A stretch of DNA of 64,000 nt from Jiangella mangrovi (lineage in GTDB: Bacteria; Actinomycetota; Actinomycetes; Jiangellales; Jiangellaceae), in assembly GCF_014204975.1 (NCBI RefSeq), contig NZ_JACHMM010000001.1:310001-374000 (forward strand), given 5' to 3'. The position numbers were made by a program, and so were the translations under genes. The notes under the pieces were generated by a model. That model saw only the letters and a program-made list of their open reading frames with translations, did no database searches and had not been told where the DNA came from. Each line of letters begins with the position of its first letter. The first letter of the stretch is position 1. This document shows positions 1 to 64,000 of this stretch, piece after piece.

Positions 1-1
1 G

Positions 2-469
2 GTCGTCGTCGTGCAGACGCTGATCCTGCTGCGGCTGGTCTACTGGTTCCGGGCCGGGCCCGAGGACGGCGTGCTGTTTGGCACCGGGGCCGTCGAGGTG
101 GGCGTCGCCCTGGCGGCGACCGCCATCGTGTCGGCCCTGCTGGGGTTGCTGATCTCGTCCCTGGTCTCGACGCCCGAGCAGACCATGCCGCCCCTGGTGG
201 TCGCGATCATGGCGCAACTGGTCCTCTGCGGCGGGCTCATCGAGGTGACGGGGCAGGCTGTGGTGTCGCAGCTGTCCTGGCTGGTCCCCGCCCGCTGGGG
301 CTACGCCGCGGCCGCCTCGACCGTGAACGTGACGGACCTCGTCCCGAACGCCCCGGACGACGCGCTGTGGAGCCACAACCCGGTGGCGTGGCTGGGTGCG
401 CTGGTGGCGCTGGCTCTGCTGGGGACGGGGTATGCGTGGCTGGCCCGGCGTCGGTTGCGCTCGACCTGA
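2..469 (+). CDS. ABC-2 type transporter permease, C-terminal fragment
   Basis: The reading frame enters from outside the window and stops with TGA at 467-469, so only about 155 C-terminal residues are visible. They contain hydrophobic segments near the start, around residues 30-50, 60-80 and at the end (LGALVALALLGTGYAWLARR), and a short extracytoplasmic stretch with SWLVPARWGYAA. That last motif is familiar from the membrane half of actinobacterial ABC-2 exporters fused to FHA/ATPase domains. The ATPase part is off the edge, so substrate and domain order cannot be judged. The gene ends about 25 bp before a composite repeat and converges on the response-regulator operon. Confidence 0.7.
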   Translation, partial: VVVVQTLILLRLVYWFRAGPEDGVLFGTGAVEVGVALAATAIVSALLGLLISSLVSTPEQTMPPLVVAIMAQLVLCGGLIEVTGQAVVSQLSWLVPARWGYAAAASTVNVTDLVPNAPDDALWSHNPVAWLGALVALALLGTGYAWLARRRLRST

Positions 470-494
470 CGTTCTGCCGGGGTGCTGAGGTGGG

Positions 495-973
495 CTCCCC
501 GTCCCCCTGCTGCCCAGTGTCTCAGCCGCGTGCACCCGCCTCAAGCCGGCGCCCCCTGTGGTTGCTCAACCGCGTGCTCGCGGGGCTTCGGCTTGACCCG
601 TGCACTCGCGGCCAAGAACCTTGGCAGCTATCAGGGGGACGGGGAGACCCTGGGCACGCCTCGCCGTCATCTTGCGGCCCGCCGGGCTGTGCACCGCGAT
701 GATCATCAAGGATCCGCTACATCACGAGGATTACCCGAGCCTCAACACGATTGCAGGCGTGTTGAGGCTCGGGTAAGCCTGGTGGGCGGCCCAAGAAACG
801 CGACCAAATCCCGCATCGTGGACGGCCACGAGACGTCAGGAGGGAGTTTCCCCGCTATAGCGAGGAAAAGTCCCTCCCGATAACCGCAGCCAGCGAGCCA
901 CCACCCACCGTCGCCAGACTCCCCCCGTCCCCCTGATAGCTGCCAAGACACTGGCCAGCAGGGGGACGGGGGG
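495..973. repeat. Composite palindromic intergenic repeat, copy 1 (modules A-B-C-A')
   Basis: This fills most of the convergent gap between the permease and the response regulator. Module A is bounded by perfect 15-bp inverted ends CTCCCCGTCCCCCTG (495-509) and its complement (632-646), with a further inner stem around TCAAGCCG/CGGCTTGA. Module B starts with GATGATCATCAAGGATC (698-714), then a perfect 19-bp inverted repeat 731-749/758-776 with an 8-nt loop. Module C is an imperfect palindrome centred on CGCTATAGCG (about 837-880). Module A' has 15-bp inverted ends 921-935/959-973. The same order recurs at 63242-63832, and fragments occur at 9884 and 25233. I see no protein-coding content in it. 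Confidence 0.9.
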
Positions 974-1058
974 AACCCCAACTCAACTCCACGGACCCAC
1001 ATTGTGACGCAGGTCACATCGCAGGGTCGTCATACCCGGACAACAACGCCGTCTTGGC

Positions 1059-1089
1059 GGATAGGGGGGCGGGGCTCCGCCCCGTATCG
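1059..1089 (-). terminator. GC-rich hairpin downstream of response-regulator operon
   Basis: GATA(GG)GGGGCGG and CCGCCCCGTATC form a stem with a very short loop about 70 bp after the stop of the response regulator. There is no T-run, as is usual for high-GC actinobacteria. It could be a terminator for the minus-strand operon. The remaining sequence from 974 to 1159 shows nothing else recognisable. Confidence 0.4.
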
Positions 1090-1159
1090 AGGGTCTCGCC
1101 ACCGGGGCGGCGGGGCCGGCGATGCGGGTCGGAGCCTCCGTTCTGTCCGCCCCAGCTCG

Positions 1160-1765
1160 CTACAGCCAGCCGTTCTGCTCGGCCACGCGGACCGCCTCGA
1201 CCCGGTTGCGGGTGCCGGTCTTGCCGATGGCGCTGGAGAGGTAGTTCCGCACGGTCCCCTCGGACAGGTAGAGCCGACCAGCCACGTCGGCCACCGCGGA
1301 GCCGTCGCGCGACGCGCGCAGGACGTCGGCTTCGCGCGGGGTGAGCGGGGACGGACCGGCCGCAAGAGACTCCACCGCCAACGCCGGGTCGACGACGCGC
1401 AGGCCGGAGTGGACTCGGCGGATGGCGTCGGCGAGTTGTTCGGCGGGGCTGTCCTTGACGACGAAGCCGCTGGCCCCGGCCTCGATCGCCCGCCGCAGGT
1501 AGCCGGGCCGGCCGAAGGTCGTGACGACGAGGACGCGGCACCCGGGCAGCTGCTCGCGCAGCACCGCCGTCGCCGCGATGCCGTCCAACCCTGGCATCTC
1601 CACGTCCAGCAGTGCGACGTCCGGCCGCGCGTCCAGCGCGGCGGCGACGACCTCGTCGCCGCGGGCGACCTCGGCCACCACGTCGAGGTCGGGTTCCAAC
1701 GACAGTAACGCCGCCATCGCACCGCGAACCAGCGCCTGGTCGTCGGCGAGCAGCAAACGGATCAC
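1160..1765 (-). CDS. NarL/LuxR-family response regulator
   Basis: A 201-residue response regulator. The receiver domain (about 1-120) begins VIRLLLADDQ, has the acidic pocket DD, the phospho-acceptor Asp in ALLDVEMPG, the T in VVTTFGR and the K in VVKDS. The C-terminal LuxR helix-turn-helix is LTPREADVLRASRDG...YLSEGTVRNYLSSAIGK. It starts with GTG whose last two bases lie in the TGA of the sensor kinase (GTGA, 4-bp overlap), so the two are translationally coupled. It is the last gene of the ATPase-permease-kinase-regulator operon and probably controls that exporter or a membrane-stress response. The inducing signal is unknown. Confidence 0.92.
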   Translation of the reverse strand: MIRLLLADDQALVRGAMAALLSLEPDLDVVAEVARGDEVVAAALDARPDVALLDVEMPGLDGIAATAVLREQLPGCRVLVVTTFGRPGYLRRAIEAGASGFVVKDSPAEQLADAIRRVHSGLRVVDPALAVESLAAGPSPLTPREADVLRASRDGSAVADVAGRLYLSEGTVRNYLSSAIGKTGTRNRVEAVRVAEQNGWL

Positions 1766-2940
1766 GCCACCATCATTGCGGACACCGTCCAGCCGCCCCG
1801 GCCGTCGGGGCCGGCCTGCAGCGTGCCGCCGGCCGAAGCGACGCGCTCGCGCAGTCCCACCAGGCCGGACGAGACCGGCGACCCCTCGTGGGCCGCGCCG
1901 GAGACGCCGTCGTTCCAGATCTCGATGCGATCGGCCGTGACGGTGACCCGGCAGTACTGCGCGTGGCTGTGCCGGACGACGTTGGTGACGGACTCGCGCA
2001 GCACCCAGCCGAACAGCTCGCTCCGCCCGGCCGGGACGTGGTCGACGGCGCGCGGGAGGTCCGCCGTCACCCCGGCCGCCTCGAGCACCGTCGCCGCGCG
2101 GACCAGCTCCGACGGCAGCGTGACCTCGCGGTAGCCGGCGACGGTGCCGCGCACGTCCTTCAGTGCCTCGCGCAGCAGGCCCTCGACCTCGCGCAGCTCG
2201 GCGCGGGCGCGGTCGTCGTCGGTGTCGACGAGGCGGCGGGCGAGCTGCGTCTTGACGGTCGCGGCGGTGAGGCTGTGGCCGACGACGTCGTGCAGGTCGC
2301 GGGCGAAGCGCAGCCGCTCCTGCTCGACCGCCATGGAGGCGATCTGTTCCTGCGCGCGCACGAGCCGCAGGTTGGTGTCGCGCAGCCGGAAGATCGCGTC
2401 GGTGGCCCACGACGACCCGAAGATCGCGACGAGGAACCAGACGTTGACCTCCCAGTCCAGACCGAGCGTCCGGGGCACCAGCACGACGGCGACGCAGATG
2501 CTGCCGATGGTGGCCCAGGCCTCGCGCGGCCGCATGAGCACGAGCGCGATCTGGCTCAGCGCGAACCACACGACCACGCCGTTCTCGCCCGCGAACCCGA
2601 CCACCAGGGTGCCGAGCACGCACAGCACGACGAACCCGCCGCGACGGATCGCGCATGGCGGCGGCTCCCCACGCCGCCGGGCCGCGGCCGCCCGCGCGAA
2701 GACGTAGAAGAACGCCCCGAGGAACGCCGCGACCGACGCGTACCCGAGGATCGCCCAGCCCAGCGGGTAGTGCTGCTGGTACACGCCGGCGGCCGTCGGT
2801 GTCAGCAGGACGGCCCAGACGACGCCGACGACCACCGGCAGCCGCCGTTCGCCGTCCCGCGCGGCGGGCGTGGCCGCGGGGACCGCGTCGGGACGGACCG
2901 GCGTGGGAGACATCGTCGCCAAGGTAGCGCGCGGGCTCAT
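1762..2940 (-). CDS. Sensor histidine kinase (HisKA_3, DesK/NarX-like)
   Basis: A 392-residue membrane kinase. About five hydrophobic segments occupy residues 30-170 (e.g. LPVVVGVVWAVLL, VWFALSQIALVL), followed by a short coiled stretch (RAQEQIASMAVEQERLRFA). The H-box RFARDLHDVVGHSLTA carries the phospho-acceptor His. The ATPase N-box is ESVTNVVRHSHA, and the final G-box is GLVGLRERV...GGWTV. The start chosen is ATG at 2940, because ATGA overlaps the permease stop. A second ATG at 2913 is also possible. The partner is the adjacent response regulator. Transmembrane architecture without a large extracellular loop suggests sensing within the membrane, which is inference. Confidence 0.93.
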   Translation of the reverse strand: MSPRATLATMSPTPVRPDAVPAATPAARDGERRLPVVVGVVWAVLLTPTAAGVYQQHYPLGWAILGYASVAAFLGAFFYVFARAAAARRRGEPPPCAIRRGGFVVLCVLGTLVVGFAGENGVVVWFALSQIALVLMRPREAWATIGSICVAVVLVPRTLGLDWEVNVWFLVAIFGSSWATDAIFRLRDTNLRLVRAQEQIASMAVEQERLRFARDLHDVVGHSLTAATVKTQLARRLVDTDDDRARAELREVEGLLREALKDVRGTVAGYREVTLPSELVRAATVLEAAGVTADLPRAVDHVPAGRSELFGWVLRESVTNVVRHSHAQYCRVTVTADRIEIWNDGVSGAAHEGSPVSSGLVGLRERVASAGGTLQAGPDGRGGWTVSAMMVA

Positions 2941-3650
2941 CGCTCCGCCCGGCCGTAGCGCCAGCGGACCACTCCGGCGAGCACGACGGTCCACACGACC
3001 AGCGTCAGCACGCCGCGCAGGACGTCGACCGACTCGCCGAACGGGGCCTGCGCCAGCGCGTTGAGCCAGTACGACGGGTACCACTGCGCGACCGCCTCCA
3101 TGCCGCTGGGCAGCTGGTCGATCGGCACGAACACGCCGCCGAGGAACGCGCTGCCGAGCAGCACGACCATGCCGCGCGGCTGGGCGGAGCCGGCCGACCC
3201 GACCTGCCCGAGCAGCACGCCGATCAGCGCGAACGGGATGCTCGCCACCCAGAGCAGCAGCAACGACTCGGCCATGGCGGGCAGGTCCGCGCCGCCGCCC
3301 TGCACGGCCAGCCCGACGACGAAGACCAACGTCGCGGCCAGCATGCCGAGCACCAGCGCGACGACGCTCTTGCTCAGCGCGTAGGACAGCGGGCGCAACG
3401 GCGACAGCCGCAGCTGGCGGGTCCAGCCGGCGTGCCGCTCCTGCGCGACCCGGCCGCCCGCGGACACCGTCGAGGCAAGGCCGGCGAACACGCCCATCAT
3501 CACCATGAGCGACGTCGTGGCGCCGGTGTCGTCGCCCCACATCGCGTTGTACAGCAGGAACAGTGCCGTCGGCAGGCCGGCGGTGAGGACCAGGGCGGCA
3601 CGGTCGCGCAACAGCCGGCGGATCTCCAGCAGGGTGTAGGTCGCGTTCAT
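2937..3650 (-). CDS. ABC-2 type transporter permease
   Basis: A 237-residue integral membrane protein with six likely helices, for example ALVLTAGLPTALFLLY, LMVMMGVFAGLASTV, VVALVLGMLAATLVFVV and LTLVVWTVVLAGVV. The family motif around LGSAFLGGVFVPIDQLP, followed by AQWYPSYWLNALAQ, is characteristic of ABC-2 exporters of the drug/lantibiotic-export type. Its ATG overlaps the ATPase stop by 4 bp and its stop overlaps the kinase start by 4 bp. It should form the exporter with the upstream ATPase. Substrate not determinable. Confidence 0.9.
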   Translation of the reverse strand: MNATYTLLEIRRLLRDRAALVLTAGLPTALFLLYNAMWGDDTGATTSLMVMMGVFAGLASTVSAGGRVAQERHAGWTRQLRLSPLRPLSYALSKSVVALVLGMLAATLVFVVGLAVQGGGADLPAMAESLLLLWVASIPFALIGVLLGQVGSAGSAQPRGMVVLLGSAFLGGVFVPIDQLPSGMEAVAQWYPSYWLNALAQAPFGESVDVLRGVLTLVVWTVVLAGVVRWRYGRAER

Positions 3651-4570
3651 CGTGCCGTCCTCCCATCGGTCAGCGTCACGAACGCCTCCTCCAGGTCGGC
3701 GCCCGTCACCTCGATGTCGTGCGCGCCCGGCGAGTGCGCCAGCAGCGTGCGCAGGACGCCGTCGCCGTCGGCCGTGCGGATCCGGACCTCGTGGCCGGCC
3801 CCGGTGTCGGCGACGGTGACGCCGTCGGTCCCGAACAGCTCGGTCAGCGCCGACGACGGCAGGTCCGGCACGACGGCGCGCACGGTGCGGACGGCGACGA
3901 TCGACTTGATGTGCCGCGGCGTGCCGTCGGCGACCACGCTGCCGTCGCGGAGCAGGACGATGCGGTCGGCGAACCCGTCGGCCTCGTCGAGGTAGTGGGT
4001 CGCGAACAGCACGGTCTTGCCGGCGGCGGCGAAGCGGCGCATGGCCGCCCAGAACTCTCGCCGGGTCGCGACGTCCATGGCGACGGTCGGCTCGTCCAGG
4101 ACCACGAGGTCGGGGTCCGGGACCAGCGCGAGCGCGAACCTGACCCGCTGCGCCTGCCCGCCGGACAGCTCGGTAGCCTGGCGGTTCGCCAGGTCGGTGA
4201 GGCCGGCCCGCGCGAGCACGTCGGCGACGGGCAGCGGGTGCGGCTGGACGGCCGCGAACAGCGCGACCATCTCGCCGACGGTGGCGTCCTCGAGCATGGC
4301 GCCGTCCTGCAGCATGGCGCCGACGAGGCCGTCGTCGACGGCGTCGCGCGGGCCGCGGCCGAAGACGGCGACGGTGCCGGTGTCGGGGCGGCTCAGGCCG
4401 AGGATGAGGTCGACGGTGGTCGACTTGCCGGCGCCGTTGGGCCCGAGCAGGGCCACGATCTCACCGGGTGCGACCTCGAGGTCGAGGCCGTCGACGGCGA
4501 CGGTGTCGCCGTAGGTCTTGCGCAGCCCGGCCAGCCGGACCGCGTGCGGAGCTGTGGGTCGTCCTGTCAT
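3647..4570 (-). CDS. ABC transporter ATP-binding protein (DrrA-like)
   Basis: A 307-residue ATPase. Walker A is GPNGAGKST, the signature LSGGQAQRVRFAL, Walker B LVVLDEP, and the H-loop TH in FATHYLDEAD. The C-terminal 80 residues after the NBD (VRTVRAVVPDL to the end) resemble the extension seen in DrrA-like drug-export ATPases. First gene of a four-gene minus-strand operon with the permease, sensor kinase and response regulator, all joined by 4-bp overlaps. The GGAGG upstream of the ATG lies unusually close (1-2 nt), so initiation may be weak or start slightly differently. Export of a toxic or antibiotic compound under control of the linked two-component system is the best inference. Confidence 0.92.
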   Translation of the reverse strand: MTGRPTAPHAVRLAGLRKTYGDTVAVDGLDLEVAPGEIVALLGPNGAGKSTTVDLILGLSRPDTGTVAVFGRGPRDAVDDGLVGAMLQDGAMLEDATVGEMVALFAAVQPHPLPVADVLARAGLTDLANRQATELSGGQAQRVRFALALVPDPDLVVLDEPTVAMDVATRREFWAAMRRFAAAGKTVLFATHYLDEADGFADRIVLLRDGSVVADGTPRHIKSIVAVRTVRAVVPDLPSSALTELFGTDGVTVADTGAGHEVRIRTADGDGVLRTLLAHSPGAHDIEVTGADLEEAFVTLTDGRTAR

Positions 4571-4638
4571 GCCTCCAGCGTCCGCCCGCGCCGGCCCGGG
4601 CGGAGGTCACCGCCGTCCGGTCCTGGGCATGACAGTTG

Positions 4639-5583
4639 TCACGACTGGTCCACGAGCTCCACCGGCCGGGCGATGACGTCGACCATGGCGCCGTTGCGGA
4701 ACGTGGTGATGGGCAGCGGCACGTCGATGGCCTCGGCGAACATGCGCCGCTGTAGCGCCTGAGCGTCGTCGACCGGCTCGCCGCCGACCGTGACGACCAG
4801 GTCGCCGGGCCGCAGCCCCGCGACCTCGGCCGGGCTGTTCGGCTCGACGTGGACGATGCGCACGCCCTTGGTCCGGCCGATCCGCTCGGCCAGCGACGGC
4901 GGCACCGGCGCCGGCGACGTCGCGACCCCGAGGAACGCCCGGCGCACGCGGCCGTCGCGCAGCAGTGTCGTGACGATGCGGTTCGTGGTCGCGTTGATCG
5001 GCACGGCGAGGCCCAGCCCGACCCCGGCGACGGCGGTGTTGATGCCGACGACCTTCGCGTGCGCGTCGGCCAGCGCTCCGCCGGAGTTGCCCGGGTTCAG
5101 CGCGGCGTCGGTCTGGATGACGTCCTCGATGATGCGCACGGTGCGCCCGCTCTGCGCCGGCATCGACCGGCCGAGCGCGCTGACCACGCCGGCCGTCACC
5201 GAGCCGGACAGCCCCAGCGGGCTCCCGACCGCGACCACCAGCTGCCCGACCACCAGCTCGTCGGCGTCGCCGAGCGTGGCCGGCGGCGGGGTGTCGCCGT
5301 CGGCACGTACGACGGCGAGGTCGGAGAGCCGGTCGCGGCCGATGACGGTGTAGCCGACCTCGGTGCCGTCGGCGAACGCCGCCGTCCCGCGGCTGGAGCC
5401 GCCCACCACGTGCGCGTTGGTCAGCAGGAACCCGTCGCCGGTGAACACCACCGCCGAGCCCGTGCCGACGACGCCGGTGCGGCCGCGCCGCTCGCCCTGG
5501 ACCGCCAGGCTCGCGACCGACGGCAGCAGCGTGCGCGCGACACTGGTCACCACCTGCGAATACGCGTCCAGCTCCTCGGCCAT
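4639..5583 (-). CDS. HtrA/DegP-like trypsin-type serine protease with PDZ domain, no signal peptide
   Basis: A 314-residue protein. The start is ATG at 5583, preceded by GGAGGTGCGCC, a good ribosome-binding site. The trypsin-like domain (about 30-215) shows His58 in LLTNAHVVGG, Asp88 in RLSDLAVVRAD and Ser167 in LNPGNSGGAL. A PDZ domain follows (about 225-300, VEPNSPAEVAGLRPGDLVVTV). Most actinobacterial HtrA proteins have an N-terminal transmembrane anchor. None is present here, so this one is predicted cytoplasmic unless the true start lies upstream. It stands alone between the ABC operon and a divergent methyltransferase. Confidence 0.9.
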   Translation of the reverse strand: MAEELDAYSQVVTSVARTLLPSVASLAVQGERRGRTGVVGTGSAVVFTGDGFLLTNAHVVGGSSRGTAAFADGTEVGYTVIGRDRLSDLAVVRADGDTPPPATLGDADELVVGQLVVAVGSPLGLSGSVTAGVVSALGRSMPAQSGRTVRIIEDVIQTDAALNPGNSGGALADAHAKVVGINTAVAGVGLGLAVPINATTNRIVTTLLRDGRVRRAFLGVATSPAPVPPSLAERIGRTKGVRIVHVEPNSPAEVAGLRPGDLVVTVGGEPVDDAQALQRRMFAEAIDVPLPITTFRNGAMVDVIARPVELVDQS

Positions 5584-5682
5584 GGCGCACCTCCCCAACC
5601 TCGAGATGCAGGGGTCAACGCCGGGTACCGCGCACGCTACTCCCGTGTCCGCCGTGGGCGGACACACCGCCAGAATGGACCC

Positions 5683-6303
5683 ATGAGCGCCCGCTTCGAC
5701 GACGTCGCCGACGACCTCCGCGCCGCCTACGCCGGCGGAGTGGAGTATCGCGAGGCGATGGCCAAGACGGACTGGAAGCTGGCCGAGCGGGCCGCCTTCC
5801 TCGACCGGCTGCGGGCGGCCGGCGCGCGAACGCTGGTCGAGATCGGCGCCGGCACCGGCCAGGACGCGCTGTATTTCCAGTCGAACGGGCTGGACGTGGT
5901 GGCGACGGACCTGACGGCCGAGATGGTCGCCGCCTGCGCGGCGAAGGGACTGTCGGCTCGAGTGATGAGCGTGGTCGCGCCAGACCTGCCGGCGGGGTCG
6001 TTCGACGCGGCATACGCGCTGAACTGCCTACTGCACGTGCCGAACGCCGACCTGCCGGCGGCGCTGTCGTCGGTGAACGGGCTGCTGCGCCCGGGCGGGC
6101 TGTTCTTCCTCGGCGTCTACGGCGGCGACGGTTCGGAGGGCGTCGTCGAGACGGACCGGCACGACCCGCCGCGGTTCTTCTCCTGGCGCACCGACGAGCA
6201 GCTGCTCGCCTTCACCGGCGAGCACTTCGACGTCGTCGACTTCCACCGGGTGCCGCTCGGCGCGGCTGGGTGGTTCCAGTCGCTGACCCTACGCGGCCGT
6301 TGA
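5683..6303 (+). CDS. Class I SAM-dependent methyltransferase
   Basis: A 206-residue protein with the Rossmann methyltransferase motifs: motif I VEIGAGTGQDALYF, acidic residue of motif II in VVATDLTAEMV, motif IV DAAYALNCLLHVP, and a post-motif LLRPGGLFFLGVYGG. The N-terminus (ADDLRAAYAGGVEYREAMAKTDWKL) is a small helical cap. Substrate cannot be assigned. The stop codon TGA (6301-6303) directly abuts the TGA of lysA on the other strand, the two stops forming the palindrome TGATCA with no intergenic base. Confidence 0.88.
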   Translation: MSARFDDVADDLRAAYAGGVEYREAMAKTDWKLAERAAFLDRLRAAGARTLVEIGAGTGQDALYFQSNGLDVVATDLTAEMVAACAAKGLSARVMSVVAPDLPAGSFDAAYALNCLLHVPNADLPAALSSVNGLLRPGGLFFLGVYGGDGSEGVVETDRHDPPRFFSWRTDEQLLAFTGEHFDVVDFHRVPLGAAGWFQSLTLRGR

Positions 6304-7713
6304 TCAGCCGACGTCGAGGGTGAGGAGGTCGTCCTCGGTCTCGCGGCGCATGATCAGCCGGGCGTCGCCGTCGCGGACGGCGACCACCGCGGCACGCGGC
6401 TGGTGGTTGTAGTTGCTGGCCATGCTGCGGCAGTAGGCGCCGGTGCCGGGGACGGCGACGAGGTCGCCCGCCGCGACGTCGTCGGGGAGGAACTCGTCCT
6501 TGACGACGATGTCGCCGCTCTCGCAGTGCTTGCCGACCACGCGCGACAGCACCGGCGCGGCCGAGGAGCCGCGCGAGGCGAGCGTGCAGGAGTAGTCGGC
6601 GTCGTAGAGGGCGGTGCGGATGTTGTCGCTCATACCGCCGTCGACGGCCACGTACCGGCGCGAGGCGCCGCCGTCGAGCGGAACAGACTTCACGGTGCCG
6701 ACCTCGTAGAGCGTGAAGGTCGACGGGCCGGCGATGGAGCGGCCGGGTTCGATGCTCAGCCGCGGCACCGCGAGGCCGTAGCCGGCGCACTCGTGCTCGA
6801 TGATCTCGGCCATGCCCGCGGCCAGGACGGCGGGCGGCTGCGGGTCGTCCTGGCTGGTGTAGGCGATGCCGAAGCCGCCGCCGAGGTCGAGCTCGGGCAG
6901 CTCGACGCGGTGCTCGTCGCGGATGTCGGCCTGCAGCCGCAGCACCCGGCGGGCCGCGACCTCGAAGCCGGCGGTGTCGTAGATCTGCGAGCCGATGTGC
7001 GAGTGCAGGCCCAGCAGCCGCAGCGACGGCGACTTCAGTACGGCCCGGACCGCCTCGGCGGCCTCGCCGGAGGCGATGGAGAAGCCGAACTTCTGGTCCT
7101 CGTGCGCGGTGGCGATGTACTCGTGCGTGTGCGCCTCGACGCCGACCTTGGTGCGGATGAGGACGTCGGCGCGGACGTCGCGGGACGCGGCGAGCGTGGC
7201 CAGCCGGTCGATCTCTTCGAACGAGTCGAGCACGATGCGCCCGACGCCGGCGTCGAGCGCACGGACCAGCTCGGACACCGACTTGTTGTTGCCGTGCAGG
7301 CCGATGCGGGCGGGCGGGAAGCCGGCCCGCAGCGCCACGGCCAGCTCGCCGCCGGAGCAGACGTCGAGGCTCAGCCCCTCCTCGGCGATCCAGCGCGCCG
7401 TCGCGACCGACAGGAACGCCTTGCCGGCGTAGTAGACGTCGGCCCCGCCGAGGATGCCCCCGAACGCGTCCTTGAACGCCCGCGCCCGCCGGCGGAAGTC
7501 GGTCTCGTCGACGACGTAGAGCGGGGTACCGAACTCGGTGGCCAGCTCCTTCACCGACAGGCCGCCGACCCGCAGGACGCCGTCGTCGTCGCGCTCGACG
7601 CCGTCGGCCCAGAGGCCGGGGAAGAGCGCGTTGACATCGTCGGGCTCGCGCAGCCAGGACGGGCCGCGGTGGCCGGCTTCCGCGTGCAAGGCGCCGGCTT
7701 CGTGTGCGCGCAT
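6304..7713 (-). CDS. lysA: Diaminopimelate decarboxylase
   Basis: A 469-residue fold-III PLP enzyme that converts meso-diaminopimelate to L-lysine, the last step of lysine synthesis. The PLP lysine is Lys98 in ADVYYAGKAFL. HSHIGSQI and the glycine loop LDLGGGFGIAY contact the phosphate, EPGRSIAG is conserved, and the catalytic Cys is in VGKHCESGDI. It lies 3 bp after argS in the usual actinobacterial argS-lysA order, and is probably co-transcribed with argS and the upstream HTH gene. It ends back-to-back with the convergent methyltransferase. Confidence 0.97.
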   Translation of the reverse strand: MRAHEAGALHAEAGHRGPSWLREPDDVNALFPGLWADGVERDDDGVLRVGGLSVKELATEFGTPLYVVDETDFRRRARAFKDAFGGILGGADVYYAGKAFLSVATARWIAEEGLSLDVCSGGELAVALRAGFPPARIGLHGNNKSVSELVRALDAGVGRIVLDSFEEIDRLATLAASRDVRADVLIRTKVGVEAHTHEYIATAHEDQKFGFSIASGEAAEAVRAVLKSPSLRLLGLHSHIGSQIYDTAGFEVAARRVLRLQADIRDEHRVELPELDLGGGFGIAYTSQDDPQPPAVLAAGMAEIIEHECAGYGLAVPRLSIEPGRSIAGPSTFTLYEVGTVKSVPLDGGASRRYVAVDGGMSDNIRTALYDADYSCTLASRGSSAAPVLSRVVGKHCESGDIVVKDEFLPDDVAAGDLVAVPGTGAYCRSMASNYNHQPRAAVVAVRDGDARLIMRRETEDDLLTLDVG

Positions 7714-7716
7714 GGG

Positions 7717-9375
7717 TTACATCCGATCCGGTGCGACGACGCCGAGCAGCGCGAGGCCGTTGGCCAGGACCACCTGGGTGGCCTCGACCAGCCACAGCCG
7801 CGCGCGGTGCACGTCGGTGGCCTCTTCGTCGCCCATGGGCAGCACGCGGCAGACGTCGTAGAACTTGTGGAAGGTGGACGCGGTGTCCTCGAGGTAGCGC
7901 GCGACGCGGTGCGGCTCGCGCAGCTCGGCCGCCGTGGCGACGACCCGCGGGAACTCGGCCAGCGCGCCCAGCAGCAGCGACTCGCGCTCGTGGTCGAGCA
8001 GCTCGGGCTTCAGCTCGCCCTTGTCGACGCCCAGCTCCGCGGCGTTGCGCAGGATGGACGCCAGCCGGGCGTGGCCGTACTGCACGTAGAAGACCGGGTT
8101 GTCCGAGGTCTGCTTCGTGATCTGGGCGACGTCGAGCGTCAGCGGGGAGTCGGCCGGGTAGCGGCACAGCGAGTACCGCAGCGCGTCGACGCCGGCCGCC
8201 TCGACCACCTGGCCGAGCGTGAGCATGGTGCCGGCGCGCTTGGACAGCCGCAGCTCCTGGCCGTCCTGCACGATCTTGACCAGCTGGCCGATGGGGATCT
8301 CGATGTTGTACTCGGGGTCGTCGCCCGCGCACGCCGCAAGCGCCTTGAGCCGGCCGATGTAGCCGTGGTGGTCGGCACCCAGCAGGTACACGCAGATGTC
8401 GAAGCCGCGCTCGCGCTTGTCGACGTAGTAGGCGGCGTCGGCGGCGAAGTAGGTGTACTCGCCGTTACTGCGCCGCAGGACGCGGTCCTTGTCGTCGCCG
8501 AAGTCGGTGGTGCGCATCCAGAGCGCGCCGTCGGCGTCGAACAGGTGGCCCTGCTGCCGCAGCACGTCGAGGGCGTGCTCGACCCGGCCGTTGTCGTGCA
8601 GGCTGCGCTCGGAGTACCAGACGTCGAAGTGCGTGCGGAACTCTTCGAGCTGCGACTGCTGCTCGGCCAGCTGCAGGCGGTAGCCCGCCTCGCGGAACGC
8701 GACGAGCTGCTCGTCGCGCGGGCGGTCGAGAATGCCGGGCTCCTGCGCGACGACGGCCTTGGCGAGGTCGTTGACGTACTCGCCGTGGTAGCCGTCCTCG
8801 GGCACCGCCTCGCCGTGCGCCCGGGCCATGATGGACGCGCCGAACTTGTCCATCTGGCCGCCGCGGTCGTTGATGTAGAACTCGCGGGTGACGGCGGCCC
8901 CTGCGGCCTCGAGCACCCGCGCCAGCGCGTCACCGACGGCGGCCCAGCGGACGTGGCCGAGGTGCAGCGGCCCCGTGGGGTTGGCCGAGATGAACTCGAC
9001 GTCGATGGTGGTGCCGGCCAGCGCCGTGCCGTGGCCGTACGCCTCGCCCGCCTCGACGACGGTGCGGGCCAGCTCGCCCTGCGCCGCGGCCGACACGGTG
9101 ATGTTGAGGAAGCCCGGCCCCGCGATGTCGACGGCCTCGATGCCGTCGACCTGACGCAGGCGCGCCGAGAGCAGCTCGGCCAGCGCCCGCGGGTTGGTGC
9201 CCGCCTTCTTCGCCAGCTGGAGCGCGACGTTCGTGGCGTAGTCGCCGTGGTCGCGGTTGCGCGGTCGCTCGACGCTCACCTGGGTGGGCACACCGTCGGG
9301 CAGGGCGAGGTCACCTGCGTCGACGGCGGCGGTGAGAACGTCACGTACCGCGCTGGAGAGCTGTTCGGGGGTCAC
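7717..9375 (-). CDS. argS: Arginyl-tRNA synthetase
   Basis: A 552-residue class Ia aminoacyl-tRNA synthetase that charges tRNA-Arg. The N-terminal Add-1 domain has RNRDHGDYATNVAL. The HIGH signature appears as PTGPLHLGHVR (HLGH at 138-141). The KMSKS loop is replaced by the ArgRS-type LSKRAGTMLT, and the C-terminal anticodon-binding DALR domain has YVQYGHARLASI. GTG start at 9375, overlapping the stop of the HTH gene by 4 bp (GTGA), so translation is coupled to that regulator. Product length and motifs are complete. Confidence 0.97.
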   Translation of the reverse strand: MTPEQLSSAVRDVLTAAVDAGDLALPDGVPTQVSVERPRNRDHGDYATNVALQLAKKAGTNPRALAELLSARLRQVDGIEAVDIAGPGFLNITVSAAAQGELARTVVEAGEAYGHGTALAGTTIDVEFISANPTGPLHLGHVRWAAVGDALARVLEAAGAAVTREFYINDRGGQMDKFGASIMARAHGEAVPEDGYHGEYVNDLAKAVVAQEPGILDRPRDEQLVAFREAGYRLQLAEQQSQLEEFRTHFDVWYSERSLHDNGRVEHALDVLRQQGHLFDADGALWMRTTDFGDDKDRVLRRSNGEYTYFAADAAYYVDKRERGFDICVYLLGADHHGYIGRLKALAACAGDDPEYNIEIPIGQLVKIVQDGQELRLSKRAGTMLTLGQVVEAAGVDALRYSLCRYPADSPLTLDVAQITKQTSDNPVFYVQYGHARLASILRNAAELGVDKGELKPELLDHERESLLLGALAEFPRVVATAAELREPHRVARYLEDTASTFHKFYDVCRVLPMGDEEATDVHRARLWLVEATQVVLANGLALLGVVAPDRM

Positions 9376-9659
9376 CGAGCAAGCGTAGCCAAATCGCCGG
9401 CCGGGATCCTCTCGGTATCCGCGGCGAGACCGGCCAGCAGCTCGTCGAGCTTGAGCCCGAGCACGTCGGCGACGGCGACCACGGTGAAGAACGCCGGCGT
9501 GGGGATGCGGCCCCGCTCGATCTTGCGCAGCGTCTCGGGCGAGATCCCCGCCTGCGTCGCGACGTCGACGATGCTGCGGTCGCCGCGCGCCTCGCGCAGT
9601 GACAGGCCCAGCCGCTCGCCACGCTCACGCTCGTCGAGGGTCAACGGGACTCGCACCAT
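9372..9659 (-). CDS. Small XRE-type helix-turn-helix regulator heading the argS-lysA operon
   Basis: A 95-residue protein starting MVRVPLTLDERERG. The helix-turn-helix is in RSIVDVATQAGISPETLRKIERGRIPTPAFFTVVAVADVLGL, which matches Xre/HTH_3 proteins (split here only for length, about residues 28-70). The start chosen is ATG at 9659 because a -10 box (TAGTAT) lies 8 nt upstream, giving a leaderless mRNA. Longer in-frame starts would read through that promoter. It overlaps argS by 4 bp. It may regulate its own operon. The shared promoter element with map is discussed in the findings. Confidence 0.82.
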   Translation of the reverse strand: MVRVPLTLDERERGERLGLSLREARGDRSIVDVATQAGISPETLRKIERGRIPTPAFFTVVAVADVLGLKLDELLAGLAADTERIPAGDLATLAR

Positions 9660-9666
9660 GCGCCCA

Positions 9667-9680
9667 ATACTAATACCGGT
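9667..9680 (-). promoter_or_regulatory. Leaderless promoter of the HTH-argS-lysA operon
   Basis: On the minus strand the sequence is ACCGGTATTAGTAT, then 7 nt, then the ATG at 9659. TAGTAT (9672-9667) is a good actinobacterial -10 box at the right distance for transcription to begin on or next to the A of ATG. No Shine-Dalgarno sequence is seen. The ACCGGTATT part recurs at the map promoter (30244-30260). Confidence 0.6.
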
Positions 9681-9738
9681 CGGCCGGGGTTGAGGGGTTG
9701 CCTCCTCGTCCACGCCTCGCCGCTTCCGCGGCGGTGCC

Positions 9739-9836
9739 TCCTGGTCTGGCGTCACGTCCTGGTCTCACGTCACGCGTTCCGGCCGAGTTCGGGCGTTTCG
9801 CGTGACACCAGACCACGACGTGACAGCAGACCAGGA
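9739..9836. repeat. Long imperfect inverted repeat
   Basis: Arms 9739-9776 and 9799-9836, each 38 nt, pair at about 33 of 38 positions around a 22-nt loop. Each arm contains CTGGTCT and GTCACGT twice, so the arm itself looks like a duplicated unit. It lies in the gap upstream of the HTH promoter and downstream of the SDR operon. It could terminate the SDR operon. No coding content. Confidence 0.75.
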
Positions 9837-9883
9837 CGCCGGCCCGACCGCGACGGCCGGAACCGTCCTCGATGCACCCGGAC

Positions 9884-9915
9884 AAGAGAATGGGCAGCAG
9901 GGGGGACGGGGCCAC
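9884..9915. repeat. Fragment of composite repeat (right arm of module A')
   Basis: AAGAGAATGGGCAGCAG followed by GGGGGACGGGGCCACC matches 63806-63836 almost exactly, with one extra G. Only the right arm is present, so the hairpin cannot form here. It lies about 30 bp from the 3' end of the SDR gene. Confidence 0.8.
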
Positions 9916-9947
9916 CCCGCGCAACCACGCGAGACCCCGCAGAACCT

Positions 9948-10700
9948 CTACATCACCGCCAGCTGTCCCCCGTCGATGACGAGCTCCGTCCCCGTGACGA
10001 AGGCGGCGTCGTCGGAGGCGAGGAACGCGCACGCGCCCGCGACGTCCTCGGCGAGACCCGCCCGGCCGAGCGGGATCCGGTCGCGCACGTACGTCTCCAC
10101 GAAACCCTCCCCCAACCCCGAGGCGATGGCGGCGTTGAGCGGGGTCGCGATGTAGCCGGGGCACAGGGCGTTCACCCGGATCCCGTGCCGCCCCAGCTCG
10201 ACGGCCATGGTGCGGGTGAGCAGCAGGACGCCGGCCTTGGTGGCGTTGTAGTGCGCATAGTCCTCCTCGCCGCCGAGGCCGTTGGTCGAGGACATGGTCA
10301 CGATCACCCCACCTCGCCCGCGCGCGACCATGCCGCGCGCGACGGCCTGGGTGACGAGGAAGGTGCCGCGCAGGTTGACGGCGACCACGCGGTCGAACGA
10401 CTCCGCCGAGATGTCGAGGAACGGCGAGCGGCTCGCGATGCCGGCGTTGCTGACCAGCACGTCCACGCCGCCCAGCCAGTCCGACGCCGCTGCCGCCATC
10501 GCATCCACGTCCGCGGAACGACTCACGTCGCAGCACATGCCGCCGACACCGAGCGAGGCCACCGTCGCGTCCACCGCGGCCGCGTCGTCGGCGCAGACGA
10601 AGACCCGCGCCCCCTCGGCCAGGAAGCGCCGCGCGGTCGCCAGGCCGATGCCGCTGGTCCCGCCCGTCACGAGCACTCCGCGACCGGCCAGCCCCCGCAC
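9948..10700 (-). CDS. Short-chain dehydrogenase/reductase (SDR)
   Basis: A 250-residue classical SDR with NAD(P) motif LVTGGTSGIGLA, NAG in VSNAGIAS, catalytic Ser in VTMSSTNG, and YNATKAG carrying Tyr and Lys. It ends in the usual LVIDGG motif. GTG start at 10700 shares one base with the stop of the ROK kinase, so it is the last gene of the peptide/ROK operon. Substrate is probably a sugar or sugar acid derivative, inferred from the kinase upstream. Confidence 0.88.
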   Translation of the reverse strand: MRGLAGRGVLVTGGTSGIGLATARRFLAEGARVFVCADDAAAVDATVASLGVGGMCCDVSRSADVDAMAAAASDWLGGVDVLVSNAGIASRSPFLDISAESFDRVVAVNLRGTFLVTQAVARGMVARGRGGVIVTMSSTNGLGGEEDYAHYNATKAGVLLLTRTMAVELGRHGIRVNALCPGYIATPLNAAIASGLGEGFVETYVRDRIPLGRAGLAEDVAGACAFLASDDAAFVTGTELVIDGGQLAVM

Positions 10701-11602
10701 TACGCGAGCTCCCAGGCCAGCAGGCCGGCCCCCAGACAGGCTGCCCGGTCGCCCAGCGCGGCCGGGGCGAGCGACGGCTGGCGCTGCAGGGTCAGTAGCT
10801 CGTCCAGGCGCCGGGCCAGCGGCACGAGCAGGTCGTCGCCGGCCAGGGAGAGCCCGCCGCCGACGACCACCAGTTCGGGCCCGACCAGCGACGAGCCGAT
10901 GGCCAGCGCCTGTGCCAGGTACTCGACCGCCTCCTGCCAGACGGCGCGCGCCACCGGATCACCGCCCCTGGCCCGGGCCAGCACCTCCGCGGCCCCGTCG
11001 GCGACGCGGCCGCTGCGTTCGCCGTACCGCCGGGCGATGGCGGCCGCCGACGCCACGGTCTCGAGGCAGCCGTGCCCGCCGCAGGCGCACGGCTCGGAGC
11101 CCGCCACCCGCACGTGCCCGATCTCGCCCGCGTAGCCGCCCGCCTCCAGCAGGTTGCCGTCGACGATGAGGGCCGCGCCGATCCCCGTCCCGATGGCGAG
11201 GAACACCACGTCGTCACGGTCGCGGGCCGCACCGAGCCGCGACTCGGCCAGCGCGGCGACCCGGACGTCGTGCCCGAACGCGACCGGCAGCCCGGTGCGC
11301 GCGACAGCCAGCTCGGTGAAGGGCACGTCGGTCCAGCCGAGGTTCTCCGACCACAGCGCCGTCCCGGTCTGCGCGTCGACCATGCCCGGCACGACCAGCC
11401 CGGCCGCCGCTGCCGTCCGCGCTCGCGGATGCGCTGCCAGCTCCTCCAACGCGGTGAGCACGGACTTGACGACGGCGTCCGGCCCGCGGTCGCGCAGTGT
11501 CGGCCGCGACGTCTCGGCCAGCACGTTCATCGCCCGGTCGAAGACGGCGCCCTTCATGACGGTGCCGCCCACGTCCAGCGCGATGACCGTTCCCGCGGTC
11601 AC
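10700..11602 (-). CDS. ROK-family sugar kinase
   Basis: A 300-residue kinase. The N-terminal phosphate-binding motif is ALDVGGTVMKGAVF, the ROK signature region IGTGIGAALIVDGNLL..GEIGHV is present, and the zinc-binding motif CACGGHGCLE is intact. GTG start at 11602 overlaps the stop of the second ATPase by 4 bp (GTGA). Likely to phosphorylate a hexose or N-acyl amino sugar released from whatever the linked importer brings in. The family includes glucokinase, N-acetylmannosamine kinase and N-acetylglucosamine kinase, and specificity cannot be read here. Confidence 0.9.
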   Translation of the reverse strand: MTAGTVIALDVGGTVMKGAVFDRAMNVLAETSRPTLRDRGPDAVVKSVLTALEELAAHPRARTAAAAGLVVPGMVDAQTGTALWSENLGWTDVPFTELAVARTGLPVAFGHDVRVAALAESRLGAARDRDDVVFLAIGTGIGAALIVDGNLLEAGGYAGEIGHVRVAGSEPCACGGHGCLETVASAAAIARRYGERSGRVADGAAEVLARARGGDPVARAVWQEAVEYLAQALAIGSSLVGPELVVVGGGLSLAGDDLLVPLARRLDELLTLQRQPSLAPAALGDRAACLGAGLLAWELA

Positions 11603-12594
11603 AGACGGGGACCCGTTCCGTCGGCCAGCACCAGGTGGCAGGCGACCGGGTGGCCGTCGTCGCCGCGCGGAACCAGCGCGGGGTCGTCGGTCCGGCAGAC
11701 CGCCTCGGCGACCGGGCAGCGGGTGTGGAACCGGCACCCCGGCGGCGGGTCGAGCGCACTGGGCATGTCGCCGCTGAGCACCACCCGCTGGGCCGCCCCG
11801 TCGACGGCGTGCAGCGGCGGCTCCGCGGACAGCAGCGCCTGCGTGTACGGATGGCGGGGCTGCGCGAACAGCTCGCTCGCCTTCGCCACCTCGACGATGC
11901 GGCCGAGGTACATGACGGCGATGCGGTCGCACATGAACTCCACGACGCTGAGGTCGTGCGAGATGAACAGGCAGGTGAACCCCAGCTCGGCCTGCAGGTC
12001 CTTGAGCAGGTTGAGGATGCCGGCCTGCACCGACACGTCGAGCGCCGAGACCGGCTCGTCGGCGATGAGGACCGACGGCTGCAGGCTCAGGGCGCGCGCG
12101 ATGCCGACCCGCTGGCGCTGCCCGCCGGAGAGCTCGTGCGGGTAGCGGTGCCGCCACGCCGCCGCCAGCCCGCAATGGTCGAACAGCTCACTCACCCTTT
12201 CCTCGAGCGAGCGCCCCCTGGCCACCCGGTGCAGCCGCAGCGGCTCGGCGACGATGTCGCCGATGGACATCCGCGGGTCCAGCGACGAGTACGGATCCTG
12301 GAAGACCATCCGCAGCCGGCGGTGGACGGCGCGCAGCTCACGTCCCCCGGCGCGGGAGATGTCGCGGCCCTCGAACTCCACCGTCCCGGCGGTCGGCGTC
12401 TGCAGTCGCAGCAGCACCTTGCCCAGGGTCGACTTGCCGCTGCCGGACTCGCCGACCAGGCCGAACGTCTCGCCCGCCGCGAGGTCGAGGTCGACGCCGT
12501 CGACGGCGCGCAGCACCGACCGGTGGCCGAGCGACCCGACCTGGAACTCCTTGACCAGGCCGCTCGCCCGCAGAACCGTCCCCTCGGGGCTCAC
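11599..12594 (-). CDS. Oligopeptide/dipeptide ABC importer ATP-binding protein (DppF/OppF type)
   Basis: A 331-residue ATPase. Walker A GESGSGKST, the OppF-typical QDPYSSLDPRM, signature LSGGQRQRVGIARAL, Walker B VLIADEPVSALDVS. The C-terminal oligo_HPY extension has conserved cysteines in CRFHTRCPVAEAVC, which in this family can hold an iron-sulphur cluster. Of two adjacent GTG codons, the second (12594) gives a GTGA overlap with the upstream gene and sits 6 nt after GGAGGA. Works with the DppD-like ATPase and two permeases encoded just upstream. Confidence 0.93.
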   Translation of the reverse strand: MSPEGTVLRASGLVKEFQVGSLGHRSVLRAVDGVDLDLAAGETFGLVGESGSGKSTLGKVLLRLQTPTAGTVEFEGRDISRAGGRELRAVHRRLRMVFQDPYSSLDPRMSIGDIVAEPLRLHRVARGRSLEERVSELFDHCGLAAAWRHRYPHELSGGQRQRVGIARALSLQPSVLIADEPVSALDVSVQAGILNLLKDLQAELGFTCLFISHDLSVVEFMCDRIAVMYLGRIVEVAKASELFAQPRHPYTQALLSAEPPLHAVDGAAQRVVLSGDMPSALDPPPGCRFHTRCPVAEAVCRTDDPALVPRGDDGHPVACHLVLADGTGPRL

Positions 12595-13613
12595 CACGAC
12601 TCCTCCGGGTTGAAGCAGGCCACCAGGCCCCCGCCCGCCGGTTCCAGCTCGGGGCGGACCCGGCCGCACTGGTCGACGCCGCGGTGGCAGCGGGCTTCGA
12701 ACGTGCACGCCGTCGCCGGCGCGGTCATGGTGGGCACCCGGCCGGGGATCTCGGCCAGCCGCCGCCCGCCGTGCTCCGGCCCGCCCGCGATCCCCCCGGA
12801 AGCCGCAGCGGACACCGTCGCCGATCGGGCCGCTTGGGGCGTCGAGGCGAGCAGCCGCGCGGTGTACGGATGTCGCGGGGTGTCGAGGATGTCGCGGGTC
12901 GGGCCCTCCTCGACCTTGCGCCCGGCGTACATGATCGACACCCGGTCGGCCATGGTCGCGATGACGCCGAGGTTGTGTGTGATCAGCATGATCGCCAGGT
13001 CGACGCGGTCGCGCAGGCTGCGCAGCAGGTCGAGGATCTGCGCCTGGACAGTGACGTCGAGGGCCGTCGTGGGCTCGTCGGCGATGAGCAGCTTCGGCTC
13101 GCAGGCGATCGCGATGGCGATCATCACGCGCTGCCGCATGCCGCCGGACAACTGGTGCGGGTACGCACGGCTACGGTTCGAAGCGTCGGGGATGCCGACG
13201 AGGTCGAGCAGCTCGACGGCGCGCGCCGCGGCCGCCGTCCGGCCCAGGTCGCGGTGCCGACGCAGCACCTCGCCGATCTGGCGGCCCACCGGCATGACCG
13301 GGTTGAGCGAGGTCATCGGCTCCTGGAAGATCATGCCGACCTCGCTCCCCCGCAGCCGGCGCAGGTCGCCGGGCGGCAGGGTGAGCAGGTCGCGCCCGGA
13401 CAGCCGCACGCCGCCGCCGCGCACCGACGCGCTGCCCGGCAGCAGCCCCATGATCGAGAGGCCGAGGGTGCTCTTGCCGCAGCCGGACTCGCCGACGACA
13501 CCGACGATCTCGCCCGGCTCGACCCGCAGCGACACGTCGTCGAGCGCCAGCACCTCGCCGTCGCCGGAGCGGAACCCGACGGAGAGCCCGTCCACCTCGA
13601 GTACCGGGGTCAT
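12591..13613 (-). CDS. Oligopeptide/dipeptide ABC importer ATP-binding protein (DppD/OppD type)
   Basis: A 340-residue ATPase with Walker A GESGCGKST, FQEPMTSLNPV, signature LSGGMRQRVMIAIA, Walker B LLIADEPTTALDV, and the C-terminal cysteine motif CTFEARCHRGVDQC. ATG at 13613 overlaps the permease stop by 4 bp. Together with the next gene it forms the heterodimeric motor of the importer. Between residues about 265 and 300 there is a low-complexity Ala/Gly stretch (TVSAAASGGIAGG), absent from most relatives. Confidence 0.93.
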   Translation of the reverse strand: MTPVLEVDGLSVGFRSGDGEVLALDDVSLRVEPGEIVGVVGESGCGKSTLGLSIMGLLPGSASVRGGGVRLSGRDLLTLPPGDLRRLRGSEVGMIFQEPMTSLNPVMPVGRQIGEVLRRHRDLGRTAAAARAVELLDLVGIPDASNRSRAYPHQLSGGMRQRVMIAIAIACEPKLLIADEPTTALDVTVQAQILDLLRSLRDRVDLAIMLITHNLGVIATMADRVSIMYAGRKVEEGPTRDILDTPRHPYTARLLASTPQAARSATVSAAASGGIAGGPEHGGRRLAEIPGRVPTMTAPATACTFEARCHRGVDQCGRVRPELEPAGGGLVACFNPEESW

Positions 13614-14491
13614 CGTGCCCTCCGTGGGTCCAGGGCGTCGCGGGCGCCGTCGCCGAGCAGGTTGAAGCCGAGCGCCGCGACGAAGATCGCCAGGCCCGGG
13701 AAGACCGCCAGCCACGGCGCCGTCGTCGTGTACGCCTGAGCGGCCGTGAGCATGACCCCCCACGACGGCGTCGGCGGCTGCACGCCGAGGCCGAGGAACG
13801 ACAGCATCGACTCGGTGATGATCGCGAACGGCATCAACACCGTGACCTGCACGATCAACGTGTTGACGATGTTCGGCAGGACGTGCCGGCCGAGGATCCG
13901 GGCGCTGCCGGCGCCGTCGGCCACCGAGGCGGCGATGTAGTCCTCCTCGCGCACCGAGAGCGTCTCGCCGCGGACCACCCGGATGAGCATGGGCACCTGC
14001 GAGACGCCGATGGCGATGGCGGCGTTGACCATCGACGGCCCGAGGATCGCCGTCAGGCCGACCGCCAGGACGATGAACGGGAACGCAAGCCCGGTGTCGG
14101 TCAGCCGCATGACGACGGTGTCCAGTCCGCCGCGGAAGTACCCGGCCACCAGCCCGAGCGGCAGCGCCACCAGCAGCGCGAGCAGCGTCGCCAGCACGCC
14201 CACCTGCAACGACGTCCGGCTGCCCCAGATGATTCGCGACGCGACGTCGCGGCCGAGCTCGTCGGTGCCCAGCCAGTGCGCCCCGGACGGGCCGGAGAGC
14301 GCCGGCGAGCCGGTGATCTCCTCGGCCCCGAACGGCGCGAGCACCGGCGCCAGCAGGGCGACCAGCACCACCCCGCCCACGAGGACGAGGCCGATGCGCC
14401 CGGTGCGGTGCCCGGCGATGCGGCGCAGGACGCCGCGCCTCCGGACCACCGGCTCGGAGGATGGGGTGTCGACGGTCGTCACGGCGCTCAC
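13610..14491 (-). CDS. Peptide ABC importer permease (DppC/OppC type)
   Basis: A 293-residue membrane protein. The N-terminal OppC segment includes LVGGVVLVALLAPVLAPFG. WLGTDELGRDVASRIIWG is the family hallmark, and the EAA-type loop is EEDYIAASVADGAG. About six helices. GTG at 14491 overlaps the DppB-type stop by 4 bp. Pairs with the upstream permease to form the channel. Confidence 0.92.
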   Translation of the reverse strand: MSAVTTVDTPSSEPVVRRRGVLRRIAGHRTGRIGLVLVGGVVLVALLAPVLAPFGAEEITGSPALSGPSGAHWLGTDELGRDVASRIIWGSRTSLQVGVLATLLALLVALPLGLVAGYFRGGLDTVVMRLTDTGLAFPFIVLAVGLTAILGPSMVNAAIAIGVSQVPMLIRVVRGETLSVREEDYIAASVADGAGSARILGRHVLPNIVNTLIVQVTVLMPFAIITESMLSFLGLGVQPPTPSWGVMLTAAQAYTTTAPWLAVFPGLAIFVAALGFNLLGDGARDALDPRRAR

Positions 14492-15450
14492 GCTGCCTTC
14501 GCCTCCAGCCGGACTCGAGGGTTCAGGACGGTGTAGAGGACGTCGACCAGCAGGTTGACGACGATGTAGGCGACGGCGGCCAGCAGGGTGACGGCCTGGA
14601 TCACCGGGTAGTCGCGGGTGGAGACGGCGTCGATGATCAGCTTGCCGAAGCCCGGGATGAGGAAGATCTGCTCCGTCACCACCGAGCCGGCGATCAGCAG
14701 GCCCAGCTGCAGGCCCAGGATCGTCGTGACGGTCAGCAGGCTGTTGCGCAGGGCGTGCCGGACCACGACCGACCACTCCGACAGCCCCTTGGCGCGCGCG
14801 GTCCGGATGAAGTCGGCCGAGAGCGTCTGCACCATGGACGACCGCGTCTGGCGCATGATCACCGCCGACAGCCCCATGCCCAGCACCACCGACGGCAGCA
14901 CCAGGTGCTGCAGGTTCGCCACCGGGTCGTCGGCGAACGCCACGAACCCCGACGCCGGGAAGATCCCGAGCTGCACCGCGAAGACCGCGATGAGGATCAG
15001 CCCGACCCAGAAGTTCGGCACCGACATCCCGGTCAGCGTCAGCGCGTTGCCGAGGTGGTCGGGCCAGCGACCGCGGTACATGGCCGCCAGCACCCCGATC
15101 GGGATGCCCACCAGCATGGCGACGAGCAGGCTGCACGCCGCCAGCTGGAGGGTCACCGGGATCCGGTCGGCCACCATGTCCGCGACCGGCAGCGACGTGC
15201 GGATCGACTGGCCGAAGTCGCCTTGCAGCACCTGGGACAGCCAGGCGACGTACTGTGCGGGGAGCGGCTGGTCCAGCCCGTAGCGCTCGCGGATGGCCGC
15301 CAGCAGCTCCGGGTCGCGCGCACCTTCCTGCCCGGCCAGCGCCAGGGCCGGATCGCCGGGCAGGGCGTGCGCGCCGAGGAACACCACGACCGAGGCCAGC
15401 AGGAGGGTGACGATGGCCCAGCCCGCTCTCCTGATCACGTACGCGGTCAT
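14488..15450 (-). CDS. Peptide ABC importer permease (DppB/OppB type)
   Basis: A 320-residue membrane protein beginning MTAYVIRRAGWAIVTLLLASVVVF. The conserved HALPGDP motif follows, then AQYVAWLSQVLQGDFGQSI, and the EAA loop has DFIRTARAKGLSEW. Six helices expected. It begins 40 bp after the stop of the binding-protein gene and overlaps the next permease by 4 bp. Confidence 0.93.
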   Translation of the reverse strand: MTAYVIRRAGWAIVTLLLASVVVFLGAHALPGDPALALAGQEGARDPELLAAIRERYGLDQPLPAQYVAWLSQVLQGDFGQSIRTSLPVADMVADRIPVTLQLAACSLLVAMLVGIPIGVLAAMYRGRWPDHLGNALTLTGMSVPNFWVGLILIAVFAVQLGIFPASGFVAFADDPVANLQHLVLPSVVLGMGLSAVIMRQTRSSMVQTLSADFIRTARAKGLSEWSVVVRHALRNSLLTVTTILGLQLGLLIAGSVVTEQIFLIPGFGKLIIDAVSTRDYPVIQAVTLLAAVAYIVVNLLVDVLYTVLNPRVRLEAKAA

Positions 15451-15490
15451 CGACCCGTCCTTTCGGTCGCTGCGTGGCGGACGCTCCCCG

Positions 15491-17068
15491 TCATTCCGTG
15501 ACGGACACTCCCTTGAGCCGGATCAGGCCGTCCGGGACGAGCTGCAGACCCTGCACGGAGTCGCGCCAGCCGGTGAGCAGGTTCGGGTTCATCAGGACCA
15601 CCTCGCTGTGCCGCGCCCGGGCCAGCTCCCAGGCAGCCGCGTAGGCGGTGGCCCGCTCGGCCGGGTCGTTGACGGTGCGCGCGGCCTCGATGGCGGCGTC
15701 GACGTCCGGGTCGGACGCCTTGCCGAAGTTCTGCCCGCCGTCGGTGTGCTCGAAGGTGGCGAAGTTGCCGTCCGGGTCGGCCCGGCCGGACCACGTCAGC
15801 ACCACGGCGTCGAAGGATCCCGCCGCGGCGTCGTCGATGAGCGTGCCGACCTCGGTCGGGCGGACGTTCACCTCGAAGCCGGCCTCGGCGGCCTGCGCCT
15901 GGATGAGCTCGCCGCGCCGGGTGCTGAGGGTGTTGTTCAGCAGCACCAGGTCGATCGCGACCGGCGTCGCCACGCCCGCCTCGGCCAGCAGGTCCATGGC
16001 GGCCTGCGGGTCGCGCTCGGTGCACTCGAGGTCGTCGAGGAAGTACGGGCTCGCGCCGGGGAACGGCTGGCAGCTCGTGGAGTGCAGGCCGCCGTAGACG
16101 GTGTCGTTGATCTCCTGGCGGTCCAGGGCCAGCTCGAACGCCTCGCGCACCCGCACGTCGGCGAACGGCCCGTCGACCGTGTTGAGCATGAGGGTGTCGA
16201 AGCCCAGCGACGGCAGGGTGTCGACGGTGATGCCGTCGGCGCTCTCGAGCTGCGCGTACTCCGTCGTGGGGATGCGGTCGATGACGTCGATCTCACCGGA
16301 GCGCAGGTTCGCCACGCGGACGGTGTCGTCGAGGATCGGGCGCATGGTGACGCGGTCGATGTGCACCTGGTCGGCGTCGTAGTACAGGTCGGACTTCTCG
16401 AGGACGATGCGGTCGCCGACGACGCGCTCGACGAGGTCGAACGGGCCGACGCAGGACGGGTCCTGGGTGAAGTCCTCGCCCAGCTCCTCGAGCTTGGCCG
16501 GCGACATGATCATGCCGGAGCGGTCGGCCAGGATCGCCGTCAGCGGCGCATAGGGCTGCTGGAGCGCGATCTCGACCGTCATGGGGTCGGCGACGCGGAC
16601 CTCGGCCACCGGGCCCAGCTCGCCCGCTCGGGCCGAGCCCTCGGTCTCGCGGTGCCGGTCCAGCGAGGTCTTCACGGCCTCGGCGTCGAACGGCTCGCCG
16701 TCGTTGAACTGCACGCCCTCGCGCAGCGGGATGGTCACCGTCAGGCCGTCCTCGGACACCGTGGGCAGCTCAGCCGCCAGCTGGGGCACGATCTCGAGGT
16801 CCGGGCTGAGGTCGTAGAGCTTCTCGCACATGTGCATGAACACGTAGCGGCCGCCGAAGGTCTGGCCGAACGTGGGGTCGAGCGTGTCGGCGTCCTCGAC
16901 CATGGAGATCGTGATCTCGGCGGCGCCCTCGGCGCCACCCTCCTCGGAACCCGCGCCGGAACCGTCGTCGCCGGAGCCTCCGCAGGCCGCCAGGACGATC
17001 AGCGCCACCGCGGACGAGGCCCCTGCACGCCACCGGCGGCGGACGCCGGTGCTTCGATGAGTACGCAT
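15491..17068 (-). CDS. Extracellular solute-binding lipoprotein, family 5
   Basis: A 525-residue lipoprotein. The N-terminus MRTHRSTGVRRRW plus a hydrophobic stretch leads to the lipobox VLAACGG (Cys about 29), followed by an acidic Gly/Glu spacer. The SBP_bac_5 core begins ITISMVEDADTLDPTFGQ and includes VTIPLREGVQFNDGEPFDAEAVK, the family marker. It delivers the substrate to the DppB/C-type channel. Family 5 proteins bind peptides, nickel, or oligosaccharides, and the operon's sugar kinase argues that the ligand may carry a sugar. First gene of the operon, divergent from the ROK repressor. Confidence 0.93.
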   Translation of the reverse strand: MRTHRSTGVRRRWRAGASSAVALIVLAACGGSGDDGSGAGSEEGGAEGAAEITISMVEDADTLDPTFGQTFGGRYVFMHMCEKLYDLSPDLEIVPQLAAELPTVSEDGLTVTIPLREGVQFNDGEPFDAEAVKTSLDRHRETEGSARAGELGPVAEVRVADPMTVEIALQQPYAPLTAILADRSGMIMSPAKLEELGEDFTQDPSCVGPFDLVERVVGDRIVLEKSDLYYDADQVHIDRVTMRPILDDTVRVANLRSGEIDVIDRIPTTEYAQLESADGITVDTLPSLGFDTLMLNTVDGPFADVRVREAFELALDRQEINDTVYGGLHSTSCQPFPGASPYFLDDLECTERDPQAAMDLLAEAGVATPVAIDLVLLNNTLSTRRGELIQAQAAEAGFEVNVRPTEVGTLIDDAAAGSFDAVVLTWSGRADPDGNFATFEHTDGGQNFGKASDPDVDAAIEAARTVNDPAERATAYAAAWELARARHSEVVLMNPNLLTGWRDSVQGLQLVPDGLIRLKGVSVTE

Positions 17069-17107
17069 GTCTCACACCTCTCGCATCCGTGCCGAACGTG
17101 AGCGAAT

Positions 17108-17150
17108 CGGGTATAACTAGATAAGAAACCTACCTATCCTGTCAAGGGGT
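17108..17150. promoter_or_regulatory. AT-rich divergent control region of importer operon and ROK repressor
   Basis: An AT-rich island between the divergent genes. On the minus strand TTGACA (17145-17140) is a perfect -35 box, with TATCTA about 16 nt further on as a poor -10. On the plus strand TATCCT (17135-17140) could be a -10 for the repressor. An imperfect dyad AGATAAG / CCTATCC (17119-17125, 17133-17139) lies between and is a candidate operator for the ROK repressor. Confidence 0.5.
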
Positions 17151-17154
17151 ATTC

Positions 17155-18408
17155 GTGGTGAAGGTCACACCTCCGGGGGACACCGCGGCGGGATCGCCCT
17201 CGGTCCTCAGACGCCTCAACCTGGCCCATGTCCTGCGCGTCATCCGCAGCGAGGGCCCCATGCCGCGCAGCGACGTCGTGCGCGCCAGCGGAATCTCCAA
17301 GCCAACCGTCAACGAGGTTGTCGAAACCCTGCTGGCCGAGGGCCTCATCACCGAGTCGCTCGACGGCGGCACCGACCGGCCCCGCCGGCCCGGCCCGCGG
17401 GCCCGGTTGCTGCAGTTCAACGCGCGCCGGCGGCTGGTGGTCGGGGTCGACGTCGAGTCCTCGCGGATCCTCGCGCTGCTCTCCGACCTCGACGGCACCA
17501 TCCTCGGCTCGGCGCGGCGGCCCACGCCGCACGGCGGCCGTCAGGACGAGGTGGTGCGGGCGGTCCGGCAGACGGTGCGCGACGTCGTGGCGCAGGCCGA
17601 GATCGACTGGTCCGCCGTCCGGGCCGTCGTCGTCGGCACGCCCGGCATCGTCGACCGCGAGTCCGGGACGGTGCGACTGGTGCCGCAGCTGTCCGGGTGG
17701 GAGGGCCGGCCGCTCGCCCGGCTGCTGTCCGACGCCCTGGCGGCACCGGTGCTGCTCGAGCACGACGTCCACCTCGCGGTCATCGGCGAGTACTGGCGCG
17801 GCGAGGCCGCGGGGCTGCGCAACGCCGCCTACGTGCAGATCGACGTCGGCGTCGGCATGGGCTTCCTCATCGACGGGACGGTGTACGCGGGGGCCGACGG
17901 CGCCGCGGGCGAGGTGGGCTACCTGCCGGTGGTCCGCGACCTCCCCACCACCGCCGCCGCGGCCGGGCTCGGCCCGTTCGAGGCGGCCGCCGGCGCGACG
18001 GCGTTCAGCGCGTTCGCCGCCGAGGCGATCGCCCGGGGCGACGAGACCAGCCTGCGCCCGGTCGACGGCGGCGAGGTCAGCGCTTCCTCCGTGCTCGCCG
18101 CGGCCCACGACGGCGACCGCACCGCCGCCGGCATCGTCGACGCCGTCCTCGGCCACCTCGCGCGCGGGCTGGCCAGCATCGCGGCCGTGCTCAACCCGCA
18201 GATCGTCGTGCTCGGCGGCGAGGTGGGCGAGCAGCTCGGCGCGTACGTGCCCTGGCTGCAGCAGCAGCTCGACGCCGCGGTACCGGCGCCGCCGCGCGTC
18301 CACGTCACCTCGCTGGAGGACCAGGCCATCGCCCTCGGCGCGGTCCGGCGCGGCATCGACACCGTCGAGGCGCAGATCTTCGACCAGATCGGCGCCGCCA
18401 CCGGATGA
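17155..18408 (+). CDS. ROK-family transcriptional repressor
   Basis: A 417-residue regulator. The N-terminal winged helix is VLRVIRSEGPMPRSDVVRASG..KPTVNEVVETLL (about 25-65), followed by a ROK sugar-binding body (VVGVDVESSRILALL, VVVGTPGIVDRESG, GVGMGFLIDG). The zinc motif CxCGxxGCxE that normally follows GEVGY is missing: the sequence runs GEVGYLPVVRDLPTTAAAAG. GTG start at 17155 lies 6 nt after AAGGGG. Divergent from the importer operon and 58 bp upstream of the gamma-glutamyltransferase, so it likely represses both until ligand binds. Without zinc, allostery may differ from NagC/XylR. Confidence 0.88.
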   Translation: MVKVTPPGDTAAGSPSVLRRLNLAHVLRVIRSEGPMPRSDVVRASGISKPTVNEVVETLLAEGLITESLDGGTDRPRRPGPRARLLQFNARRRLVVGVDVESSRILALLSDLDGTILGSARRPTPHGGRQDEVVRAVRQTVRDVVAQAEIDWSAVRAVVVGTPGIVDRESGTVRLVPQLSGWEGRPLARLLSDALAAPVLLEHDVHLAVIGEYWRGEAAGLRNAAYVQIDVGVGMGFLIDGTVYAGADGAAGEVGYLPVVRDLPTTAAAAGLGPFEAAAGATAFSAFAAEAIARGDETSLRPVDGGEVSASSVLAAAHDGDRTAAGIVDAVLGHLARGLASIAAVLNPQIVVLGGEVGEQLGAYVPWLQQQLDAAVPAPPRVHVTSLEDQAIALGAVRRGIDTVEAQIFDQIGAATG

Positions 18409-18466
18409 CATCATGCTCCGGGGTGGGTGTGACGCGAGCCGGGCACACGACGAGGAACGAGAGGCC

Positions 18467-20245
18467 ATGACGACATTCACGACCCGACCCGAGCTCACCG
18501 GCATCTACGGCATGGTCGCCTCGACGCACTGGCTGGCGTCGCAGGCCGGCATGTCCGTACTGGAACGCGGCGGCAACGCCTTCGACGCCGCCGTCGCCGC
18601 GGGCCTAGTGCTCCAGGTGGTCGAGCCGGAGATGAACGGACCGGGCGGCGACCTTCCCGTCGTCGGCTGGGATGCCCGGGCCGGGCAGCCGTTCGTGGTG
18701 TGCGGCCAGGGCGTCGCCCCCGCCGCGGCCACCGCTGCCACCGTCCGCGACCTGGGGGTCGAGCTCATCCCCGGCACCGGGCTGCTGCCCGCCGTCGTGC
18801 CCGGGGCGTTCGGCGGCTGGATGCTGCTCCTGCAGCGCTACGGCACCATGCGCCCGCGCGACGTCATGTCCTACGCCATCGACTACGCCGGCGGCGGGTT
18901 CCCGCTGGGCACGTCGGCGGCGCGGGTCATCGGCGAGTCCGCCGACTGGTTCCGCTCGCACTGGCCCACCTCGGCCGAACTGTGGCTGACCTCGGGTGAC
19001 GCACCAAGTTCGGGCGACCGGTTCGCCAACCCCGCGCTCGCCGCCACCTATCAGCGCATCGTCGACGAGTCCGAGGCCGGCTCCGCCGACCGCGACGAGC
19101 AGATCGAGCGGGCCCGGCGGGCCTACTACGAGGGATTCGTCGCCGAGGCCATGACGGCGTTCGCGGCGAGGGAGGTCATGGACGAGAGCGGTGCCGCGCA
19201 CCGCGGGCTGCTCAGCGCCGACGACCTCGCCGCGTGGCGCGCGACCGTCGAGGAACCCGTCGCGTACGACCACCATGGCCACACCGTCCTCAAGGCCGGG
19301 CCGTGGAGCCAGGGACCGGTGTTCCTGCAGCAGCTCGCCCTGCTCGACGCCGCCGGCATCGGCTCCACCGAGCCCGACAGCGCGGACTTCGTCCACCTGG
19401 TCGTCGAGTCGGCCAAGCTGGCCTTCGCCGACCGCGAGGCGTTCTACGGCGACCCCGCGGCCGCCGACGTGCCGCTGGCCGAGCTGCTGTCGCCGTCGTA
19501 CAACGCCGAGCGGGCCCGGCTCGTGGACCCGGCCGCCGCCGACGCTGGTCCGCTGCGTCCCGGCCGGCCGGGCGGGCGCGAGCCGCGGCTCCCCCGTCCG
19601 GTCGCCGCCGCCGGCCAGCCCTTCGGCAGCGGCAGCGGCGAGCCCACGTGGGCCGGCACCCACGGCGACACCTGCCACCTCGACGTCGCCGACCGCTGGG
19701 GCAACGTCGTCTCGGCCACCCCGAGCGGCGGCTGGCTGCAGAGCTCGCCGGCCGTGCCGGGCCTGGGCTTCTCGCTGGGCACCCGCGGCCAGATGTTCTG
19801 GCTCGAGGAGGGACTGCCGAACTCGCTGGCTCCTGGCAAGCGGCCCCGCACCACGCTCACGCCGAGCCTGGTGCTGCGGCCCGACGGGTCCCGGCTCGCG
19901 TTCGGGACGCCGGGCGGCGACCAGCAGGACCAGTGGTCGCTGCTGTTCCTGCTGCGCCTGGTCCACCACGGGCGCGGCCTGCAGGAGGCCATCGACGCCC
20001 CCGCCTGGCACACCACGCACTTCACGTCCTCGTTCTACCCACGCGGCAGCGAGCCCGCAGCGCTGTACATCGAGGGCCGGGTCGGCGAGAAGGTCCTGCA
20101 GGAGCTGCGCCGCCGCGGCCACCTCGTCACCGTCGAGGACGACTGGTCGCTCGGCCGGCTGTCGGCCGCCGGGCACGAGCCCGGCGGGTTCCTCCGCGCC
20201 GCCGCCAACCCCCGCGGCATGCAGGGCTACGCCGTCGGCCGCTGA
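18467..20245 (+). CDS. Gamma-glutamyltransferase-family Ntn hydrolase, no signal peptide
   Basis: A 592-residue protein of the gamma-glutamyltranspeptidase superfamily. The N-terminal half shows ASQAGMSVLERGGNAFDAAVAA, the classical start of the alpha subunit. The predicted nucleophile is Thr402 in HGDTCHLDVAD, where autocleavage would occur. After it come GFSLGTRGQMFWLEEGLPNSL and FGTPGGDQQDQW, which correspond to the glycine-rich GG(S/D) substrate loop. No signal peptide is seen, unlike secreted GGTs, so it should be cytoplasmic and act on an imported gamma-glutamyl compound or on a related amide. Co-transcribed with the ROK repressor. Ends at a strong hairpin. Confidence 0.88.
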   Translation: MTTFTTRPELTGIYGMVASTHWLASQAGMSVLERGGNAFDAAVAAGLVLQVVEPEMNGPGGDLPVVGWDARAGQPFVVCGQGVAPAAATAATVRDLGVELIPGTGLLPAVVPGAFGGWMLLLQRYGTMRPRDVMSYAIDYAGGGFPLGTSAARVIGESADWFRSHWPTSAELWLTSGDAPSSGDRFANPALAATYQRIVDESEAGSADRDEQIERARRAYYEGFVAEAMTAFAAREVMDESGAAHRGLLSADDLAAWRATVEEPVAYDHHGHTVLKAGPWSQGPVFLQQLALLDAAGIGSTEPDSADFVHLVVESAKLAFADREAFYGDPAAADVPLAELLSPSYNAERARLVDPAAADAGPLRPGRPGGREPRLPRPVAAAGQPFGSGSGEPTWAGTHGDTCHLDVADRWGNVVSATPSGGWLQSSPAVPGLGFSLGTRGQMFWLEEGLPNSLAPGKRPRTTLTPSLVLRPDGSRLAFGTPGGDQQDQWSLLFLLRLVHHGRGLQEAIDAPAWHTTHFTSSFYPRGSEPAALYIEGRVGEKVLQELRRRGHLVTVEDDWSLGRLSAAGHEPGGFLRAAANPRGMQGYAVGR

Positions 20246-20273
20246 CCCGGTTGCACGCACGACCGCACGCACG

Positions 20274-20311
20274 ACCGCGCCCCCGGCCACGACGGTGACC
20301 GGGGGCGCGGT
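20274..20311. terminator. Bidirectional GC-rich hairpin terminator
   Basis: ACCGCGCCCCCGG (20274-20286) and its exact complement (20299-20311) form a 13-bp stem with a 12-nt loop. It lies between two convergent genes, the gamma-glutamyltransferase and the Gfo/Idh gene, and fits a bidirectional terminator. Confidence 0.75.
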
Positions 20312-20335
20312 GCGTGGACGCCGGGGCGTCACATC

Positions 20336-21748
20336 TCACATCTCGGCGGGCTGCTCCGAGTTGATGTTCGGCCGGTCCTCGCGCCAGTGGCCGCGGGTGA
20401 AGTCGGGGACCTTCACCGCCCGGCTGCCGCGCTTGACCGACTCGTGGCTCAGCGGGATCGGCGCCGTCCACGTCGCGGAGTCGTAGACGTCGATGTCCGG
20501 CGGCAGCCCGAGCCGCAGCAGCTGCATCGTCCGGTACACCACGAGCTGGTCGGCGTTGTTCGAGATGCCGGCCTTCCACAGCCAGTGGTCGTACTCGGCG
20601 CCGTAGTCGGAGAACAAGCGCCAGCGGTGGTTCTCGTGGTCCGGCTCGACGTAGACCTGCCAGCGGTCGGCGAACGCCGTCGTCCGGTCGTCCTCGGTGA
20701 GCTTGCCCTTCGAGCCCTGCAGCGTGTTGGCGCGGGTGTACGGGTGCGGCGCCGACACGTCGTGCTCGGAGCGGATGAACCGGCCCTGGACGGTCTGGAT
20801 GAAGCACATGTTGGTGTCGCCGGTGACGTAGCGCTCGCGCCACGACGGGTGGTCGGGCGGCATGTTCGCGGCGCGGTACTCCGAGTAGCCGGCCTCGGGC
20901 GACGCGACCGCGATGAGCCAGTCGTAGCGGTCGCCGCGGGTGATCTTCATGGCGTTCGAGATCGGGGCCAGGCCGTGCACCGGGTACAGGTTCGCGTTGA
21001 GCCGCGTGTGCCACTTGCGCCGCCAGCCGGCCGGCTCGTGATCGTCGCTGAAGTTCAGCTCGCGCAGGTCGTGCACGTAGCCGCCGGAGCCGTACAGCAG
21101 CTTGCCCAGCCGGCCCGCCTCGACGAAGCGCAGCATCCGCAGCTGGTCCAGGCCGTAGGAGCGGTTGTGGAAGATGAAGGCGTGCCGGCGGGTGCGCTCG
21201 GACGTGCGGACGATGTCCCAGAGGTCGTCCAGGTTCATCGCCAGCGGCAGCTCGGTGCCGACGTGCTTGCCGTTCTCCATGGCCGAGATGCAGATGGGGT
21301 GGTGGTACTCCCACGGCGTCGCGGTGTAGATGAAGTCGACGTCGTCGCGCCGGGCCAGCTTCTCGTACGCGTGCTCGCCCTTGTAGAGCGCCGGGTCTGG
21401 CTGACCCGCGGCGCGCACCGCCGCCGCACCCTCGTCGAGCTTGGTCTGGTTGATGTCGCCGAGCGCCGTGACCCGCACGCCGGCGGTGGCCAGGAACCGG
21501 TCGAGCATGCCGCCGCCGCGCATGCCCAGGCCGATGATCCCCACCCGCACGACCTCGTGCCGCTCGAAGGGGACGCCGCCCATGAACCGCTCGCCCTTGC
21601 GCCGCTCCGGAGCCCGGCCGATGGGATCGTCGTCGTCGGCCGCGGCGACGCCGGGCAGACCGACCATGCCCAGGCCGGCGCCCGCAGCCACGCCCGTGCC
21701 GATGAGCGCGCGCCGGGTCAGGCCCGAGGATTCGGACTCAGGTGCCAT
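20336..21748 (-). CDS. TAT-exported Gfo/Idh/MocA protein (GH109-like)
   Basis: A 470-residue protein with a twin-arginine signal, SGLTRRALIGTGVAAGAGLGM (twin Arg about 12-13), then a dinucleotide-binding motif VGIIGLGMRGGGML and FIYTATPWEYHHPICISAMENGKH. NAD-dependent glycosidases of family GH109 (alpha-N-acetylgalactosaminidase type) have this layout, the HH pair and the conserved NRSYGLDQLRMLRF and WHTRLNANLYPVHGLAPI segments. Folding with bound NAD in the cytoplasm would explain TAT export. It would remove terminal N-acetylgalactosamine or a related sugar outside the cell. Divergent from a SIS sugar isomerase. Assignment to GH109 itself is by motif memory. Confidence 0.82.
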   Translation of the reverse strand: MAPESESSGLTRRALIGTGVAAGAGLGMVGLPGVAAADDDDPIGRAPERRKGERFMGGVPFERHEVVRVGIIGLGMRGGGMLDRFLATAGVRVTALGDINQTKLDEGAAAVRAAGQPDPALYKGEHAYEKLARRDDVDFIYTATPWEYHHPICISAMENGKHVGTELPLAMNLDDLWDIVRTSERTRRHAFIFHNRSYGLDQLRMLRFVEAGRLGKLLYGSGGYVHDLRELNFSDDHEPAGWRRKWHTRLNANLYPVHGLAPISNAMKITRGDRYDWLIAVASPEAGYSEYRAANMPPDHPSWRERYVTGDTNMCFIQTVQGRFIRSEHDVSAPHPYTRANTLQGSKGKLTEDDRTTAFADRWQVYVEPDHENHRWRLFSDYGAEYDHWLWKAGISNNADQLVVYRTMQLLRLGLPPDIDVYDSATWTAPIPLSHESVKRGSRAVKVPDFTRGHWREDRPNINSEQPAEM

Positions 21749-22010
21749 GACTACCTCCTGCTGTTGAGGTTCGGTGGACCATTCGGCTCAGCGGGGTCCG
21801 CAAGGCATGGCGAAGCTGTGGTGGATACGGCGGACCCCGGTGGATCAGTTCGACGGAACTCGGGTGGCCGCCAGAGGATCGGCGGCTTCGACACGCTCAG
21901 GTCAACGCTCTGAGGGACTCACCAAGGGCGGCGAATGCACCCCAATGGGCACATCCTGTATACGGAGCCTGCTTGATGTCAAGCGTTATCGGGCGAAAAA
22001 CGTCATGAAC

Positions 22011-22067
22011 GCTCACGCCCGCTCATCGACCTGCGCTAATGTGACTGATACCATCTCATTTCGCTCA
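22011..22067. promoter_or_regulatory. Phased GCTCA direct repeats upstream of SIS gene
   Basis: The 355-bp gap 21749-22103 has no gene. In it GCTCA occurs at 22011, 22021 and 22063, spaced 10 and 42 bp, close to whole turns of DNA. CGCTAA at 22034 and TTGATGTCAAG at 21973 are nearby. This looks like a cluster of half-sites for a regulator controlling the divergent GH109-like and SIS genes. The rest of the gap (21749-21970) shows no clear signal. Confidence 0.4.
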
Positions 22068-22103
22068 TACTCAGCCACGCACGATCGACACCGACGGAGG
22101 ACC

Positions 22104-22994
22104 ATGGTGCTGGGCGGCGACCACGTGCTGAAGGAGATCGACAGTCAGGGCGACTGCTGGCGGCGTGCGCCCCGGCTGGCCCACGAGAACGCGGGCGTGC
22201 TGCCACGCGAGGGCGACCGTGTCGCCGTCGTCGGCTGCGGCACCTCGTGGTTCATGGCCCAGGCGTACGCCGTCCTGCGCGAGGCGAGCGGCCACGGCGA
22301 GACCGACGCGTTCGCCGCGTCCGAGTACCCCGAGGGCCGGTCCTACGACCGCGTCCTCGCCATCACCCGATCCGGCACCACCACCGAGGTCCTGCACCTG
22401 CTCGACCGCCTGCGCGGGGTGCCGACCACTGCCGTCACGGCCGTGCCCGGCGCCGAGGTCGCCGACGCCGCCGACGAGCTGGTCGTCCTCGACTTCGCCG
22501 ACGAGACGTCCGTGGTGCAGACCCGGTTCGCCACGACGGCGCTCATGGTGCTGCGCGCACACCTCGGCTCCCCTGTCGACCAGGCGCTCGCCGACCTCGA
22601 CCGCGCGCTGGCCTGGACCATCGGCGACGACCTGCTGGACCGCCGTCCGTACACCTTCCTCGGCACCGGCTGGACCACCGGGCTGGCGCAGGAGGCGGCG
22701 CTGAAGCTGCGCGAGGCGTCGCTGAGCTGGGCCGACGCCTACCCCGCCATGGACTACCGCCACGGCCCGATCAGCCTGGCCGACGGCGCCAGCCTGGTCT
22801 GGTTCCTGGGCGGCCTGCGCCCCGACGGCCTGGCCGACGAGGTCGCCGCGCTGGGCGCCACCGTCGTCGCCGACCCCCTGGACCCCGTCGCCGACCTCGT
22901 CCGCGTCCAGCGCCTGGCCGTCGCCGCCGGCCTCGCCAAGGGCGTCGATCCCGACCAGCCTCGCAACCTCACCCGCTCGGTGATCCTGCACTGA
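22104..22994 (+). CDS. SIS-domain sugar isomerase/deaminase (AgaS/GlmS-like)
   Basis: A 296-residue protein with two SIS domains. VAVVGCGTSWFMAQAYAVL and LAITRSGTTTEVLHLL form the first sugar-phosphate site, TFLGTGWTTGLAQEAALKLREAS and PAMDYRHGPIS the second; the H-G-P motif is characteristic of GlmS/AgaS. No glutaminase domain, so likely a ketose/aldose isomerase or amino-sugar-6-phosphate deaminase that could continue the breakdown of the sugar freed by the divergent GH109-like protein. ATG at 22104 is only 2-3 nt after GGAGGA. GTG at 22107 is an alternative start. Its 3' end overlaps the convergent membrane-protein gene by 26 bp. Confidence 0.85.
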   Translation: MVLGGDHVLKEIDSQGDCWRRAPRLAHENAGVLPREGDRVAVVGCGTSWFMAQAYAVLREASGHGETDAFAASEYPEGRSYDRVLAITRSGTTTEVLHLLDRLRGVPTTAVTAVPGAEVADAADELVVLDFADETSVVQTRFATTALMVLRAHLGSPVDQALADLDRALAWTIGDDLLDRRPYTFLGTGWTTGLAQEAALKLREASLSWADAYPAMDYRHGPISLADGASLVWFLGGLRPDGLADEVAALGATVVADPLDPVADLVRVQRLAVAAGLAKGVDPDQPRNLTRSVILH

Positions 22995-23811
22995 CCCGGC
23001 GGCGCACGGCTGCGGCCGCACCCGCGGCCGCGGCGCCGAGCGCCGCCCCGAGCACCGGGAACGGCAGTGCGAAGAGCAGGCCGAACGACGTCATGCCCAC
23101 GACGGCGTCGGTGACGGCGGCGCCGGGGCTCGCGATACCGCCCGCCGGGACGTCGCCGTCGATGATCCAGACGCCGGCGCGCTGGTACCAGGTGACCGCC
23201 TCGATCGCGGCGACGGCGACGACCCCGGCCAGCCCGGCGGCCAGCGCGGTCGCACCGCTGACCAGCCCGGCGCGGAACGAGCGGCCGGCCCACCCTACGG
23301 CGGCCGCGACGGCGCCGACCGCGAGAGCGACCAGGTAGATGCCGGCCAGCAGACCCACCCGCTGACCGGCCAGCATGAACCGGGAGCCCGCGAAGGTCAG
23401 GACCGCGAACACCACGAACACCGGCACCGCCGTCGCCCGCGCCAGTCGGCCGGACCCGCCGACCAGCGCCGCCTCGACACAGCCGGCGGCGAACCGCCAC
23501 CGGCCGGCTCGCCCGTCGATGTGGGCCAGCTCGGCCCGCAGTGCCGCGCCCCAGTCGACGCCGCGGGGCCGGCCCGCGGTGGCGACCGCGACCACCCGCG
23601 CCGGCAGGTCCGGCCCGCGCGCGGCCCGGACGACGCGGTGCGCCAGGATCATCGCCGCGACGACGTACGGGAGTCCGACGAACCCCACGGTCGAGGCGGC
23701 CTCGACGACCGTGGGAGCCGAGTCGCCGCTGCCGGCGAGCCGCCACCCCAGCACCGTCCAGGCCGCGAGGACGACGGCGCCCGTGACGGCGGCCGCCCGG
23801 CCCGGGCTCAC
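22969..23811 (-). CDS. Multi-pass membrane protein of unknown function
   Basis: A 280-residue protein with about seven hydrophobic segments (e.g. AAAVTGAVVLAAWTVLGW, LLAGIYLVALAVGAVAAAVGW). Between the first helices lies a soluble stretch RAELAHIDGRAGRWRFAAGCVEAAL, seen in membrane partners of PadR regulators. GTG at 23811 overlaps the PadR stop by 4 bp (GTGA), so it is the PadR-linked target or anti-regulator. Function unknown. Confidence 0.72.
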   Translation of the reverse strand: MSPGRAAAVTGAVVLAAWTVLGWRLAGSGDSAPTVVEAASTVGFVGLPYVVAAMILAHRVVRAARGPDLPARVVAVATAGRPRGVDWGAALRAELAHIDGRAGRWRFAAGCVEAALVGGSGRLARATAVPVFVVFAVLTFAGSRFMLAGQRVGLLAGIYLVALAVGAVAAAVGWAGRSFRAGLVSGATALAAGLAGVVAVAAIEAVTWYQRAGVWIIDGDVPAGGIASPGAAVTDAVVGMTSFGLLFALPFPVLGAALGAAAAGAAAAVRRRVSAGSPSG

Positions 23812-24128
23812 GAGGCGGTCCTCGGAACGGGCCGGCGGGCCGCGACCGGGGCGCCGTCGTCGGCCGTGGCCAGGGCCGCGACGCACTCGGCGCCGGCGGA
23901 CGAGAGCCGGTAGAGGTGCCGCGGCGGCCGGCCACGAGGCGGGTCCTGCTCCCAGGCGGTCTCGAGGTGCCCGCGCTCGGCCAGGCGCATGAGGATGGGG
24001 TAGACCGTGCCCGCCCGCAGGCCGAGCGCCCGGCACAGGTCGTAGCCGTGACTCCACTCGCCCGGCCGGTCGGCCAGGGCCAGCAGCACCGCCGCCGTCT
24101 GCGGCGACGGCCGTCGAGAACGCCTCAC
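23808..24128 (-). CDS. PadR-family transcriptional regulator
   Basis: A 106-residue winged-helix protein. QTAAVLLALADRPGEWSHGYDLCRALGLRAGTVYPILMRL and ERGHLETAWE are the PadR recognition and wing segments. The C-terminal dimerisation helix is short. First gene of a two-gene operon with the membrane protein. A perfect palindrome just upstream (24139-24152) should be its operator. Confidence 0.88.
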   Translation of the reverse strand: MRRSRRPSPQTAAVLLALADRPGEWSHGYDLCRALGLRAGTVYPILMRLAERGHLETAWEQDPPRGRPPRHLYRLSSAGAECVAALATADDGAPVAARRPVPRTAS

Positions 24129-24138
24129 CCGCTCAATA

Positions 24139-24152
24139 TCTATCTAGATAGA
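24139..24152. promoter_or_regulatory. Perfect palindrome, probable PadR operator
   Basis: TCTATCTAGATAGA is a perfect 14-bp palindrome 10 bp before the PadR start codon. It is one of very few AT-rich stretches here, and likely overlaps the -10 region, so binding would block the promoter. Confidence 0.65.
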
Positions 24153-24306
24153 CTTATGCGCAACCCCTCCGGCCCACATTCGCGTTGATCAGGAGGGTGG
24201 GCGGCAGGGTGGCGACGCACGACGCGGCCGGTCTAGCCGTTGGTCGTGCCGCCCCTCGACTTCAGGCCGATGCGGCGCCGGTACGCCCGCGGCGAGGCTC
24301 GACACC

Positions 24307-25260
24307 GTGGCCACCACCTCTCGGGCCCGCCCGGCCGGACCGACCGCCACCGCGGAACGGGCGCTCGGTCCGGATCTGGCGCGCGGCGTCATGCTGCTGT
24401 TCATCGCGCTGGCGAACACGCACTACTTCCTGCGCGGCGACGGCGGCAGCGGCGGCACCGGCGTCCGCGGCGGCTTCCCCACGGACGGCTCGGCGCTCGA
24501 CTCCGCCGTCACCTGGGTGATCGCCACGTTCGTCGATGGCCGGGCGTTCCCGATGTTCGGCCTGCTCTTCGGCTACGGCGTCGCCCAGCTGGTCCGCCGC
24601 AACGAGGCGCTCGGCCCGCGCGGCGCCCGGCGCCTGCTGTGGCGGCGGGCGCTGGTGCTGGTCGCGGTCGGCTTCCTGCATGCGATCCTGCTCTACGTCG
24701 GCGACATCCTGGCCGCCTACGGCGTGCTGCTGCTCCTCGGCGCCTGGACGGTGCGCTGGCGCAACCGCTGGCTGATCACGCTCGCGGCCGCGTTCTTCGC
24801 GCTCGGGATGCTGCCGTCGGGCGACTCGATGTCGGTCTCGACCGAGCCGCCGGACGCGTCGATGCTGCCACCGGACCTGGTCGCCATGGTCACCGAGCGG
24901 GTGCAGGTGCAGCCGTTCATCATGCTGCTCGGCCCCATCGGCTTCGCCGCCCCGTTCCTCGTCGGACTGGTCGCGGGCCGGGCGCGTGTCCTGGAGCGGC
25001 CCGAGCGGTACCGCCGGCTGCTCACCGTCACCGCGGGCCGCTGCACGACTGGACCGGTGTGCTGGGCGGGTTCGGCTACGCGGCACTGATCACGCTGGTC
25101 GGTGCGCGCCCCTCGAGGACGCGGCCCCGTCGTCACCGCCGACCGGATGCGGGCGACCGGCCGCCGCAGCCCCTTCGAGGTGCTCGTCCGCCGCGTCACC
25201 TACGGGCGCCGGCGGCTCCGGTCGCCGTTCCATGATCATCAAGGATCCACCACACCCTGA
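24307..25260 (+). pseudogene. Decayed DUF418/YeiB-like membrane protein gene
   Basis: The N-terminal 240 residues look normal for DUF418: GPDLARGVMLLFIALANTHYF, FVDGRAFPMFGLLFGYG, RRALVLVAVGFLHAILLYVGDIL. After YRRLLTVTAGR the frame is lost. A piece of the later domain (HDWTGVLGGFGYAALITLVGAR) is read in the third frame around 25050-25110. The first frame then hits TGA at 25087-25089, but downstream it again encodes a DUF418-like end (PFEVLVRRVTYGRRR). Roughly 100 residues between these pieces are also missing. So the gene carries deletions and at least one frameshift. Its last codon falls in the loop of the adjacent repeat hairpin. Confidence 0.75.
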
Positions 25261-25282
25261 TGTGGCGGATCCTTGATGATCA
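25233..25282. repeat. Perfect-stem copy of the GATGATCATCAAGGATC repeat module
   Basis: Arms 25233-25254 and 25261-25282 pair over 22 bp with one mismatch and a 6-nt loop. Each arm carries TGATGATC/GATCATCAAGGATCC, the same core as module B of the composite repeats at 698 and 63441, here doubled head-to-head. It lies between the DUF418 pseudogene and the convergent ECF41 gene and probably acts as a bidirectional terminator. Confidence 0.88.
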
Positions 25283-25318
25283 CGGCGCAGGGGCGGCAGC
25301 GGCCAGGCCGGCGGCTCC

Positions 25319-26245
25319 TCACGACCGAGTATGGTCGGCGCCCCAGCTCCGGAGCTTCTCCGGGTTGCGGACCGCCCAGATCCGGGTGATCCGGTCGCCG
25401 TCGACCTCGAACGCCATGACCGTCGCGGTGACGCCGTCGACCTGCAGCACCAGGCCGGGCCGGCCGTTCACCGTCCGCTCCAGCGCTCGCAGGCCGGGCA
25501 GCGGCGCCGCGACCTCGACGAGGAAGCGGGCGATCGTCTCGGCGCCGTGGACCGGCTCGAGCGCGGCGGGGACCAGCCCGCCGCCGTCGCTGATGGTCGT
25601 CGCGCCGGGGTCGAGCAGCCCGACGAGCGCCTGGATGTCCTTCGCCGCCCAGGCGTCCTTGAAGTCGCGGACCAGCTCGGCATGGCGATCGGCCGGGACG
25701 GCGGGCGCCTGGGTCGCGTCGATCCGGCGGCGGGCCGACGAGGCCAGCTTGCGGCAGGCGGCCGGCGTCCGCCCGACGATCTCGGCCACCTCGGGGAAGG
25801 AGTAGCGGAACACGTCGTGCAGCACGAACGCCACGCGCTCGGCCGGGGTCATGGAGTCGAGGACGACGAGGAAGGCCATGCTGATCGACTCGTCGAGGGT
25901 GACGCGGTCGGCCGGGTCGGCGGCCTCGCTGGTCTCGGTCGGCGGCCGGCCGGTGACCCACTCGGCACGGTCAGGCACCGGCTCGGGGATCCACTCGCCG
26001 ACGTAGCTCTCGCGCCGCGCCCGGGCGGAGCCGAGCTGGTCGAGGCAGATGCGGCCGGCGACGGTGGTCAGCCAGGCGGCGGGGGCGTCGATCGCATCAC
26101 GCTGCGCCTCCGTCATGGCGTACCAGCGCGCGTAGGTCTCCTGGACGACGTCCTCGGCGTCGGTGAGCGAGCCGAGCAGCCGGTAGGCCACGTTGATCAG
26201 CCGGCGCCGCTCGCTCATGATCGCCGTCAGGCTCGGATCGGTCAT
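25319..26245 (-). CDS. ECF41-group sigma factor with fused SnoaL-like C-terminal domain
   Basis: A 308-residue sigma factor. Region 2 is RLINVAYRLLGSLTDAEDVVQETYARW. Region 4 is LDSMTPAERVAFVLHDVFRYSFPEVAEIVGRTPAACRKLASSARRR. The C-terminal NTF2/SnoaL-like domain (about 195-308) has the ECF41 marks DGGGLVPAALEPVHG and WAVRNPEKL. In this group the extension, not an anti-sigma factor, controls activity. It faces the flavin oxidase gene, and both promoters match the ECF41 pattern. GGGAGGAG lies 7 nt before the ATG. Confidence 0.93.
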   Translation of the reverse strand: MTDPSLTAIMSERRRLINVAYRLLGSLTDAEDVVQETYARWYAMTEAQRDAIDAPAAWLTTVAGRICLDQLGSARARRESYVGEWIPEPVPDRAEWVTGRPPTETSEAADPADRVTLDESISMAFLVVLDSMTPAERVAFVLHDVFRYSFPEVAEIVGRTPAACRKLASSARRRIDATQAPAVPADRHAELVRDFKDAWAAKDIQALVGLLDPGATTISDGGGLVPAALEPVHGAETIARFLVEVAAPLPGLRALERTVNGRPGLVLQVDGVTATVMAFEVDGDRITRIWAVRNPEKLRSWGADHTRS

Positions 26246-26268
26246 CGGGCATCTCCTCCCGCACCGAT

Positions 26269-26295
26269 GACGATCGAGCGGGCCGGAGTGTGACG
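26269..26295 (-). promoter_or_regulatory. ECF41-type promoter of the sigma gene
   Basis: Minus strand: CGTCACA (26295-26289), 16 nt, CGTC (26272-26269). Transcription would begin near 26262, leaving a leader of about 17 nt holding GGGAGGAG before ATG 26245. Fits the promoter form TGTCACA-N16-CGTC that I recall for ECF41 sigma factors, with one mismatch. Suggests autoregulation. Confidence 0.72.
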
Positions 26296-26307
26296 TCCGG
26301 CCCGCGG

Positions 26308-26334
26308 AGTCACACTTCGCGCGGCCGCATCGTC
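26308..26334 (+). promoter_or_regulatory. ECF41-type promoter of the flavin oxidase gene
   Basis: Plus strand: AGTCACA (26308-26314), 16 nt, CGTC (26331-26334), with the same spacing as the divergent site. The predicted start near 26341 supports ATG 26380 as the oxidase start, because upstream in-frame codons would overlap the promoter. Confidence 0.72.
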
Positions 26335-26379
26335 AAGCGAGAGACAGCGAAATCCCGCGACGAGGACGGTTCCTTCATC

Positions 26380-27759
26380 ATGATCGGCACCAGCATCCAG
26401 CTCTCCCAGCTCCGTTCCGCGACCGGCGGCGCCGTCATCGCGCCCGGCGACGACGACTACGACTCCGCCAGGCGGCTGCTCGCCGGCGGCTTCGACCGGC
26501 GCCCGGCGGTGATCGTGCGGCCGGACGACACTGCCGGGGTGGCCGCCGCCGTCGGCATCGCCCGCGACGGCGGCATCTCCCTCTCCGTGCGCGCCGGCGG
26601 GCACGGCGGCGCCGGCCACGCCGTGATCGACGACGGCCTCGTGGTCGACCTGCGCGGCCTGACCCGGCTCGATGTGGACCTCGAGGGGCGCACCGCGTGG
26701 GCGGGCGGCGGCCTCACAGCGGGCGCCTACACGACGGCGGTCGCCGAGCACGGCCTCGCGACCGGGTTCGGCGACACCGGCTCGGTCGGCATCGGCGGCA
26801 TCACCCTCGGCGGCGGCGTGGGCCACCTCTCCCGGCTGCACGGCCTGACCGTCGACAACCTGCTGGCCGCGGAGGTCGTCACCGCCGACGGCCGGATCCT
26901 GCGGGTGGACGCGGACACCGAGCCGGACCTGTTCTGGGCGCTGCGGGGCGGCGGCGGCAACTTCGGCGTCGTCACCCGGTTCCGGTACCGGCTGCACGAG
27001 CTCCCGTCGGTCGTCGGCGGCCTGCTCCTGCTGCCGGCCACGGCCGAGAACATCGCGGCGTTCGCCGCCGCGGCCGCCGCCGCACCGGACGAGCTCAGCA
27101 CCATCGCCACCGTCATGCCTGCCCCGCCGCTGCCGTTCGTGCCCGAACACCTGCGCGGGCAGCTCGTCATCATGGGCACGCTCTGCTACGCAGGCCCGGA
27201 CGCGGCCGGCCAGCAGGCCGTCGCGCCGTTCCGCGACATCGCCGCGCCGGTGGCCGACCTGGTCCGCCCGATGCCGTACCCGGGCCTGTTCCCGCCGGAC
27301 GACCCGGACATGCCGCGGCCTGTCACGGTCGGCACCACCGGCTACCTCGACCACGTCGACCTCGCGACCGCCGAGACCATCGTCGACCACCTGAGCAGGT
27401 CCGACGCGCCGCTGCGGCTGGTCCAGCTGCGGGTGCTCGGCGGCGCGATCTCGCGGGTGTCGAACGACGCGACCGCCTACGGTCACCGGGCCGCGAACGT
27501 CATGGTCAACGTGGTGTCGATGGTCCTCGGCCCGCAGGACCGCCCGGCCCGGCAGCAGTGGGTCGACGACCTCACCACCGCCCTCGACCAGGGCGTCCCC
27601 GGCTCGTACGTCAACTTCGTCAGCGACGACGGCCCCGAGCACGCCCGCAGCGCCTATCCGCCGGCCACGTGGGACCGGCTGGCGGCGATCAAGGCGGTGT
27701 ACGACCCGGCGAACCTGTTCCGGTCGAACCACAACATCGCGCCGGTCGTCGGCAGCTGA
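26380..27759 (+). CDS. FAD-linked oxidase, berberine-bridge-enzyme type
   Basis: A 459-residue PCMH/BBE flavoprotein. FAD is expected to be covalently bound to His75 in SVRAGGHGGAGHAV. The second covalent site, a Cys in relatives with double linkage, is not present: the motif reads FGDTGSVGIGGITLGGGVG. The C-terminal BBE segment ends YVNFVSD..YPPATWDRLAAIKAVYDPANLFRSNHNI, which is typical. No signal peptide. ECF41 genes usually sit next to an oxidoreductase, decarboxylase or epimerase, and this is the expected target. Substrate unknown: sugars or aromatic compounds are possible. Confidence 0.9.
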   Translation: MIGTSIQLSQLRSATGGAVIAPGDDDYDSARRLLAGGFDRRPAVIVRPDDTAGVAAAVGIARDGGISLSVRAGGHGGAGHAVIDDGLVVDLRGLTRLDVDLEGRTAWAGGGLTAGAYTTAVAEHGLATGFGDTGSVGIGGITLGGGVGHLSRLHGLTVDNLLAAEVVTADGRILRVDADTEPDLFWALRGGGGNFGVVTRFRYRLHELPSVVGGLLLLPATAENIAAFAAAAAAAPDELSTIATVMPAPPLPFVPEHLRGQLVIMGTLCYAGPDAAGQQAVAPFRDIAAPVADLVRPMPYPGLFPPDDPDMPRPVTVGTTGYLDHVDLATAETIVDHLSRSDAPLRLVQLRVLGGAISRVSNDATAYGHRAANVMVNVVSMVLGPQDRPARQQWVDDLTTALDQGVPGSYVNFVSDDGPEHARSAYPPATWDRLAAIKAVYDPANLFRSNHNIAPVVGS

Positions 27760-27910
27760 CGGGCGAAGCGGGCCAAGGCCCGAGGGTGCGCGCATGAGCC
27801 GCTTCAGTGTGAGATCTCTGCCTGATCCGTGTGGCGCTGCTGTCGCTCCGGCGACAGTTTCTCCACACACCCAGCGCTACCTCGGGCTGTTCGAGCACCG
27901 CGCGGCGGGC

Positions 27911-28477
27911 TCAGCGCGCGGCGCGTAGACGACGGCGGTAGTCGGCGGCGCGGGCGCGGTTCTGGCACTGGACGGAGCAGAACCGGCGCCGGCCCGCCGG
28001 CGAGACGTCGACGTAGACGTCCGCGCACCCGCCGTCGACGCAGATGCCCAGGCGGCCGGGGTCGCGCCCGGTCAGCTGGTCACGCAGCGCGAGCAGGGCG
28101 GCCGCGAGCAGGGCGTCGTCGGCGGTCGTACGCCAGACCGGGCGGACGCGGACGCCGCCGCCGCCGTCGCCGTCGCCGCCGCCGTCGTCGATGACGAGGT
28201 CGGGCCGGACGGTGAGGCCGGCGAGCAGGGCGGAGATCCGCCCGACCCGCTCCGCCGTCGTCGGCAGGTCGAAGATCGCGAACACCAGGTCGGCGAAGGC
28301 GACGAGGTCGGCGTCGGTCAGCCGGTCCGCGAGGTCGCGCGGCAGGCCGGCGCCGTGGACATGGCCGGCCCGGGCGGGAACATCCGAGCGCGCGCCGGCG
28401 CGGCGAGGCTCGGCGCCCCACCCGTTCACCAGCTCGACGAGCGTGTCCATCGGCATCGGCCGCACCTGGACGTCCAC
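27911..28477 (-). CDS. CGNR zinc-finger / ABATE-domain regulator
   Basis: A 188-residue protein. The ABATE-like N-terminal domain begins MDTLVELVNGWG; the C-terminal finger reads LGICVDGGCADVYVDVS..RRRFCSVQCQNRARAADYRRR, giving the Cys pairs and the CxNR motif of the CGNR family. A glycine/aspartate run (about 108-116) separates the domains. GTG start at 28477; in-frame ATGs at residues 8 and 10 are alternatives. Divergent from the LacI-like gene with a shared control region. CGNR proteins are thought to act as stress-related transcription factors. Confidence 0.82.
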   Translation of the reverse strand: MDVQVRPMPMDTLVELVNGWGAEPRRAGARSDVPARAGHVHGAGLPRDLADRLTDADLVAFADLVFAIFDLPTTAERVGRISALLAGLTVRPDLVIDDGGGDGDGGGGVRVRPVWRTTADDALLAAALLALRDQLTGRDPGRLGICVDGGCADVYVDVSPAGRRRFCSVQCQNRARAADYRRRLRAAR

Positions 28478-28488
28478 GACCTCAACAT

Positions 28489-28520
28489 AACGCGTTGCGG
28501 AGCTTCATCGCGTTGCGTAA
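28489..28520. promoter_or_regulatory. Repeated CGCGTTGCG sites in divergent promoter region
   Basis: CGCGTTGCG occurs at 28491-28499 and 28509-28517 in the same orientation, 18 bp apart. The second continues to CGTTGCGTAACG, a near-palindrome. AACGCGTT (28489-28496) is itself palindromic. Possible operator for the LacI-like protein or the CGNR protein. Confidence 0.45.
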
Positions 28521-28559
28521 CGTGATGAATCAACCTTTCGCGTGACGATCGGAGTCTCG

Positions 28560-29084
28560 ATGGTGGCGAAGATGCGCGACGTGGCCGAGCGGGCCGGGGT
28601 CTCGCTGAAGACGGTCTCGAACGTGATCAACGACCACCCGAACGTCACTCCGGCCACGCGCACCAAGGTCGAGGCGGCGATCACCGCCCTGGACTACCGG
28701 CCCAACATCACCGCCCGCGCCCTGCGCAGCGGCCGCGTCGGCGTGGTCGCCCTCGCCGTCCCCGACCTCGACTCCCCCTTCTTCGCCGCCCTCGCCGCCG
28801 CCGTCGGCCGGGCCGCGAAACGCCACGACCACGCCGTCCTCGTCGAGCAGACCGACGGCGACCCCGACTCCGAGCGGCTGGCGCTCGACGGCCTGCGCAA
28901 CCGCCTCGTCGACGGCGTCCTCCTGTGGCCGACGGTGGTCACCACCGGCATTGATGGCGCCCGGCCCGTCGTCCTGCTCGGCGGCGGCCCTCCCGGGGCG
29001 GTGACGGCAGGCGCGGACGACCTGGCCCGCGACGCCGTCGGCCTCCTGCTCGCCCGCATCGCCGCCGCGACGATGCGGAACTGA
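28560..29084 (+). CDS. Truncated LacI-family regulator
   Basis: A 174-residue protein. The LacI helix-turn-helix and hinge are complete: MRDVAERAGVSLKTVSNVINDH and YRPNITARALRSG. The ligand domain starts normally (VGVVALAVPDLDSPFFAALAAAV) but stops after VVLLGGG and a short tail, where normal LacI proteins run to about 340 residues. Only the first lobe is partly present, so sugar sensing is doubtful. The stop is clean and codon usage is normal up to the end. ATG at 28560 is 5 nt after GGAG. It might be a remnant or a ligand-blind DNA-binding protein. Confidence 0.75.
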   Translation: MVAKMRDVAERAGVSLKTVSNVINDHPNVTPATRTKVEAAITALDYRPNITARALRSGRVGVVALAVPDLDSPFFAALAAAVGRAAKRHDHAVLVEQTDGDPDSERLALDGLRNRLVDGVLLWPTVVTTGIDGARPVVLLGGGPPGAVTAGADDLARDAVGLLLARIAAATMRN

Positions 29085-29110
29085 CCGCGCCCTCGTGTCA
29101 GGCTGGGCGG

Positions 29111-29560
29111 GTGGAGTTCACCTCGATACTCGAGTCCAGCGGCGGCAACAAGGCCGGTTTCGTCGTCCCCGACGCCGTCGTCGACGGGCTGGGCGGCGGG
29201 AAGCGCCCGAAGGTCGCCGTCACCGTCGCCGGCTATACCTACCGCAGCTCGATCGCGCGCATGGGCGAGCGCTACATGGTCGGCATGAGCATCGACCGGC
29301 GCGCCGAGGCCGGTGTCACCGTCGGCGACACCTACGACGTCGACATCGTGCTCGACGACGCGCCCCGCGAGGTCGACCTGCCACCCGACCTCGCCGCTGC
29401 CCTCGACGCCGTCCCGGCGGCGAAGGAGTTCTGGCAGACGCTGTCGCACAGCAAGCAGCAGTGGCACGTCCTGCAGGTCACCGGGGCGAAGAAGCCCGAG
29501 ACCCGAGCGAAGCGAGTCGAGACCTCCGTCTCCATGCTCGCCGAGGGTCGCGCCCGCTGA
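29111..29560 (+). CDS. YdeI/DUF1905 family protein
   Basis: A 149-residue protein. The N-terminal DUF1905 barrel begins MEFTSILESSGGNKAGFVVPDAVVDGLGGGKRPKVAVTV, and YRSSIARMGERYMVG is its second half. The C-terminal helical OmdA-like segment is AAKEFWQTLSHSKQQWHVLQVTGAKKPETRAKRV. Role unknown. The family is often linked to cationic stress. GTG start at 29111. It sits 26 bp after the LacI-like gene on the same strand. Confidence 0.78.
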   Translation: MEFTSILESSGGNKAGFVVPDAVVDGLGGGKRPKVAVTVAGYTYRSSIARMGERYMVGMSIDRRAEAGVTVGDTYDVDIVLDDAPREVDLPPDLAAALDAVPAAKEFWQTLSHSKQQWHVLQVTGAKKPETRAKRVETSVSMLAEGRAR

Positions 29561-29605
29561 CCGGCGCTCGACTCCCGCCCGTGCGCGCTCGCCATGTCGC
29601 GCGCG

Positions 29606-29917
29606 TCATCGGCTCGCGCAGCCGACGCAGAGTCTGGTCCACGGCCGCAGTTCGAGGCGCTCGGGCGGAATGACGGCGCCGCATCGTTCGCAGTCGCCGA
29701 AGGCGCCGCGGGCGAGCCTGGCCTGAGCGGCCTCGACCTCGCTGAGGAGGTAGGCGACCCTGGCACGGTACGCAGCTTCGGTCGCGTCGCCGTCGGCGGC
29801 CGGAAGGTCGTCGAGCTGGCGTCGCCGCATGGCCGCGGCCTCGGCCAGTGCGTCCTGGATGCGGGCCTCGACGTGGGAGGGAATGGTGGCGTGGGGGTCG
29901 TGTGCGTGAGCGTTCAT
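29606..29917 (-). CDS. DksA/TraR-type C4 zinc-finger protein
   Basis: A 103-residue protein with an N-terminal helical part (RIQDALAEAAAMRRRQLDD..EAAYRARVAYLLSEVEAAQARL) and a C4 finger FGDCERCGAVIPPERLELRPWTRLCVGC. In DksA/TraR proteins this part reaches the RNA polymerase secondary channel. ATG at 29917 is preferred because the longer upstream frame is arginine-rich and not family-like. It is shorter than DksA, as common in actinobacteria. Confidence 0.85.
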   Translation of the reverse strand: MNAHAHDPHATIPSHVEARIQDALAEAAAMRRRQLDDLPAADGDATEAAYRARVAYLLSEVEAAQARLARGAFGDCERCGAVIPPERLELRPWTRLCVGCASR

Positions 29918-30003
29918 CGTCCTGTCCCTGGGTATGGCGGTGAGCGCACCCGCATCGGGGCGCGCTGATTCACGCGCGTCGTCGGGCACGCGGTGAGGAG
30001 GGG

Positions 30004-30168
30004 TCAGGAACAGGTCGGCGGAGCGCGGTCGACGCTGCGGCGCAGCACGTCGAGACCGCGGATCCCGCGCGCGGTCCGCGCGAGCTCGAGGGCCAGCAGT
30101 GCCGGCCCCGAGAGAACGTGGGCGGGCTCGGCTGTCGCCGATGGTGCCGCCACCCACTGCTCGATCAT
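30004..30168 (-). CDS. Possible 54-residue small protein
   Basis: Frame beginning MIEQWVAAPSATAEPAHVL, then a likely helix LLALELARTARGIRGLDVLRR. GC at third codon positions is about 85%, in line with real genes here. No Shine-Dalgarno sequence and no family recognised. It lies between the DksA-like gene and map. Confidence 0.35.
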   Translation of the reverse strand: MIEQWVAAPSATAEPAHVLSGPALLALELARTARGIRGLDVLRRSVDRAPPTCS

Positions 30169-30243
30169 GAGGGCACCATAGCAATGCGCTCCGCAGGCAG
30201 GACTCCGGTCGAGCAACCGGGTCCGGCCGTGGGCGCCGATTTC

Positions 30244-30260
30244 AATACCGGTATAGTTAT
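30244..30260 (+). promoter_or_regulatory. Palindromic promoter element upstream of map
   Basis: AATACCGGTATAGTTAT contains the perfect palindrome ATACCGGTAT (30245-30254) joined to a TATAGT-type -10 box. Transcription would begin near 30262, with a leader of about 35 nt before the map ATG. Nearly the same string, ACCGGTATTAGTAT, is the promoter of the HTH-argS-lysA operon. Confidence 0.55.
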
Positions 30261-30298
30261 CGCCGACCGTCAGGGAACGCCGTCCGCGAAGGTGCCGC

Positions 30299-31066
30299 AT
30301 GATCGAGTTGAAGACCGCCGCCGAGATCGAGAGCATGCGCGCCGCCGGGCGCGTGGTGGCCACCGTCCACGCCGAGGTGCGGGCGCACGCCGCCCCGGGG
30401 GTCTCGCTGCTGGAGCTGGACGAGGTAGCCCGCAAGGTCATCGACGGCGCCGGGGCGGGGTCGTCCTTCCTCGGGTATCACCCGCGCTTCGGCGCGACGC
30501 CGTATCCGGGCGTCATCTGCACGTCGGTCAACGACATCATGCTGCACGGCCTGCCCACGGCGTATCAGCTGCGCGACGGCGACCTGCTCAGTGTCGACTG
30601 CGGCGCGCACGTCGACGGCTGGCACGCGGACGCGGCGATCAGTTTCGTCGTCGGGACGGCGCAGGCCGAGGACCTCGCGCTCATCGATGCCGCCGAGCGG
30701 ACCCTCGCGGCGGGCATCGCCGCCGCCCAGCCGGGCGGGCACATGGGTGACATCGGTCACGCCATGTCGGAGGTCGGCCGGGCCGCGGGGTACGGCATGC
30801 AGAACGACTTCGGCGGCCACGGCATCGGCCGGGCCATGCACGAGGAGCCGTTCGTGCCCAACGAGGGGCGGCCGGGGCGCGGCTTCCGGCTGCAGCCGGG
30901 CCTGGTCATCGCCATCGAGCCCAGTCTCATGGCCGGCGGCCACGACGGCTACCACATGGCCGACGACGGGTGGTCGCTCGTGACCGACGACGGCAGCCGC
31001 AGCGTGCACGTCGAGCACACCGTGGCGATCACCGCGGAGGGGCCGCGCATCCTCACCGTGCTGTGA
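30299..31066 (+). CDS. map: Methionine aminopeptidase type I
   Basis: A 255-residue enzyme that removes the initiator methionine from new proteins. Metal ligands are visible: Asp100 and Asp111 in SVDCGAHVDGWHADA, His174 in FGGHGIGRAMHEEP, Glu207 in VIAIEPSL, Glu239 in VHVEHTVAIT. His83 in IMLHGLP is the substrate-binding histidine. No N-terminal zinc-binding extension. It is monocistronic and followed by tRNA-Arg. Actinobacteria often have two such genes. The one in the ribosomal-protein region is not seen here. Confidence 0.96.
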   Translation: MIELKTAAEIESMRAAGRVVATVHAEVRAHAAPGVSLLELDEVARKVIDGAGAGSSFLGYHPRFGATPYPGVICTSVNDIMLHGLPTAYQLRDGDLLSVDCGAHVDGWHADAAISFVVGTAQAEDLALIDAAERTLAAGIAAAQPGGHMGDIGHAMSEVGRAAGYGMQNDFGGHGIGRAMHEEPFVPNEGRPGRGFRLQPGLVIAIEPSLMAGGHDGYHMADDGWSLVTDDGSRSVHVEHTVAITAEGPRILTVL

Positions 31067-31140
31067 GACGGACGGCGGGCGGGCACACGAGTATCGGTTC
31101 GCTCCGCGCCGCCGGGTGCTGGTAGCCTTTGCTGGCCCGA

Positions 31141-31213
31141 GCCCGCGTAGCTCAGGGGATAGAGCGTCTGCCTCCGGAGCAGAAGGCCGTAGGTTCGAAT
31201 CCTACCGCGGGCA
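31141..31213 (+). tRNA. tRNA-Arg (anticodon CCG)
   Basis: A 73-nt cloverleaf: acceptor stem GCCCGCG/CGCGGGC, D stem GCTC/GAGC, anticodon stem TCTGC/GCAGA with loop CTCCGGA (anticodon CCG, reads CGG), T arm GTAGG TTCGAAT CCTAC, discriminator A. The CCA end is not encoded. Confidence 0.97.
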
Positions 31214-31303
31214 CCCAGTTCAGCACCGATGTCGATCATCGCCTCGTGATCGAATGATCACTCGACGACACCACCTCTGATGGCGCAGCGCTTTGCGATC
31301 TCA

Positions 31304-31342
31304 AATTGTGTCTTGCGGATACTGTTTCCATAGGACACAATT
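31304..31342. promoter_or_regulatory. Inverted repeat upstream of reductase gene
   Basis: AATTGTGTC (31304-31312) and its complement GACACAATT (31334-31342) are 21 bp apart. ACAATTGT at 31338-31345 is a palindrome. They sit 30-70 bp before the start and could be an operator for a MarR/TetR-like regulator. The cognate regulator is not adjacent. Confidence 0.5.
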
Positions 31343-31373
31343 GTCCAAGGGCGCCAGACGCGAAGGAGCTGCC

Positions 31374-31955
31374 ATGAGCAAGGTCATCGCCGGAATCTCG
31401 ATGTCGCTGGACGGGTTCGTCACCGGGCCCAACGTCACCCGCGAGCAGCAGCTCGGAGACGGCGGCGAGGTCCTGCACAGGTGGCTGCACCAGCCGGACC
31501 CGCGCGACAGCGAGCTGCTGGCCGCGATGGGAGAGGGACTCGGATCGATCCTCATGGGCCGGGTCTCCTATGACCTGGCCGAAGGCGATGGCGGCTGGGG
31601 CGACGGCGGACCCGCCGGCCCGGCGCCGTGTTTCGTGCTCACCCACAACCCGCCGGCTCCCGGGACGGTCCGGGCGCCGTCGGTGTTCACGTTCGTCGCC
31701 GACGGCATCGACAGCGCGGTGACACAGGCGAAGTCGGCGGCGGCGGGCAAGGTGGTCGGCGTCCACGGCGCCAGCGCCACCCAGCAGTGCCTCGCCGCCG
31801 GGCTGATGGACGAGATCCAGATCCACCTGGCCCCGGTCCTGCTCGGCAGCGGGACGCGGCTGTTCGAGCACCTGGGCGGCCGGGTCCAGCTCGAGCGCAC
31901 CATGGTGGTCGACACGCCGAACGCCACCCACCTGCGGTTCAGGGTGATCCGCTGA
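31374..31955 (+). CDS. Dihydrofolate-reductase-like protein (RibD C-terminal domain)
   Basis: A 193-residue protein beginning MSKVIAGISMSLDGFVTGPN, typical of the RibD_C/DHFR-like family. Other conserved parts are ILMGRVSYDL, FVLTHNPP and GVHGASATQQCLAAGLMDEIQIHLAPVLLGSGTRLFEHL. Probably an NADPH-dependent reductase of small molecules, not a folate enzyme in fact. AAGGAG at 31363 precedes the ATG. Confidence 0.87.
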   Translation: MSKVIAGISMSLDGFVTGPNVTREQQLGDGGEVLHRWLHQPDPRDSELLAAMGEGLGSILMGRVSYDLAEGDGGWGDGGPAGPAPCFVLTHNPPAPGTVRAPSVFTFVADGIDSAVTQAKSAAAGKVVGVHGASATQQCLAAGLMDEIQIHLAPVLLGSGTRLFEHLGGRVQLERTMVVDTPNATHLRFRVIR

Positions 31956-31977
31956 CGGCTGGCGCTCCTCCACGATT

Positions 31978-31999
31978 TTCTCGAAGATCTTTCCGAGAA
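31978..31999. terminator. Small hairpin between reductase and DoxX genes
   Basis: TTCTCG (31978-31983) and CGAGAA (31994-31999) flank AAGATCTTTC, giving a dyad partly extended by GAAGATCTTTC. It may stop transcription of the reductase gene or serve as an operator of the DoxX operon. Confidence 0.4.
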
Positions 32000-32065
32000 C
32001 GGTCGAAAACCCGTCGGGGCCTCCGACAGACGGTGTGAAGGCACCCATCGTCAGAGGAGACCGAC

Positions 32066-32473
32066 ATGAGCATCACGACCGCCACCGCCGTTCCCGCCGC
32101 CACCGCCGGTGGGCGCACCCGCCGCCGGGCCGCGAGCATCGCGCTCTGGTGCGTGCAGGTGTTCCTCGCCGCGCAGTTCGTCGTCGCCGGCACGCTGAAG
32201 GCCGCCGGGGACCCTCAGATGGTCGAGCTGTTCGCCGAGATCGGCGCCGGCCAGTGGTTCCGCTACGTCATCGCGGCGATCGAGCTCGCCGGCGCCCTGG
32301 GGGTGCTGGTCCCCCGGCTGGCCGGTGCGGCCGCGCTCGGCCTCGCGGGCCTGATGACCGGCGCCGTCCTCACCACCATGGTGCTGGTGCACACCAGCCC
32401 GGCCCTGCCGATCGTGTTCCTGCTGCTCGCCGCCGGCGTCGCCGTCGCACGCCGCCGCGAGATCGCCCGCTGA
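32066..32473 (+). CDS. DoxX-family membrane protein
   Basis: A 135-residue protein with four helices: SIALWCVQVFLAAQFVVAG, YVIAAIELAGALGVLVP, AALGLAGLMTGAVLTTMVLV and LPIVFLLLAAGVAVA. The first helix is followed by TLKAAGDPQMVELFAEIGAGQWFRY, the usual DoxX loop. First gene of a four-gene operon with DUF1579-like, YCII and ECF42 genes. The family is linked to redox or membrane stress. Confidence 0.85.
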   Translation: MSITTATAVPAATAGGRTRRRAASIALWCVQVFLAAQFVVAGTLKAAGDPQMVELFAEIGAGQWFRYVIAAIELAGALGVLVPRLAGAAALGLAGLMTGAVLTTMVLVHTSPALPIVFLLLAAGVAVARRREIAR

Positions 32474-32506
32474 CCCACCGACCGCCGACTCGAAGAGGAG
32501 ACCATC

Positions 32507-32914
32507 ATGACCGACCACCTGCACACCCTCGACCGTCTCGTGGGCACCTGGGCCGTCACCGGCGGCGGGCTGTCCGGCACCGTCACCTACGCCTGGATGG
32601 AGGGCGGACGGTTCCTCGTGCAGCAGGTCGACCTGGTCCACGACGGCCAGGCCAACCGCGGCGTCGAGTACATCGGCTACGACCAGGACAGCGGCACCCT
32701 CCGGTCGCACTTCTTCGGCGCCGGCGGCGAGATCCTCGAGTACACCTACGAGCTGAGCGGCGACATCCTGACGATCTGGTTCGGCGACACGAGCTCGCCG
32801 GCCAGGTTCGTCGGTACGTTCAGTGCGGACGGCAGCACCAACACCGGCGCCTGGGAGTGGCCGGGCGGCGGCTACGAGTCGACGATGACGCGTGTGGAGG
32901 ACCCGGCCCGATGA
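32507..32914 (+). CDS. DUF1579-like beta-barrel protein
   Basis: A 135-residue soluble protein: LHTLDRLVGTWAVTGGGLSG, then alternating strands YAWMEGGRFLVQQVDLV, SHFFGAGGEILEYTYEL and ILTIWFGD. The layout resembles DUF1579 and lipocalin-like proteins often found with ECF sigma genes. Function unknown. GAGGAG lies before the ATG, and its stop overlaps the YCII start by 4 bp. Confidence 0.75.
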   Translation: MTDHLHTLDRLVGTWAVTGGGLSGTVTYAWMEGGRFLVQQVDLVHDGQANRGVEYIGYDQDSGTLRSHFFGAGGEILEYTYELSGDILTIWFGDTSSPARFVGTFSADGSTNTGAWEWPGGGYESTMTRVEDPAR

Positions 32915-33300
32915 AGTACATGATCATGACCTTCGGCGACGTGACCGACTGGGACACGCTCGGGCTGGGGTCCGGCGAGGCCACCTGGTCCGAGGAGGAC
33001 ATCGCGGCGCACTTCCAGGCCATGGGCGCCTTCTACGACGACCTCGCCGCCACCGGTGAGCTGGTCACCGGCTACGGCCTGGCCGACCCGACGCACGCCA
33101 TGACGGTCGAGATCCGCGACGGCCGGCCCGTCGCGTCCGACGGCCCGTACGCCGAGTCGAAGGAGGTCCTGGCCGGCTTCGGCATCGTCGACGTCGCCTC
33201 GCACGACCGCGCCGTCGAGCTGGCCGCCCGGTTCGCCGCCATCGTGCAGACCCGGGTCGAGCTGCGCCCGGTCATGGACGGCGGCGCCGCGGACCTGTGA
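32911..33300 (+). CDS. YCII/DGPF-domain protein
   Basis: A 129-residue protein beginning MKYMIMTFGDV. The DGPF motif appears as ASDGPYAESKEVLAGFGIVDV, the mark of the YCII-related family that is genetically linked to ECF42 sigma factors. It overlaps both neighbours by 4 bp (ATGA and GTGA), so expression of the sigma gene should be coupled to it. Confidence 0.87.
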   Translation: MKYMIMTFGDVTDWDTLGLGSGEATWSEEDIAAHFQAMGAFYDDLAATGELVTGYGLADPTHAMTVEIRDGRPVASDGPYAESKEVLAGFGIVDVASHDRAVELAARFAAIVQTRVELRPVMDGGAADL

Positions 33301-34563
33301 CGGGCAACGACGGCGTCGAGGACCTGCTGCGCACGCTCACGCCGCAGGTCCTCGTCGCGCTCACCCGCAGGTTCGGCCGGTTCGACGTGGCCGAGGACGC
33401 CGTCCAGGAGGCCCTGATCGCCGCCGCGACCCAGTGGCCGGCCGACGGCATGCCGGCCAACCCGCCCGGCTGGCTGGCTGACCACCGTCGCGACCCGGCG
33501 CATGACCGACCTGCTGCGCAGCGAGCAGGCCCGTCGGCGGCGCGAGCAGCAGGACGCGTTCCGCTCGCTGCCCGAGGACCTGCTGTCACCCGCCGCCGAC
33601 GCGGCGCCGGTGGCGTCGGACCGCGACGACACCCTCACGCTCTTCTTCCTGTGCTGCCATCCGGCGCTGAAGCCGCCCGCCCAGGTCGCGCTCACGCTGC
33701 GCGCCGTCGGCGGCCTGACGACGCGCGAGATCGCCCACGGCCTGCTGGTCCCGGAGGCCACGGTCGGGCAGCGGATCAGCCGTGCCAAGCAGCGCATCCA
33801 GGAGGCTGGCGCCCGCTTCCGGCCCCCCGGCGCCGCCGAGCGGGCCGAGCGCCTCGGCGTCGTCCTCCAGGTCGTCTACCTGATCTTCACCGAGGGCCAC
33901 ACCACGACGGCCGGGACCGACCTGCGCCGCGACGACCTGTGCGCCGAGGCGATCCGGCTCGGCCGCTTGCTGCTCCGGCTTTCCCCGGACGATCCGGAGG
34001 TCACCGGCCTGCTCGCGCTGATGCTGCTCACCGACGCCCGGCGGGCCGCCCGCACGGGCCCGGGGGGCGACCTGATCCCGCTGGCCGAGCAGGACCGCGG
34101 GCGCTGGGACCGGCCCGCCATCGACGAGGGCGTCGCCCTGCTGAGCGAGGTCCTGCCGCGTCGCCTGCCCGGCCCGTACCAACTGCAGGCCGCCATCGCC
34201 GCCGTCCACGACGAGGCCCCGTCCTTCGCCGACACCGACTGGCGGCAGATCGTCGCCCTGTACTCCGTGCTCGACCGGATCGCGCCCGATCCCGTCGCCA
34301 CCCTCAACCGGGCCGTCGCCGTCGCGATGGCGCGCGGGCCTCGCGCCGGACTCACTCTGCTCGACACCATCGCCGGCGACGCGCGCGTCGCGGGCCACCA
34401 CCGCTACGCCGCGGTCCGCGCCCACCTGCTCGAGCTGAGCGGCGACGTCCAGGGCGCCCACGACCACTACCGGACGGCCGCGGCCCAGACGACCAGCCTG
34501 CCCGAACAGCGGTACCTGCGCGCCCGGGCGGCCCGTCTGCACCGTCCCGGCGCGGACGGCTGA
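33297..34563 (+). pseudogene. ECF42-type sigma factor gene split by a 4-nt frameshift
   Basis: The N-terminal part reads from GTG 33297 (sigma region 2: FDVAEDAVQEALIAAATQWP..ANPPGWL). After GWL the frame shifts. The family continuation LTTVATRRMTDLLRSEQARRRRE lies one frame over and continues to 34563, with region 4 LTTREIAHGLLVPEATVGQRISRAKQRI and the TPR-like tail DPVATLNRAVAVAMARGP typical of ECF42. The break lies in GGCTGGCTGGCTG (33468-33480): removing one GGCT unit restores a 420-residue protein of normal length. A shorter product from ATG 33502 would lack region 2. May be mutation, slippage or sequencing error. Confidence 0.85.
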
Positions 34564-34664
34564 CGCCGTCCCGTCGCCCCATCGCACCCAGAACGAAAGC
34601 CGCGTCTCACCCATTGAGCCGTTCGACGCGCGAGGTCGCGCGACCACGGCTAACGTCTTCGTGC

Positions 34665-34853
34665 GTGGACGTTGCTCGATACCGTGCCCACTGCCCCACG
34701 TGCCCGTGGACCAGCCGCGACTTCTCCCGCTACACCACCGCCGAGAACGCCGCCCGCGCGCACGCGGAGGAGAAGAACCACGCCTGCCACGTGATCGACC
34801 AGTACGGCCTGCGGGTCACGGGGTCGACGGTGCGGCCGGGCGACGACGCCTGA
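34665..34853 (+). CDS. Small Cys/His-containing protein
   Basis: A 62-residue protein starting VDVARYRAHCPTCPWTSRDFSRYTT (given here only in part). Cys pair CPTC and a later HAEEKNHACHVI could bind a metal. TAACGT (34651-34656) lies 8 nt before GTG 34665, so the mRNA may be leaderless. Conserved-looking, function unknown. Confidence 0.6.
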   Translation: MDVARYRAHCPTCPWTSRDFSRYTTAENAARAHAEEKNHACHVIDQYGLRVTGSTVRPGDDA

Positions 34854-34917
34854 CCGGAGGCGTCCGCAAAATCGCAGGTCAGGGCCATCTTTCCGACCTC
34901 TCGCCTATCCTGGCGCC

Positions 34918-35385
34918 ATGGTCCTCACGCGCACGGCCGGCCCAGACCTCGCCGGCCTCGTGCTGCCACTCGCCAAGACGCTGACGGCGCTCGAGACGTC
35001 CATCGCCCGCCGGCACGGCCTCACGACCTGGCAGTACGCGATCCTCGCGGCCGCGGCCGAACCGCCCTGGCGCACCCAGGGTGAGCTGGCCGGCGCCATC
35101 GGCTACGACCGCAACCGCATCGTCGCCGACCTCGACGACCTCGAGGGACGCGGCCTCGTGACCCGGACGGTCGACGCCACCGACCGCCGGTCCAACCGCA
35201 TCGAGGTGACCCCGACCGGCCGCCGGCTCGCCCACAGCACCGCCCGCGACCTGCGCGCCGGCACCGACGCACTGCTGGCGGCGGTGGGGCCCGAGCACGA
35301 CCGCGCGGCGCTGCTCGCGGCTCTGGAGGCGCTGCGCGACCGGTGCGCCGACGACGGCTGGCGCGCCCGCTGGCTGCGCCGATGA
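34918..35385 (+). CDS. MarR-family transcriptional regulator
   Basis: A 155-residue winged-helix protein. HGLTTWQYAILAAAA, QGELAGAIGYDRNRIVADLDDLEGRGLV and RTVDATDRRSNRIEVTPTGRRL are the helix-turn-helix and wing of MarR proteins. It overlaps the acetyltransferase gene by 4 bp (ATGA), so probably controls it. Confidence 0.88.
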   Translation: MVLTRTAGPDLAGLVLPLAKTLTALETSIARRHGLTTWQYAILAAAAEPPWRTQGELAGAIGYDRNRIVADLDDLEGRGLVTRTVDATDRRSNRIEVTPTGRRLAHSTARDLRAGTDALLAAVGPEHDRAALLAALEALRDRCADDGWRARWLRR

Positions 35386-35960
35386 CCATCGCCTTCCGTC
35401 CGCTGCGCCGCGACGACTTCCCGCTGCTGCGCACCTGGCTCGAGCATCCGCACGTCGCCCACTGGTGGAACCACGAGACCGGGCCCGACGACCTCGAGCG
35501 CGACTTCGGCGGCTCCGTCGACGGGACCGAGCCCGGCGAGGACCTGCTGGCGATGGACGACGGCGTCCCCGTCGGCCTGGTGCAGCGGTCGCGGCTGGTC
35601 GACTACGCCGACTACCTCGAGGAGTTCGCCGCCCTGACGCAGGTGCCGTACGAGGCCGTCACCATCGACTACCTCGTCGGCGACCCCGGCCGCGTCGGCC
35701 AGGGACTGGGCACCGCGATGATCCGCGCCGCCGTCGCCGACACCTGGGCCACGCGGCCGGGCACCGGCACCATCCTGGTCGCCGTCGTCGCCGCGAACAC
35801 CGCCTCGTGGCGGGCGCTCGAGAAGGCCGGCTTCCGCCGCGTCGCCGAAGGGCCCATGGAGCCGGACAACCCCCTCGACGACCCGCTCCACTACGTCTAC
35901 CGCCAGGACCGCGGCGACGACGGCGGCGGTGTGGCCGCCGCGGTCACGGGCAGCGGATGA
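35382..35960 (+). CDS. GNAT-family N-acetyltransferase (AAC(6')-like)
   Basis: A 192-residue acetyltransferase. The start FRPLRRDDFPLLRTWLEHPHVAHWW and IDYLVGDPGRVGQGLGTAMIRA (acetyl-CoA loop) are like aminoglycoside 6'-acetyltransferases and IucB-type proteins, as is VVAANTASWRALEKAGFRRV. It could modify a drug or a siderophore precursor. Coupled to the MarR gene. Its last 17 bp overlap the convergent KAS III gene. Confidence 0.83.
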   Translation: MTIAFRPLRRDDFPLLRTWLEHPHVAHWWNHETGPDDLERDFGGSVDGTEPGEDLLAMDDGVPVGLVQRSRLVDYADYLEEFAALTQVPYEAVTIDYLVGDPGRVGQGLGTAMIRAAVADTWATRPGTGTILVAVVAANTASWRALEKAGFRRVAEGPMEPDNPLDDPLHYVYRQDRGDDGGGVAAAVTGSG

Positions 35961-36882
35961 CCAGCCCCGCGTAGGAGAGCCCGCCGCCGAACCCGAACAG
36001 CAGCACCGGTGCCCCGGCCGGGACCTCGCGCCGCTCGACCAGCTTCGACAGCGCGATCGGGATGCTCGCCGCCGATGTGTTGCCGGACTCGACGACGTCG
36101 CGGGCGACGACGGCGTCCGTGGCGCCGATGCGCGCGGCCAGCGGCTCGATGATGCGCAGGTTGGCCTGGTGCAGGACGATGCCGCCTAGGTCCTCGGGCG
36201 CGACGCCGCTGCGCTCGCAGGCGAGGCGGGCGATGCGCGGCAGCTCGGTGGTGGCCCAGCGGAACACCGCCTGGCCTTCCTGCCCGAACGTGCCGGGCCG
36301 GCCCTCGATGCGCACGGCGTTCGACATCTCCGGCACTGATCCCCAGGTCACCGGGCCGACCTCGGGCTCGTCGGCCGCGACCAGCACGACCGCGCCGGCG
36401 CCGTCGCCCACCAGCACGCACGTGGAGCGGTCGGTCCAGTCGGTGAAGTCGGTGAGCTTCTCCGAGCCGATGACCAGCGCCTTCGTCGCCGCGCCCGCAC
36501 GAATGGCGTGGTCGGCGGTCGCGAGCGCGTGGGTGAACCCGGAGCAGGCGGTGTTGACGTCGATGGCGGCCGGGGTCGTCATGCCCAGCCGCGCGGCGAC
36601 CCGGGCGGCCATGTTCGGCGACCGGTCGATGGCGGTGCACGTCGCGACCACGAGGTAGTCGATGTCGCCGGGCGCGAGGCCGGCGTGGGCGAGCGCCTTC
36701 GCCGCGGCGTTCGCGGCCATGGAGTCGACGGTCTCGTCGTCGGCGGCGATGCGGCGGGTCTCGATGCCGACCCGGGAGCGGATCCACTCGTCGCTGGTGT
36801 CGACCATGGTGGCCAGGTCGGCGTTGGTGAGCACGCGGTCGGGCTGGTGGTGGCCGACGGCGACCACGCGGGAGCCTGTCAT
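35944..36882 (-). CDS. Beta-ketoacyl-ACP synthase III-like enzyme
   Basis: A 312-residue thiolase-fold enzyme with Cys113 in DVNTACSGFTHAL, His in IVLHQANLRI and Asn in VESGNTSAASIPIALS, the FabH triad. The N-terminus TSDEWIRSRVGIETRRIA is also FabH-like. Condenses an acyl-CoA starter with malonyl-ACP. It is not in a fab cluster: no fabD, acpP or fabF nearby. It may be a second FabH or a pathway-specific priming enzyme. Confidence 0.92.
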   Translation of the reverse strand: MTGSRVVAVGHHQPDRVLTNADLATMVDTSDEWIRSRVGIETRRIAADDETVDSMAANAAAKALAHAGLAPGDIDYLVVATCTAIDRSPNMAARVAARLGMTTPAAIDVNTACSGFTHALATADHAIRAGAATKALVIGSEKLTDFTDWTDRSTCVLVGDGAGAVVLVAADEPEVGPVTWGSVPEMSNAVRIEGRPGTFGQEGQAVFRWATTELPRIARLACERSGVAPEDLGGIVLHQANLRIIEPLAARIGATDAVVARDVVESGNTSAASIPIALSKLVERREVPAGAPVLLFGFGGGLSYAGLVIRCP

Positions 36883-36915
36883 GCTCGCAGCGTAACCACG
36901 ACCCCGGGAGAGGCG

Positions 36916-37389
36916 ATGACCAGTCACCACTACACGACCACCGTCCGCTGGACCGGGAACCAGGGCACCGGCACCGCGTCGTACCGCGGCTACTCCCGCA
37001 GCCACGACATCGAGGCCGACGGCCGGCCGGTCCTCGCGGCCAGCTCCGACCCGGCGTTCCGCGGCGAGGCGGACCGCTGGAACCCCGAGCTGCTGTTCGT
37101 CGCCGCGCTCTCGGAGTGCCACCTGCTGCAGTACCTGCACCTGTGCGCGGTCGCCGGCGTCGTCGTGGTCGGCTACGAGGACACCGCCGGCGGCACCATG
37201 GAGATGACGCCCGACGGCGGCGGCGCGTTCACCGAGGTGGTGCTGCGCCCGGTCGTCACCGTCGCCGATCCGGACATGGTCGACGAGGCCACGAAGCTGC
37301 ACGAGCGGGCGCACGAGCTCTGCTTCCTGGCCTCGTCCGTGCGGATGCCGGTGCGGCACGAGCCGACGGTGACGGTCGCGGCCGGGTGA
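36916..37389 (+). CDS. OsmC-family peroxiredoxin-like protein
   Basis: A 157-residue protein. Cys68 in FVAALSECHLLQYLHLC and Cys136 in ERAHELCFLASSVRMPV match the redox cysteines of OsmC/Ohr proteins, which reduce organic hydroperoxides. The end RHEPTVTV is usual. An extra Cys77 is present. GAGAGGCG precedes the ATG. It overlaps the kinase gene by 4 bp (GTGA). Confidence 0.9.
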   Translation: MTSHHYTTTVRWTGNQGTGTASYRGYSRSHDIEADGRPVLAASSDPAFRGEADRWNPELLFVAALSECHLLQYLHLCAVAGVVVVGYEDTAGGTMEMTPDGGGAFTEVVLRPVVTVADPDMVDEATKLHERAHELCFLASSVRMPVRHEPTVTVAAG

Positions 37390-38366
37390 GACTCGACGAC
37401 CTCCGCGACCGGATCGGCGCCGACTTCGGCCTCCGGTTCAGCGAGGCGACGCCGATCGGCCACGGCGCCGACGCGGCCGCCTCGGTGTGGAGGGTGACCG
37501 ACGCCGATCGCGCGCGCTACGCGGTGAAGTGGACCGGCGGCGGGTCGGCGGCCGGCCTGCTCCTGCCCGCCCGGCTGGCCGAGCTGGGTGTCGGCGGCGT
37601 CCCGGCGCCGGTGCGGACGGTCGACGGCGCGCTCTGCAGCGAGCACGAGGGCCGGCGGCTCTCGCTGCAGCCGTGGGTCGCCGACCGGCGGGCGGTCGAC
37701 ACCGCCATGACGCCGGAGCAGTGGACGGCGTACGGCGCGCTGCTCGCGCGGGTGCACGCGGTACCGGCCGACGACCCCGTCGTGCGGGAGCTGCCGGTCG
37801 AGGACCACCGCCCGGACGCACTGCTGGCGACGACGGCGACGGTGACCGCCCGGCTGGCCGCCGCGGACGGCGACGATCTGGTCCACGACCTGGCCGCCGC
37901 CTGGCGCGACGGCGCGGAGCTGCTCGGCGCGCTCGTCGCCCGGGCGGCCGTCCTGGGCGACCGGCTGCGCGACCGCACCGCTCACGCCGTCGTCGCTCAC
38001 ACCGATGCCCACCTGGGCAACGTCCTGCTCGGCGACGACGGCACGGTCTGGCTGATCGACTGGGACGACGCCGCGCTGGCCCCGCCCGAGCGCGACCTCA
38101 TGTTCGTCGTCGGCGGGCTGCCCGGCTACGCGCCCGTCGGTCCGGACGAGCTGGCGTGGTTCGCCGACGGGTACGGCCCGGTCGAACCGGATCCGGACCG
38201 GCTGGCCTATTACCGGACGGTGCGGGCGCTGTCCGACCTGACGGAGTTCGCCGCCGAGATCCTCGACCCCGCGGGCGATCGCGCGGACCGCGACCTCGCC
38301 CTGCGCGTCGTGCGGGCCGAGCTGGCCGGCGCCGGTCTGGCCGCCCTCGCCGTCGTGAGAACATGA
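37386..38366 (+). CDS. Aminoglycoside-phosphotransferase-fold kinase
   Basis: A 326-residue APH-fold protein. The N-lobe has ATPIGHGADAAASVWRV and the ATP lysine in YAVKWTGG. The catalytic loop is VVAHTDAHLGNVLLG and the metal-binding DFG-equivalent is VWLIDWDDAALAPPERDL. Related proteins phosphorylate aminoglycosides, choline, homoserine or sugars. No substrate can be assigned. GTG start at 37386, coupled to OsmC and to the zinc-finger gene. Confidence 0.85.
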   Translation: MRLDDLRDRIGADFGLRFSEATPIGHGADAAASVWRVTDADRARYAVKWTGGGSAAGLLLPARLAELGVGGVPAPVRTVDGALCSEHEGRRLSLQPWVADRRAVDTAMTPEQWTAYGALLARVHAVPADDPVVRELPVEDHRPDALLATTATVTARLAAADGDDLVHDLAAAWRDGAELLGALVARAAVLGDRLRDRTAHAVVAHTDAHLGNVLLGDDGTVWLIDWDDAALAPPERDLMFVVGGLPGYAPVGPDELAWFADGYGPVEPDPDRLAYYRTVRALSDLTEFAAEILDPAGDRADRDLALRVVRAELAGAGLAALAVVRT

Positions 38367-38665
38367 CCGCCATGAGGACCTGCACGCACCTGGACACCGT
38401 CGCCGAGGTGACGCCGTCGGGCACCGGCTGCGAAGAGTGCCTGCGCATCGGCGGGCGCTGGGTGCACCTGCGGCTCTGCATGGCCTGCGGGCACGTGGGC
38501 TGCTGCAACAGCTCGCCGGGCAAGCACGCCACGGCGCACGCGAACGAGCACCCCGACCACCCGATCATCCGGTCCTACGAGCCGGGCGAGGACTGGTGGT
38601 ACTGCTACGCCGACGAGCTCACCTTCGAGATCGAGGGGCAGGAGCCGGCGCCGTCACACCCGTGA
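38363..38665 (+). CDS. UBP-type zinc finger protein
   Basis: A 100-residue protein. The Zf-UBP domain spans nearly all of it: CTHLDTVAEVTPSGTGCEEC, then LCMACGHVGCCNSSPGKHATAH and EHPDHPIIRSYEPGEDWWYCY. In eukaryotes it binds the ubiquitin C-terminus; in bacteria the role is unclear. Of two ATGs (38363 and 38372) the first overlaps the kinase stop by 4 bp. Its end overlaps the convergent MFS gene by 12 bp. Confidence 0.9.
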   Translation: MTAMRTCTHLDTVAEVTPSGTGCEECLRIGGRWVHLRLCMACGHVGCCNSSPGKHATAHANEHPDHPIIRSYEPGEDWWYCYADELTFEIEGQEPAPSHP

Positions 38666-40327
38666 GTCGTCGTTGACGATCACGATGTGACAGTGAGCGT
38701 GCCGCCACAGCTCCTGGGTGGCGCTCTCGTCCATGAGCGCGGCCAGCCCGCCGTGGCTCGGCGTGCCGATGACGATGGCCCGCGCCCCCACCTGTTCGGC
38801 GTGCTCGGCGATCAGCCGGCCGACGGTGCCATGGCCGGCAGCGCCGCGCAGCAGGTGACCGACCGCCGGGACGCCGAGCGCGGACACCTCGTCCAGCCGC
38901 TGCCGGACGGTGGCCCGCGCGGCGGCGTCGTCCTCACCATCGACGGCGCCTTCACCGGTGAGAACGGCCTCCTGCGCGTGCAGGACGTCGACGGTGCGGC
39001 CGTTCAGCGTCGCGAGCCGGGCGGCGACGCGGGCCACCTCGGCGCCGTCGGCCCCCGAGACCGCCGCCACGATGACGCCGTCGTGCCCGGAGCGATCCGG
39101 GCCCACCGCCTCGAGCCGCGGGGCCGGGGCCTCGATCGGCTCACCCGCCTGCACCCGCTCGGCGACGGCGAGGTGGTCGCGCGCGGTGGCAAGGATCGCG
39201 ATGCCCACCAGCAGGACGGCCGCGCCGAGGAAGAAGGGCACGTGCACGTTCGTCGCCTCGACCAGCTTGCCCGCGGCGAACGGCGCCAGCCCGCCGCCGA
39301 TGAACCGCACGAACCCGTACGCCGCCGACGCCACCGGCCGGTCGACCGGTGACACCGTCATGACCGCCTGCGTGGTGACGGTGTTGTTGATGCCGATGAA
39401 CACGCCCGCGACGATCACAGCCGTCACCAGCACCGGCACGTGGTCGGTCCAGATGGCGATGACCAGCACGACGACGGCGAAGCAGGCCAGGTTCGCGTAC
39501 AGGGTGCGGGCGATGCCGAGCCGCCGCTGCAGCCAGGGCGCCCCGAACACCGAGAAGACCGCCACCAGCAGGCCCCAGCCGGTGAACACCAGGCCCAGCT
39601 CGATGGCGCCCAGGCCCATGGGAAACGGCGCGTAGCCCAGCACCGTGAAGAACGCCCAGTTGTAACAGAGCGCCGTCAGCGACATCGCGAGCAGCCCGCG
39701 GTGGCGCAGCGCTCTGAGGGGTTCGGCGAGGCCGGTGCGTCGTGCCGGTAGCGGCTGGGGTTCGACCAGGACGGCGGTCGCGATCAGCGCGATGGTCATG
39801 AGCACGGCGACGCCGAAGAACGGGCCGCGCCAACTCACCTCGCCGAGCGCACCGCCCAGCAGCGGGCCGACCGCGATGCCCAGGCCGAGCGAGGTCTCGT
39901 ACAGCACGATCGCCCCGACGAAGCCGCCGCTCGCCGACGCCACGATGACCGCCAGCGAGGTCGCGATGAACAGCGCGTTGCCCACGCCCCAGCCGGCCCG
40001 GAAGCCGACGATGCCGCCGATGCTGTCCGACGCGCCGGCCAGCGCCGCGAACACGACGATGAGCGCGAGGCCGGCGATCAGCGTCTTCTTCGCGCCGATG
40101 CGGCTGGACACCCAGTTCGTCACCAGCATCGCCACCGCCGTGACGACGAGGTAGCTGGTGAACAGCAGCGTCACCTGGCTCGGCGTGGCGTCCAGGTCGC
40201 TGGAGATGGCCGGCAGGATCGGGTCGACCAGGCCGATGCCCATGAACGACACGACGCAGGCGAACGCGACGGCGTAGACGGCCTTCGGCTGGCGGAACGG
40301 GCTGGCGGTGGCTGGTGCTGTGGTCAC
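38654..40327 (-). CDS. MFS transporter fused to a universal stress protein domain
   Basis: A 557-residue protein. Residues 1-395 form a 12-helix MFS drug/proton antiporter (VVSFMGIGLVDPILPAISSDL, LLFTSYLVVTAVAMLVTNWVSSRIG, the conserved motif A region). After a linker EAPAPRLEAVG the USP-like domain follows (about 410-557): GVIVAAVSGADGAEVARVAARLA and VGARAIVIGTPSHGGLAALMDESATQELWRHAHCHIVIV. Such fusion may tie transport to nucleotide or stress sensing. GTG start at 40327 overlaps the MarR stop by 4 bp, so MarR likely controls it. Confidence 0.88.
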   Translation of the reverse strand: MTTAPATASPFRQPKAVYAVAFACVVSFMGIGLVDPILPAISSDLDATPSQVTLLFTSYLVVTAVAMLVTNWVSSRIGAKKTLIAGLALIVVFAALAGASDSIGGIVGFRAGWGVGNALFIATSLAVIVASASGGFVGAIVLYETSLGLGIAVGPLLGGALGEVSWRGPFFGVAVLMTIALIATAVLVEPQPLPARRTGLAEPLRALRHRGLLAMSLTALCYNWAFFTVLGYAPFPMGLGAIELGLVFTGWGLLVAVFSVFGAPWLQRRLGIARTLYANLACFAVVVLVIAIWTDHVPVLVTAVIVAGVFIGINNTVTTQAVMTVSPVDRPVASAAYGFVRFIGGGLAPFAAGKLVEATNVHVPFFLGAAVLLVGIAILATARDHLAVAERVQAGEPIEAPAPRLEAVGPDRSGHDGVIVAAVSGADGAEVARVAARLATLNGRTVDVLHAQEAVLTGEGAVDGEDDAAARATVRQRLDEVSALGVPAVGHLLRGAAGHGTVGRLIAEHAEQVGARAIVIGTPSHGGLAALMDESATQELWRHAHCHIVIVNDDSRV

Positions 40328-40785
40328 GCGGGGGCTCCGGTGCGGTGGTCGGTGGCGGTGGCGGCCGGCGCGTTGTGGACCCCGGCCGTCAGGGCGTCGA
40401 TGGCGGGGACGGCGGCAGCCAGCGCCGCGCGCTCGGCGGGGTCGAGGCGGGCGAGCAGCTCGGCGAGCCGGTCGGCGCGCTCGGCCCGGCGCGCGGCGAG
40501 CGCGTCGCTGCCCGCGGTGGTGATCCCGACCCGCACCACCCGTCCGTCCGCGGGGTCGGCGGAGCGCTCGACCAGCCCGGCGTCGTGCAGCCGCCCGACC
40601 AGCTGGGTCATGGCCGGCTGGGTGACGCCCTCTTGCACGGCCAGCTCGGTGAGCCGGCGCGGGCCGGTGCGCTCCAGTGTGGCCAGCGTGGCGGCGGCGG
40701 TGAGCGAGAGGTCGCCTGCGGTGGTCACCTGGCGGAACAGCCGGACCAGCCGTTCGAGGGCGGAGGCGAGCTCGACGGAATCCAT
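40324..40785 (-). CDS. MarR-family transcriptional regulator
   Basis: A 153-residue regulator: LSLTAAATLATLERTGPRRLTELAVQEGVTQPAMTQLVGRLHDAGLVERS and ADGRVVRVGITTAG, split from the usual MarR fold (helix-turn-helix about 40-85). TAATAT lies 9 nt before the ATG on the minus strand, so the transcript is nearly leaderless. Together with the MFS-USP gene it forms a regulator-pump operon. Confidence 0.88.
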   Translation of the reverse strand: MDSVELASALERLVRLFRQVTTAGDLSLTAAATLATLERTGPRRLTELAVQEGVTQPAMTQLVGRLHDAGLVERSADPADGRVVRVGITTAGSDALAARRAERADRLAELLARLDPAERAALAAAVPAIDALTAGVHNAPAATATDHRTGAPA

Positions 40786-40988
40786 AACGTACTTATATTA
40801 GCGCGTGATGCACCGGCCGGCGACAGGGGGTCGACCGTACGGGTGATTCCTGACACATCACGGGCCGGGCCGAGGTTCCTCGCGGGTAGCCTCGGTCGGC
40901 GGAGCGGCGCACACCGCCGCTGAGCAGCGATTCGACCGGGACGATCCCGGTTTCGGGGGACTTCGGTCCGAGGGGAGTCGGGACGCCG

Positions 40989-43343
40989 GTGAGCCGTTCG
41001 TCGTTCGGCCGTCGCATCGCGTCCGCCGCGCTGGCCGCAGCCGCCGCCGTCGGGACCCTCGCCGTCGCCGCAGCTCCCTCCGCCGCGCTCGAGGACGACA
41101 CGACGGCGGCCGCGCCGGCCACGCGCATGCGCGCCTTCGACCCGGCCGAGTTCGCCGACCGCGCCGCGCAGCTCCCGCCCGGCCTGGCCGAGGCGGTCCG
41201 CCGCGACCTCGGCCTGTCACCCGAGGAGTACCTGGCGACGGCGGCCGCCGCACGGCTGGCCGGCGAGGTCGTCGGCTCGCTCGGCGACACGGTCCGCTCG
41301 GCCTGGCTGGACGACCAGACCCTGCACGTCGCCGTCACCGACCGCGACGCGACCATCGCGGCCCGCACCGCCGGCGCCGAGGTGCAGGTCGGCGACGTGC
41401 TCGCCGACGCCCTGACGGCGGCCCGCGCGCAGGACAAGCTGGTGTACGCCGACCGCGACGCCGAGCGGGTCGTCGCCGTCGGCGCCCCGGTCCGCGGCGC
41501 CCCGGCCGGCCAGGCCCGGCTGTCGGCGCAGGCCGGCGACGACCACCGTGGCGGCAGCGGGTTCTCCGTCGGCGACCAGAATGCCGACTACCACTGCTCC
41601 ACCGCGTTCGCCGGCACCGATGCCGACGACGACCCGGTGCTGCTCACCGCCGGACACTGCACCGCCGGACCCGAGGGCCCCTTCACCGGCGAGGCCCGCT
41701 CGCTGACCCCGCCGGCCCCGCTGTCCGCCGAAGCCGTGGGCACCTGGCCCGCCCTGATCGGCGACCGGCTCGGCGCGTTCGTGCCCGGCAGCGCCGCGTT
41801 CGGCGACGGCCAGGACGCCGCCCTGCTGGAGGTCGACGGCGACATCGCACCCGAGGTCGCGGCGTGGAGTCCCGGCGCCGGTGACGAGTCCGCGCTCGCC
41901 GTGCACGACGCCGTCACCGCCGTCGCGGGCGCACCGGTCTGCTCGGCCGGCGTCGCGTCGGGCTGGACCTGCGGCCACATCCTCGACGCGCAGGCCACTG
42001 TGCCGGTCAGCGGCCGTGCCGTCACCGGCTTCCTCTTCGACGCCTGCGTGCTCCCCGGCGACAGCGGCGGCGCCGTCGTCGTCGGCCAGTACGCGCTCGG
42101 GCTCAACTCCGGCTCCACCTGGACCGGCTTGTCCTGCGCCGACGGCGACCCGGCGGCGGGCGGCGACGACCTCGCCATCGGCTACCCGATGATCGGCGCC
42201 GACGGCGTCGAGGGCCTCTACGGCGACGACTTCGACCTCGCGGTCCGAGTCGGACGGCCGGAGGTGACGGCGCCCGCCGACGGCGCCGTCGCCGGCACCA
42301 CCCCGACCGTGACCGGGACCGCCGACGCCGCCGAGGGCGCCGTCGTGACCGTCCGCTTCGACGACGGGCCCACCGCCGAGGCCAGCGTCGGCCCGGCCGG
42401 GCGCTGGAGCGCCACCGTCGGCGAACCGCTGGATCCCGGCACCCACGGATACGAGGCGACGACCACGTTCCGGCCCTCGACCGGCGGCCGCGAGGTCACT
42501 TCCCGCGCGACCACCGGCGAGTTCGAGGTCGCGGCCGTCGCGGAGCTCGGCGTGAGCTGGCCGGCGGCCGGTCACGTCAACACCGACGGCCGGCTCGCCT
42601 TCGAGGGCACCGGCCAGCCCGGCGCCACCGTCCGGCTCACCGTCGGCGGCGAGGTGCTCGCCAGCACGATCGTCGGCCACGACGGCACCTGGTCGCTGCG
42701 CGCGGTGCCGACCCGGCCCGCCGGACGGTTCGACGCCGTCCTGACCCAGCACCTCCCCGACGGCCTCGCCGGAACCGAGTCCGGGACCGCCTCCGGCCTG
42801 ACGGCGTCCGGCTTCGCCGCGGGCGACGGTGCGGACGGCGGCACGGACCGGGGCGCGTCCGGCGGCGAGGCGGCCGTCACCGTCGCCGGCGTCGGCGTGG
42901 CACCGAGCGCCCCCGTCGTCAGCGCGCCGCTGGGCGGGATCCCGGCGGCCGACGCCGGCACGCTGCGCGGGGCCGGCCTGCCGGGCGCGGCCGTGGCGGT
43001 CCGCGTCGCCGCGTCCGGCGCCGACGTCGCCGCGGCACCCGAGCTGCGCGCCGAGGCCGGCGCCGACGGCAGCTGGGTGGTCCGGCTGGACGCGCCGCTG
43101 GCCGCCGGCCGGCACGTCGTCGTCGCCACCCAGACCCTCGACGACCTCACCTCCGAGCCGTCGGCACCGGTCACCCTCGAGGTGGCCTCCGACGACGCGC
43201 CCTCCGCCGCCGAGGCCGACCGCGCCGGCGCCGGCAGCGGGTCCGGCCTGCCGGGCGGCGTGCTGGCCGCGGCCCTGGGCATCGTGGCCGCCGGCGGCGC
43301 CGTCGCCGCGGCGCTCGCCTGGCGCCGTCGCACCGCACCCTGA
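40989..43343 (+). CDS. Secreted chymotrypsin-fold serine protease with pro-region and repeat domains
   Basis: A 784-residue preproprotein. Signal peptide about 1-34 (RRIASAALAAAAAVGTLAVAAAPSAA). A pro-region follows (LPPGLAEAVRRDLGLSPEEYLATAAAARLAGEV), like alpha-lytic/streptogrisin proteases. The protease core has His223 in LLTAGHCTAG, Asp276 in DGQDAALLEV and Ser359 in LPGDSGGAVV. Then come two or three Ig-like bacterial repeats (VTAPADGAVAGTTPTVTGTAD; LGVSWPAAGHVNTDGRLAFEG; VVSAPLGGIPAADAG). The end LPGGVLAAALGIVAAGGAVAAALAWRRR looks like a sortase anchor, but with LPGGV rather than LPxTG. GTG start. Paralog of the next gene. Confidence 0.9.
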   Translation: MSRSSFGRRIASAALAAAAAVGTLAVAAAPSAALEDDTTAAAPATRMRAFDPAEFADRAAQLPPGLAEAVRRDLGLSPEEYLATAAAARLAGEVVGSLGDTVRSAWLDDQTLHVAVTDRDATIAARTAGAEVQVGDVLADALTAARAQDKLVYADRDAERVVAVGAPVRGAPAGQARLSAQAGDDHRGGSGFSVGDQNADYHCSTAFAGTDADDDPVLLTAGHCTAGPEGPFTGEARSLTPPAPLSAEAVGTWPALIGDRLGAFVPGSAAFGDGQDAALLEVDGDIAPEVAAWSPGAGDESALAVHDAVTAVAGAPVCSAGVASGWTCGHILDAQATVPVSGRAVTGFLFDACVLPGDSGGAVVVGQYALGLNSGSTWTGLSCADGDPAAGGDDLAIGYPMIGADGVEGLYGDDFDLAVRVGRPEVTAPADGAVAGTTPTVTGTADAAEGAVVTVRFDDGPTAEASVGPAGRWSATVGEPLDPGTHGYEATTTFRPSTGGREVTSRATTGEFEVAAVAELGVSWPAAGHVNTDGRLAFEGTGQPGATVRLTVGGEVLASTIVGHDGTWSLRAVPTRPAGRFDAVLTQHLPDGLAGTESGTASGLTASGFAAGDGADGGTDRGASGGEAAVTVAGVGVAPSAPVVSAPLGGIPAADAGTLRGAGLPGAAVAVRVAASGADVAAAPELRAEAGADGSWVVRLDAPLAAGRHVVVATQTLDDLTSEPSAPVTLEVASDDAPSAAEADRAGAGSGSGLPGGVLAAALGIVAAGGAVAAALAWRRRTAP

Positions 43344-43350
43344 CCCGGTG

Positions 43351-43410
43351 CTGACCGGGCGACGCTGACCGGGCGGCGCTGACCGGGCGACGCTGACCGT
43401 CGCGCTGACC
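43351..43410. repeat. 14-bp tandem repeat between protease genes
   Basis: CTGACCGGGCGACG is repeated three times (43351, 43365, 43379) with one G/A change, then continues as two shortened units ending CTGACC. It begins 7 bp after the first protease stop. The rest of the 43411-43700 gap is less GC-rich and holds the next promoter. Confidence 0.85.
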
Positions 43411-43579
43411 ACGCGTGCGACGAGATCCGGCGACACGCCGGTGCGACCTGGCGTTTGAGTCATGACACCGGTGGTCAATGCCGTGGTTGTGCCCGATTTG
43501 CACTATTCACCGCTTGAGCATTCAAATTTCTGGTCACAGTGAGTGATGTCGGACATTCGCCCTGATAGGTGCCGAGTAC

Positions 43580-43610
43580 TTGAATATGCGGCTGAACGGT
43601 GCTGTAGGGT
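43580..43610 (+). promoter_or_regulatory. Probable promoter of second protease gene
   Basis: TTGAAT (43580-43585) and TAGGGT (43605-43610) are spaced by 19 nt (TGTAGG with 17-nt spacing is the alternative). This part of the gap is AT-rich for the window. Transcription would start near 43617, leaving a leader of about 85 nt before GTG 43703. Confidence 0.45.
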
Positions 43611-43702
43611 GACACAGGCTCCGGGGTCCCGTCGGTAGATCCACCCCGCCGGCGGAGCACCGGAACCATTCCGTGTCAATGACATTTCATTTTGGAGTTA
43701 CT

Positions 43703-45889
43703 GTGAGCACAGCCCTGCTGCGCCGTCGCGGCGCTGCACGGGTCTCTGGTGTGCTGGCTGCCTGCGCCCTTGCGAGCACCGGCATCATCGTCTCCACCAC
43801 GGCTGCATCCGCCGAGGAAGAGTCCGTCACCGAGACCCTGCAGACGTTCGCTGCGGAGGCGTTCGCCCCCCAGGCCGACGAGCTCCCCTCCGGCCTCGTC
43901 GAGGCCATCGAACGCGATCTCGGCATCTCGCCTGCCGAGTACCTCGCCAACGCGGCGTCCGCCAAGGTCACCGCTGACGTCGTCGCTCAGCTCGAGGACG
44001 CCGGCGTGTCCGTCAACGCCACTGTCATCAGCGGCCAGGACGTCACCCTGTACGTCGACGCCGAGGCCGACGTCGACGCCGCCCTCGCGGTCGGCGCCGA
44101 GGTCGAGGTCGGCGAGCCCGACACGTCGGGCGCCCCCGACGAGGTCGTGGCGCACGAAGACCTCAAGGGCGGCTACGGCTACATGAGCCCCGAGAGCGGT
44201 CGCTGCTCCCTCGGCTTCAACGGCTACGCCGCCGACGGCTCGCCGGTCGTCACGACCGCCGGCCACTGCAACGCCGACAACGCCGACCTCGACTGGTACC
44301 TGTTCGACGTGGACCAGCCGTGGCCGCCGGACCCGGACGACGTCCGTCCGTGGCCGCAGGGCGAGCAGATCGGCTCGGGCGGCGAGTTCCACTTCGGCGA
44401 CAACCACGACTCCGGTCTCTTCCCGGTCACCAACCCGGCCTGGACGCCGCGTCCGGTCGTCTCCAGCTGGGGTGGCGGCACGGGCGACCCGCGTGACGGC
44501 GAGGTCGCCGTCACCGACCAGGTCACCCCGGTCGTCGGTGCCCCGATCTGCCGCTCCGGCGCCTCCACCGGCTACCAGTGCGGCGAGATCACCTTCGTCG
44601 AGCAGCCGGTGCTGGTCGACGACGTCCCGGTCACGGGCTTCTTCACCACCGCCTGCAGCGCCCAGGGCGACAGCGGTGGCTCCTTCCTCTCCGGCACCGC
44701 CGCGGTCGGCACGCTGACCGGTGGTAGCGCCGGCGCCCCGATCGACTGCGTCGGCTGGGACCCCGAGGTCCACTCCAGCTTCGCCTACGCCATGACGGGT
44801 AGCGAGTTCAGCCAGGAGGAGTACTTCGGCGACGCCTGGGAGCTCGCGGTCCAGATCGCCACCCCGACCGTCACCTCGCCCGAGGGCGAGTCCGGTCCGA
44901 GCGTCACCTTCGATGGCACGGTCGAAGGTGCCGGCGCGGACCACCGGGTCGAGGTCTCCGTCGACGGCGGCGAGCCGGTCGAGGGCGCGGTCGCGGCCAA
45001 CGGTTCCTTCTCGGTCGCGCTCGACGGCGACCTGGAGCCGGGCGAGCACAGCTACTCGGTGCGGGCCTTCTACGGTGCGCACTCGCAGTCCGAGGCGGCC
45101 GAGGGCAGCTGGACCGTCAACGAGGCTCCGGCGGTCGAGGAACTGGCCGTCACGTCCCCGACCGACGGCCAGACCACCGGCAACGCGCGTCCGGAGTTCA
45201 CCGGCACCGGCCAGCCCGGCGCCACCATCGCCCTGACGGTCGGCGACGCCGAGTACGGCACGGCCGAGGTCGGCGAGGACGGCGCCTGGGCGCTCACCCC
45301 GAGCGGCGACCTGCCGGTCGGTGCGCGGTTCGACGCCGTCGTGACGCAGACCTTCGAGGACGACACCCAGAAGGCCACCGTCGCGGACCTCGGCATCAAC
45401 GCTCCCGAGGTCACCATCACGGCTCCGGAGGATGGCTCGACCGTCGCCGGTGACGTGAACTTCGAGGGCACCTCGTTCGGCGGCGCCACCATCGGCCTGC
45501 TGCTCGAGCAGACCGCCGACGCCGCCGACGCGCAGCCCCGCCTGGGTCTGCGGGCCGAGGGCGAGGACGACGTCGACGAGTGGGCCGGCGAGTTCGAGAT
45601 CGACGACGCCGGCAACTGGACGTTCGACCCGGCCGAGGACCTGCCGGAGGGTGAGTACACCATCACCGCCTCGGCGACCCTCGACGGTGGCGACCCCGAG
45701 CTGTCCGACTCCGAGGCCGTCGCCACCTTCACGGTGGAGAACGCCGGCGGCGGGGACGACGACGGTGACGGCGACCTGCCCGACACCGGTTCGTCCGGCA
45801 CCACCTGGATGATCGTCGGCGGCGTCGCGCTGCTGCTGGCCGGTGGCGCTGCTGTCGCCGTCCGCGCCCGTCGCAACACGACGGCCTGA
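43703..45889 (+). CDS. Cell-wall-anchored (LPDTG) chymotrypsin-fold serine protease
   Basis: A 728-residue preproprotein. GTG 43703 follows GGAG by 5 nt. Signal peptide about 1-37 (VSGVLAACALASTGIIVSTTAASA). Pro-region with LPSGLVEAIERDLGISPAEYLANA, clearly homologous to the upstream gene. His188 in VVTTAGHCNAD, Asp236 in HDSGLFPV and Ser324 in SAQGDSGGSFL form the triad. Four Cys in the core could form disulphides. Three Ig-like repeats follow, e.g. LAVTSPTDGQTTGNARPEFTG and VTITAPEDGSTVAGDVNFEG. Sortase motif LPDTG at 692-696, hydrophobic stretch, and RARRNTTA tail. Unlike the first paralog it should be covalently attached to peptidoglycan. Confidence 0.92.
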   Translation: MSTALLRRRGAARVSGVLAACALASTGIIVSTTAASAEEESVTETLQTFAAEAFAPQADELPSGLVEAIERDLGISPAEYLANAASAKVTADVVAQLEDAGVSVNATVISGQDVTLYVDAEADVDAALAVGAEVEVGEPDTSGAPDEVVAHEDLKGGYGYMSPESGRCSLGFNGYAADGSPVVTTAGHCNADNADLDWYLFDVDQPWPPDPDDVRPWPQGEQIGSGGEFHFGDNHDSGLFPVTNPAWTPRPVVSSWGGGTGDPRDGEVAVTDQVTPVVGAPICRSGASTGYQCGEITFVEQPVLVDDVPVTGFFTTACSAQGDSGGSFLSGTAAVGTLTGGSAGAPIDCVGWDPEVHSSFAYAMTGSEFSQEEYFGDAWELAVQIATPTVTSPEGESGPSVTFDGTVEGAGADHRVEVSVDGGEPVEGAVAANGSFSVALDGDLEPGEHSYSVRAFYGAHSQSEAAEGSWTVNEAPAVEELAVTSPTDGQTTGNARPEFTGTGQPGATIALTVGDAEYGTAEVGEDGAWALTPSGDLPVGARFDAVVTQTFEDDTQKATVADLGINAPEVTITAPEDGSTVAGDVNFEGTSFGGATIGLLLEQTADAADAQPRLGLRAEGEDDVDEWAGEFEIDDAGNWTFDPAEDLPEGEYTITASATLDGGDPELSDSEAVATFTVENAGGGDDDGDGDLPDTGSSGTTWMIVGGVALLLAGGAAVAVRARRNTTA

Positions 45890-45923
45890 TCAACCCAGGT
45901 CACAACAGTAACCAGCTGAACCG

Positions 45924-45963
45924 AGTGGCCCCGGCCCCGCCTCGCGCGGGGTTCGGGGCCACT
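45924..45963. terminator. Hairpin terminator after protease gene
   Basis: AGTGGCCCCG (45924-45933) pairs perfectly with CGGGGCCACT (45954-45963), with CCCCGC/GCGGGG pairs extending inward. It is 34 bp after the stop. TTGCG follows rather than a T-run. Confidence 0.75.
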
Positions 45964-46057
45964 TGCGTTATCGAATCGTGATGCGACCGTGCATTGTCAC
46001 CCTGGGTGACGACGGCGACGGGTTCGGGCCCGCATTGGCCGCGACTAGGCTGACGGT

Positions 46058-46921
46058 GTGACGCCCGACGCGACTGGCCTGTTGCGCCAGGACGTCCTGC
46101 TCGAGCGCTACTCCTATCCGCCCGGGCCACCGATCGCCATTCCGCGGCACACGCACGAGCAGTACCAGCTCAACCTCAACCTCGGGGTCCCCGGCGGCCT
46201 GCACTACCGCCGCGCGTTCCACGTCGTCCCGGCCGGCCGGCTCACCGTCGTCATGCCGGGCGAGGCGCACACGCCCGTCGACCCGGACCACCGCGACCGC
46301 GACTCCGAGCACCTCACGCTCTACGTCGACGCGGGCGCGCTGGGCGCCGCGGCCGACGAGATCGCCGGCCGGTCCACGGCGCTGCCGTTCTTCCGCGACC
46401 TCACCATCGACGACGACGCCACCGTCGCCCGGTTCGCCCGCACCCACGCGGCCCTCAGCAGCGCCCCGGCCACGGTCTCGGTGCTCGACCAGGACGTGCG
46501 GCTGCTCGGGTTCGTGAGCCGGCTGCTGCGCCGGCACGCCGGGGTCGCCGGCGACCGGCCGCTCCCACCCGCCCACCGCTCCGTCCGCCGGGCCCGCGCG
46601 TACCTGCACGAGCACCGCGCCGGCGCCGTCAGCCTGGCCGACCTCGCCCGCGTCAGCGAGCTGAGCCCGTACCACCTCACGCGCCTCTTCACCGCCGATG
46701 TCGGCCTGCCGCCGCACGCCTACCAGCTGCAGCTGCGCGTCGACCACGCCAAGCGGCTGCTGCTGGCCGGACGTCCGGTGAGCGACGCCGGCCACGAGGC
46801 GGGGTTCTTCGACCTCAGCCACTTCACCCGGCACTTCAAGCGCCACGTCGGTGTCCCGCCCGGCCGGTACGCCCGCGAGGTCCGCAAGGACGTACATTCC
46901 CGGGCGGCCGGCGCTCCGTAG
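46058..46921 (+). CDS. AraC-family transcriptional regulator
   Basis: A 287-residue regulator. The N-terminal AraC-binding cupin starts YSYPPGPPIAIPRHTHEQYQLNLNL and includes VMPGEAHTPV. The two C-terminal helix-turn-helix motifs are AVSLADLARVSELSPYHLTRLFTADVG and VSDAGHEAGFFDLSHFTRHFKRHVG. GTG start. It lies 10 bp before the SDR gene, which is likely a target. Confidence 0.9.
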   Translation: MTPDATGLLRQDVLLERYSYPPGPPIAIPRHTHEQYQLNLNLGVPGGLHYRRAFHVVPAGRLTVVMPGEAHTPVDPDHRDRDSEHLTLYVDAGALGAAADEIAGRSTALPFFRDLTIDDDATVARFARTHAALSSAPATVSVLDQDVRLLGFVSRLLRRHAGVAGDRPLPPAHRSVRRARAYLHEHRAGAVSLADLARVSELSPYHLTRLFTADVGLPPHAYQLQLRVDHAKRLLLAGRPVSDAGHEAGFFDLSHFTRHFKRHVGVPPGRYAREVRKDVHSRAAGAP

Positions 46922-46931
46922 GGTCGATCCC

Positions 46932-47780
46932 ATGATCACGAACGTCACCGGCCGGGTATGGCTGGTCACCGGCGCGACGTCCGGTTTCGGCCGCGCCATC
47001 ACGCGAGCCGCCCTGGAGGCCGGCGACGCCGTCGTCGCGACCGCCCGCAAGCCCGGCGCGCTGGACGACCTGGTCGACCGGTATCCCGGCCGGGTCGCCG
47101 CCCTCGAGCTGGACGTCACCGACACCGCCCGCGTCCCCGCCGCCGTCGACGCCGCCACCGAGGCGTTCGGCCGCATCGACGTCCTGGTGAACAACGCCGG
47201 CCGGGCGCTGACCGGCGCGGCCGAGGAGACCACCGAGCAGGAGCTGCGCGACCTCATGGACGTGCACTTCTTCGGGCCGGCAGCGCTGGTGCGCGCCGTC
47301 CTGCCGGGCATGCGGGCGCGGCGCTCCGGCGCGATCGTGCAGATCAGCAGCATGGGCGGGCGGCTGTCGTTCGCCGCGGTGTCGGCGTACTCGGCGACCA
47401 AGTTCGCGCTGGAGGGCTACTCGGAGGCGCTGGCGGCCGAGGTGGCGCCGTTCGGGATCCGGGTGCTGATCGTCGAGCCGGGCGCGTTCCGGACCGGCCT
47501 GCACGGCGACGCGATGCGCATGACCGCCGCGAACCCCGCCTACGACGCCGTCGTCGGCCCGATCCGGGCCATGCAGGCCGGCTTCGACGGCGCCCAGCCC
47601 GGCGACCCGGCCAAGGCGGCCGCCGCCATCCGCGCCGCCCTCGACGCCGAGGACCCGCCGCTGCGCCTGCCCCTGGGCCACGACGCGGCGGACGCGGTAC
47701 GCGACAGCCTGGAGCGGCTGCGGGCGGAGTTCCACGCCTGGGAGCCGGTGTCGCGCGGCACCGACCTCGACCCCGTCTGA
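46932..47780 (+). CDS. Short-chain dehydrogenase/reductase
   Basis: A 282-residue SDR with VWLVTGATSGFGRAI, NNAG in VLVNNAGRAL, Ser in IVQISSMGGR, and YSATKFALEG. The C-terminal extension is typical of the retinol-dehydrogenase-like SDR subgroup common next to AraC regulators. Substrate unknown. ATG at 46932. Confidence 0.9.
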   Translation: MITNVTGRVWLVTGATSGFGRAITRAALEAGDAVVATARKPGALDDLVDRYPGRVAALELDVTDTARVPAAVDAATEAFGRIDVLVNNAGRALTGAAEETTEQELRDLMDVHFFGPAALVRAVLPGMRARRSGAIVQISSMGGRLSFAAVSAYSATKFALEGYSEALAAEVAPFGIRVLIVEPGAFRTGLHGDAMRMTAANPAYDAVVGPIRAMQAGFDGAQPGDPAKAAAAIRAALDAEDPPLRLPLGHDAADAVRDSLERLRAEFHAWEPVSRGTDLDPV

Positions 47781-47784
47781 GCCC

Positions 47785-48192
47785 TCAGGAGCCCAGCAGC
47801 TCCACCGAGGCCCCGACCGTCTCATAGGCGGTGACGGCGCGCCGGTCGAGGCTCACCAGGGTGGCGTCGTGCTCCGCGGCAGTGAAGGCGATCAGCGCGT
47901 CGTATGTCTGACCGCCGAGAATGAGCCCGTTCGCCGCAGTCGCCAGGAGCGCGCGATAGCCACGTTCCGAGAGCCCGAGATACGGCTCGGCGAAACGATC
48001 GGCCAGGAAATCGTGAACGAGGCCGGGCAGGGCCCGGTGGGGTGGCGGTAGCCGGGTGAGGACCGAGTACGACTCGACCGCGGCCTGGGCCACCAGCCGC
48101 GGGTTGCGCGCGAGCGCCTTCAGACTCACCAAGTGGTGTTCGTGCCAGCTCGCGAAGCCGGCGATGACGACGCTGGAGTCGACGACGATCAC
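47785..48192 (-). CDS. PIN-domain toxin (VapC-like)
   Basis: A 135-residue PIN nuclease. The acidic residues are Asp5 in MIVVDSSVV, Glu in AAVESYSVL, Asp in QTYDALIAF and Asp in VSLDRRAV. These hold the metal in VapC RNases. GTG start overlaps the antitoxin stop by 4 bp (GTGA). It ends 4 bp after the convergent SDR. Confidence 0.9.
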   Translation of the reverse strand: MIVVDSSVVIAGFASWHEHHLVSLKALARNPRLVAQAAVESYSVLTRLPPPHRALPGLVHDFLADRFAEPYLGLSERGYRALLATAANGLILGGQTYDALIAFTAAEHDATLVSLDRRAVTAYETVGASVELLGS

Positions 48193-48434
48193 CGGCGGGT
48201 CTGCTCCAGCACGTCGCGAACCATGTCAGCCGTCAGCTCAGGCATGTCGACGTCGGCCACTGCCACCGGGCCGTCGCCTTGGTCCACCAGCCGCATCGGC
48301 GTCGGCGCCGGCACGATCTCCAACCGGCCGTCGCGCTCGACGACGTCGAGGGACTGACCAGCTGTGAGGCCCAAGGCATCGCGCAGCGCCTTGGGGATGA
48401 CGACTCGCCCGGCCGCATCGATGGCAGTTCTCAT
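48189..48434 (-). CDS. AbrB/VapB-type antitoxin
   Basis: An 81-residue protein. The N-terminal swapped-hairpin DNA-binding domain reads MRTAIDAAGRVVIPKALRDALGLTAGQ and the C-terminal tail ELTADMVRDVLEQTRR would wrap the toxin. Neutralises the PIN protein and represses the pair. Confidence 0.9.
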   Translation of the reverse strand: MRTAIDAAGRVVIPKALRDALGLTAGQSLDVVERDGRLEIVPAPTPMRLVDQGDGPVAVADVDMPELTADMVRDVLEQTRR

Positions 48435-48523
48435 GCCAGAAATCTACCATCCCGGCTGCCTGGGCTACTGTCAGCGCCGATCCATGGCCTGGCGCAGCAG
48501 CGCGAGAACCGCACTGGGAAGAT

Positions 48524-49801
48524 GTGCAGGTGCGCCGCCTGCTGTTGGACCTGACACCGCTCAAGGTCAGCGTTCCGTACCGGCGCCTCTGGATCGGCAT
48601 CTCCCTCTCGGGCATCGGCACCCACCTGACCACCGTCGCCGTCGGGCTGCAGGTGTACGACCTCACCGGGTCGACGTTCAACGTGGGGCTGGTGGGGCTG
48701 TTCGCGCTGGTCCCGCTCATGGCGCTGGGGCTGTACGGCGGGGCGATCGTCGACGCGTACGACCGGCGGCGGGTGGTCATCGTCAGCTCGTTCGGCCTGC
48801 TGGTGGTGGCCGGCGGATTCGCCGTGCAGGCCTGGATGGAGCTCGGGAACGTCTGGCTGCTGTACGCGCTGGTGGCCGTCCAGAACGGGTTCTTCGCGGT
48901 CAACTCCCCCGCCCGGACGGCGATCATCCCGCGGCTGCTCCCCGGAACGCTGCTGCCGGCCGCCAATGCGCTGGGCAGCATGTCCATGAGCCTGGGCCTG
49001 ACGGTGGGACCGCTGCTGGCGGGCGTGCTGATCGACACCGTCGGCTACGGCTGGACGTACAGCATCGAGGCGGTGCTGCTGACCGTCGCGCTGACGACGC
49101 TGCTGGCTCTGCCGCCCATGCCGCCCCAGCGCAACGTCCGGCGAGCAGGGCTGCGCTCGGTCATGGAAGGGCTGTCCTACCTCCGGACGAGGCCGAACGT
49201 GCGCATGACGTTCCTCGTCGACCTGTGCGCGATGGTGCTGGCGATGCCCCGGGTGCTGTTCCCCGCGGTCGCGGCGGCGGTCCTCGGCGGCGGGTCGACG
49301 ACGGTGGGCATCCTGGTCGCCGGGATGGCGGTCGGCGCGTTCCTGGCCGGGTTGTTCTCCGGGCCGCTGGGGCACGTCAGACGACAAGGACTCGCCGTCG
49401 TCGTCGCGATCATCGCGTGGGCGATGTCGGTCATCGCGTTCGGCCTGGTGCTGGTGATCGTGTCGAAACCGGACGACGGCACCGTGCACTGGGCGCTCTG
49501 GCCGGCGGTGTTCTGCATGGTGCTGGCCGGCGCCGCCGACACCGTCAGCGCCGTGTTCCGCATGACCATCCTGCAGGCCGCCACGCCCGACGAGCTGCGG
49601 GGGCGCCTGCAGGGCGTCTTCATCGTCGTGGTGGCGGGCGGGCCGCGGCTGGGCGACCTCGTCCTCGGCTCGCTCGCAGAGCTCAGCAGCGAGGCGTGGG
49701 CCGCGATCATCGGCAGGCTGACCTGCATCGTCGTCGTGACGACGCTGGCCCTGACCCAGCGCCGCTTCCTCCGCTACGACGCGAGGCACCCGGAGCCCTA
49801 A
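48524..49801 (+). CDS. MFS transporter (EntS-like)
   Basis: A 425-residue protein with about 11-12 helices: LWIGISLSGIGTHLTTVAVGLQVYDLT, then LYGGAIVDAYDRRRVVIVSS (motif A), AVQNGFFAVNSPARTAIIPRLLP, and TILQAATPDELRGRLQGVF. The layout is that of EntS and related exporters. GTG 48524; GTG 48530 lies at a better distance from GGGAAG and may be the true start. Substrate unknown. Confidence 0.87.
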   Translation: MQVRRLLLDLTPLKVSVPYRRLWIGISLSGIGTHLTTVAVGLQVYDLTGSTFNVGLVGLFALVPLMALGLYGGAIVDAYDRRRVVIVSSFGLLVVAGGFAVQAWMELGNVWLLYALVAVQNGFFAVNSPARTAIIPRLLPGTLLPAANALGSMSMSLGLTVGPLLAGVLIDTVGYGWTYSIEAVLLTVALTTLLALPPMPPQRNVRRAGLRSVMEGLSYLRTRPNVRMTFLVDLCAMVLAMPRVLFPAVAAAVLGGGSTTVGILVAGMAVGAFLAGLFSGPLGHVRRQGLAVVVAIIAWAMSVIAFGLVLVIVSKPDDGTVHWALWPAVFCMVLAGAADTVSAVFRMTILQAATPDELRGRLQGVFIVVVAGGPRLGDLVLGSLAELSSEAWAAIIGRLTCIVVVTTLALTQRRFLRYDARHPEP

Positions 49802-49811
49802 GGTAACCGGC

Positions 49812-50762
49812 GTGACCAACCCACGCGTCTCCACGCACCGCGGCTGGGAGATCGTCCACCTCACGTCCGACCAGCTCGAGGTCGACGTCGTCCCCGGCAA
49901 GGGCGGCGACGTCCTCTCGGTCCGCTGGCGCCCGCTCGACGTCGACGTCATGTGGCACACCCGCTGGGGCCTGCGCACACGCGGCGAGCACACCACCGTC
50001 GGCAGCAGCGAGGCGCTGCTCTCGCAGGCCTACCCCGGCGGCTGGCAGACGGTGTTCCCCAACGCCGGTGCGCCCAGCCAGGAGCACGGCGTCGAGTGGG
50101 GCATGCACGGCGAGGCCTGGCTGGCCTCCTACGACTGGGCCATCGACGACGGCGTCAGCCCCGGTGCCGCCGGGGTCGTCCTCCGCACCGACCTCGTCCG
50201 GAGCCCGTTCTCCGTCGTCAAGCGCGTCACGGTGGCCGGCCCGTCGGTCACGGTGACGGAGACGGTCACCAACGACGGCGCGGAGCCGGTCGAGGTGATG
50301 TGGAGCCAGCACCCGGCGTTCGGGGCGCCGCTCGTCGGGCCGAACACCCGCATCGAGACGGCCGCCCGCACCGTCTGGCTCGACCCCACCACGCCCGCGA
50401 CCTGGCCCGGCGACGGCCTCGACCGGGTGCCGCCGCCCGGCTCCGGAGTCAGCCGGCTGGCGTTCCTGGCCGACTTCGCCGAGGGCCGCGCCGGCATCGT
50501 CAACGACGAGCTCGGCCTGCGCGCCGACCTCACCTGGGACACGTCGCTGATGCCGCACGCGTGGTACTGGCTGGAGGCGGGTGGGCGGGCCGGCTTCCCG
50601 TGGTACTCCGGGGCGTACGTGCTGGCGCTGGAGCCCGCGACCAGCTGGCCCGACGCCGGGGTGTCCGGGGCGCGGGCGACGACGGGGACGCAGGTCAGCA
50701 TCGCGCCGGGCGAGTCGCGGACGGCGACGGTGACACTGACGCTCGCCGCCACGACCTCGTGA
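49812..50762 (+). CDS. Aldose 1-epimerase-like protein
   Basis: A 316-residue galactose-mutarotase-fold protein. Conserved segments: EVDVVPGKGGDVLSVRW, GGWQTVFPNAGAPSQEHGVEWGMHGEAW (His about 97 and 102), VMWSQHPAFGAPLV and the acidic residue in YVLALEPATSWP. Converts alpha and beta anomers of a hexose. Begins 10 bp after the MFS gene, so the MFS protein may carry a sugar. GTG start. Confidence 0.83.
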   Translation: MTNPRVSTHRGWEIVHLTSDQLEVDVVPGKGGDVLSVRWRPLDVDVMWHTRWGLRTRGEHTTVGSSEALLSQAYPGGWQTVFPNAGAPSQEHGVEWGMHGEAWLASYDWAIDDGVSPGAAGVVLRTDLVRSPFSVVKRVTVAGPSVTVTETVTNDGAEPVEVMWSQHPAFGAPLVGPNTRIETAARTVWLDPTTPATWPGDGLDRVPPPGSGVSRLAFLADFAEGRAGIVNDELGLRADLTWDTSLMPHAWYWLEAGGRAGFPWYSGAYVLALEPATSWPDAGVSGARATTGTQVSIAPGESRTATVTLTLAATTS

Positions 50763-50776
50763 CCGATACTGACGAC

Positions 50777-51832
50777 ATGCCCCAGTCCCCCGCCACCCGC
50801 GTCGTCGCCGCCGGCCGCCCGGCCCGCGAGCCCGACGCGCCGCTGAACCAGCCGGTCGAGTTCGCCTCGACGTACCACGCCGGCGGCGAGGTCGGCTACG
50901 GCCGCTACGGCAACGCCACGTGGGCCGCGCTCGAGGCCGTCCTCGGCGACCTCGAGGGCGGCCGCGCGCTGGCCTTCGCGTCCGGCCTGGCGGCATCCAG
51001 CGCGGTCATCTCGCTGCTGCCCGAGGGCGCCGTCGTCGTCGCGCCCGACACCGCCTACCTGGGCGTGCTGGACCAGCTGCGCGAACGGGCCGCCCAGGGC
51101 CGGCTGACGCTGCGGCAGCTGCCGGTCACCGACACCGCGGGCATCGCGGCCGCCGCCAAGGGCGCCGCCATGGTCTGGCTGGAGTCGCCGACCAACCCGA
51201 ACCTCGATGTCGCGGACATCGAGGCGGCGGCGACGGCGGCCCGCGAGGCCGGAGCGCTCACCGTCGTCGACAACACGTTCGCCACGCCGCTGCTGCAGCG
51301 CCCGCTCGAGCTCGGCGCCGACATCGTCCTGCACAGCGTCACGAAGCTGCTGGCCGGCCACTCCGACGTCGTGCTCGGCGCGCTCGTGGTCGGGGGCGAC
51401 GACGTGTACGACCGCCTCGACGCGCACCGCCGCCTGCACGGCGCCATCCCCGGCCCCATGGAGGCGTTCCTCGCCGCGCGCGGCATCCGGACGCTGGCCG
51501 TGCGGCTCGAGAAGGCCCAGGCCACCGCGACGGAGCTGGCCTCGCGACTGCGCGCCCACCCGTCGGTGAACCTGGTCCGCTACCCCGGCTTCGGCACCAT
51601 GTGCTCCATCGAGGTGGCCGGCGGCGCGGCAGGCGCGGACAAGGTGGTCGACACCGTCGAGCTGTGGGTGCACTCGACCAGCCTCGGCGGCGTCGAGTCG
51701 TCGCTGGAGCGGCGGCGGCGCTGGCCCACCGAGAGCGAGACCGTCGACGAGTCGCTGCTGCGCCTGTCGGTCGGCATCGAGGACGTCGACGACCTGTGGG
51801 CCGATCTCTCCCGGGCGCTCGACGCTATCTGA
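50777..51832 (+). CDS. Cystathionine gamma-lyase/synthase-family PLP enzyme
   Basis: A 351-residue Cys/Met metabolism PLP enzyme. YGRYGNATWAALEAVLGDLEGG, the aspartate in VVDNTFATPLLQRPLELGADIVLHSVTKLLAGHSD (split for length, PLP Lys in SVTKLLAGH) and SLGGVESSLERR are diagnostic. It is shorter than the usual 380-400 residues: the stretch between SRLRAHP and FGTMCSIEV is brief. It may be a lyase of cystathionine or methionine. Overlaps cydC by 8 bp at the 3' end. Confidence 0.88.
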   Translation: MPQSPATRVVAAGRPAREPDAPLNQPVEFASTYHAGGEVGYGRYGNATWAALEAVLGDLEGGRALAFASGLAASSAVISLLPEGAVVVAPDTAYLGVLDQLRERAAQGRLTLRQLPVTDTAGIAAAAKGAAMVWLESPTNPNLDVADIEAAATAAREAGALTVVDNTFATPLLQRPLELGADIVLHSVTKLLAGHSDVVLGALVVGGDDVYDRLDAHRRLHGAIPGPMEAFLAARGIRTLAVRLEKAQATATELASRLRAHPSVNLVRYPGFGTMCSIEVAGGAAGADKVVDTVELWVHSTSLGGVESSLERRRRWPTESETVDESLLRLSVGIEDVDDLWADLSRALDAI

Positions 51833-53555
51833 GCGCGGGGTGCGACGCCCACCAGAGGTCCTGGTAGGGACCGTCGGCGGCGACGAGCTCGGCGTGGGTG
51901 CCGCGCTGGACCACGCGGCCGGCGTCCATGACCACGATCTCGTCGACGGCGTCGAGCCCGGCCAGGCGGTGGGTGACGATGACCGTCGTCCGGCCGCGGG
52001 TCGAGGTGAGCAGGTCGGTCATCAGCTCATCGGCGGTCTGCGGGTCCAGGCCCTCGGTCGGCTCGTCGAGCAGCACGATCGGCGGGTCGGCCAGCAGCGC
52101 CCGGGCCAGCGCGATCCGCTGTCGCTGCCCGCCGGACACCTGCCCGCCGCCCTCGCCGACCAGCGTGTCCAGCCCGGCCGGCAGCGACGCCACCCAGTCG
52201 TCCAGCCGCGCCGTCGCGAGCGCCGCCATCAGCTCGTCGTCGGACGCGGACGGCCGGGCCAGCCGCAGGTTCTCGCGGATCGACGTGTGGAACAGGTGCG
52301 CGTCCTGGGTGACCCCGGTGACGACGGCGCGCACGTCGTCGCCGTCGTACTCCTGGATCGGGCGCCCGTCGAGCAGGACGGTCCCTGCCGACGGCTCGAT
52401 GAAGCGCATGAGGCAGGCCAGCAGCGTGCTCTTGCCCGACCCGCTGGCGCCGACGACGGCGACGCGGCGGCTCGGGGTCAGTTCGAGGTCGACGGCGTCG
52501 ACGGCGTCCCGTGTGGCACCCGGGTAGCGGACGGAGACCGAGCGCAGCGACATGGTCACGGGTCCGTCCGGCGCCGGCAACGCGGCGACCGGCTCGGCCA
52601 CGGGCGCCGGCGCGTCGAGCACCGCCAGCACCCGGCGCAGCGCCGCCCGCGACTCGAGCAGCCGCTGCACCGCCGGCACCAGCGGCAGCACCGGCTCGAA
52701 CGAGATCAGCGCGACCAGCGCCAGCACCGGCACCAGTACGCCGGCCAGGCCACCGTCCGCCGACCGCGCGTCCAGCGCCAGCACCGTCACGGCTACCGTC
52801 GTCACGCCCTGGACCAGCACGGCCGCCGCCCCGCCGAGCGCCGTCGTCAGCGCGGTCCGGCGCTCCAACGACGCCAGCCGCTCGCTCGCCCGCTCGGCGT
52901 CGGCCAGGGCGGCCGCCGTCGCGCCGAACACCGCGAGGTCGGCGCTGCCCTGCAGCAGGTCGGTGTGGTGGGCGGCCAGCTCGGCGCGGGCCGGCGCCAG
53001 CCGGCGGGCGGTCCGTCGCGCCGACGCGACCATGAGCAACGGCACGACCAGCCCGGCCAGGACCAGCCCGGCCGCGAGCGCCACGGCCGCCGACGGGAGC
53101 ACGACGGCCGTGAACCCGACCGCCGCGGCGGCCACGACGACCGCCGTGCTCACCGGCACGATGACGCGGACGACCAGGTCCTGCACGGCCTCGACGTCGT
53201 TGACCATGCGGCTGAGCAGATCGCCGCTGCGATAGGCGGGCAGTCCCGACGGCGCCAGCGGCACCAGCGCGTCGTAGACCCGGCCGCGCAGCGTCGCCAG
53301 CGCCCGCAGCGCGGCGTCGTGGCTGGCCAGCCGCTCGGCGTAGCGGAAGACGCCGCGGCCGGTGGCGAACGCCCGCACGGCGACGATCGCGATGGACAGC
53401 GCGGCGAGCGGCGGCTGCTCGGCAGCCCGGGCGAGCAGCCAGGCGGCGGTCCCCATGAGCGCCAGCGCGGCCACCTCCGTGGCGACCGACGCGGAGACGG
53501 CGACGAGCAGCCGGCCGACGTGGGCGCGCAGCAGACCCCAGAGACGGCGCACCAT
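51825..53555 (-). CDS. cydC: Thiol reductant ABC exporter subunit CydC
   Basis: A 576-residue ABC half-transporter. Six helices in the N-terminal 300 residues (e.g. ALALMGTAAWLLARAAEQPPLAAL), with YRSGDLLSRMVNDVEAVQDL. Walker A GASGSGKST, Q-loop VTQDAHLF, signature VSGGQRQRIALARALL, Walker B VLLDEPTEGLD, VTHRL. CydDC exports cysteine and glutathione and is needed to assemble cytochrome bd. ATG shares one base with the CydD stop. Last gene of cydABDC. Confidence 0.94.
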   Translation of the reverse strand: MVRRLWGLLRAHVGRLLVAVSASVATEVAALALMGTAAWLLARAAEQPPLAALSIAIVAVRAFATGRGVFRYAERLASHDAALRALATLRGRVYDALVPLAPSGLPAYRSGDLLSRMVNDVEAVQDLVVRVIVPVSTAVVVAAAAVGFTAVVLPSAAVALAAGLVLAGLVVPLLMVASARRTARRLAPARAELAAHHTDLLQGSADLAVFGATAAALADAERASERLASLERRTALTTALGGAAAVLVQGVTTVAVTVLALDARSADGGLAGVLVPVLALVALISFEPVLPLVPAVQRLLESRAALRRVLAVLDAPAPVAEPVAALPAPDGPVTMSLRSVSVRYPGATRDAVDAVDLELTPSRRVAVVGASGSGKSTLLACLMRFIEPSAGTVLLDGRPIQEYDGDDVRAVVTGVTQDAHLFHTSIRENLRLARPSASDDELMAALATARLDDWVASLPAGLDTLVGEGGGQVSGGQRQRIALARALLADPPIVLLDEPTEGLDPQTADELMTDLLTSTRGRTTVIVTHRLAGLDAVDEIVVMDAGRVVQRGTHAELVAADGPYQDLWWASHPALR

Positions 53556-55249
53556 CAGAGCACCCCCGCGGGCAGCTGCGGGCCGGCGATGCGGCCGTGG
53601 TCGAGGGTCACGACGCGGTCGGCGTCGAGCACCATGGCCGGCCGGTGCGCCACGACCAGCACCGTCCGCCCGGCCATGAGCCGCGCCGTCGCCTCGACGA
53701 CGGTCGCCTCGCTGCCGGCATCGAGCCCGGCCGTGGGCTCGTCGAGCACCAGCAGCGGCGCGTCCTGCAGGAACGCCCGGGCCAGCGCGATCCGCTGCCG
53801 CTGCCCGCTGGACAGCCCGGCGCCGCGCTCGCCCAGCGGGGTGTCGTAGCCCTGCGGCAGCGCCGAGACGAACTCGTCGGCGTGCGCCAGGCGCGCCGCC
53901 CGCACCACGTCCTCGTCGCTGGCGTCGGGCCGTCCGAGCCGGATGTTCTCGGCGACGGTGCGCGCGAACAGGTGCGGCCGCTGCGGCACCCACGCCACCT
54001 CGCCCGCACCGACGACGACCCGCCCCGTGGTCGGCTTGACCAGCCCGAGCAGGACGTTCAGCAACGTCGACTTCCCGGCCCCGCTCGGCCCGACGAGCGC
54101 CACCCGCTCCCCCACCGCGACCGTGAGCGACACGCCGTCGAGCGCCGCCTCGTCCCGCCCCGGATAGCGCACGGTGACGTCCTCGAACGCGACGGCGACC
54201 TCCGAGCCCGGCGCAGCCCCACGGTGGAGCGCGCCGGCGCCCTCCGGCTCGGGCGCGTCCAGCACCTGGAAGCACCGTTCGGCGACGGCGAGCCCCTCGG
54301 TGCTGGCGTGGAACTGCGACCCCAGCGCCCGCAGCGGGAGGTACGCCTCCGGCGCGAGGAGGAGCACGAGCAGCGCCGTCGACAACGTCAGCCCGCCGTC
54401 CAGCGTGCGCAACCCGACCGGCACGGCGACCAGTGCGACGGACAGCGTCGCGACCAGCTCCAGCACCAGCGCGGACAGGAACGCGATGCGCAGCGTGCGC
54501 ATGGTGGCCGAGCGGTGCTCGTCGGCGATCCGCCGTACCGCCTGGGCCTGCGACCTCGCGCGGCCGAACGCGCGCAGCGTCGGCAGCCCGGCGACGACGT
54601 CGAGGAAGTGCCCGCCGAGCCGCTCGAGCGCCCGCCACTGGCGTTCCGTCGCCCGCTTGGTCGACAGGCCGACCAGGATGCCGAAGACCGGGATCAGCGG
54701 CAGCGTGACCACGATGATCACGGCCGAGGCGAGGTCGGCGACGGCGATGCGCACCAGCACCGCCAGCGGCACGACGGCGGCGACGAACAGCTGCGGGAAG
54801 TAGCCGGTGAACCAGGGGTCGAGCGAGTCCAGGCCGCGCCCGAGCGTGGTCGTCAGGCCGCCGGTGTGCTGGCCGGAGAGCCAGCCGGGGCCGAGCTCCT
54901 GGGTTCGCCGGAGCACCTGGCGCCGCAGCGAGGCCTTGACCGACGCCGCGGCCCGCTGGGCGAGCGCCTGCTGCGCCCACGACAGCCCGGCCCGGACGGC
55001 GAACACGCCGGCCAGAAGCCCGAGCACCGCGGCGACCGACCCCACGGACGGGCCGTCGAGGACGCCGTCGGCGAGCAGCCGGGCCAGCAGCTCGGCCTGC
55101 ACGAGGATGACGACGGCGCCGGCCGCGGCCAGCAGGGTGAAGGCCGCGGCCACGACGCGGAAGGCGGGCAGTCCGGCGAGCAGCCGGCGGGCGAGCTGGT
55201 TCAGAAGAACACCGCCGATCGGGGCCCCACACGGTGCCGGAACGTCCAC
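53555..55249 (-). CDS. cydD: Thiol reductant ABC exporter subunit CydD
   Basis: A half-transporter of about 550-564 residues. Membrane part with ILVQAELLARLLADG, HTGGLTTTLGRGLDSLDPWFTGYFPQL (split), and TLRAFGRARSQ. Walker A GPSGAGKST, signature LSSGQRQRIALARAF, Walker B LVLDEPTAGLD. Partner of CydC. The start is uncertain: GTG 55249 overlaps cydB by about 49 bp, while the start expected by homology (LLNQLARRLLAG) would be a CTG at 55204 right at the cydB stop. No Shine-Dalgarno is seen for either. Confidence 0.92.
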   Translation of the reverse strand: MDVPAPCGAPIGGVLLNQLARRLLAGLPAFRVVAAAFTLLAAAGAVVILVQAELLARLLADGVLDGPSVGSVAAVLGLLAGVFAVRAGLSWAQQALAQRAAASVKASLRRQVLRRTQELGPGWLSGQHTGGLTTTLGRGLDSLDPWFTGYFPQLFVAAVVPLAVLVRIAVADLASAVIIVVTLPLIPVFGILVGLSTKRATERQWRALERLGGHFLDVVAGLPTLRAFGRARSQAQAVRRIADEHRSATMRTLRIAFLSALVLELVATLSVALVAVPVGLRTLDGGLTLSTALLVLLLAPEAYLPLRALGSQFHASTEGLAVAERCFQVLDAPEPEGAGALHRGAAPGSEVAVAFEDVTVRYPGRDEAALDGVSLTVAVGERVALVGPSGAGKSTLLNVLLGLVKPTTGRVVVGAGEVAWVPQRPHLFARTVAENIRLGRPDASDEDVVRAARLAHADEFVSALPQGYDTPLGERGAGLSSGQRQRIALARAFLQDAPLLVLDEPTAGLDAGSEATVVEATARLMAGRTVLVVAHRPAMVLDADRVVTLDHGRIAGPQLPAGVL

Positions 55250-56154
55250 CACATCCAGGCCTGGACGGCGATCAGCACCGGGATCGCCGGGAACACGACG
55301 GTGGCCAGCAGGTCGAGCGAGTCCGCCGATGCGAGCCCGGCACGCAGCCGCGGCGCCGAGGCCAGCCCGGCGGCGAGCAGTGGCGCGGCGGCCGCCACGG
55401 CGGTGCACGCGCACGCCCAGCCCTCGCGGCCGCGCTCGAACAGCCGCAGCGTCAAGGTGACGGCGACGACGGCGGCCACGCCCATGATGGCCGCCGGCAG
55501 TGGGCGGGCGAGGTCGACGCTGAACGCGGGGGTGAGGACGCCGACGGCGGCCAGCAGCGCCAACGCGGCGGTACCGGCCTTGCGGACGGTGCCGGCGGCG
55601 CGCACACGGCGGCCACGCGGCAGCCGCAGCGCGGCGAACACCGCGCCGTGCAGCGTGAACACGGCGACCACGACGGCCCCCCACAACAGTGAATACGGCC
55701 CGACCAGTGTCTCAACCCCCGGGCGCCCGGTGGTCGGCACCCCCTGCACGATGTTGCCGAGCAGCAGGCCCCACGCGAACGCCATGACGGTACTGGCCGC
55801 GACGACGACCGACTCCCACCCGCCCTGCCACGACCTCGACGGCCGCCGGCTGCGGAACCAGACGCCGATGTCGCGCAGCACCCACGCGATCACCAGCCCG
55901 ACGATCAGCGGGTAATAGGCCGTCAGCAGGTCCTTCTCCAGCGCCGGGAACGCGCCGATGAGCAGGCCGGCCGACGCGACCAGCCAGACCTCGCCGCCGA
56001 GCAGGAACGGACCGAGCGCCGTCAGCAGCAGCCGCCGCTCCGGCCCGCTGCGCCCGATGCGGCGCAACGACATGCCCAGGCCGAGGTTGGCGCCGTCGAG
56101 CACGGACCAGCCCGTCAGCATGAGGCCGAGCGCCACCAGCCAAGTCGTCTCCAT
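55201..56154 (-). CDS. cydB: Cytochrome bd ubiquinol oxidase subunit II
   Basis: A 317-residue membrane subunit beginning METTWLVALGLMLTGWSVLDGANLG. GPFLLGGEVWLVASAGLL, GGWESVVVAASTVMAFAWGLLLG and the end VLIAVQAWMWWTFRHRV are typical. Eight to nine helices. Forms the bd oxidase with CydA. ATG shares one base with the CydA stop. Confidence 0.94.
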   Translation of the reverse strand: METTWLVALGLMLTGWSVLDGANLGLGMSLRRIGRSGPERRLLLTALGPFLLGGEVWLVASAGLLIGAFPALEKDLLTAYYPLIVGLVIAWVLRDIGVWFRSRRPSRSWQGGWESVVVAASTVMAFAWGLLLGNIVQGVPTTGRPGVETLVGPYSLLWGAVVVAVFTLHGAVFAALRLPRGRRVRAAGTVRKAGTAALALLAAVGVLTPAFSVDLARPLPAAIMGVAAVVAVTLTLRLFERGREGWACACTAVAAAAPLLAAGLASAPRLRAGLASADSLDLLATVVFPAIPVLIAVQAWMWWTFRHRVGPRSAVFF

Positions 56155-57359
56155 CAGTCCCTCCCCGCGAGCACGAGCTCGGGTTCGTCCACGCTCACGC
56201 CGTCGGACCCGAGCGCGAGGTCGTGCGGGCCGCGCCGGGCCAGCCGCGCGATGAGCCACCAGTCCAGCACGGCGAGCGTCGCGAACAGCACGCCGAACAG
56301 GACGAGGCTGGTCAGAACAGTGCCCGCCGAGTGCGCCGACACGGCGTCGGCGGTGGTGAGCTCGCCGTAGACCACCCAGGGCTGGCGGCCGACCTCGCGG
56401 ATCAGCCAGCCGCAGGCGACCACCACGAACGGCCACGGCAGCGTCCACACGTAGAACCGGTGCCAGAACCGTCGCAGCCAGGCCGGCCGGGCGCGGTCGA
56501 ACCCGTTCATGATGAGGAAGAACAGCAGCCCGGAGAAGATCATCATGTAGAGGGTCCCGCTGATCTCCATGAGCGGCCAGGCGAACGAGACCCAGTGGCC
56601 GCCGTCGATGACCTGCGTCTTCTCGTCGGTCAGGTAGGCGAACTGGGCGAACCCGAACCCGACGGCGAAGACCGCGGCCACCGCGCCCATGACGACCGCG
56701 ACCCGCAGCGACCGCCGGAAGAAGTCGACATCCGGCGTGCCGCGCAGGAAGTGCCACGAGCAGATGCCGAGCATGACCACGGACGCCGTCAGCAGGCAGA
56801 CCGGGACGATGTGCAGCAGCGCCCCGATGGCCTGCTGGTTCGTCAGCAGCGCGCCGACGTCGTCGATGCGGGCCACGCCGTCCTCGACCACGTGGCCGAC
56901 GGGGTCCTGGAGGAACCCGTTGGCCACCATGACCCAGTACGCCGACAGGTACGCCGTCAGCACGACCAGCCAGATCAGCGCCGTGTGCACCCAGCGGTTC
57001 AGCCGGTGCCAGCCGAAGATCCACATGCCGAGGAACGTCGACTCGAGGAAGAACGCGACCAGCGTCTCGGTGGCCAGCGGCGCGCCGAACACGTCGCCGG
57101 CGAAGGTCATGAGCCCGCTCCAGTGCAGGCCGAACTGGAACTCCATGGCCAGCCCGACGACGATCCCCATCGCGTAGTTGACGACGTAGAGCTGACCCCA
57201 GTAGCGGGTCAGCCGCTCGTGGACCTCCTTGCCGCTGATGGCCCAGCGGGTCTGGAAGAACGCCACGACCGGCGCGAGGCCCAGCGTGAGCACCACGAAC
57301 AGGAAGTGGAAGATCGCCGTCGACGCGAACTGCAGCCGCGACAGTTCCAGCACGTCCAT
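56154..57359 (-). CDS. cydA: Cytochrome bd ubiquinol oxidase subunit I
   Basis: A 401-residue membrane subunit. Heme ligands: His18 in STAIFHFLFVVLT (heme b595 site), His in GALLHIVPVC and Met in WPLMEISGTLYMM. The proton/quinone region has ETLVAFFLESTFLGMW and GWHRL. It is shorter than E. coli CydA, with a short Q loop as in most Gram-positives. GTGAGGGG lies 8 nt before the ATG. Oxidises quinol with oxygen at low oxygen levels. First gene of cydABDC, with PadR-type sites in its promoter. Confidence 0.96.
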   Translation of the reverse strand: MDVLELSRLQFASTAIFHFLFVVLTLGLAPVVAFFQTRWAISGKEVHERLTRYWGQLYVVNYAMGIVVGLAMEFQFGLHWSGLMTFAGDVFGAPLATETLVAFFLESTFLGMWIFGWHRLNRWVHTALIWLVVLTAYLSAYWVMVANGFLQDPVGHVVEDGVARIDDVGALLTNQQAIGALLHIVPVCLLTASVVMLGICSWHFLRGTPDVDFFRRSLRVAVVMGAVAAVFAVGFGFAQFAYLTDEKTQVIDGGHWVSFAWPLMEISGTLYMMIFSGLLFFLIMNGFDRARPAWLRRFWHRFYVWTLPWPFVVVACGWLIREVGRQPWVVYGELTTADAVSAHSAGTVLTSLVLFGVLFATLAVLDWWLIARLARRGPHDLALGSDGVSVDEPELVLAGRD

Positions 57360-57388
57360 GCCGTGCCCCCTCACCTTGCGCTTCGACT

Positions 57389-57414
57389 GTCTACATGTAG
57401 CGAGACTACATGAC
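57389..57414. promoter_or_regulatory. Operators between cydA and PadR
   Basis: GTCTACATGTAG contains the perfect palindrome CTACATGTAG (57391-57400); GACTACATGAC repeats the half-site 15 bp on. ATGT-N9-ACAT (57395-57411) resembles the PadR consensus ATGT-N8-ACAT. It overlaps the start region of both divergent genes. Confidence 0.65.
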
Positions 57415-57432
57415 GATGAGTAGACTGCCGAC

Positions 57433-57753
57433 ATGAAGGCCGACGCCCTCCGGGGGAACCTCGACGCGCTGATCCTCGCCGTCGTCAGGGACCGGCCCCT
57501 GCACGGCTACGGCGTCTCCGAGGCGCTGCACGAACGCAGCGAGGGCGCCGTCGACCTCCCCACCGGCACGCTCTACCCGGCGCTGCGGCGGCTCGAGCGG
57601 CTGGGCTACCTGCGCAGCGCCTGGGACACCGTCGGCGGCCGCAAGCGCCGCACGTACGAGATCACCCGGTCGGGCCGGGCCTACCTAGCCGCGCAGCAGC
57701 AGGCCTGGAGCGAGATGAGCTCCGTCATGAACGCCATCCTCGGGCCGGCGTGA
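57433..57753 (+). CDS. PadR-family transcriptional regulator
   Basis: A 106-residue protein: LRGNLDALILAVVRDRPLHGYGVSEAL, LPTGTLYPALRRLERLGYLRSAWD, GGRKRRTYEITRSGRAYLAAQ. It is a complete PadR domain with short C-terminal helix. TAGACT lies 6 nt before the ATG, so the transcript is probably leaderless. It faces the cyd operon and is the obvious candidate regulator of it. Its last 69 bp overlap the convergent membrane-protein gene. Confidence 0.9.
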   Translation: MKADALRGNLDALILAVVRDRPLHGYGVSEALHERSEGAVDLPTGTLYPALRRLERLGYLRSAWDTVGGRKRRTYEITRSGRAYLAAQQQAWSEMSSVMNAILGPA

Positions 57754-58392
57754 GGTCAGCCGCAGGCAGCGCAGGGCCAGCCAGCCGATCCAGACCGTCG
57801 ACCCCACCGAGAGCAGGGACATCAGGACCAGCTCCGGGCCGTCCCACATCGCGAGGCTCGCCGGCGCGTACGCGCTCAGGATCGCGCCGCTGACCACGTG
57901 CAGCACGACGTCGACGAGGGTCGCGACGGCGACGATGCGGACCACGCGGCGGGTGTCGAACAGCCGGGCGCCGCGGCCGAGCGCCAGCACCGCCAGGGCG
58001 GCCAGTCCCAGGAACGCGAAGCTGGACAGGTCGACGGCGCGCGAGAGCACCCCGTACCACGGCGGCGGCTCCGGCCAGCCCTGCGCGGCCGCCGCGGTGG
58101 TCCACGTGTAGGTCGACAGCGCGAACTGCGCGGACCCGAGGACGACGACCAGCCCGGCCAGGTAGCGGGCCGACACGGCCGCCAGCTCCGCGCGCACGCC
58201 GTCGGCGACCACCTCGACCGGCCCGAACTCCTCGACGGCGAGGCGCTGCGCCTCGGCGTCGGTGGCGCCGGCGTCGCGATGGGCGTCGGCGGCGTCGAGC
58301 AGGCCGTCGCGGATCTCGCCGATCATGCTGCGGCGCGGGAGGTACGGTTCACGCACCTCGCGCCGCAGCTGGGCGACGTACTGGTCGATCAC
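57685..58392 (-). CDS. HAAS/permease-prefix-domain membrane protein
   Basis: A 235-residue protein. The N-terminal soluble domain VIDQYVAQLRREVREPYLPRRSMIGEIRDGLLDAAD..AEAQRLAVEEFGPVEVVADGVRAEL is a HAAS-type domain usually encoded with PadR regulators. Four helices follow (e.g. YLAGLVVVLGSAQFALS, LSSFAFLGLAALAVLALG). GTG start after GGAGGCGCT. It converges on the PadR gene with an overlap of 69 bp, an unusual layout: normally it would follow PadR on the same strand. Confidence 0.8.
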   Translation of the reverse strand: MIDQYVAQLRREVREPYLPRRSMIGEIRDGLLDAADAHRDAGATDAEAQRLAVEEFGPVEVVADGVRAELAAVSARYLAGLVVVLGSAQFALSTYTWTTAAAAQGWPEPPPWYGVLSRAVDLSSFAFLGLAALAVLALGRGARLFDTRRVVRIVAVATLVDVVLHVVSGAILSAYAPASLAMWDGPELVLMSLLSVGSTVWIGWLALRCLRLTSRRPEDGVHDGAHLAPGLLLRG

Positions 58393-58720
58393 AGCGCCTC
58401 CGGCCTGGACGGTTCGCGGCCAGCGTAACGCCGTACGGGGAGGGGCTGAAGGGCCGCTCGCGCATCTCCGGGACGGCTCCGGGATGCCCCTGACGCGAGG
58501 TTCGCGCGGAATCGGCGGAACCGGTGGCGAGGGGTGACGCGGCTGGGTGATGATCAATCGGACCGCGCCGCCACCGTGCCGACTCGTCGTCGACCTGTCG
58601 TCGACTTGTCGCGCCCGCGTGACCTAGGACACGATTGCGCCGATGCGCGGAGTCGGTGACCGCGACTAATCTGTACCAGAGCAGCCGCGCAGATTCGAAC
58701 GGAAGAAGGCGAACGCGACA
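58393..58720. other. Non-coding gap upstream of kgd
   Basis: No gene seen. TAATCT at 58667-58672 could be a -10 box for kgd, about 50 bp before its GTG, with no clear -35. CGTCGTCGAC / GTCGTCGAC repeats occur near 58584-58604. The sequence GGAAGAAGG at 58701 is the probable ribosome-binding site. Confidence 0.4.
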
Positions 58721-62421
<3,701 letters not shown>

Positions 62422-62422
<1 letters not shown>

Positions 62423-62604
62423 TGTACTTCACCGACCGCGGCATCGAGGAACTCGACGAGCGCCGGGGTGACGAACAGGTCACCCTGGGCTGGCTGGCAG
62501 AACGCCTGCGCGAGTTCGTCGACCAGAACCCCGAGTTCGAGACCCCCGTCGAACGGCTGGCCACCTGGCTGGCCCGCACGGACGACGAGGACGAGGACGG
62601 CTGA
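62422..62604 (+). CDS. Small conserved protein linked to kgd (DUF6104-like)
   Basis: A 60-residue acidic protein: MYFTDRGIEELDERRGDEQV, LGWLAERLREFVDQNPEFETPVERLATWLAR and an Asp/Glu tail. The ATG shares one base with the kgd stop, so translation is coupled. Such a short protein downstream of kgd is a known actinobacterial arrangement. Role unknown. Confidence 0.85.
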
Positions 62605-63240
62605 GTGGCACACCCGCGCGACGTCCGCGTCTGCGTGTTCGGCGACTCCTTCGTCGCCGGCGTCGGTGACCCGAAGGCGCTCGGCTGGGTCGGCCGGGTG
62701 GCCGCGCGCACGCCGTCGTCCACCGGGGTGTCGCTGACGGCGTACCCCCTCGGCGTCCGCGGCGAGGCGACCGAAGAGGTCGTCGTGCGGATGCCGCTCG
62801 AGTGCGCGCCCCGCTTCGCCCGCGGCGACGAGCACAGGGTCGTCCTGGCGCCCGGCGTCGCCGACGCCTACCGCGGCGTCCCGGTGGCGCGCTCGGTGGC
62901 GGCGCTGGAGTTCGGGCTGTCCTCGGTGAGCGTGCCGACCCTGGTGGTCGGCCCGCCCCCGGTGGGCGACGCCGCGATGGTGGCCCGGATCGGCGAGCTG
63001 GACGCTTCGTGGGCGGCGGTCTGCGCCGCGCGCTCGGTGCCGTACATCGAGACGTTCCGCCCCCTGTCGGCGAAGGCCTCCTGGCAGCGCGCCCGCTCCG
63101 ACGACGGCCTCCATCCTGATCAGACGGGGTACGGGCTGCTGGCGTACCTGGTGCTCAACGGCGGCTGGTACCCCTGGCTCGGCGTCGAGGCACCGCGCAC
63201 CCCGGTCAAGGACCGCCGCGTCCCCCGCGCCACGTCGTAG
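62605..63240 (+). CDS. GDSL/SGNH hydrolase-like protein with altered block III
   Basis: A 211-residue protein. Block I is VCVFGDSFVAGVGDP with the catalytic Ser; block V is DGLHPDQTGYGLLAYLVL with Asp-x-x-His. Block III, normally GxND, reads APGVADAYRG, so the oxyanion-hole Asn appears replaced by Ala. GTG start directly after the previous stop. It may still hydrolyse esters weakly or bind acyl groups. No signal peptide. Confidence 0.8.
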   Translation: MAHPRDVRVCVFGDSFVAGVGDPKALGWVGRVAARTPSSTGVSLTAYPLGVRGEATEEVVVRMPLECAPRFARGDEHRVVLAPGVADAYRGVPVARSVAALEFGLSSVSVPTLVVGPPPVGDAAMVARIGELDASWAAVCAARSVPYIETFRPLSAKASWQRARSDDGLHPDQTGYGLLAYLVLNGGWYPWLGVEAPRTPVKDRRVPRATS

Positions 63241-63241
63241 A

Positions 63242-63832
63242 CTCCCCGTCCCCCTGGTGCCCAGTCTCTTAGCCGCGCAACCGCGCCTCAAGTCCGACGA
63301 TGGAGGCGCTTCGCGCCGGAGGGCGGACTTGACCCGCGATTCCGCGGCCAAGAACCCGGCACCTATCAGGGGGACGGGGAGACCCTGGGCACGCCTCCCA
63401 GGCGTGCCCGTTTCGTCCCGTTTGCCAGGCTGTGGACAGCGATGATCATCAAGGATCGCGTTCATCACCAGGATTACCCGAGCCTCAACACGATTACATG
63501 CCTCGTGATGCACGGGTAAACGTGGTGGGCGGCCCAAAATCGCCGGCAAATCCCACATCGCGGACACCACGAGGCGTCAAGGGGGAGTTACTACCGCTCA
63601 GGCAGTAGTACCTCGCCCACGACGCCCGTCAGGAGGGAGTTCTCCCCGCTATAGCGAGGAAAAGTCCCTCCCGACGACGCAGCAACCCCGCACCCGTCGC
63701 CAGACTCCCCCGTCCCCCTGATAGCTGCCCGTTCTTAGGCCGCGCGGGTGCGGTCAAGTCCAAGTGCCCCCGGGGCGCGCGGACTTGAGGGCACCCGCGC
63801 GGCCTAAGAGAATGGGCAGCAGGGGGACGGGG
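63242..63832. repeat. Composite palindromic intergenic repeat, copy 2 (modules A-B-C-A')
   Basis: Same order and orientation as 495-973. Module A: inverted ends 63242-63256/63367-63381 identical to copy 1, inner TCAAGTCCG/CGGACTTGA stem. Module B: GATGATCATCAAGGATC at 63441, TTACCCGAGCCTCAACACG at 63474-63492, but the right arm has decayed (only CACGGGTAA remains). Module C: CGTCAGGAGGGAGT at 63627-63640, CGCTATAGCG and AAAAGTCCCTCCCGA to 63674. Module A': ends 63708-63720/63820-63832 with an inner stem of about 28 bp (CTTAGGCCGCGCGGGTGC and complement). It lies between two convergent genes. Confidence 0.9.
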
Positions 63833-63865
63833 CCACCAACGCAACCACCCGCATCCCAACAACGA

Positions 63866-64000
63866 TCAGGGTGTGAAGACGACCTTGCCGAACACGTCGC
63901 CGTTCTCCAGGGCCGCGAACCCGTCCCGGGCCTGTGCCAGCGGCAGGACCTGGTGGATCGGCGGGCGCAGGCCGGTCCGCTCGCAGAACGCCAGCAGCCG
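63866..64000 (-). CDS. Zinc-type alcohol dehydrogenase/quinone oxidoreductase, C-terminal fragment
   Basis: Only the last 44 residues are in the window, ending FAALENGDVFGKVVFTP and TGA. That is the typical end of NADP-dependent MDR family (zinc-binding dehydrogenase/quinone oxidoreductase) proteins. The rest lies beyond the edge. Confidence 0.7.
   Translation of the reverse strand, partial: RLLAFCERTGLRPPIHQVLPLAQARDGFAALENGDVFGKVVFTP

Follow-up and report, generated by a model that had tools for sequence, protein, structure and literature searches.

A divergent pair of ECF41-type promoters between a SigJ-type sigma factor gene and a flavin oxidase gene, and a match between sigma4 residues and the -35 element

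ECF41 sigma factors have been defined by a TGTCACA-n16-CGTC target promoter, a missing anti-sigma gene, and oxidoreductase partners including FAD_binding_4 proteins (Wecke 2012, PMC3426412). The motif often precedes both genes where the ECF41 and oxidoreductase genes are divergent; among 55 divergent loci of the <ECF< >COE> type, the promoter is found on the sigma side in 36 and on the partner side in 41 (PMC3426412). The locus described here lies in a window of 64 kb (positions 310001-374000 of a genome of 7,162,500 bases), and is a new instance of the described arrangement, since such divergent loci are reported in that study. As in the loci of Wecke, the sigma factor has a C-terminal extension, the oxidoreductase gene is divergent, and the motif is found at both genes. 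The first base of the -35 element is different, being T in the published consensus and C or A in the two elements of the window. Taken alone, the locus adds a further ECF41/oxidoreductase pair to those known and has little wider consequence. The features are as follows, where G407 is a relative of the same genus.

25319-26245, minus strand: ECF41 (SigJ-type) sigma factor, 308 aa, with a C-terminal SnoaL_2-like domain (NCBIfam, Pfam, and PDB matches)
26253-26260, minus strand: ribosome-binding site GGGAGGAG of the sigma gene, predicted from the sequence
26269-26272, minus strand: -10 element CGTC of the sigma promoter (from sequence; same in G407)
26289-26295, minus strand: -35 element CGTCACA of the sigma promoter, 16 bp to the -10 element (GGTCACA in G407)
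26296-26307, no strand: inner spacer of 12 bp between the 7-bp -35 elements (14 bp between the GTCACA cores)
26308-26314, plus strand: -35 element AGTCACA of the oxidase promoter, 16 bp to the -10 element (same in G407)
26331-26334, plus strand: -10 element CGTC of the oxidase promoter (from sequence; same in G407)
26380-27759, plus strand: FAD_binding_4/BBE flavin oxidase, 459 aa (Pfam PF01565, E=1.2e-27; PF08031, E=9.9e-10)

The ECF41 identity of the sigma factor, proposed in the first-pass annotation, is borne out by family models and by structure alignment. The protein scores 310 bits with NCBIfam NF007214 (SigJ subfamily; curated cut-off 271), and Pfam Sigma70_r2 PF04542 and Sigma70_r4_2 PF08281 are above the cut-off, with no further sigma domain above it. 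Mycobacterium tuberculosis SigJ (PDB 5xe7), which shares the NF007214 model, aligns over its full length with residues 11-298, the C-terminal domain included (E=4.9e-47). The two proteins differ at the two positions that read the -35 element, where SigJ has Q/R and the sigma4 recognition helix of the window sigma has K165 and S169, as judged from the alignment. The linker between sigma2 and sigma4 is EWIPEP, one conservative change from the WLPEP motif of ECF41. SnoaL_2 is detected at E=4.8e-5, with 24.3 bits being below the 27-bit cut-off; by analogy with PMC3426412, this domain may regulate the activity of the sigma factor. The core GTCACA-N16-CGTC is exact before the sigma and oxidase genes, and the divergent FAD_binding_4/BBE oxidase falls within the published definition of ECF41 partners. 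No recognisable anti-sigma gene adjoins the sigma gene, in line with the first-pass annotation, though an anti-sigma factor of an unrecognised type may be present. The other neighbours are a CGNR zinc-finger protein and an ORF at 24307-25089 that has no Pfam match. This ORF encodes a membrane-type protein, and its sequence seems to run on in another frame near 25040, a possible frameshift.

The two start codons, that of the sigma gene at 26245 (minus strand) and that of the oxidase gene at 26380 (plus strand), enclose an intergenic gap of 134 bp. GTCACA-N16-CGTC has two exact matches in the 64-kb window, both inside this gap and at the positions noted earlier, with the identical N16 spacing. 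The match facing the sigma gene (26269-26294, minus strand) is preceded by C to give CGTCACA-N16-CGTC, and that facing the oxidase gene (26309-26334, plus strand) is preceded by A to give AGTCACA-N16-CGTC. The TGTCACA-N16-CGTC consensus given in the first-pass annotation agrees with that in PMC3426412. Both matches point outward, with 23 and 45 bp separating them from the respective start codons, and a search for primary-sigma promoters within the gap found none. The oxidase start annotated at 26380 also holds, since the upstream in-frame GTG at 26290 would put the promoter inside the gene and since GAGGACGG is well placed, at a suitable distance upstream of the ATG. Further along the window, a LacI-type regulator ORF of 180 aa (28542-29084) matches the first quarter of the sugar-binding domain and looks truncated.

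The number of matches should be noted, since by itself it is weak evidence. Dinucleotide shuffles of the window give 0.40 matches on average, and 6 of 100 shuffled windows reach two or more; in addition, most of the 15 exact matches in the genome are without promoter context. The strong evidence is the placement, namely two outward-facing matches in one gap beside an ECF41 gene. Chance matches in GC-rich DNA are a most improbable explanation, opposed by this placement and orientation, by the equal 16-bp spacing, by conservation in G407, and by the co-variation with sigma4 described below.

The same sigma/oxidase pair is found in one relative, G407, among 12 genomes of the genus, where the sigma factor is 89% and the oxidase 86% identical to those of the window. 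Comparison of the gap, as proposed in the first-pass annotation, shows that both promoters are unchanged in G407, with 20 of 20 element bases and the distance of 14 bp between the cores retained, while the spacer and leader have changed, with differences at 5 of 15 columns in the inner spacer and 14 of 45 in the oxidase leader.

The gap very probably holds two divergent promoters, both read by the ECF41 sigma factor whose gene lies at its left. The earlier claim that this sigma factor drives both itself and the oxidase is well supported, at the level of sequence, by the motifs, by their conservation in G407, and by the co-variation of residues 165 and 169. In the proposed mechanism, the C-terminal SnoaL-like domain would let the sigma factor bind RNA polymerase on some signal, sigma4 would read NGTCACA and sigma2 would read CGTC 16 bp away on each strand, and the flavin oxidase gene would be switched on together with the sigma gene itself, a positive feedback. 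Transcription from both promoters and the feedback are what this arrangement predicts.

The gap is not the only place in the genome that scores. Exact GTCACA-N16-CGTC is found 15 times, against 2 for a reversed control pattern, and 13 of these matches lie outside the gap. Three of the 13 adjoin further ECF41 genes, and another lies upstream of an unlinked flavin oxidase gene; the rest have no convincing promoter context. One match, close to a Glu/Leu dehydrogenase gene, was not retained as a target, since it sits within the coding region. About 11 ECF41 genes are present in the genome, most of them with Q/R at positions 165/169, the type paired with GTCACA.

The match at the unlinked BBE oxidase gene is a perfect TGTCACA-N16-CGTC at 4025593, ending 64 bp before the ATG (locus L012, genome 4025593-4027032; motif at 1500-1526 and gene at 1591-2943 of the locus, the gene being at 4025683-4027032 of the genome). 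This promoter is perfect in 11 of the 12 genomes of the genus and TGTCACG in the twelfth. It is kept though the flanking sequence differs, and in some genomes a different gene seems to lie upstream. Another ECF41 sigma factor probably reads it, because genomes that lack the window sigma have it too. This genus-wide ECF41-type promoter suggests that ECF41 targets are not always adjacent to the sigma gene. The segment 3′ of the window sigma gene (25232-25290) resembles that 3′ of the unlinked oxidase gene (2970-3026 of L012), with an inverted repeat CATGATCATCAAGGATYCACCACA ... GGATCCTTGATGATCA; it is possibly a repeated intergenic palindrome or a terminator without a T run. At another place in the genome (2546026-2548363), a second BBE oxidase gene is convergent to another ECF41 gene; the matched stretch holds one in-frame TAG, and no clear motif is found before this sigma gene.

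These observations bear on the first-pass description of a closed one-sigma, one-enzyme switch, of which the lack of a recognisable adjacent anti-sigma gene and the control of both genes are supported, while the private character of the switch is only partly supported, given about 11 ECF41 paralogues and an ECF41-type promoter at the unlinked BBE oxidase. Other ECF41 sigma factors of the same genome could also read both promoters of the gap. The promoters may be real and yet common to several of these paralogues, forming a node of an overlapping network; the abundance of the Q/R type, the exact promoters beside three other ECF41 genes, and the conserved promoter of the unlinked oxidase all speak for this reading, which we consider a real possibility though not the favoured one. 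It is opposed by the pairing of window-type sigma factors with a first base other than T and a second base other than C, and by the clearly different promoters of the nearest paralogue.

That paralogue (1017152-1018063; 77% identical to the window sigma) is also found in G407, and sigma factors of similar identity occur in most genomes of the genus. It belongs to the same clade as the window sigma and likewise has a divergent double promoter with N16 spacers, as read by eye. In its gap in the window genome, CGTCAGGCCTCACG lies between the two N16 spacers and gives the -35 elements CCTGACG and CCTCACG (also read by eye). In contrast to the window sigma, it has Q165 (with S169) in place of the K165/S169 combination, its cores are 2 bp apart, and its partner is a different, non-oxidase gene (by eye). 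Some, perhaps partial, insulation of the window sigma/promoter pair from the paralogues is plausible, since the sigma factor and the -35 elements of the window depart in parallel from those of the nearest paralogue, and since window-type sigmas avoid T at the first base.

Divergent ECF41 pairs were gathered by a GTDB scan (at least 120 stretches), a class-wide relaxed-motif scan, and a family scan. The 174 sampled loci that have an ECF41 gene at the expected place were retained, and about 160 sigma factors were aligned. Phylum-wide scans gave matches in 6 and 2 of 397 genomes, and scans of families f91 and f16 gave no matches or no further matches. The divergent partners are mostly carboxymuconolactone decarboxylase-like, and others are DoxX-like, flavodoxin-like, MMPL-type, short-chain dehydrogenase, or epimerase proteins, all assigned by eye from the sequence. 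A BBE oxidase partner is found in 2 of the 174 sampled divergent loci among those listed, those of the window and G407.

Residues 165 and 169 (window numbering, recognition helix GRTPAACRKLASSAR) predict the second base of the -35 element at both promoters, in about 160 loci among those listed. Among the listed loci, Q165/R169 is paired with G in 106 of 106 and K165/R169 with G in 11 of 11, whereas Q165/S169 is paired with C at 35 of 35 sigma-side and 34 of 35 partner-side promoters. The rarer combinations among these loci are K/S with G (3) or T (1), R/S with G, K/T with T, and Q/Q with C; Q/T, in a single locus (L246), has mixed bases. C at the second base is never seen with K or R165 combined with S or T169 among the loci listed. 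The first base follows the same division, T being present in 0 of 12 elements for the window type (K/R165 with S/T169) versus 175 of 212 for the Q/R type, again among the loci listed.

Much of this table reflects shared ancestry, with about four independent events. In the tree, the K forms of L219 and L244 lie within the Q/S clade and have T as the second base of their two promoters; at least two of the residue/base shifts are nested and independent. In the open complex of SigH, contacts to the first two -35 bases come from S182 and R186, with R186 contacting position -34 (PMC6411747). By eye, S182 and R186 align with ECF41 residues 165 and 169, and the second base of the ECF41 element falls at -34, counting from CGTC. 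In the window, K165 on the S169 background would match the G at the second base of both -35 elements, and K165 would separate the window sigma from the CCTCACR-reading paralogue. The residue/base matching is the best available evidence, drawn from comparison of loci, that the adjacent sigma factor would read both promoters. The two-residue rule across about 160 loci looks new, and would allow cognate ECF41 sigma/promoter pairs to be assigned in genomes with at least 10 paralogues.

The distance between the two -35 elements should also be noted. In a thinned set of the loci listed, the core-to-core distance falls mainly into three classes, 11-15, 22-26, and 33-37 bp, and few loci lie at 16-21 or 27-32 bp; the 14 bp of the window is in the commonest class (11-15). 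With sigma factors thinned to 0.3 substitutions per site, the three classes hold 28.8, 27.5, and 11.9 clusters versus 5.3 and 4.3 between them (n=89). A 10.5-bp period tested against a smooth envelope gives p below 5e-5 at this thinning (n=89), p=0.024 at 0.6 (n=47), and p=0.19 at 1.0 (n=34). Long distances are under-sampled, because the scans covered distances unequally (5-35 bp in the GTDB scan). The classes are a preference and not a rule, since exceptions are found at 18, 19, 28-31, 40, 43, and 49 bp, and strict 10.5-bp periodicity over long distances is not supported, as 28-31, 40, 43, and 49 bp are also seen. The A/T fraction in the middle of the spacer is 0.57 in the 22-26 class and 0.48 in the 33-37 class, versus 0.20 in the 10-16 class.

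The gap could also be read as a GTGTGAC-N14-GTCACAC inverted repeat serving chiefly as the operator of a dimeric repressor or activator, with the promoter match being secondary. The gap is indeed palindromic, and one group of relatives has abutting -35 elements, TGTGAGGCCTCACA, with a core distance of 2 bp. However, CGTC lies exactly 16 bp downstream of each half (the search pattern demands it, and it is abundantly found beside ECF41 genes), the half-sites are 2 to 58 bp apart beside the same kind of sigma gene, unlike those of an operator, and the consistent neighbour is the ECF41 gene, with no regulator gene consistently present. A dimeric-regulator operator was rejected on the variable distance, and this reading is very unlikely.

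For divergent ECF41 promoters, the spacing classes suggest helical coupling, but their significance fades once the set is thinned to distant sigma factors. This spacing property is apparently unreported. In the window, each polymerase's upstream zone would cover the -35 element of the other promoter, 12 bp apart, and the promoters therefore probably compete or interact. More tentatively, and with doubt, divergent ECF41 promoters might be one composite bidirectional promoter instead of two independent ones, in which the two polymerases, or their alpha or sigma/SnoaL domains, would interact from either side of the gap and the distance would be held to helical classes (also 2 bp in one group). 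If the spacing rule is true, divergent ECF41 promoters would work as a unit.

The longer spacing classes often hold a shared A/T-rich centre. Loci of Massilia and Paraburkholderia (L047, L057, L062, L069, L097, and similar) have spacers of 22-25 bp with A/T runs, for example AATATTTTT, which are UP-element-like. In family f90, a group of loci (L260-L268, L270, L272, L277, L281, and L284) has a core distance of 35-37 bp and a third conserved element, TGTGA, within the spacer, about 16 bp from the partner-side -35 element. Two other loci of this family, L274 and L269, have additional CCTCACA copies within the spacer, apparently from recent duplication of the -35 element.
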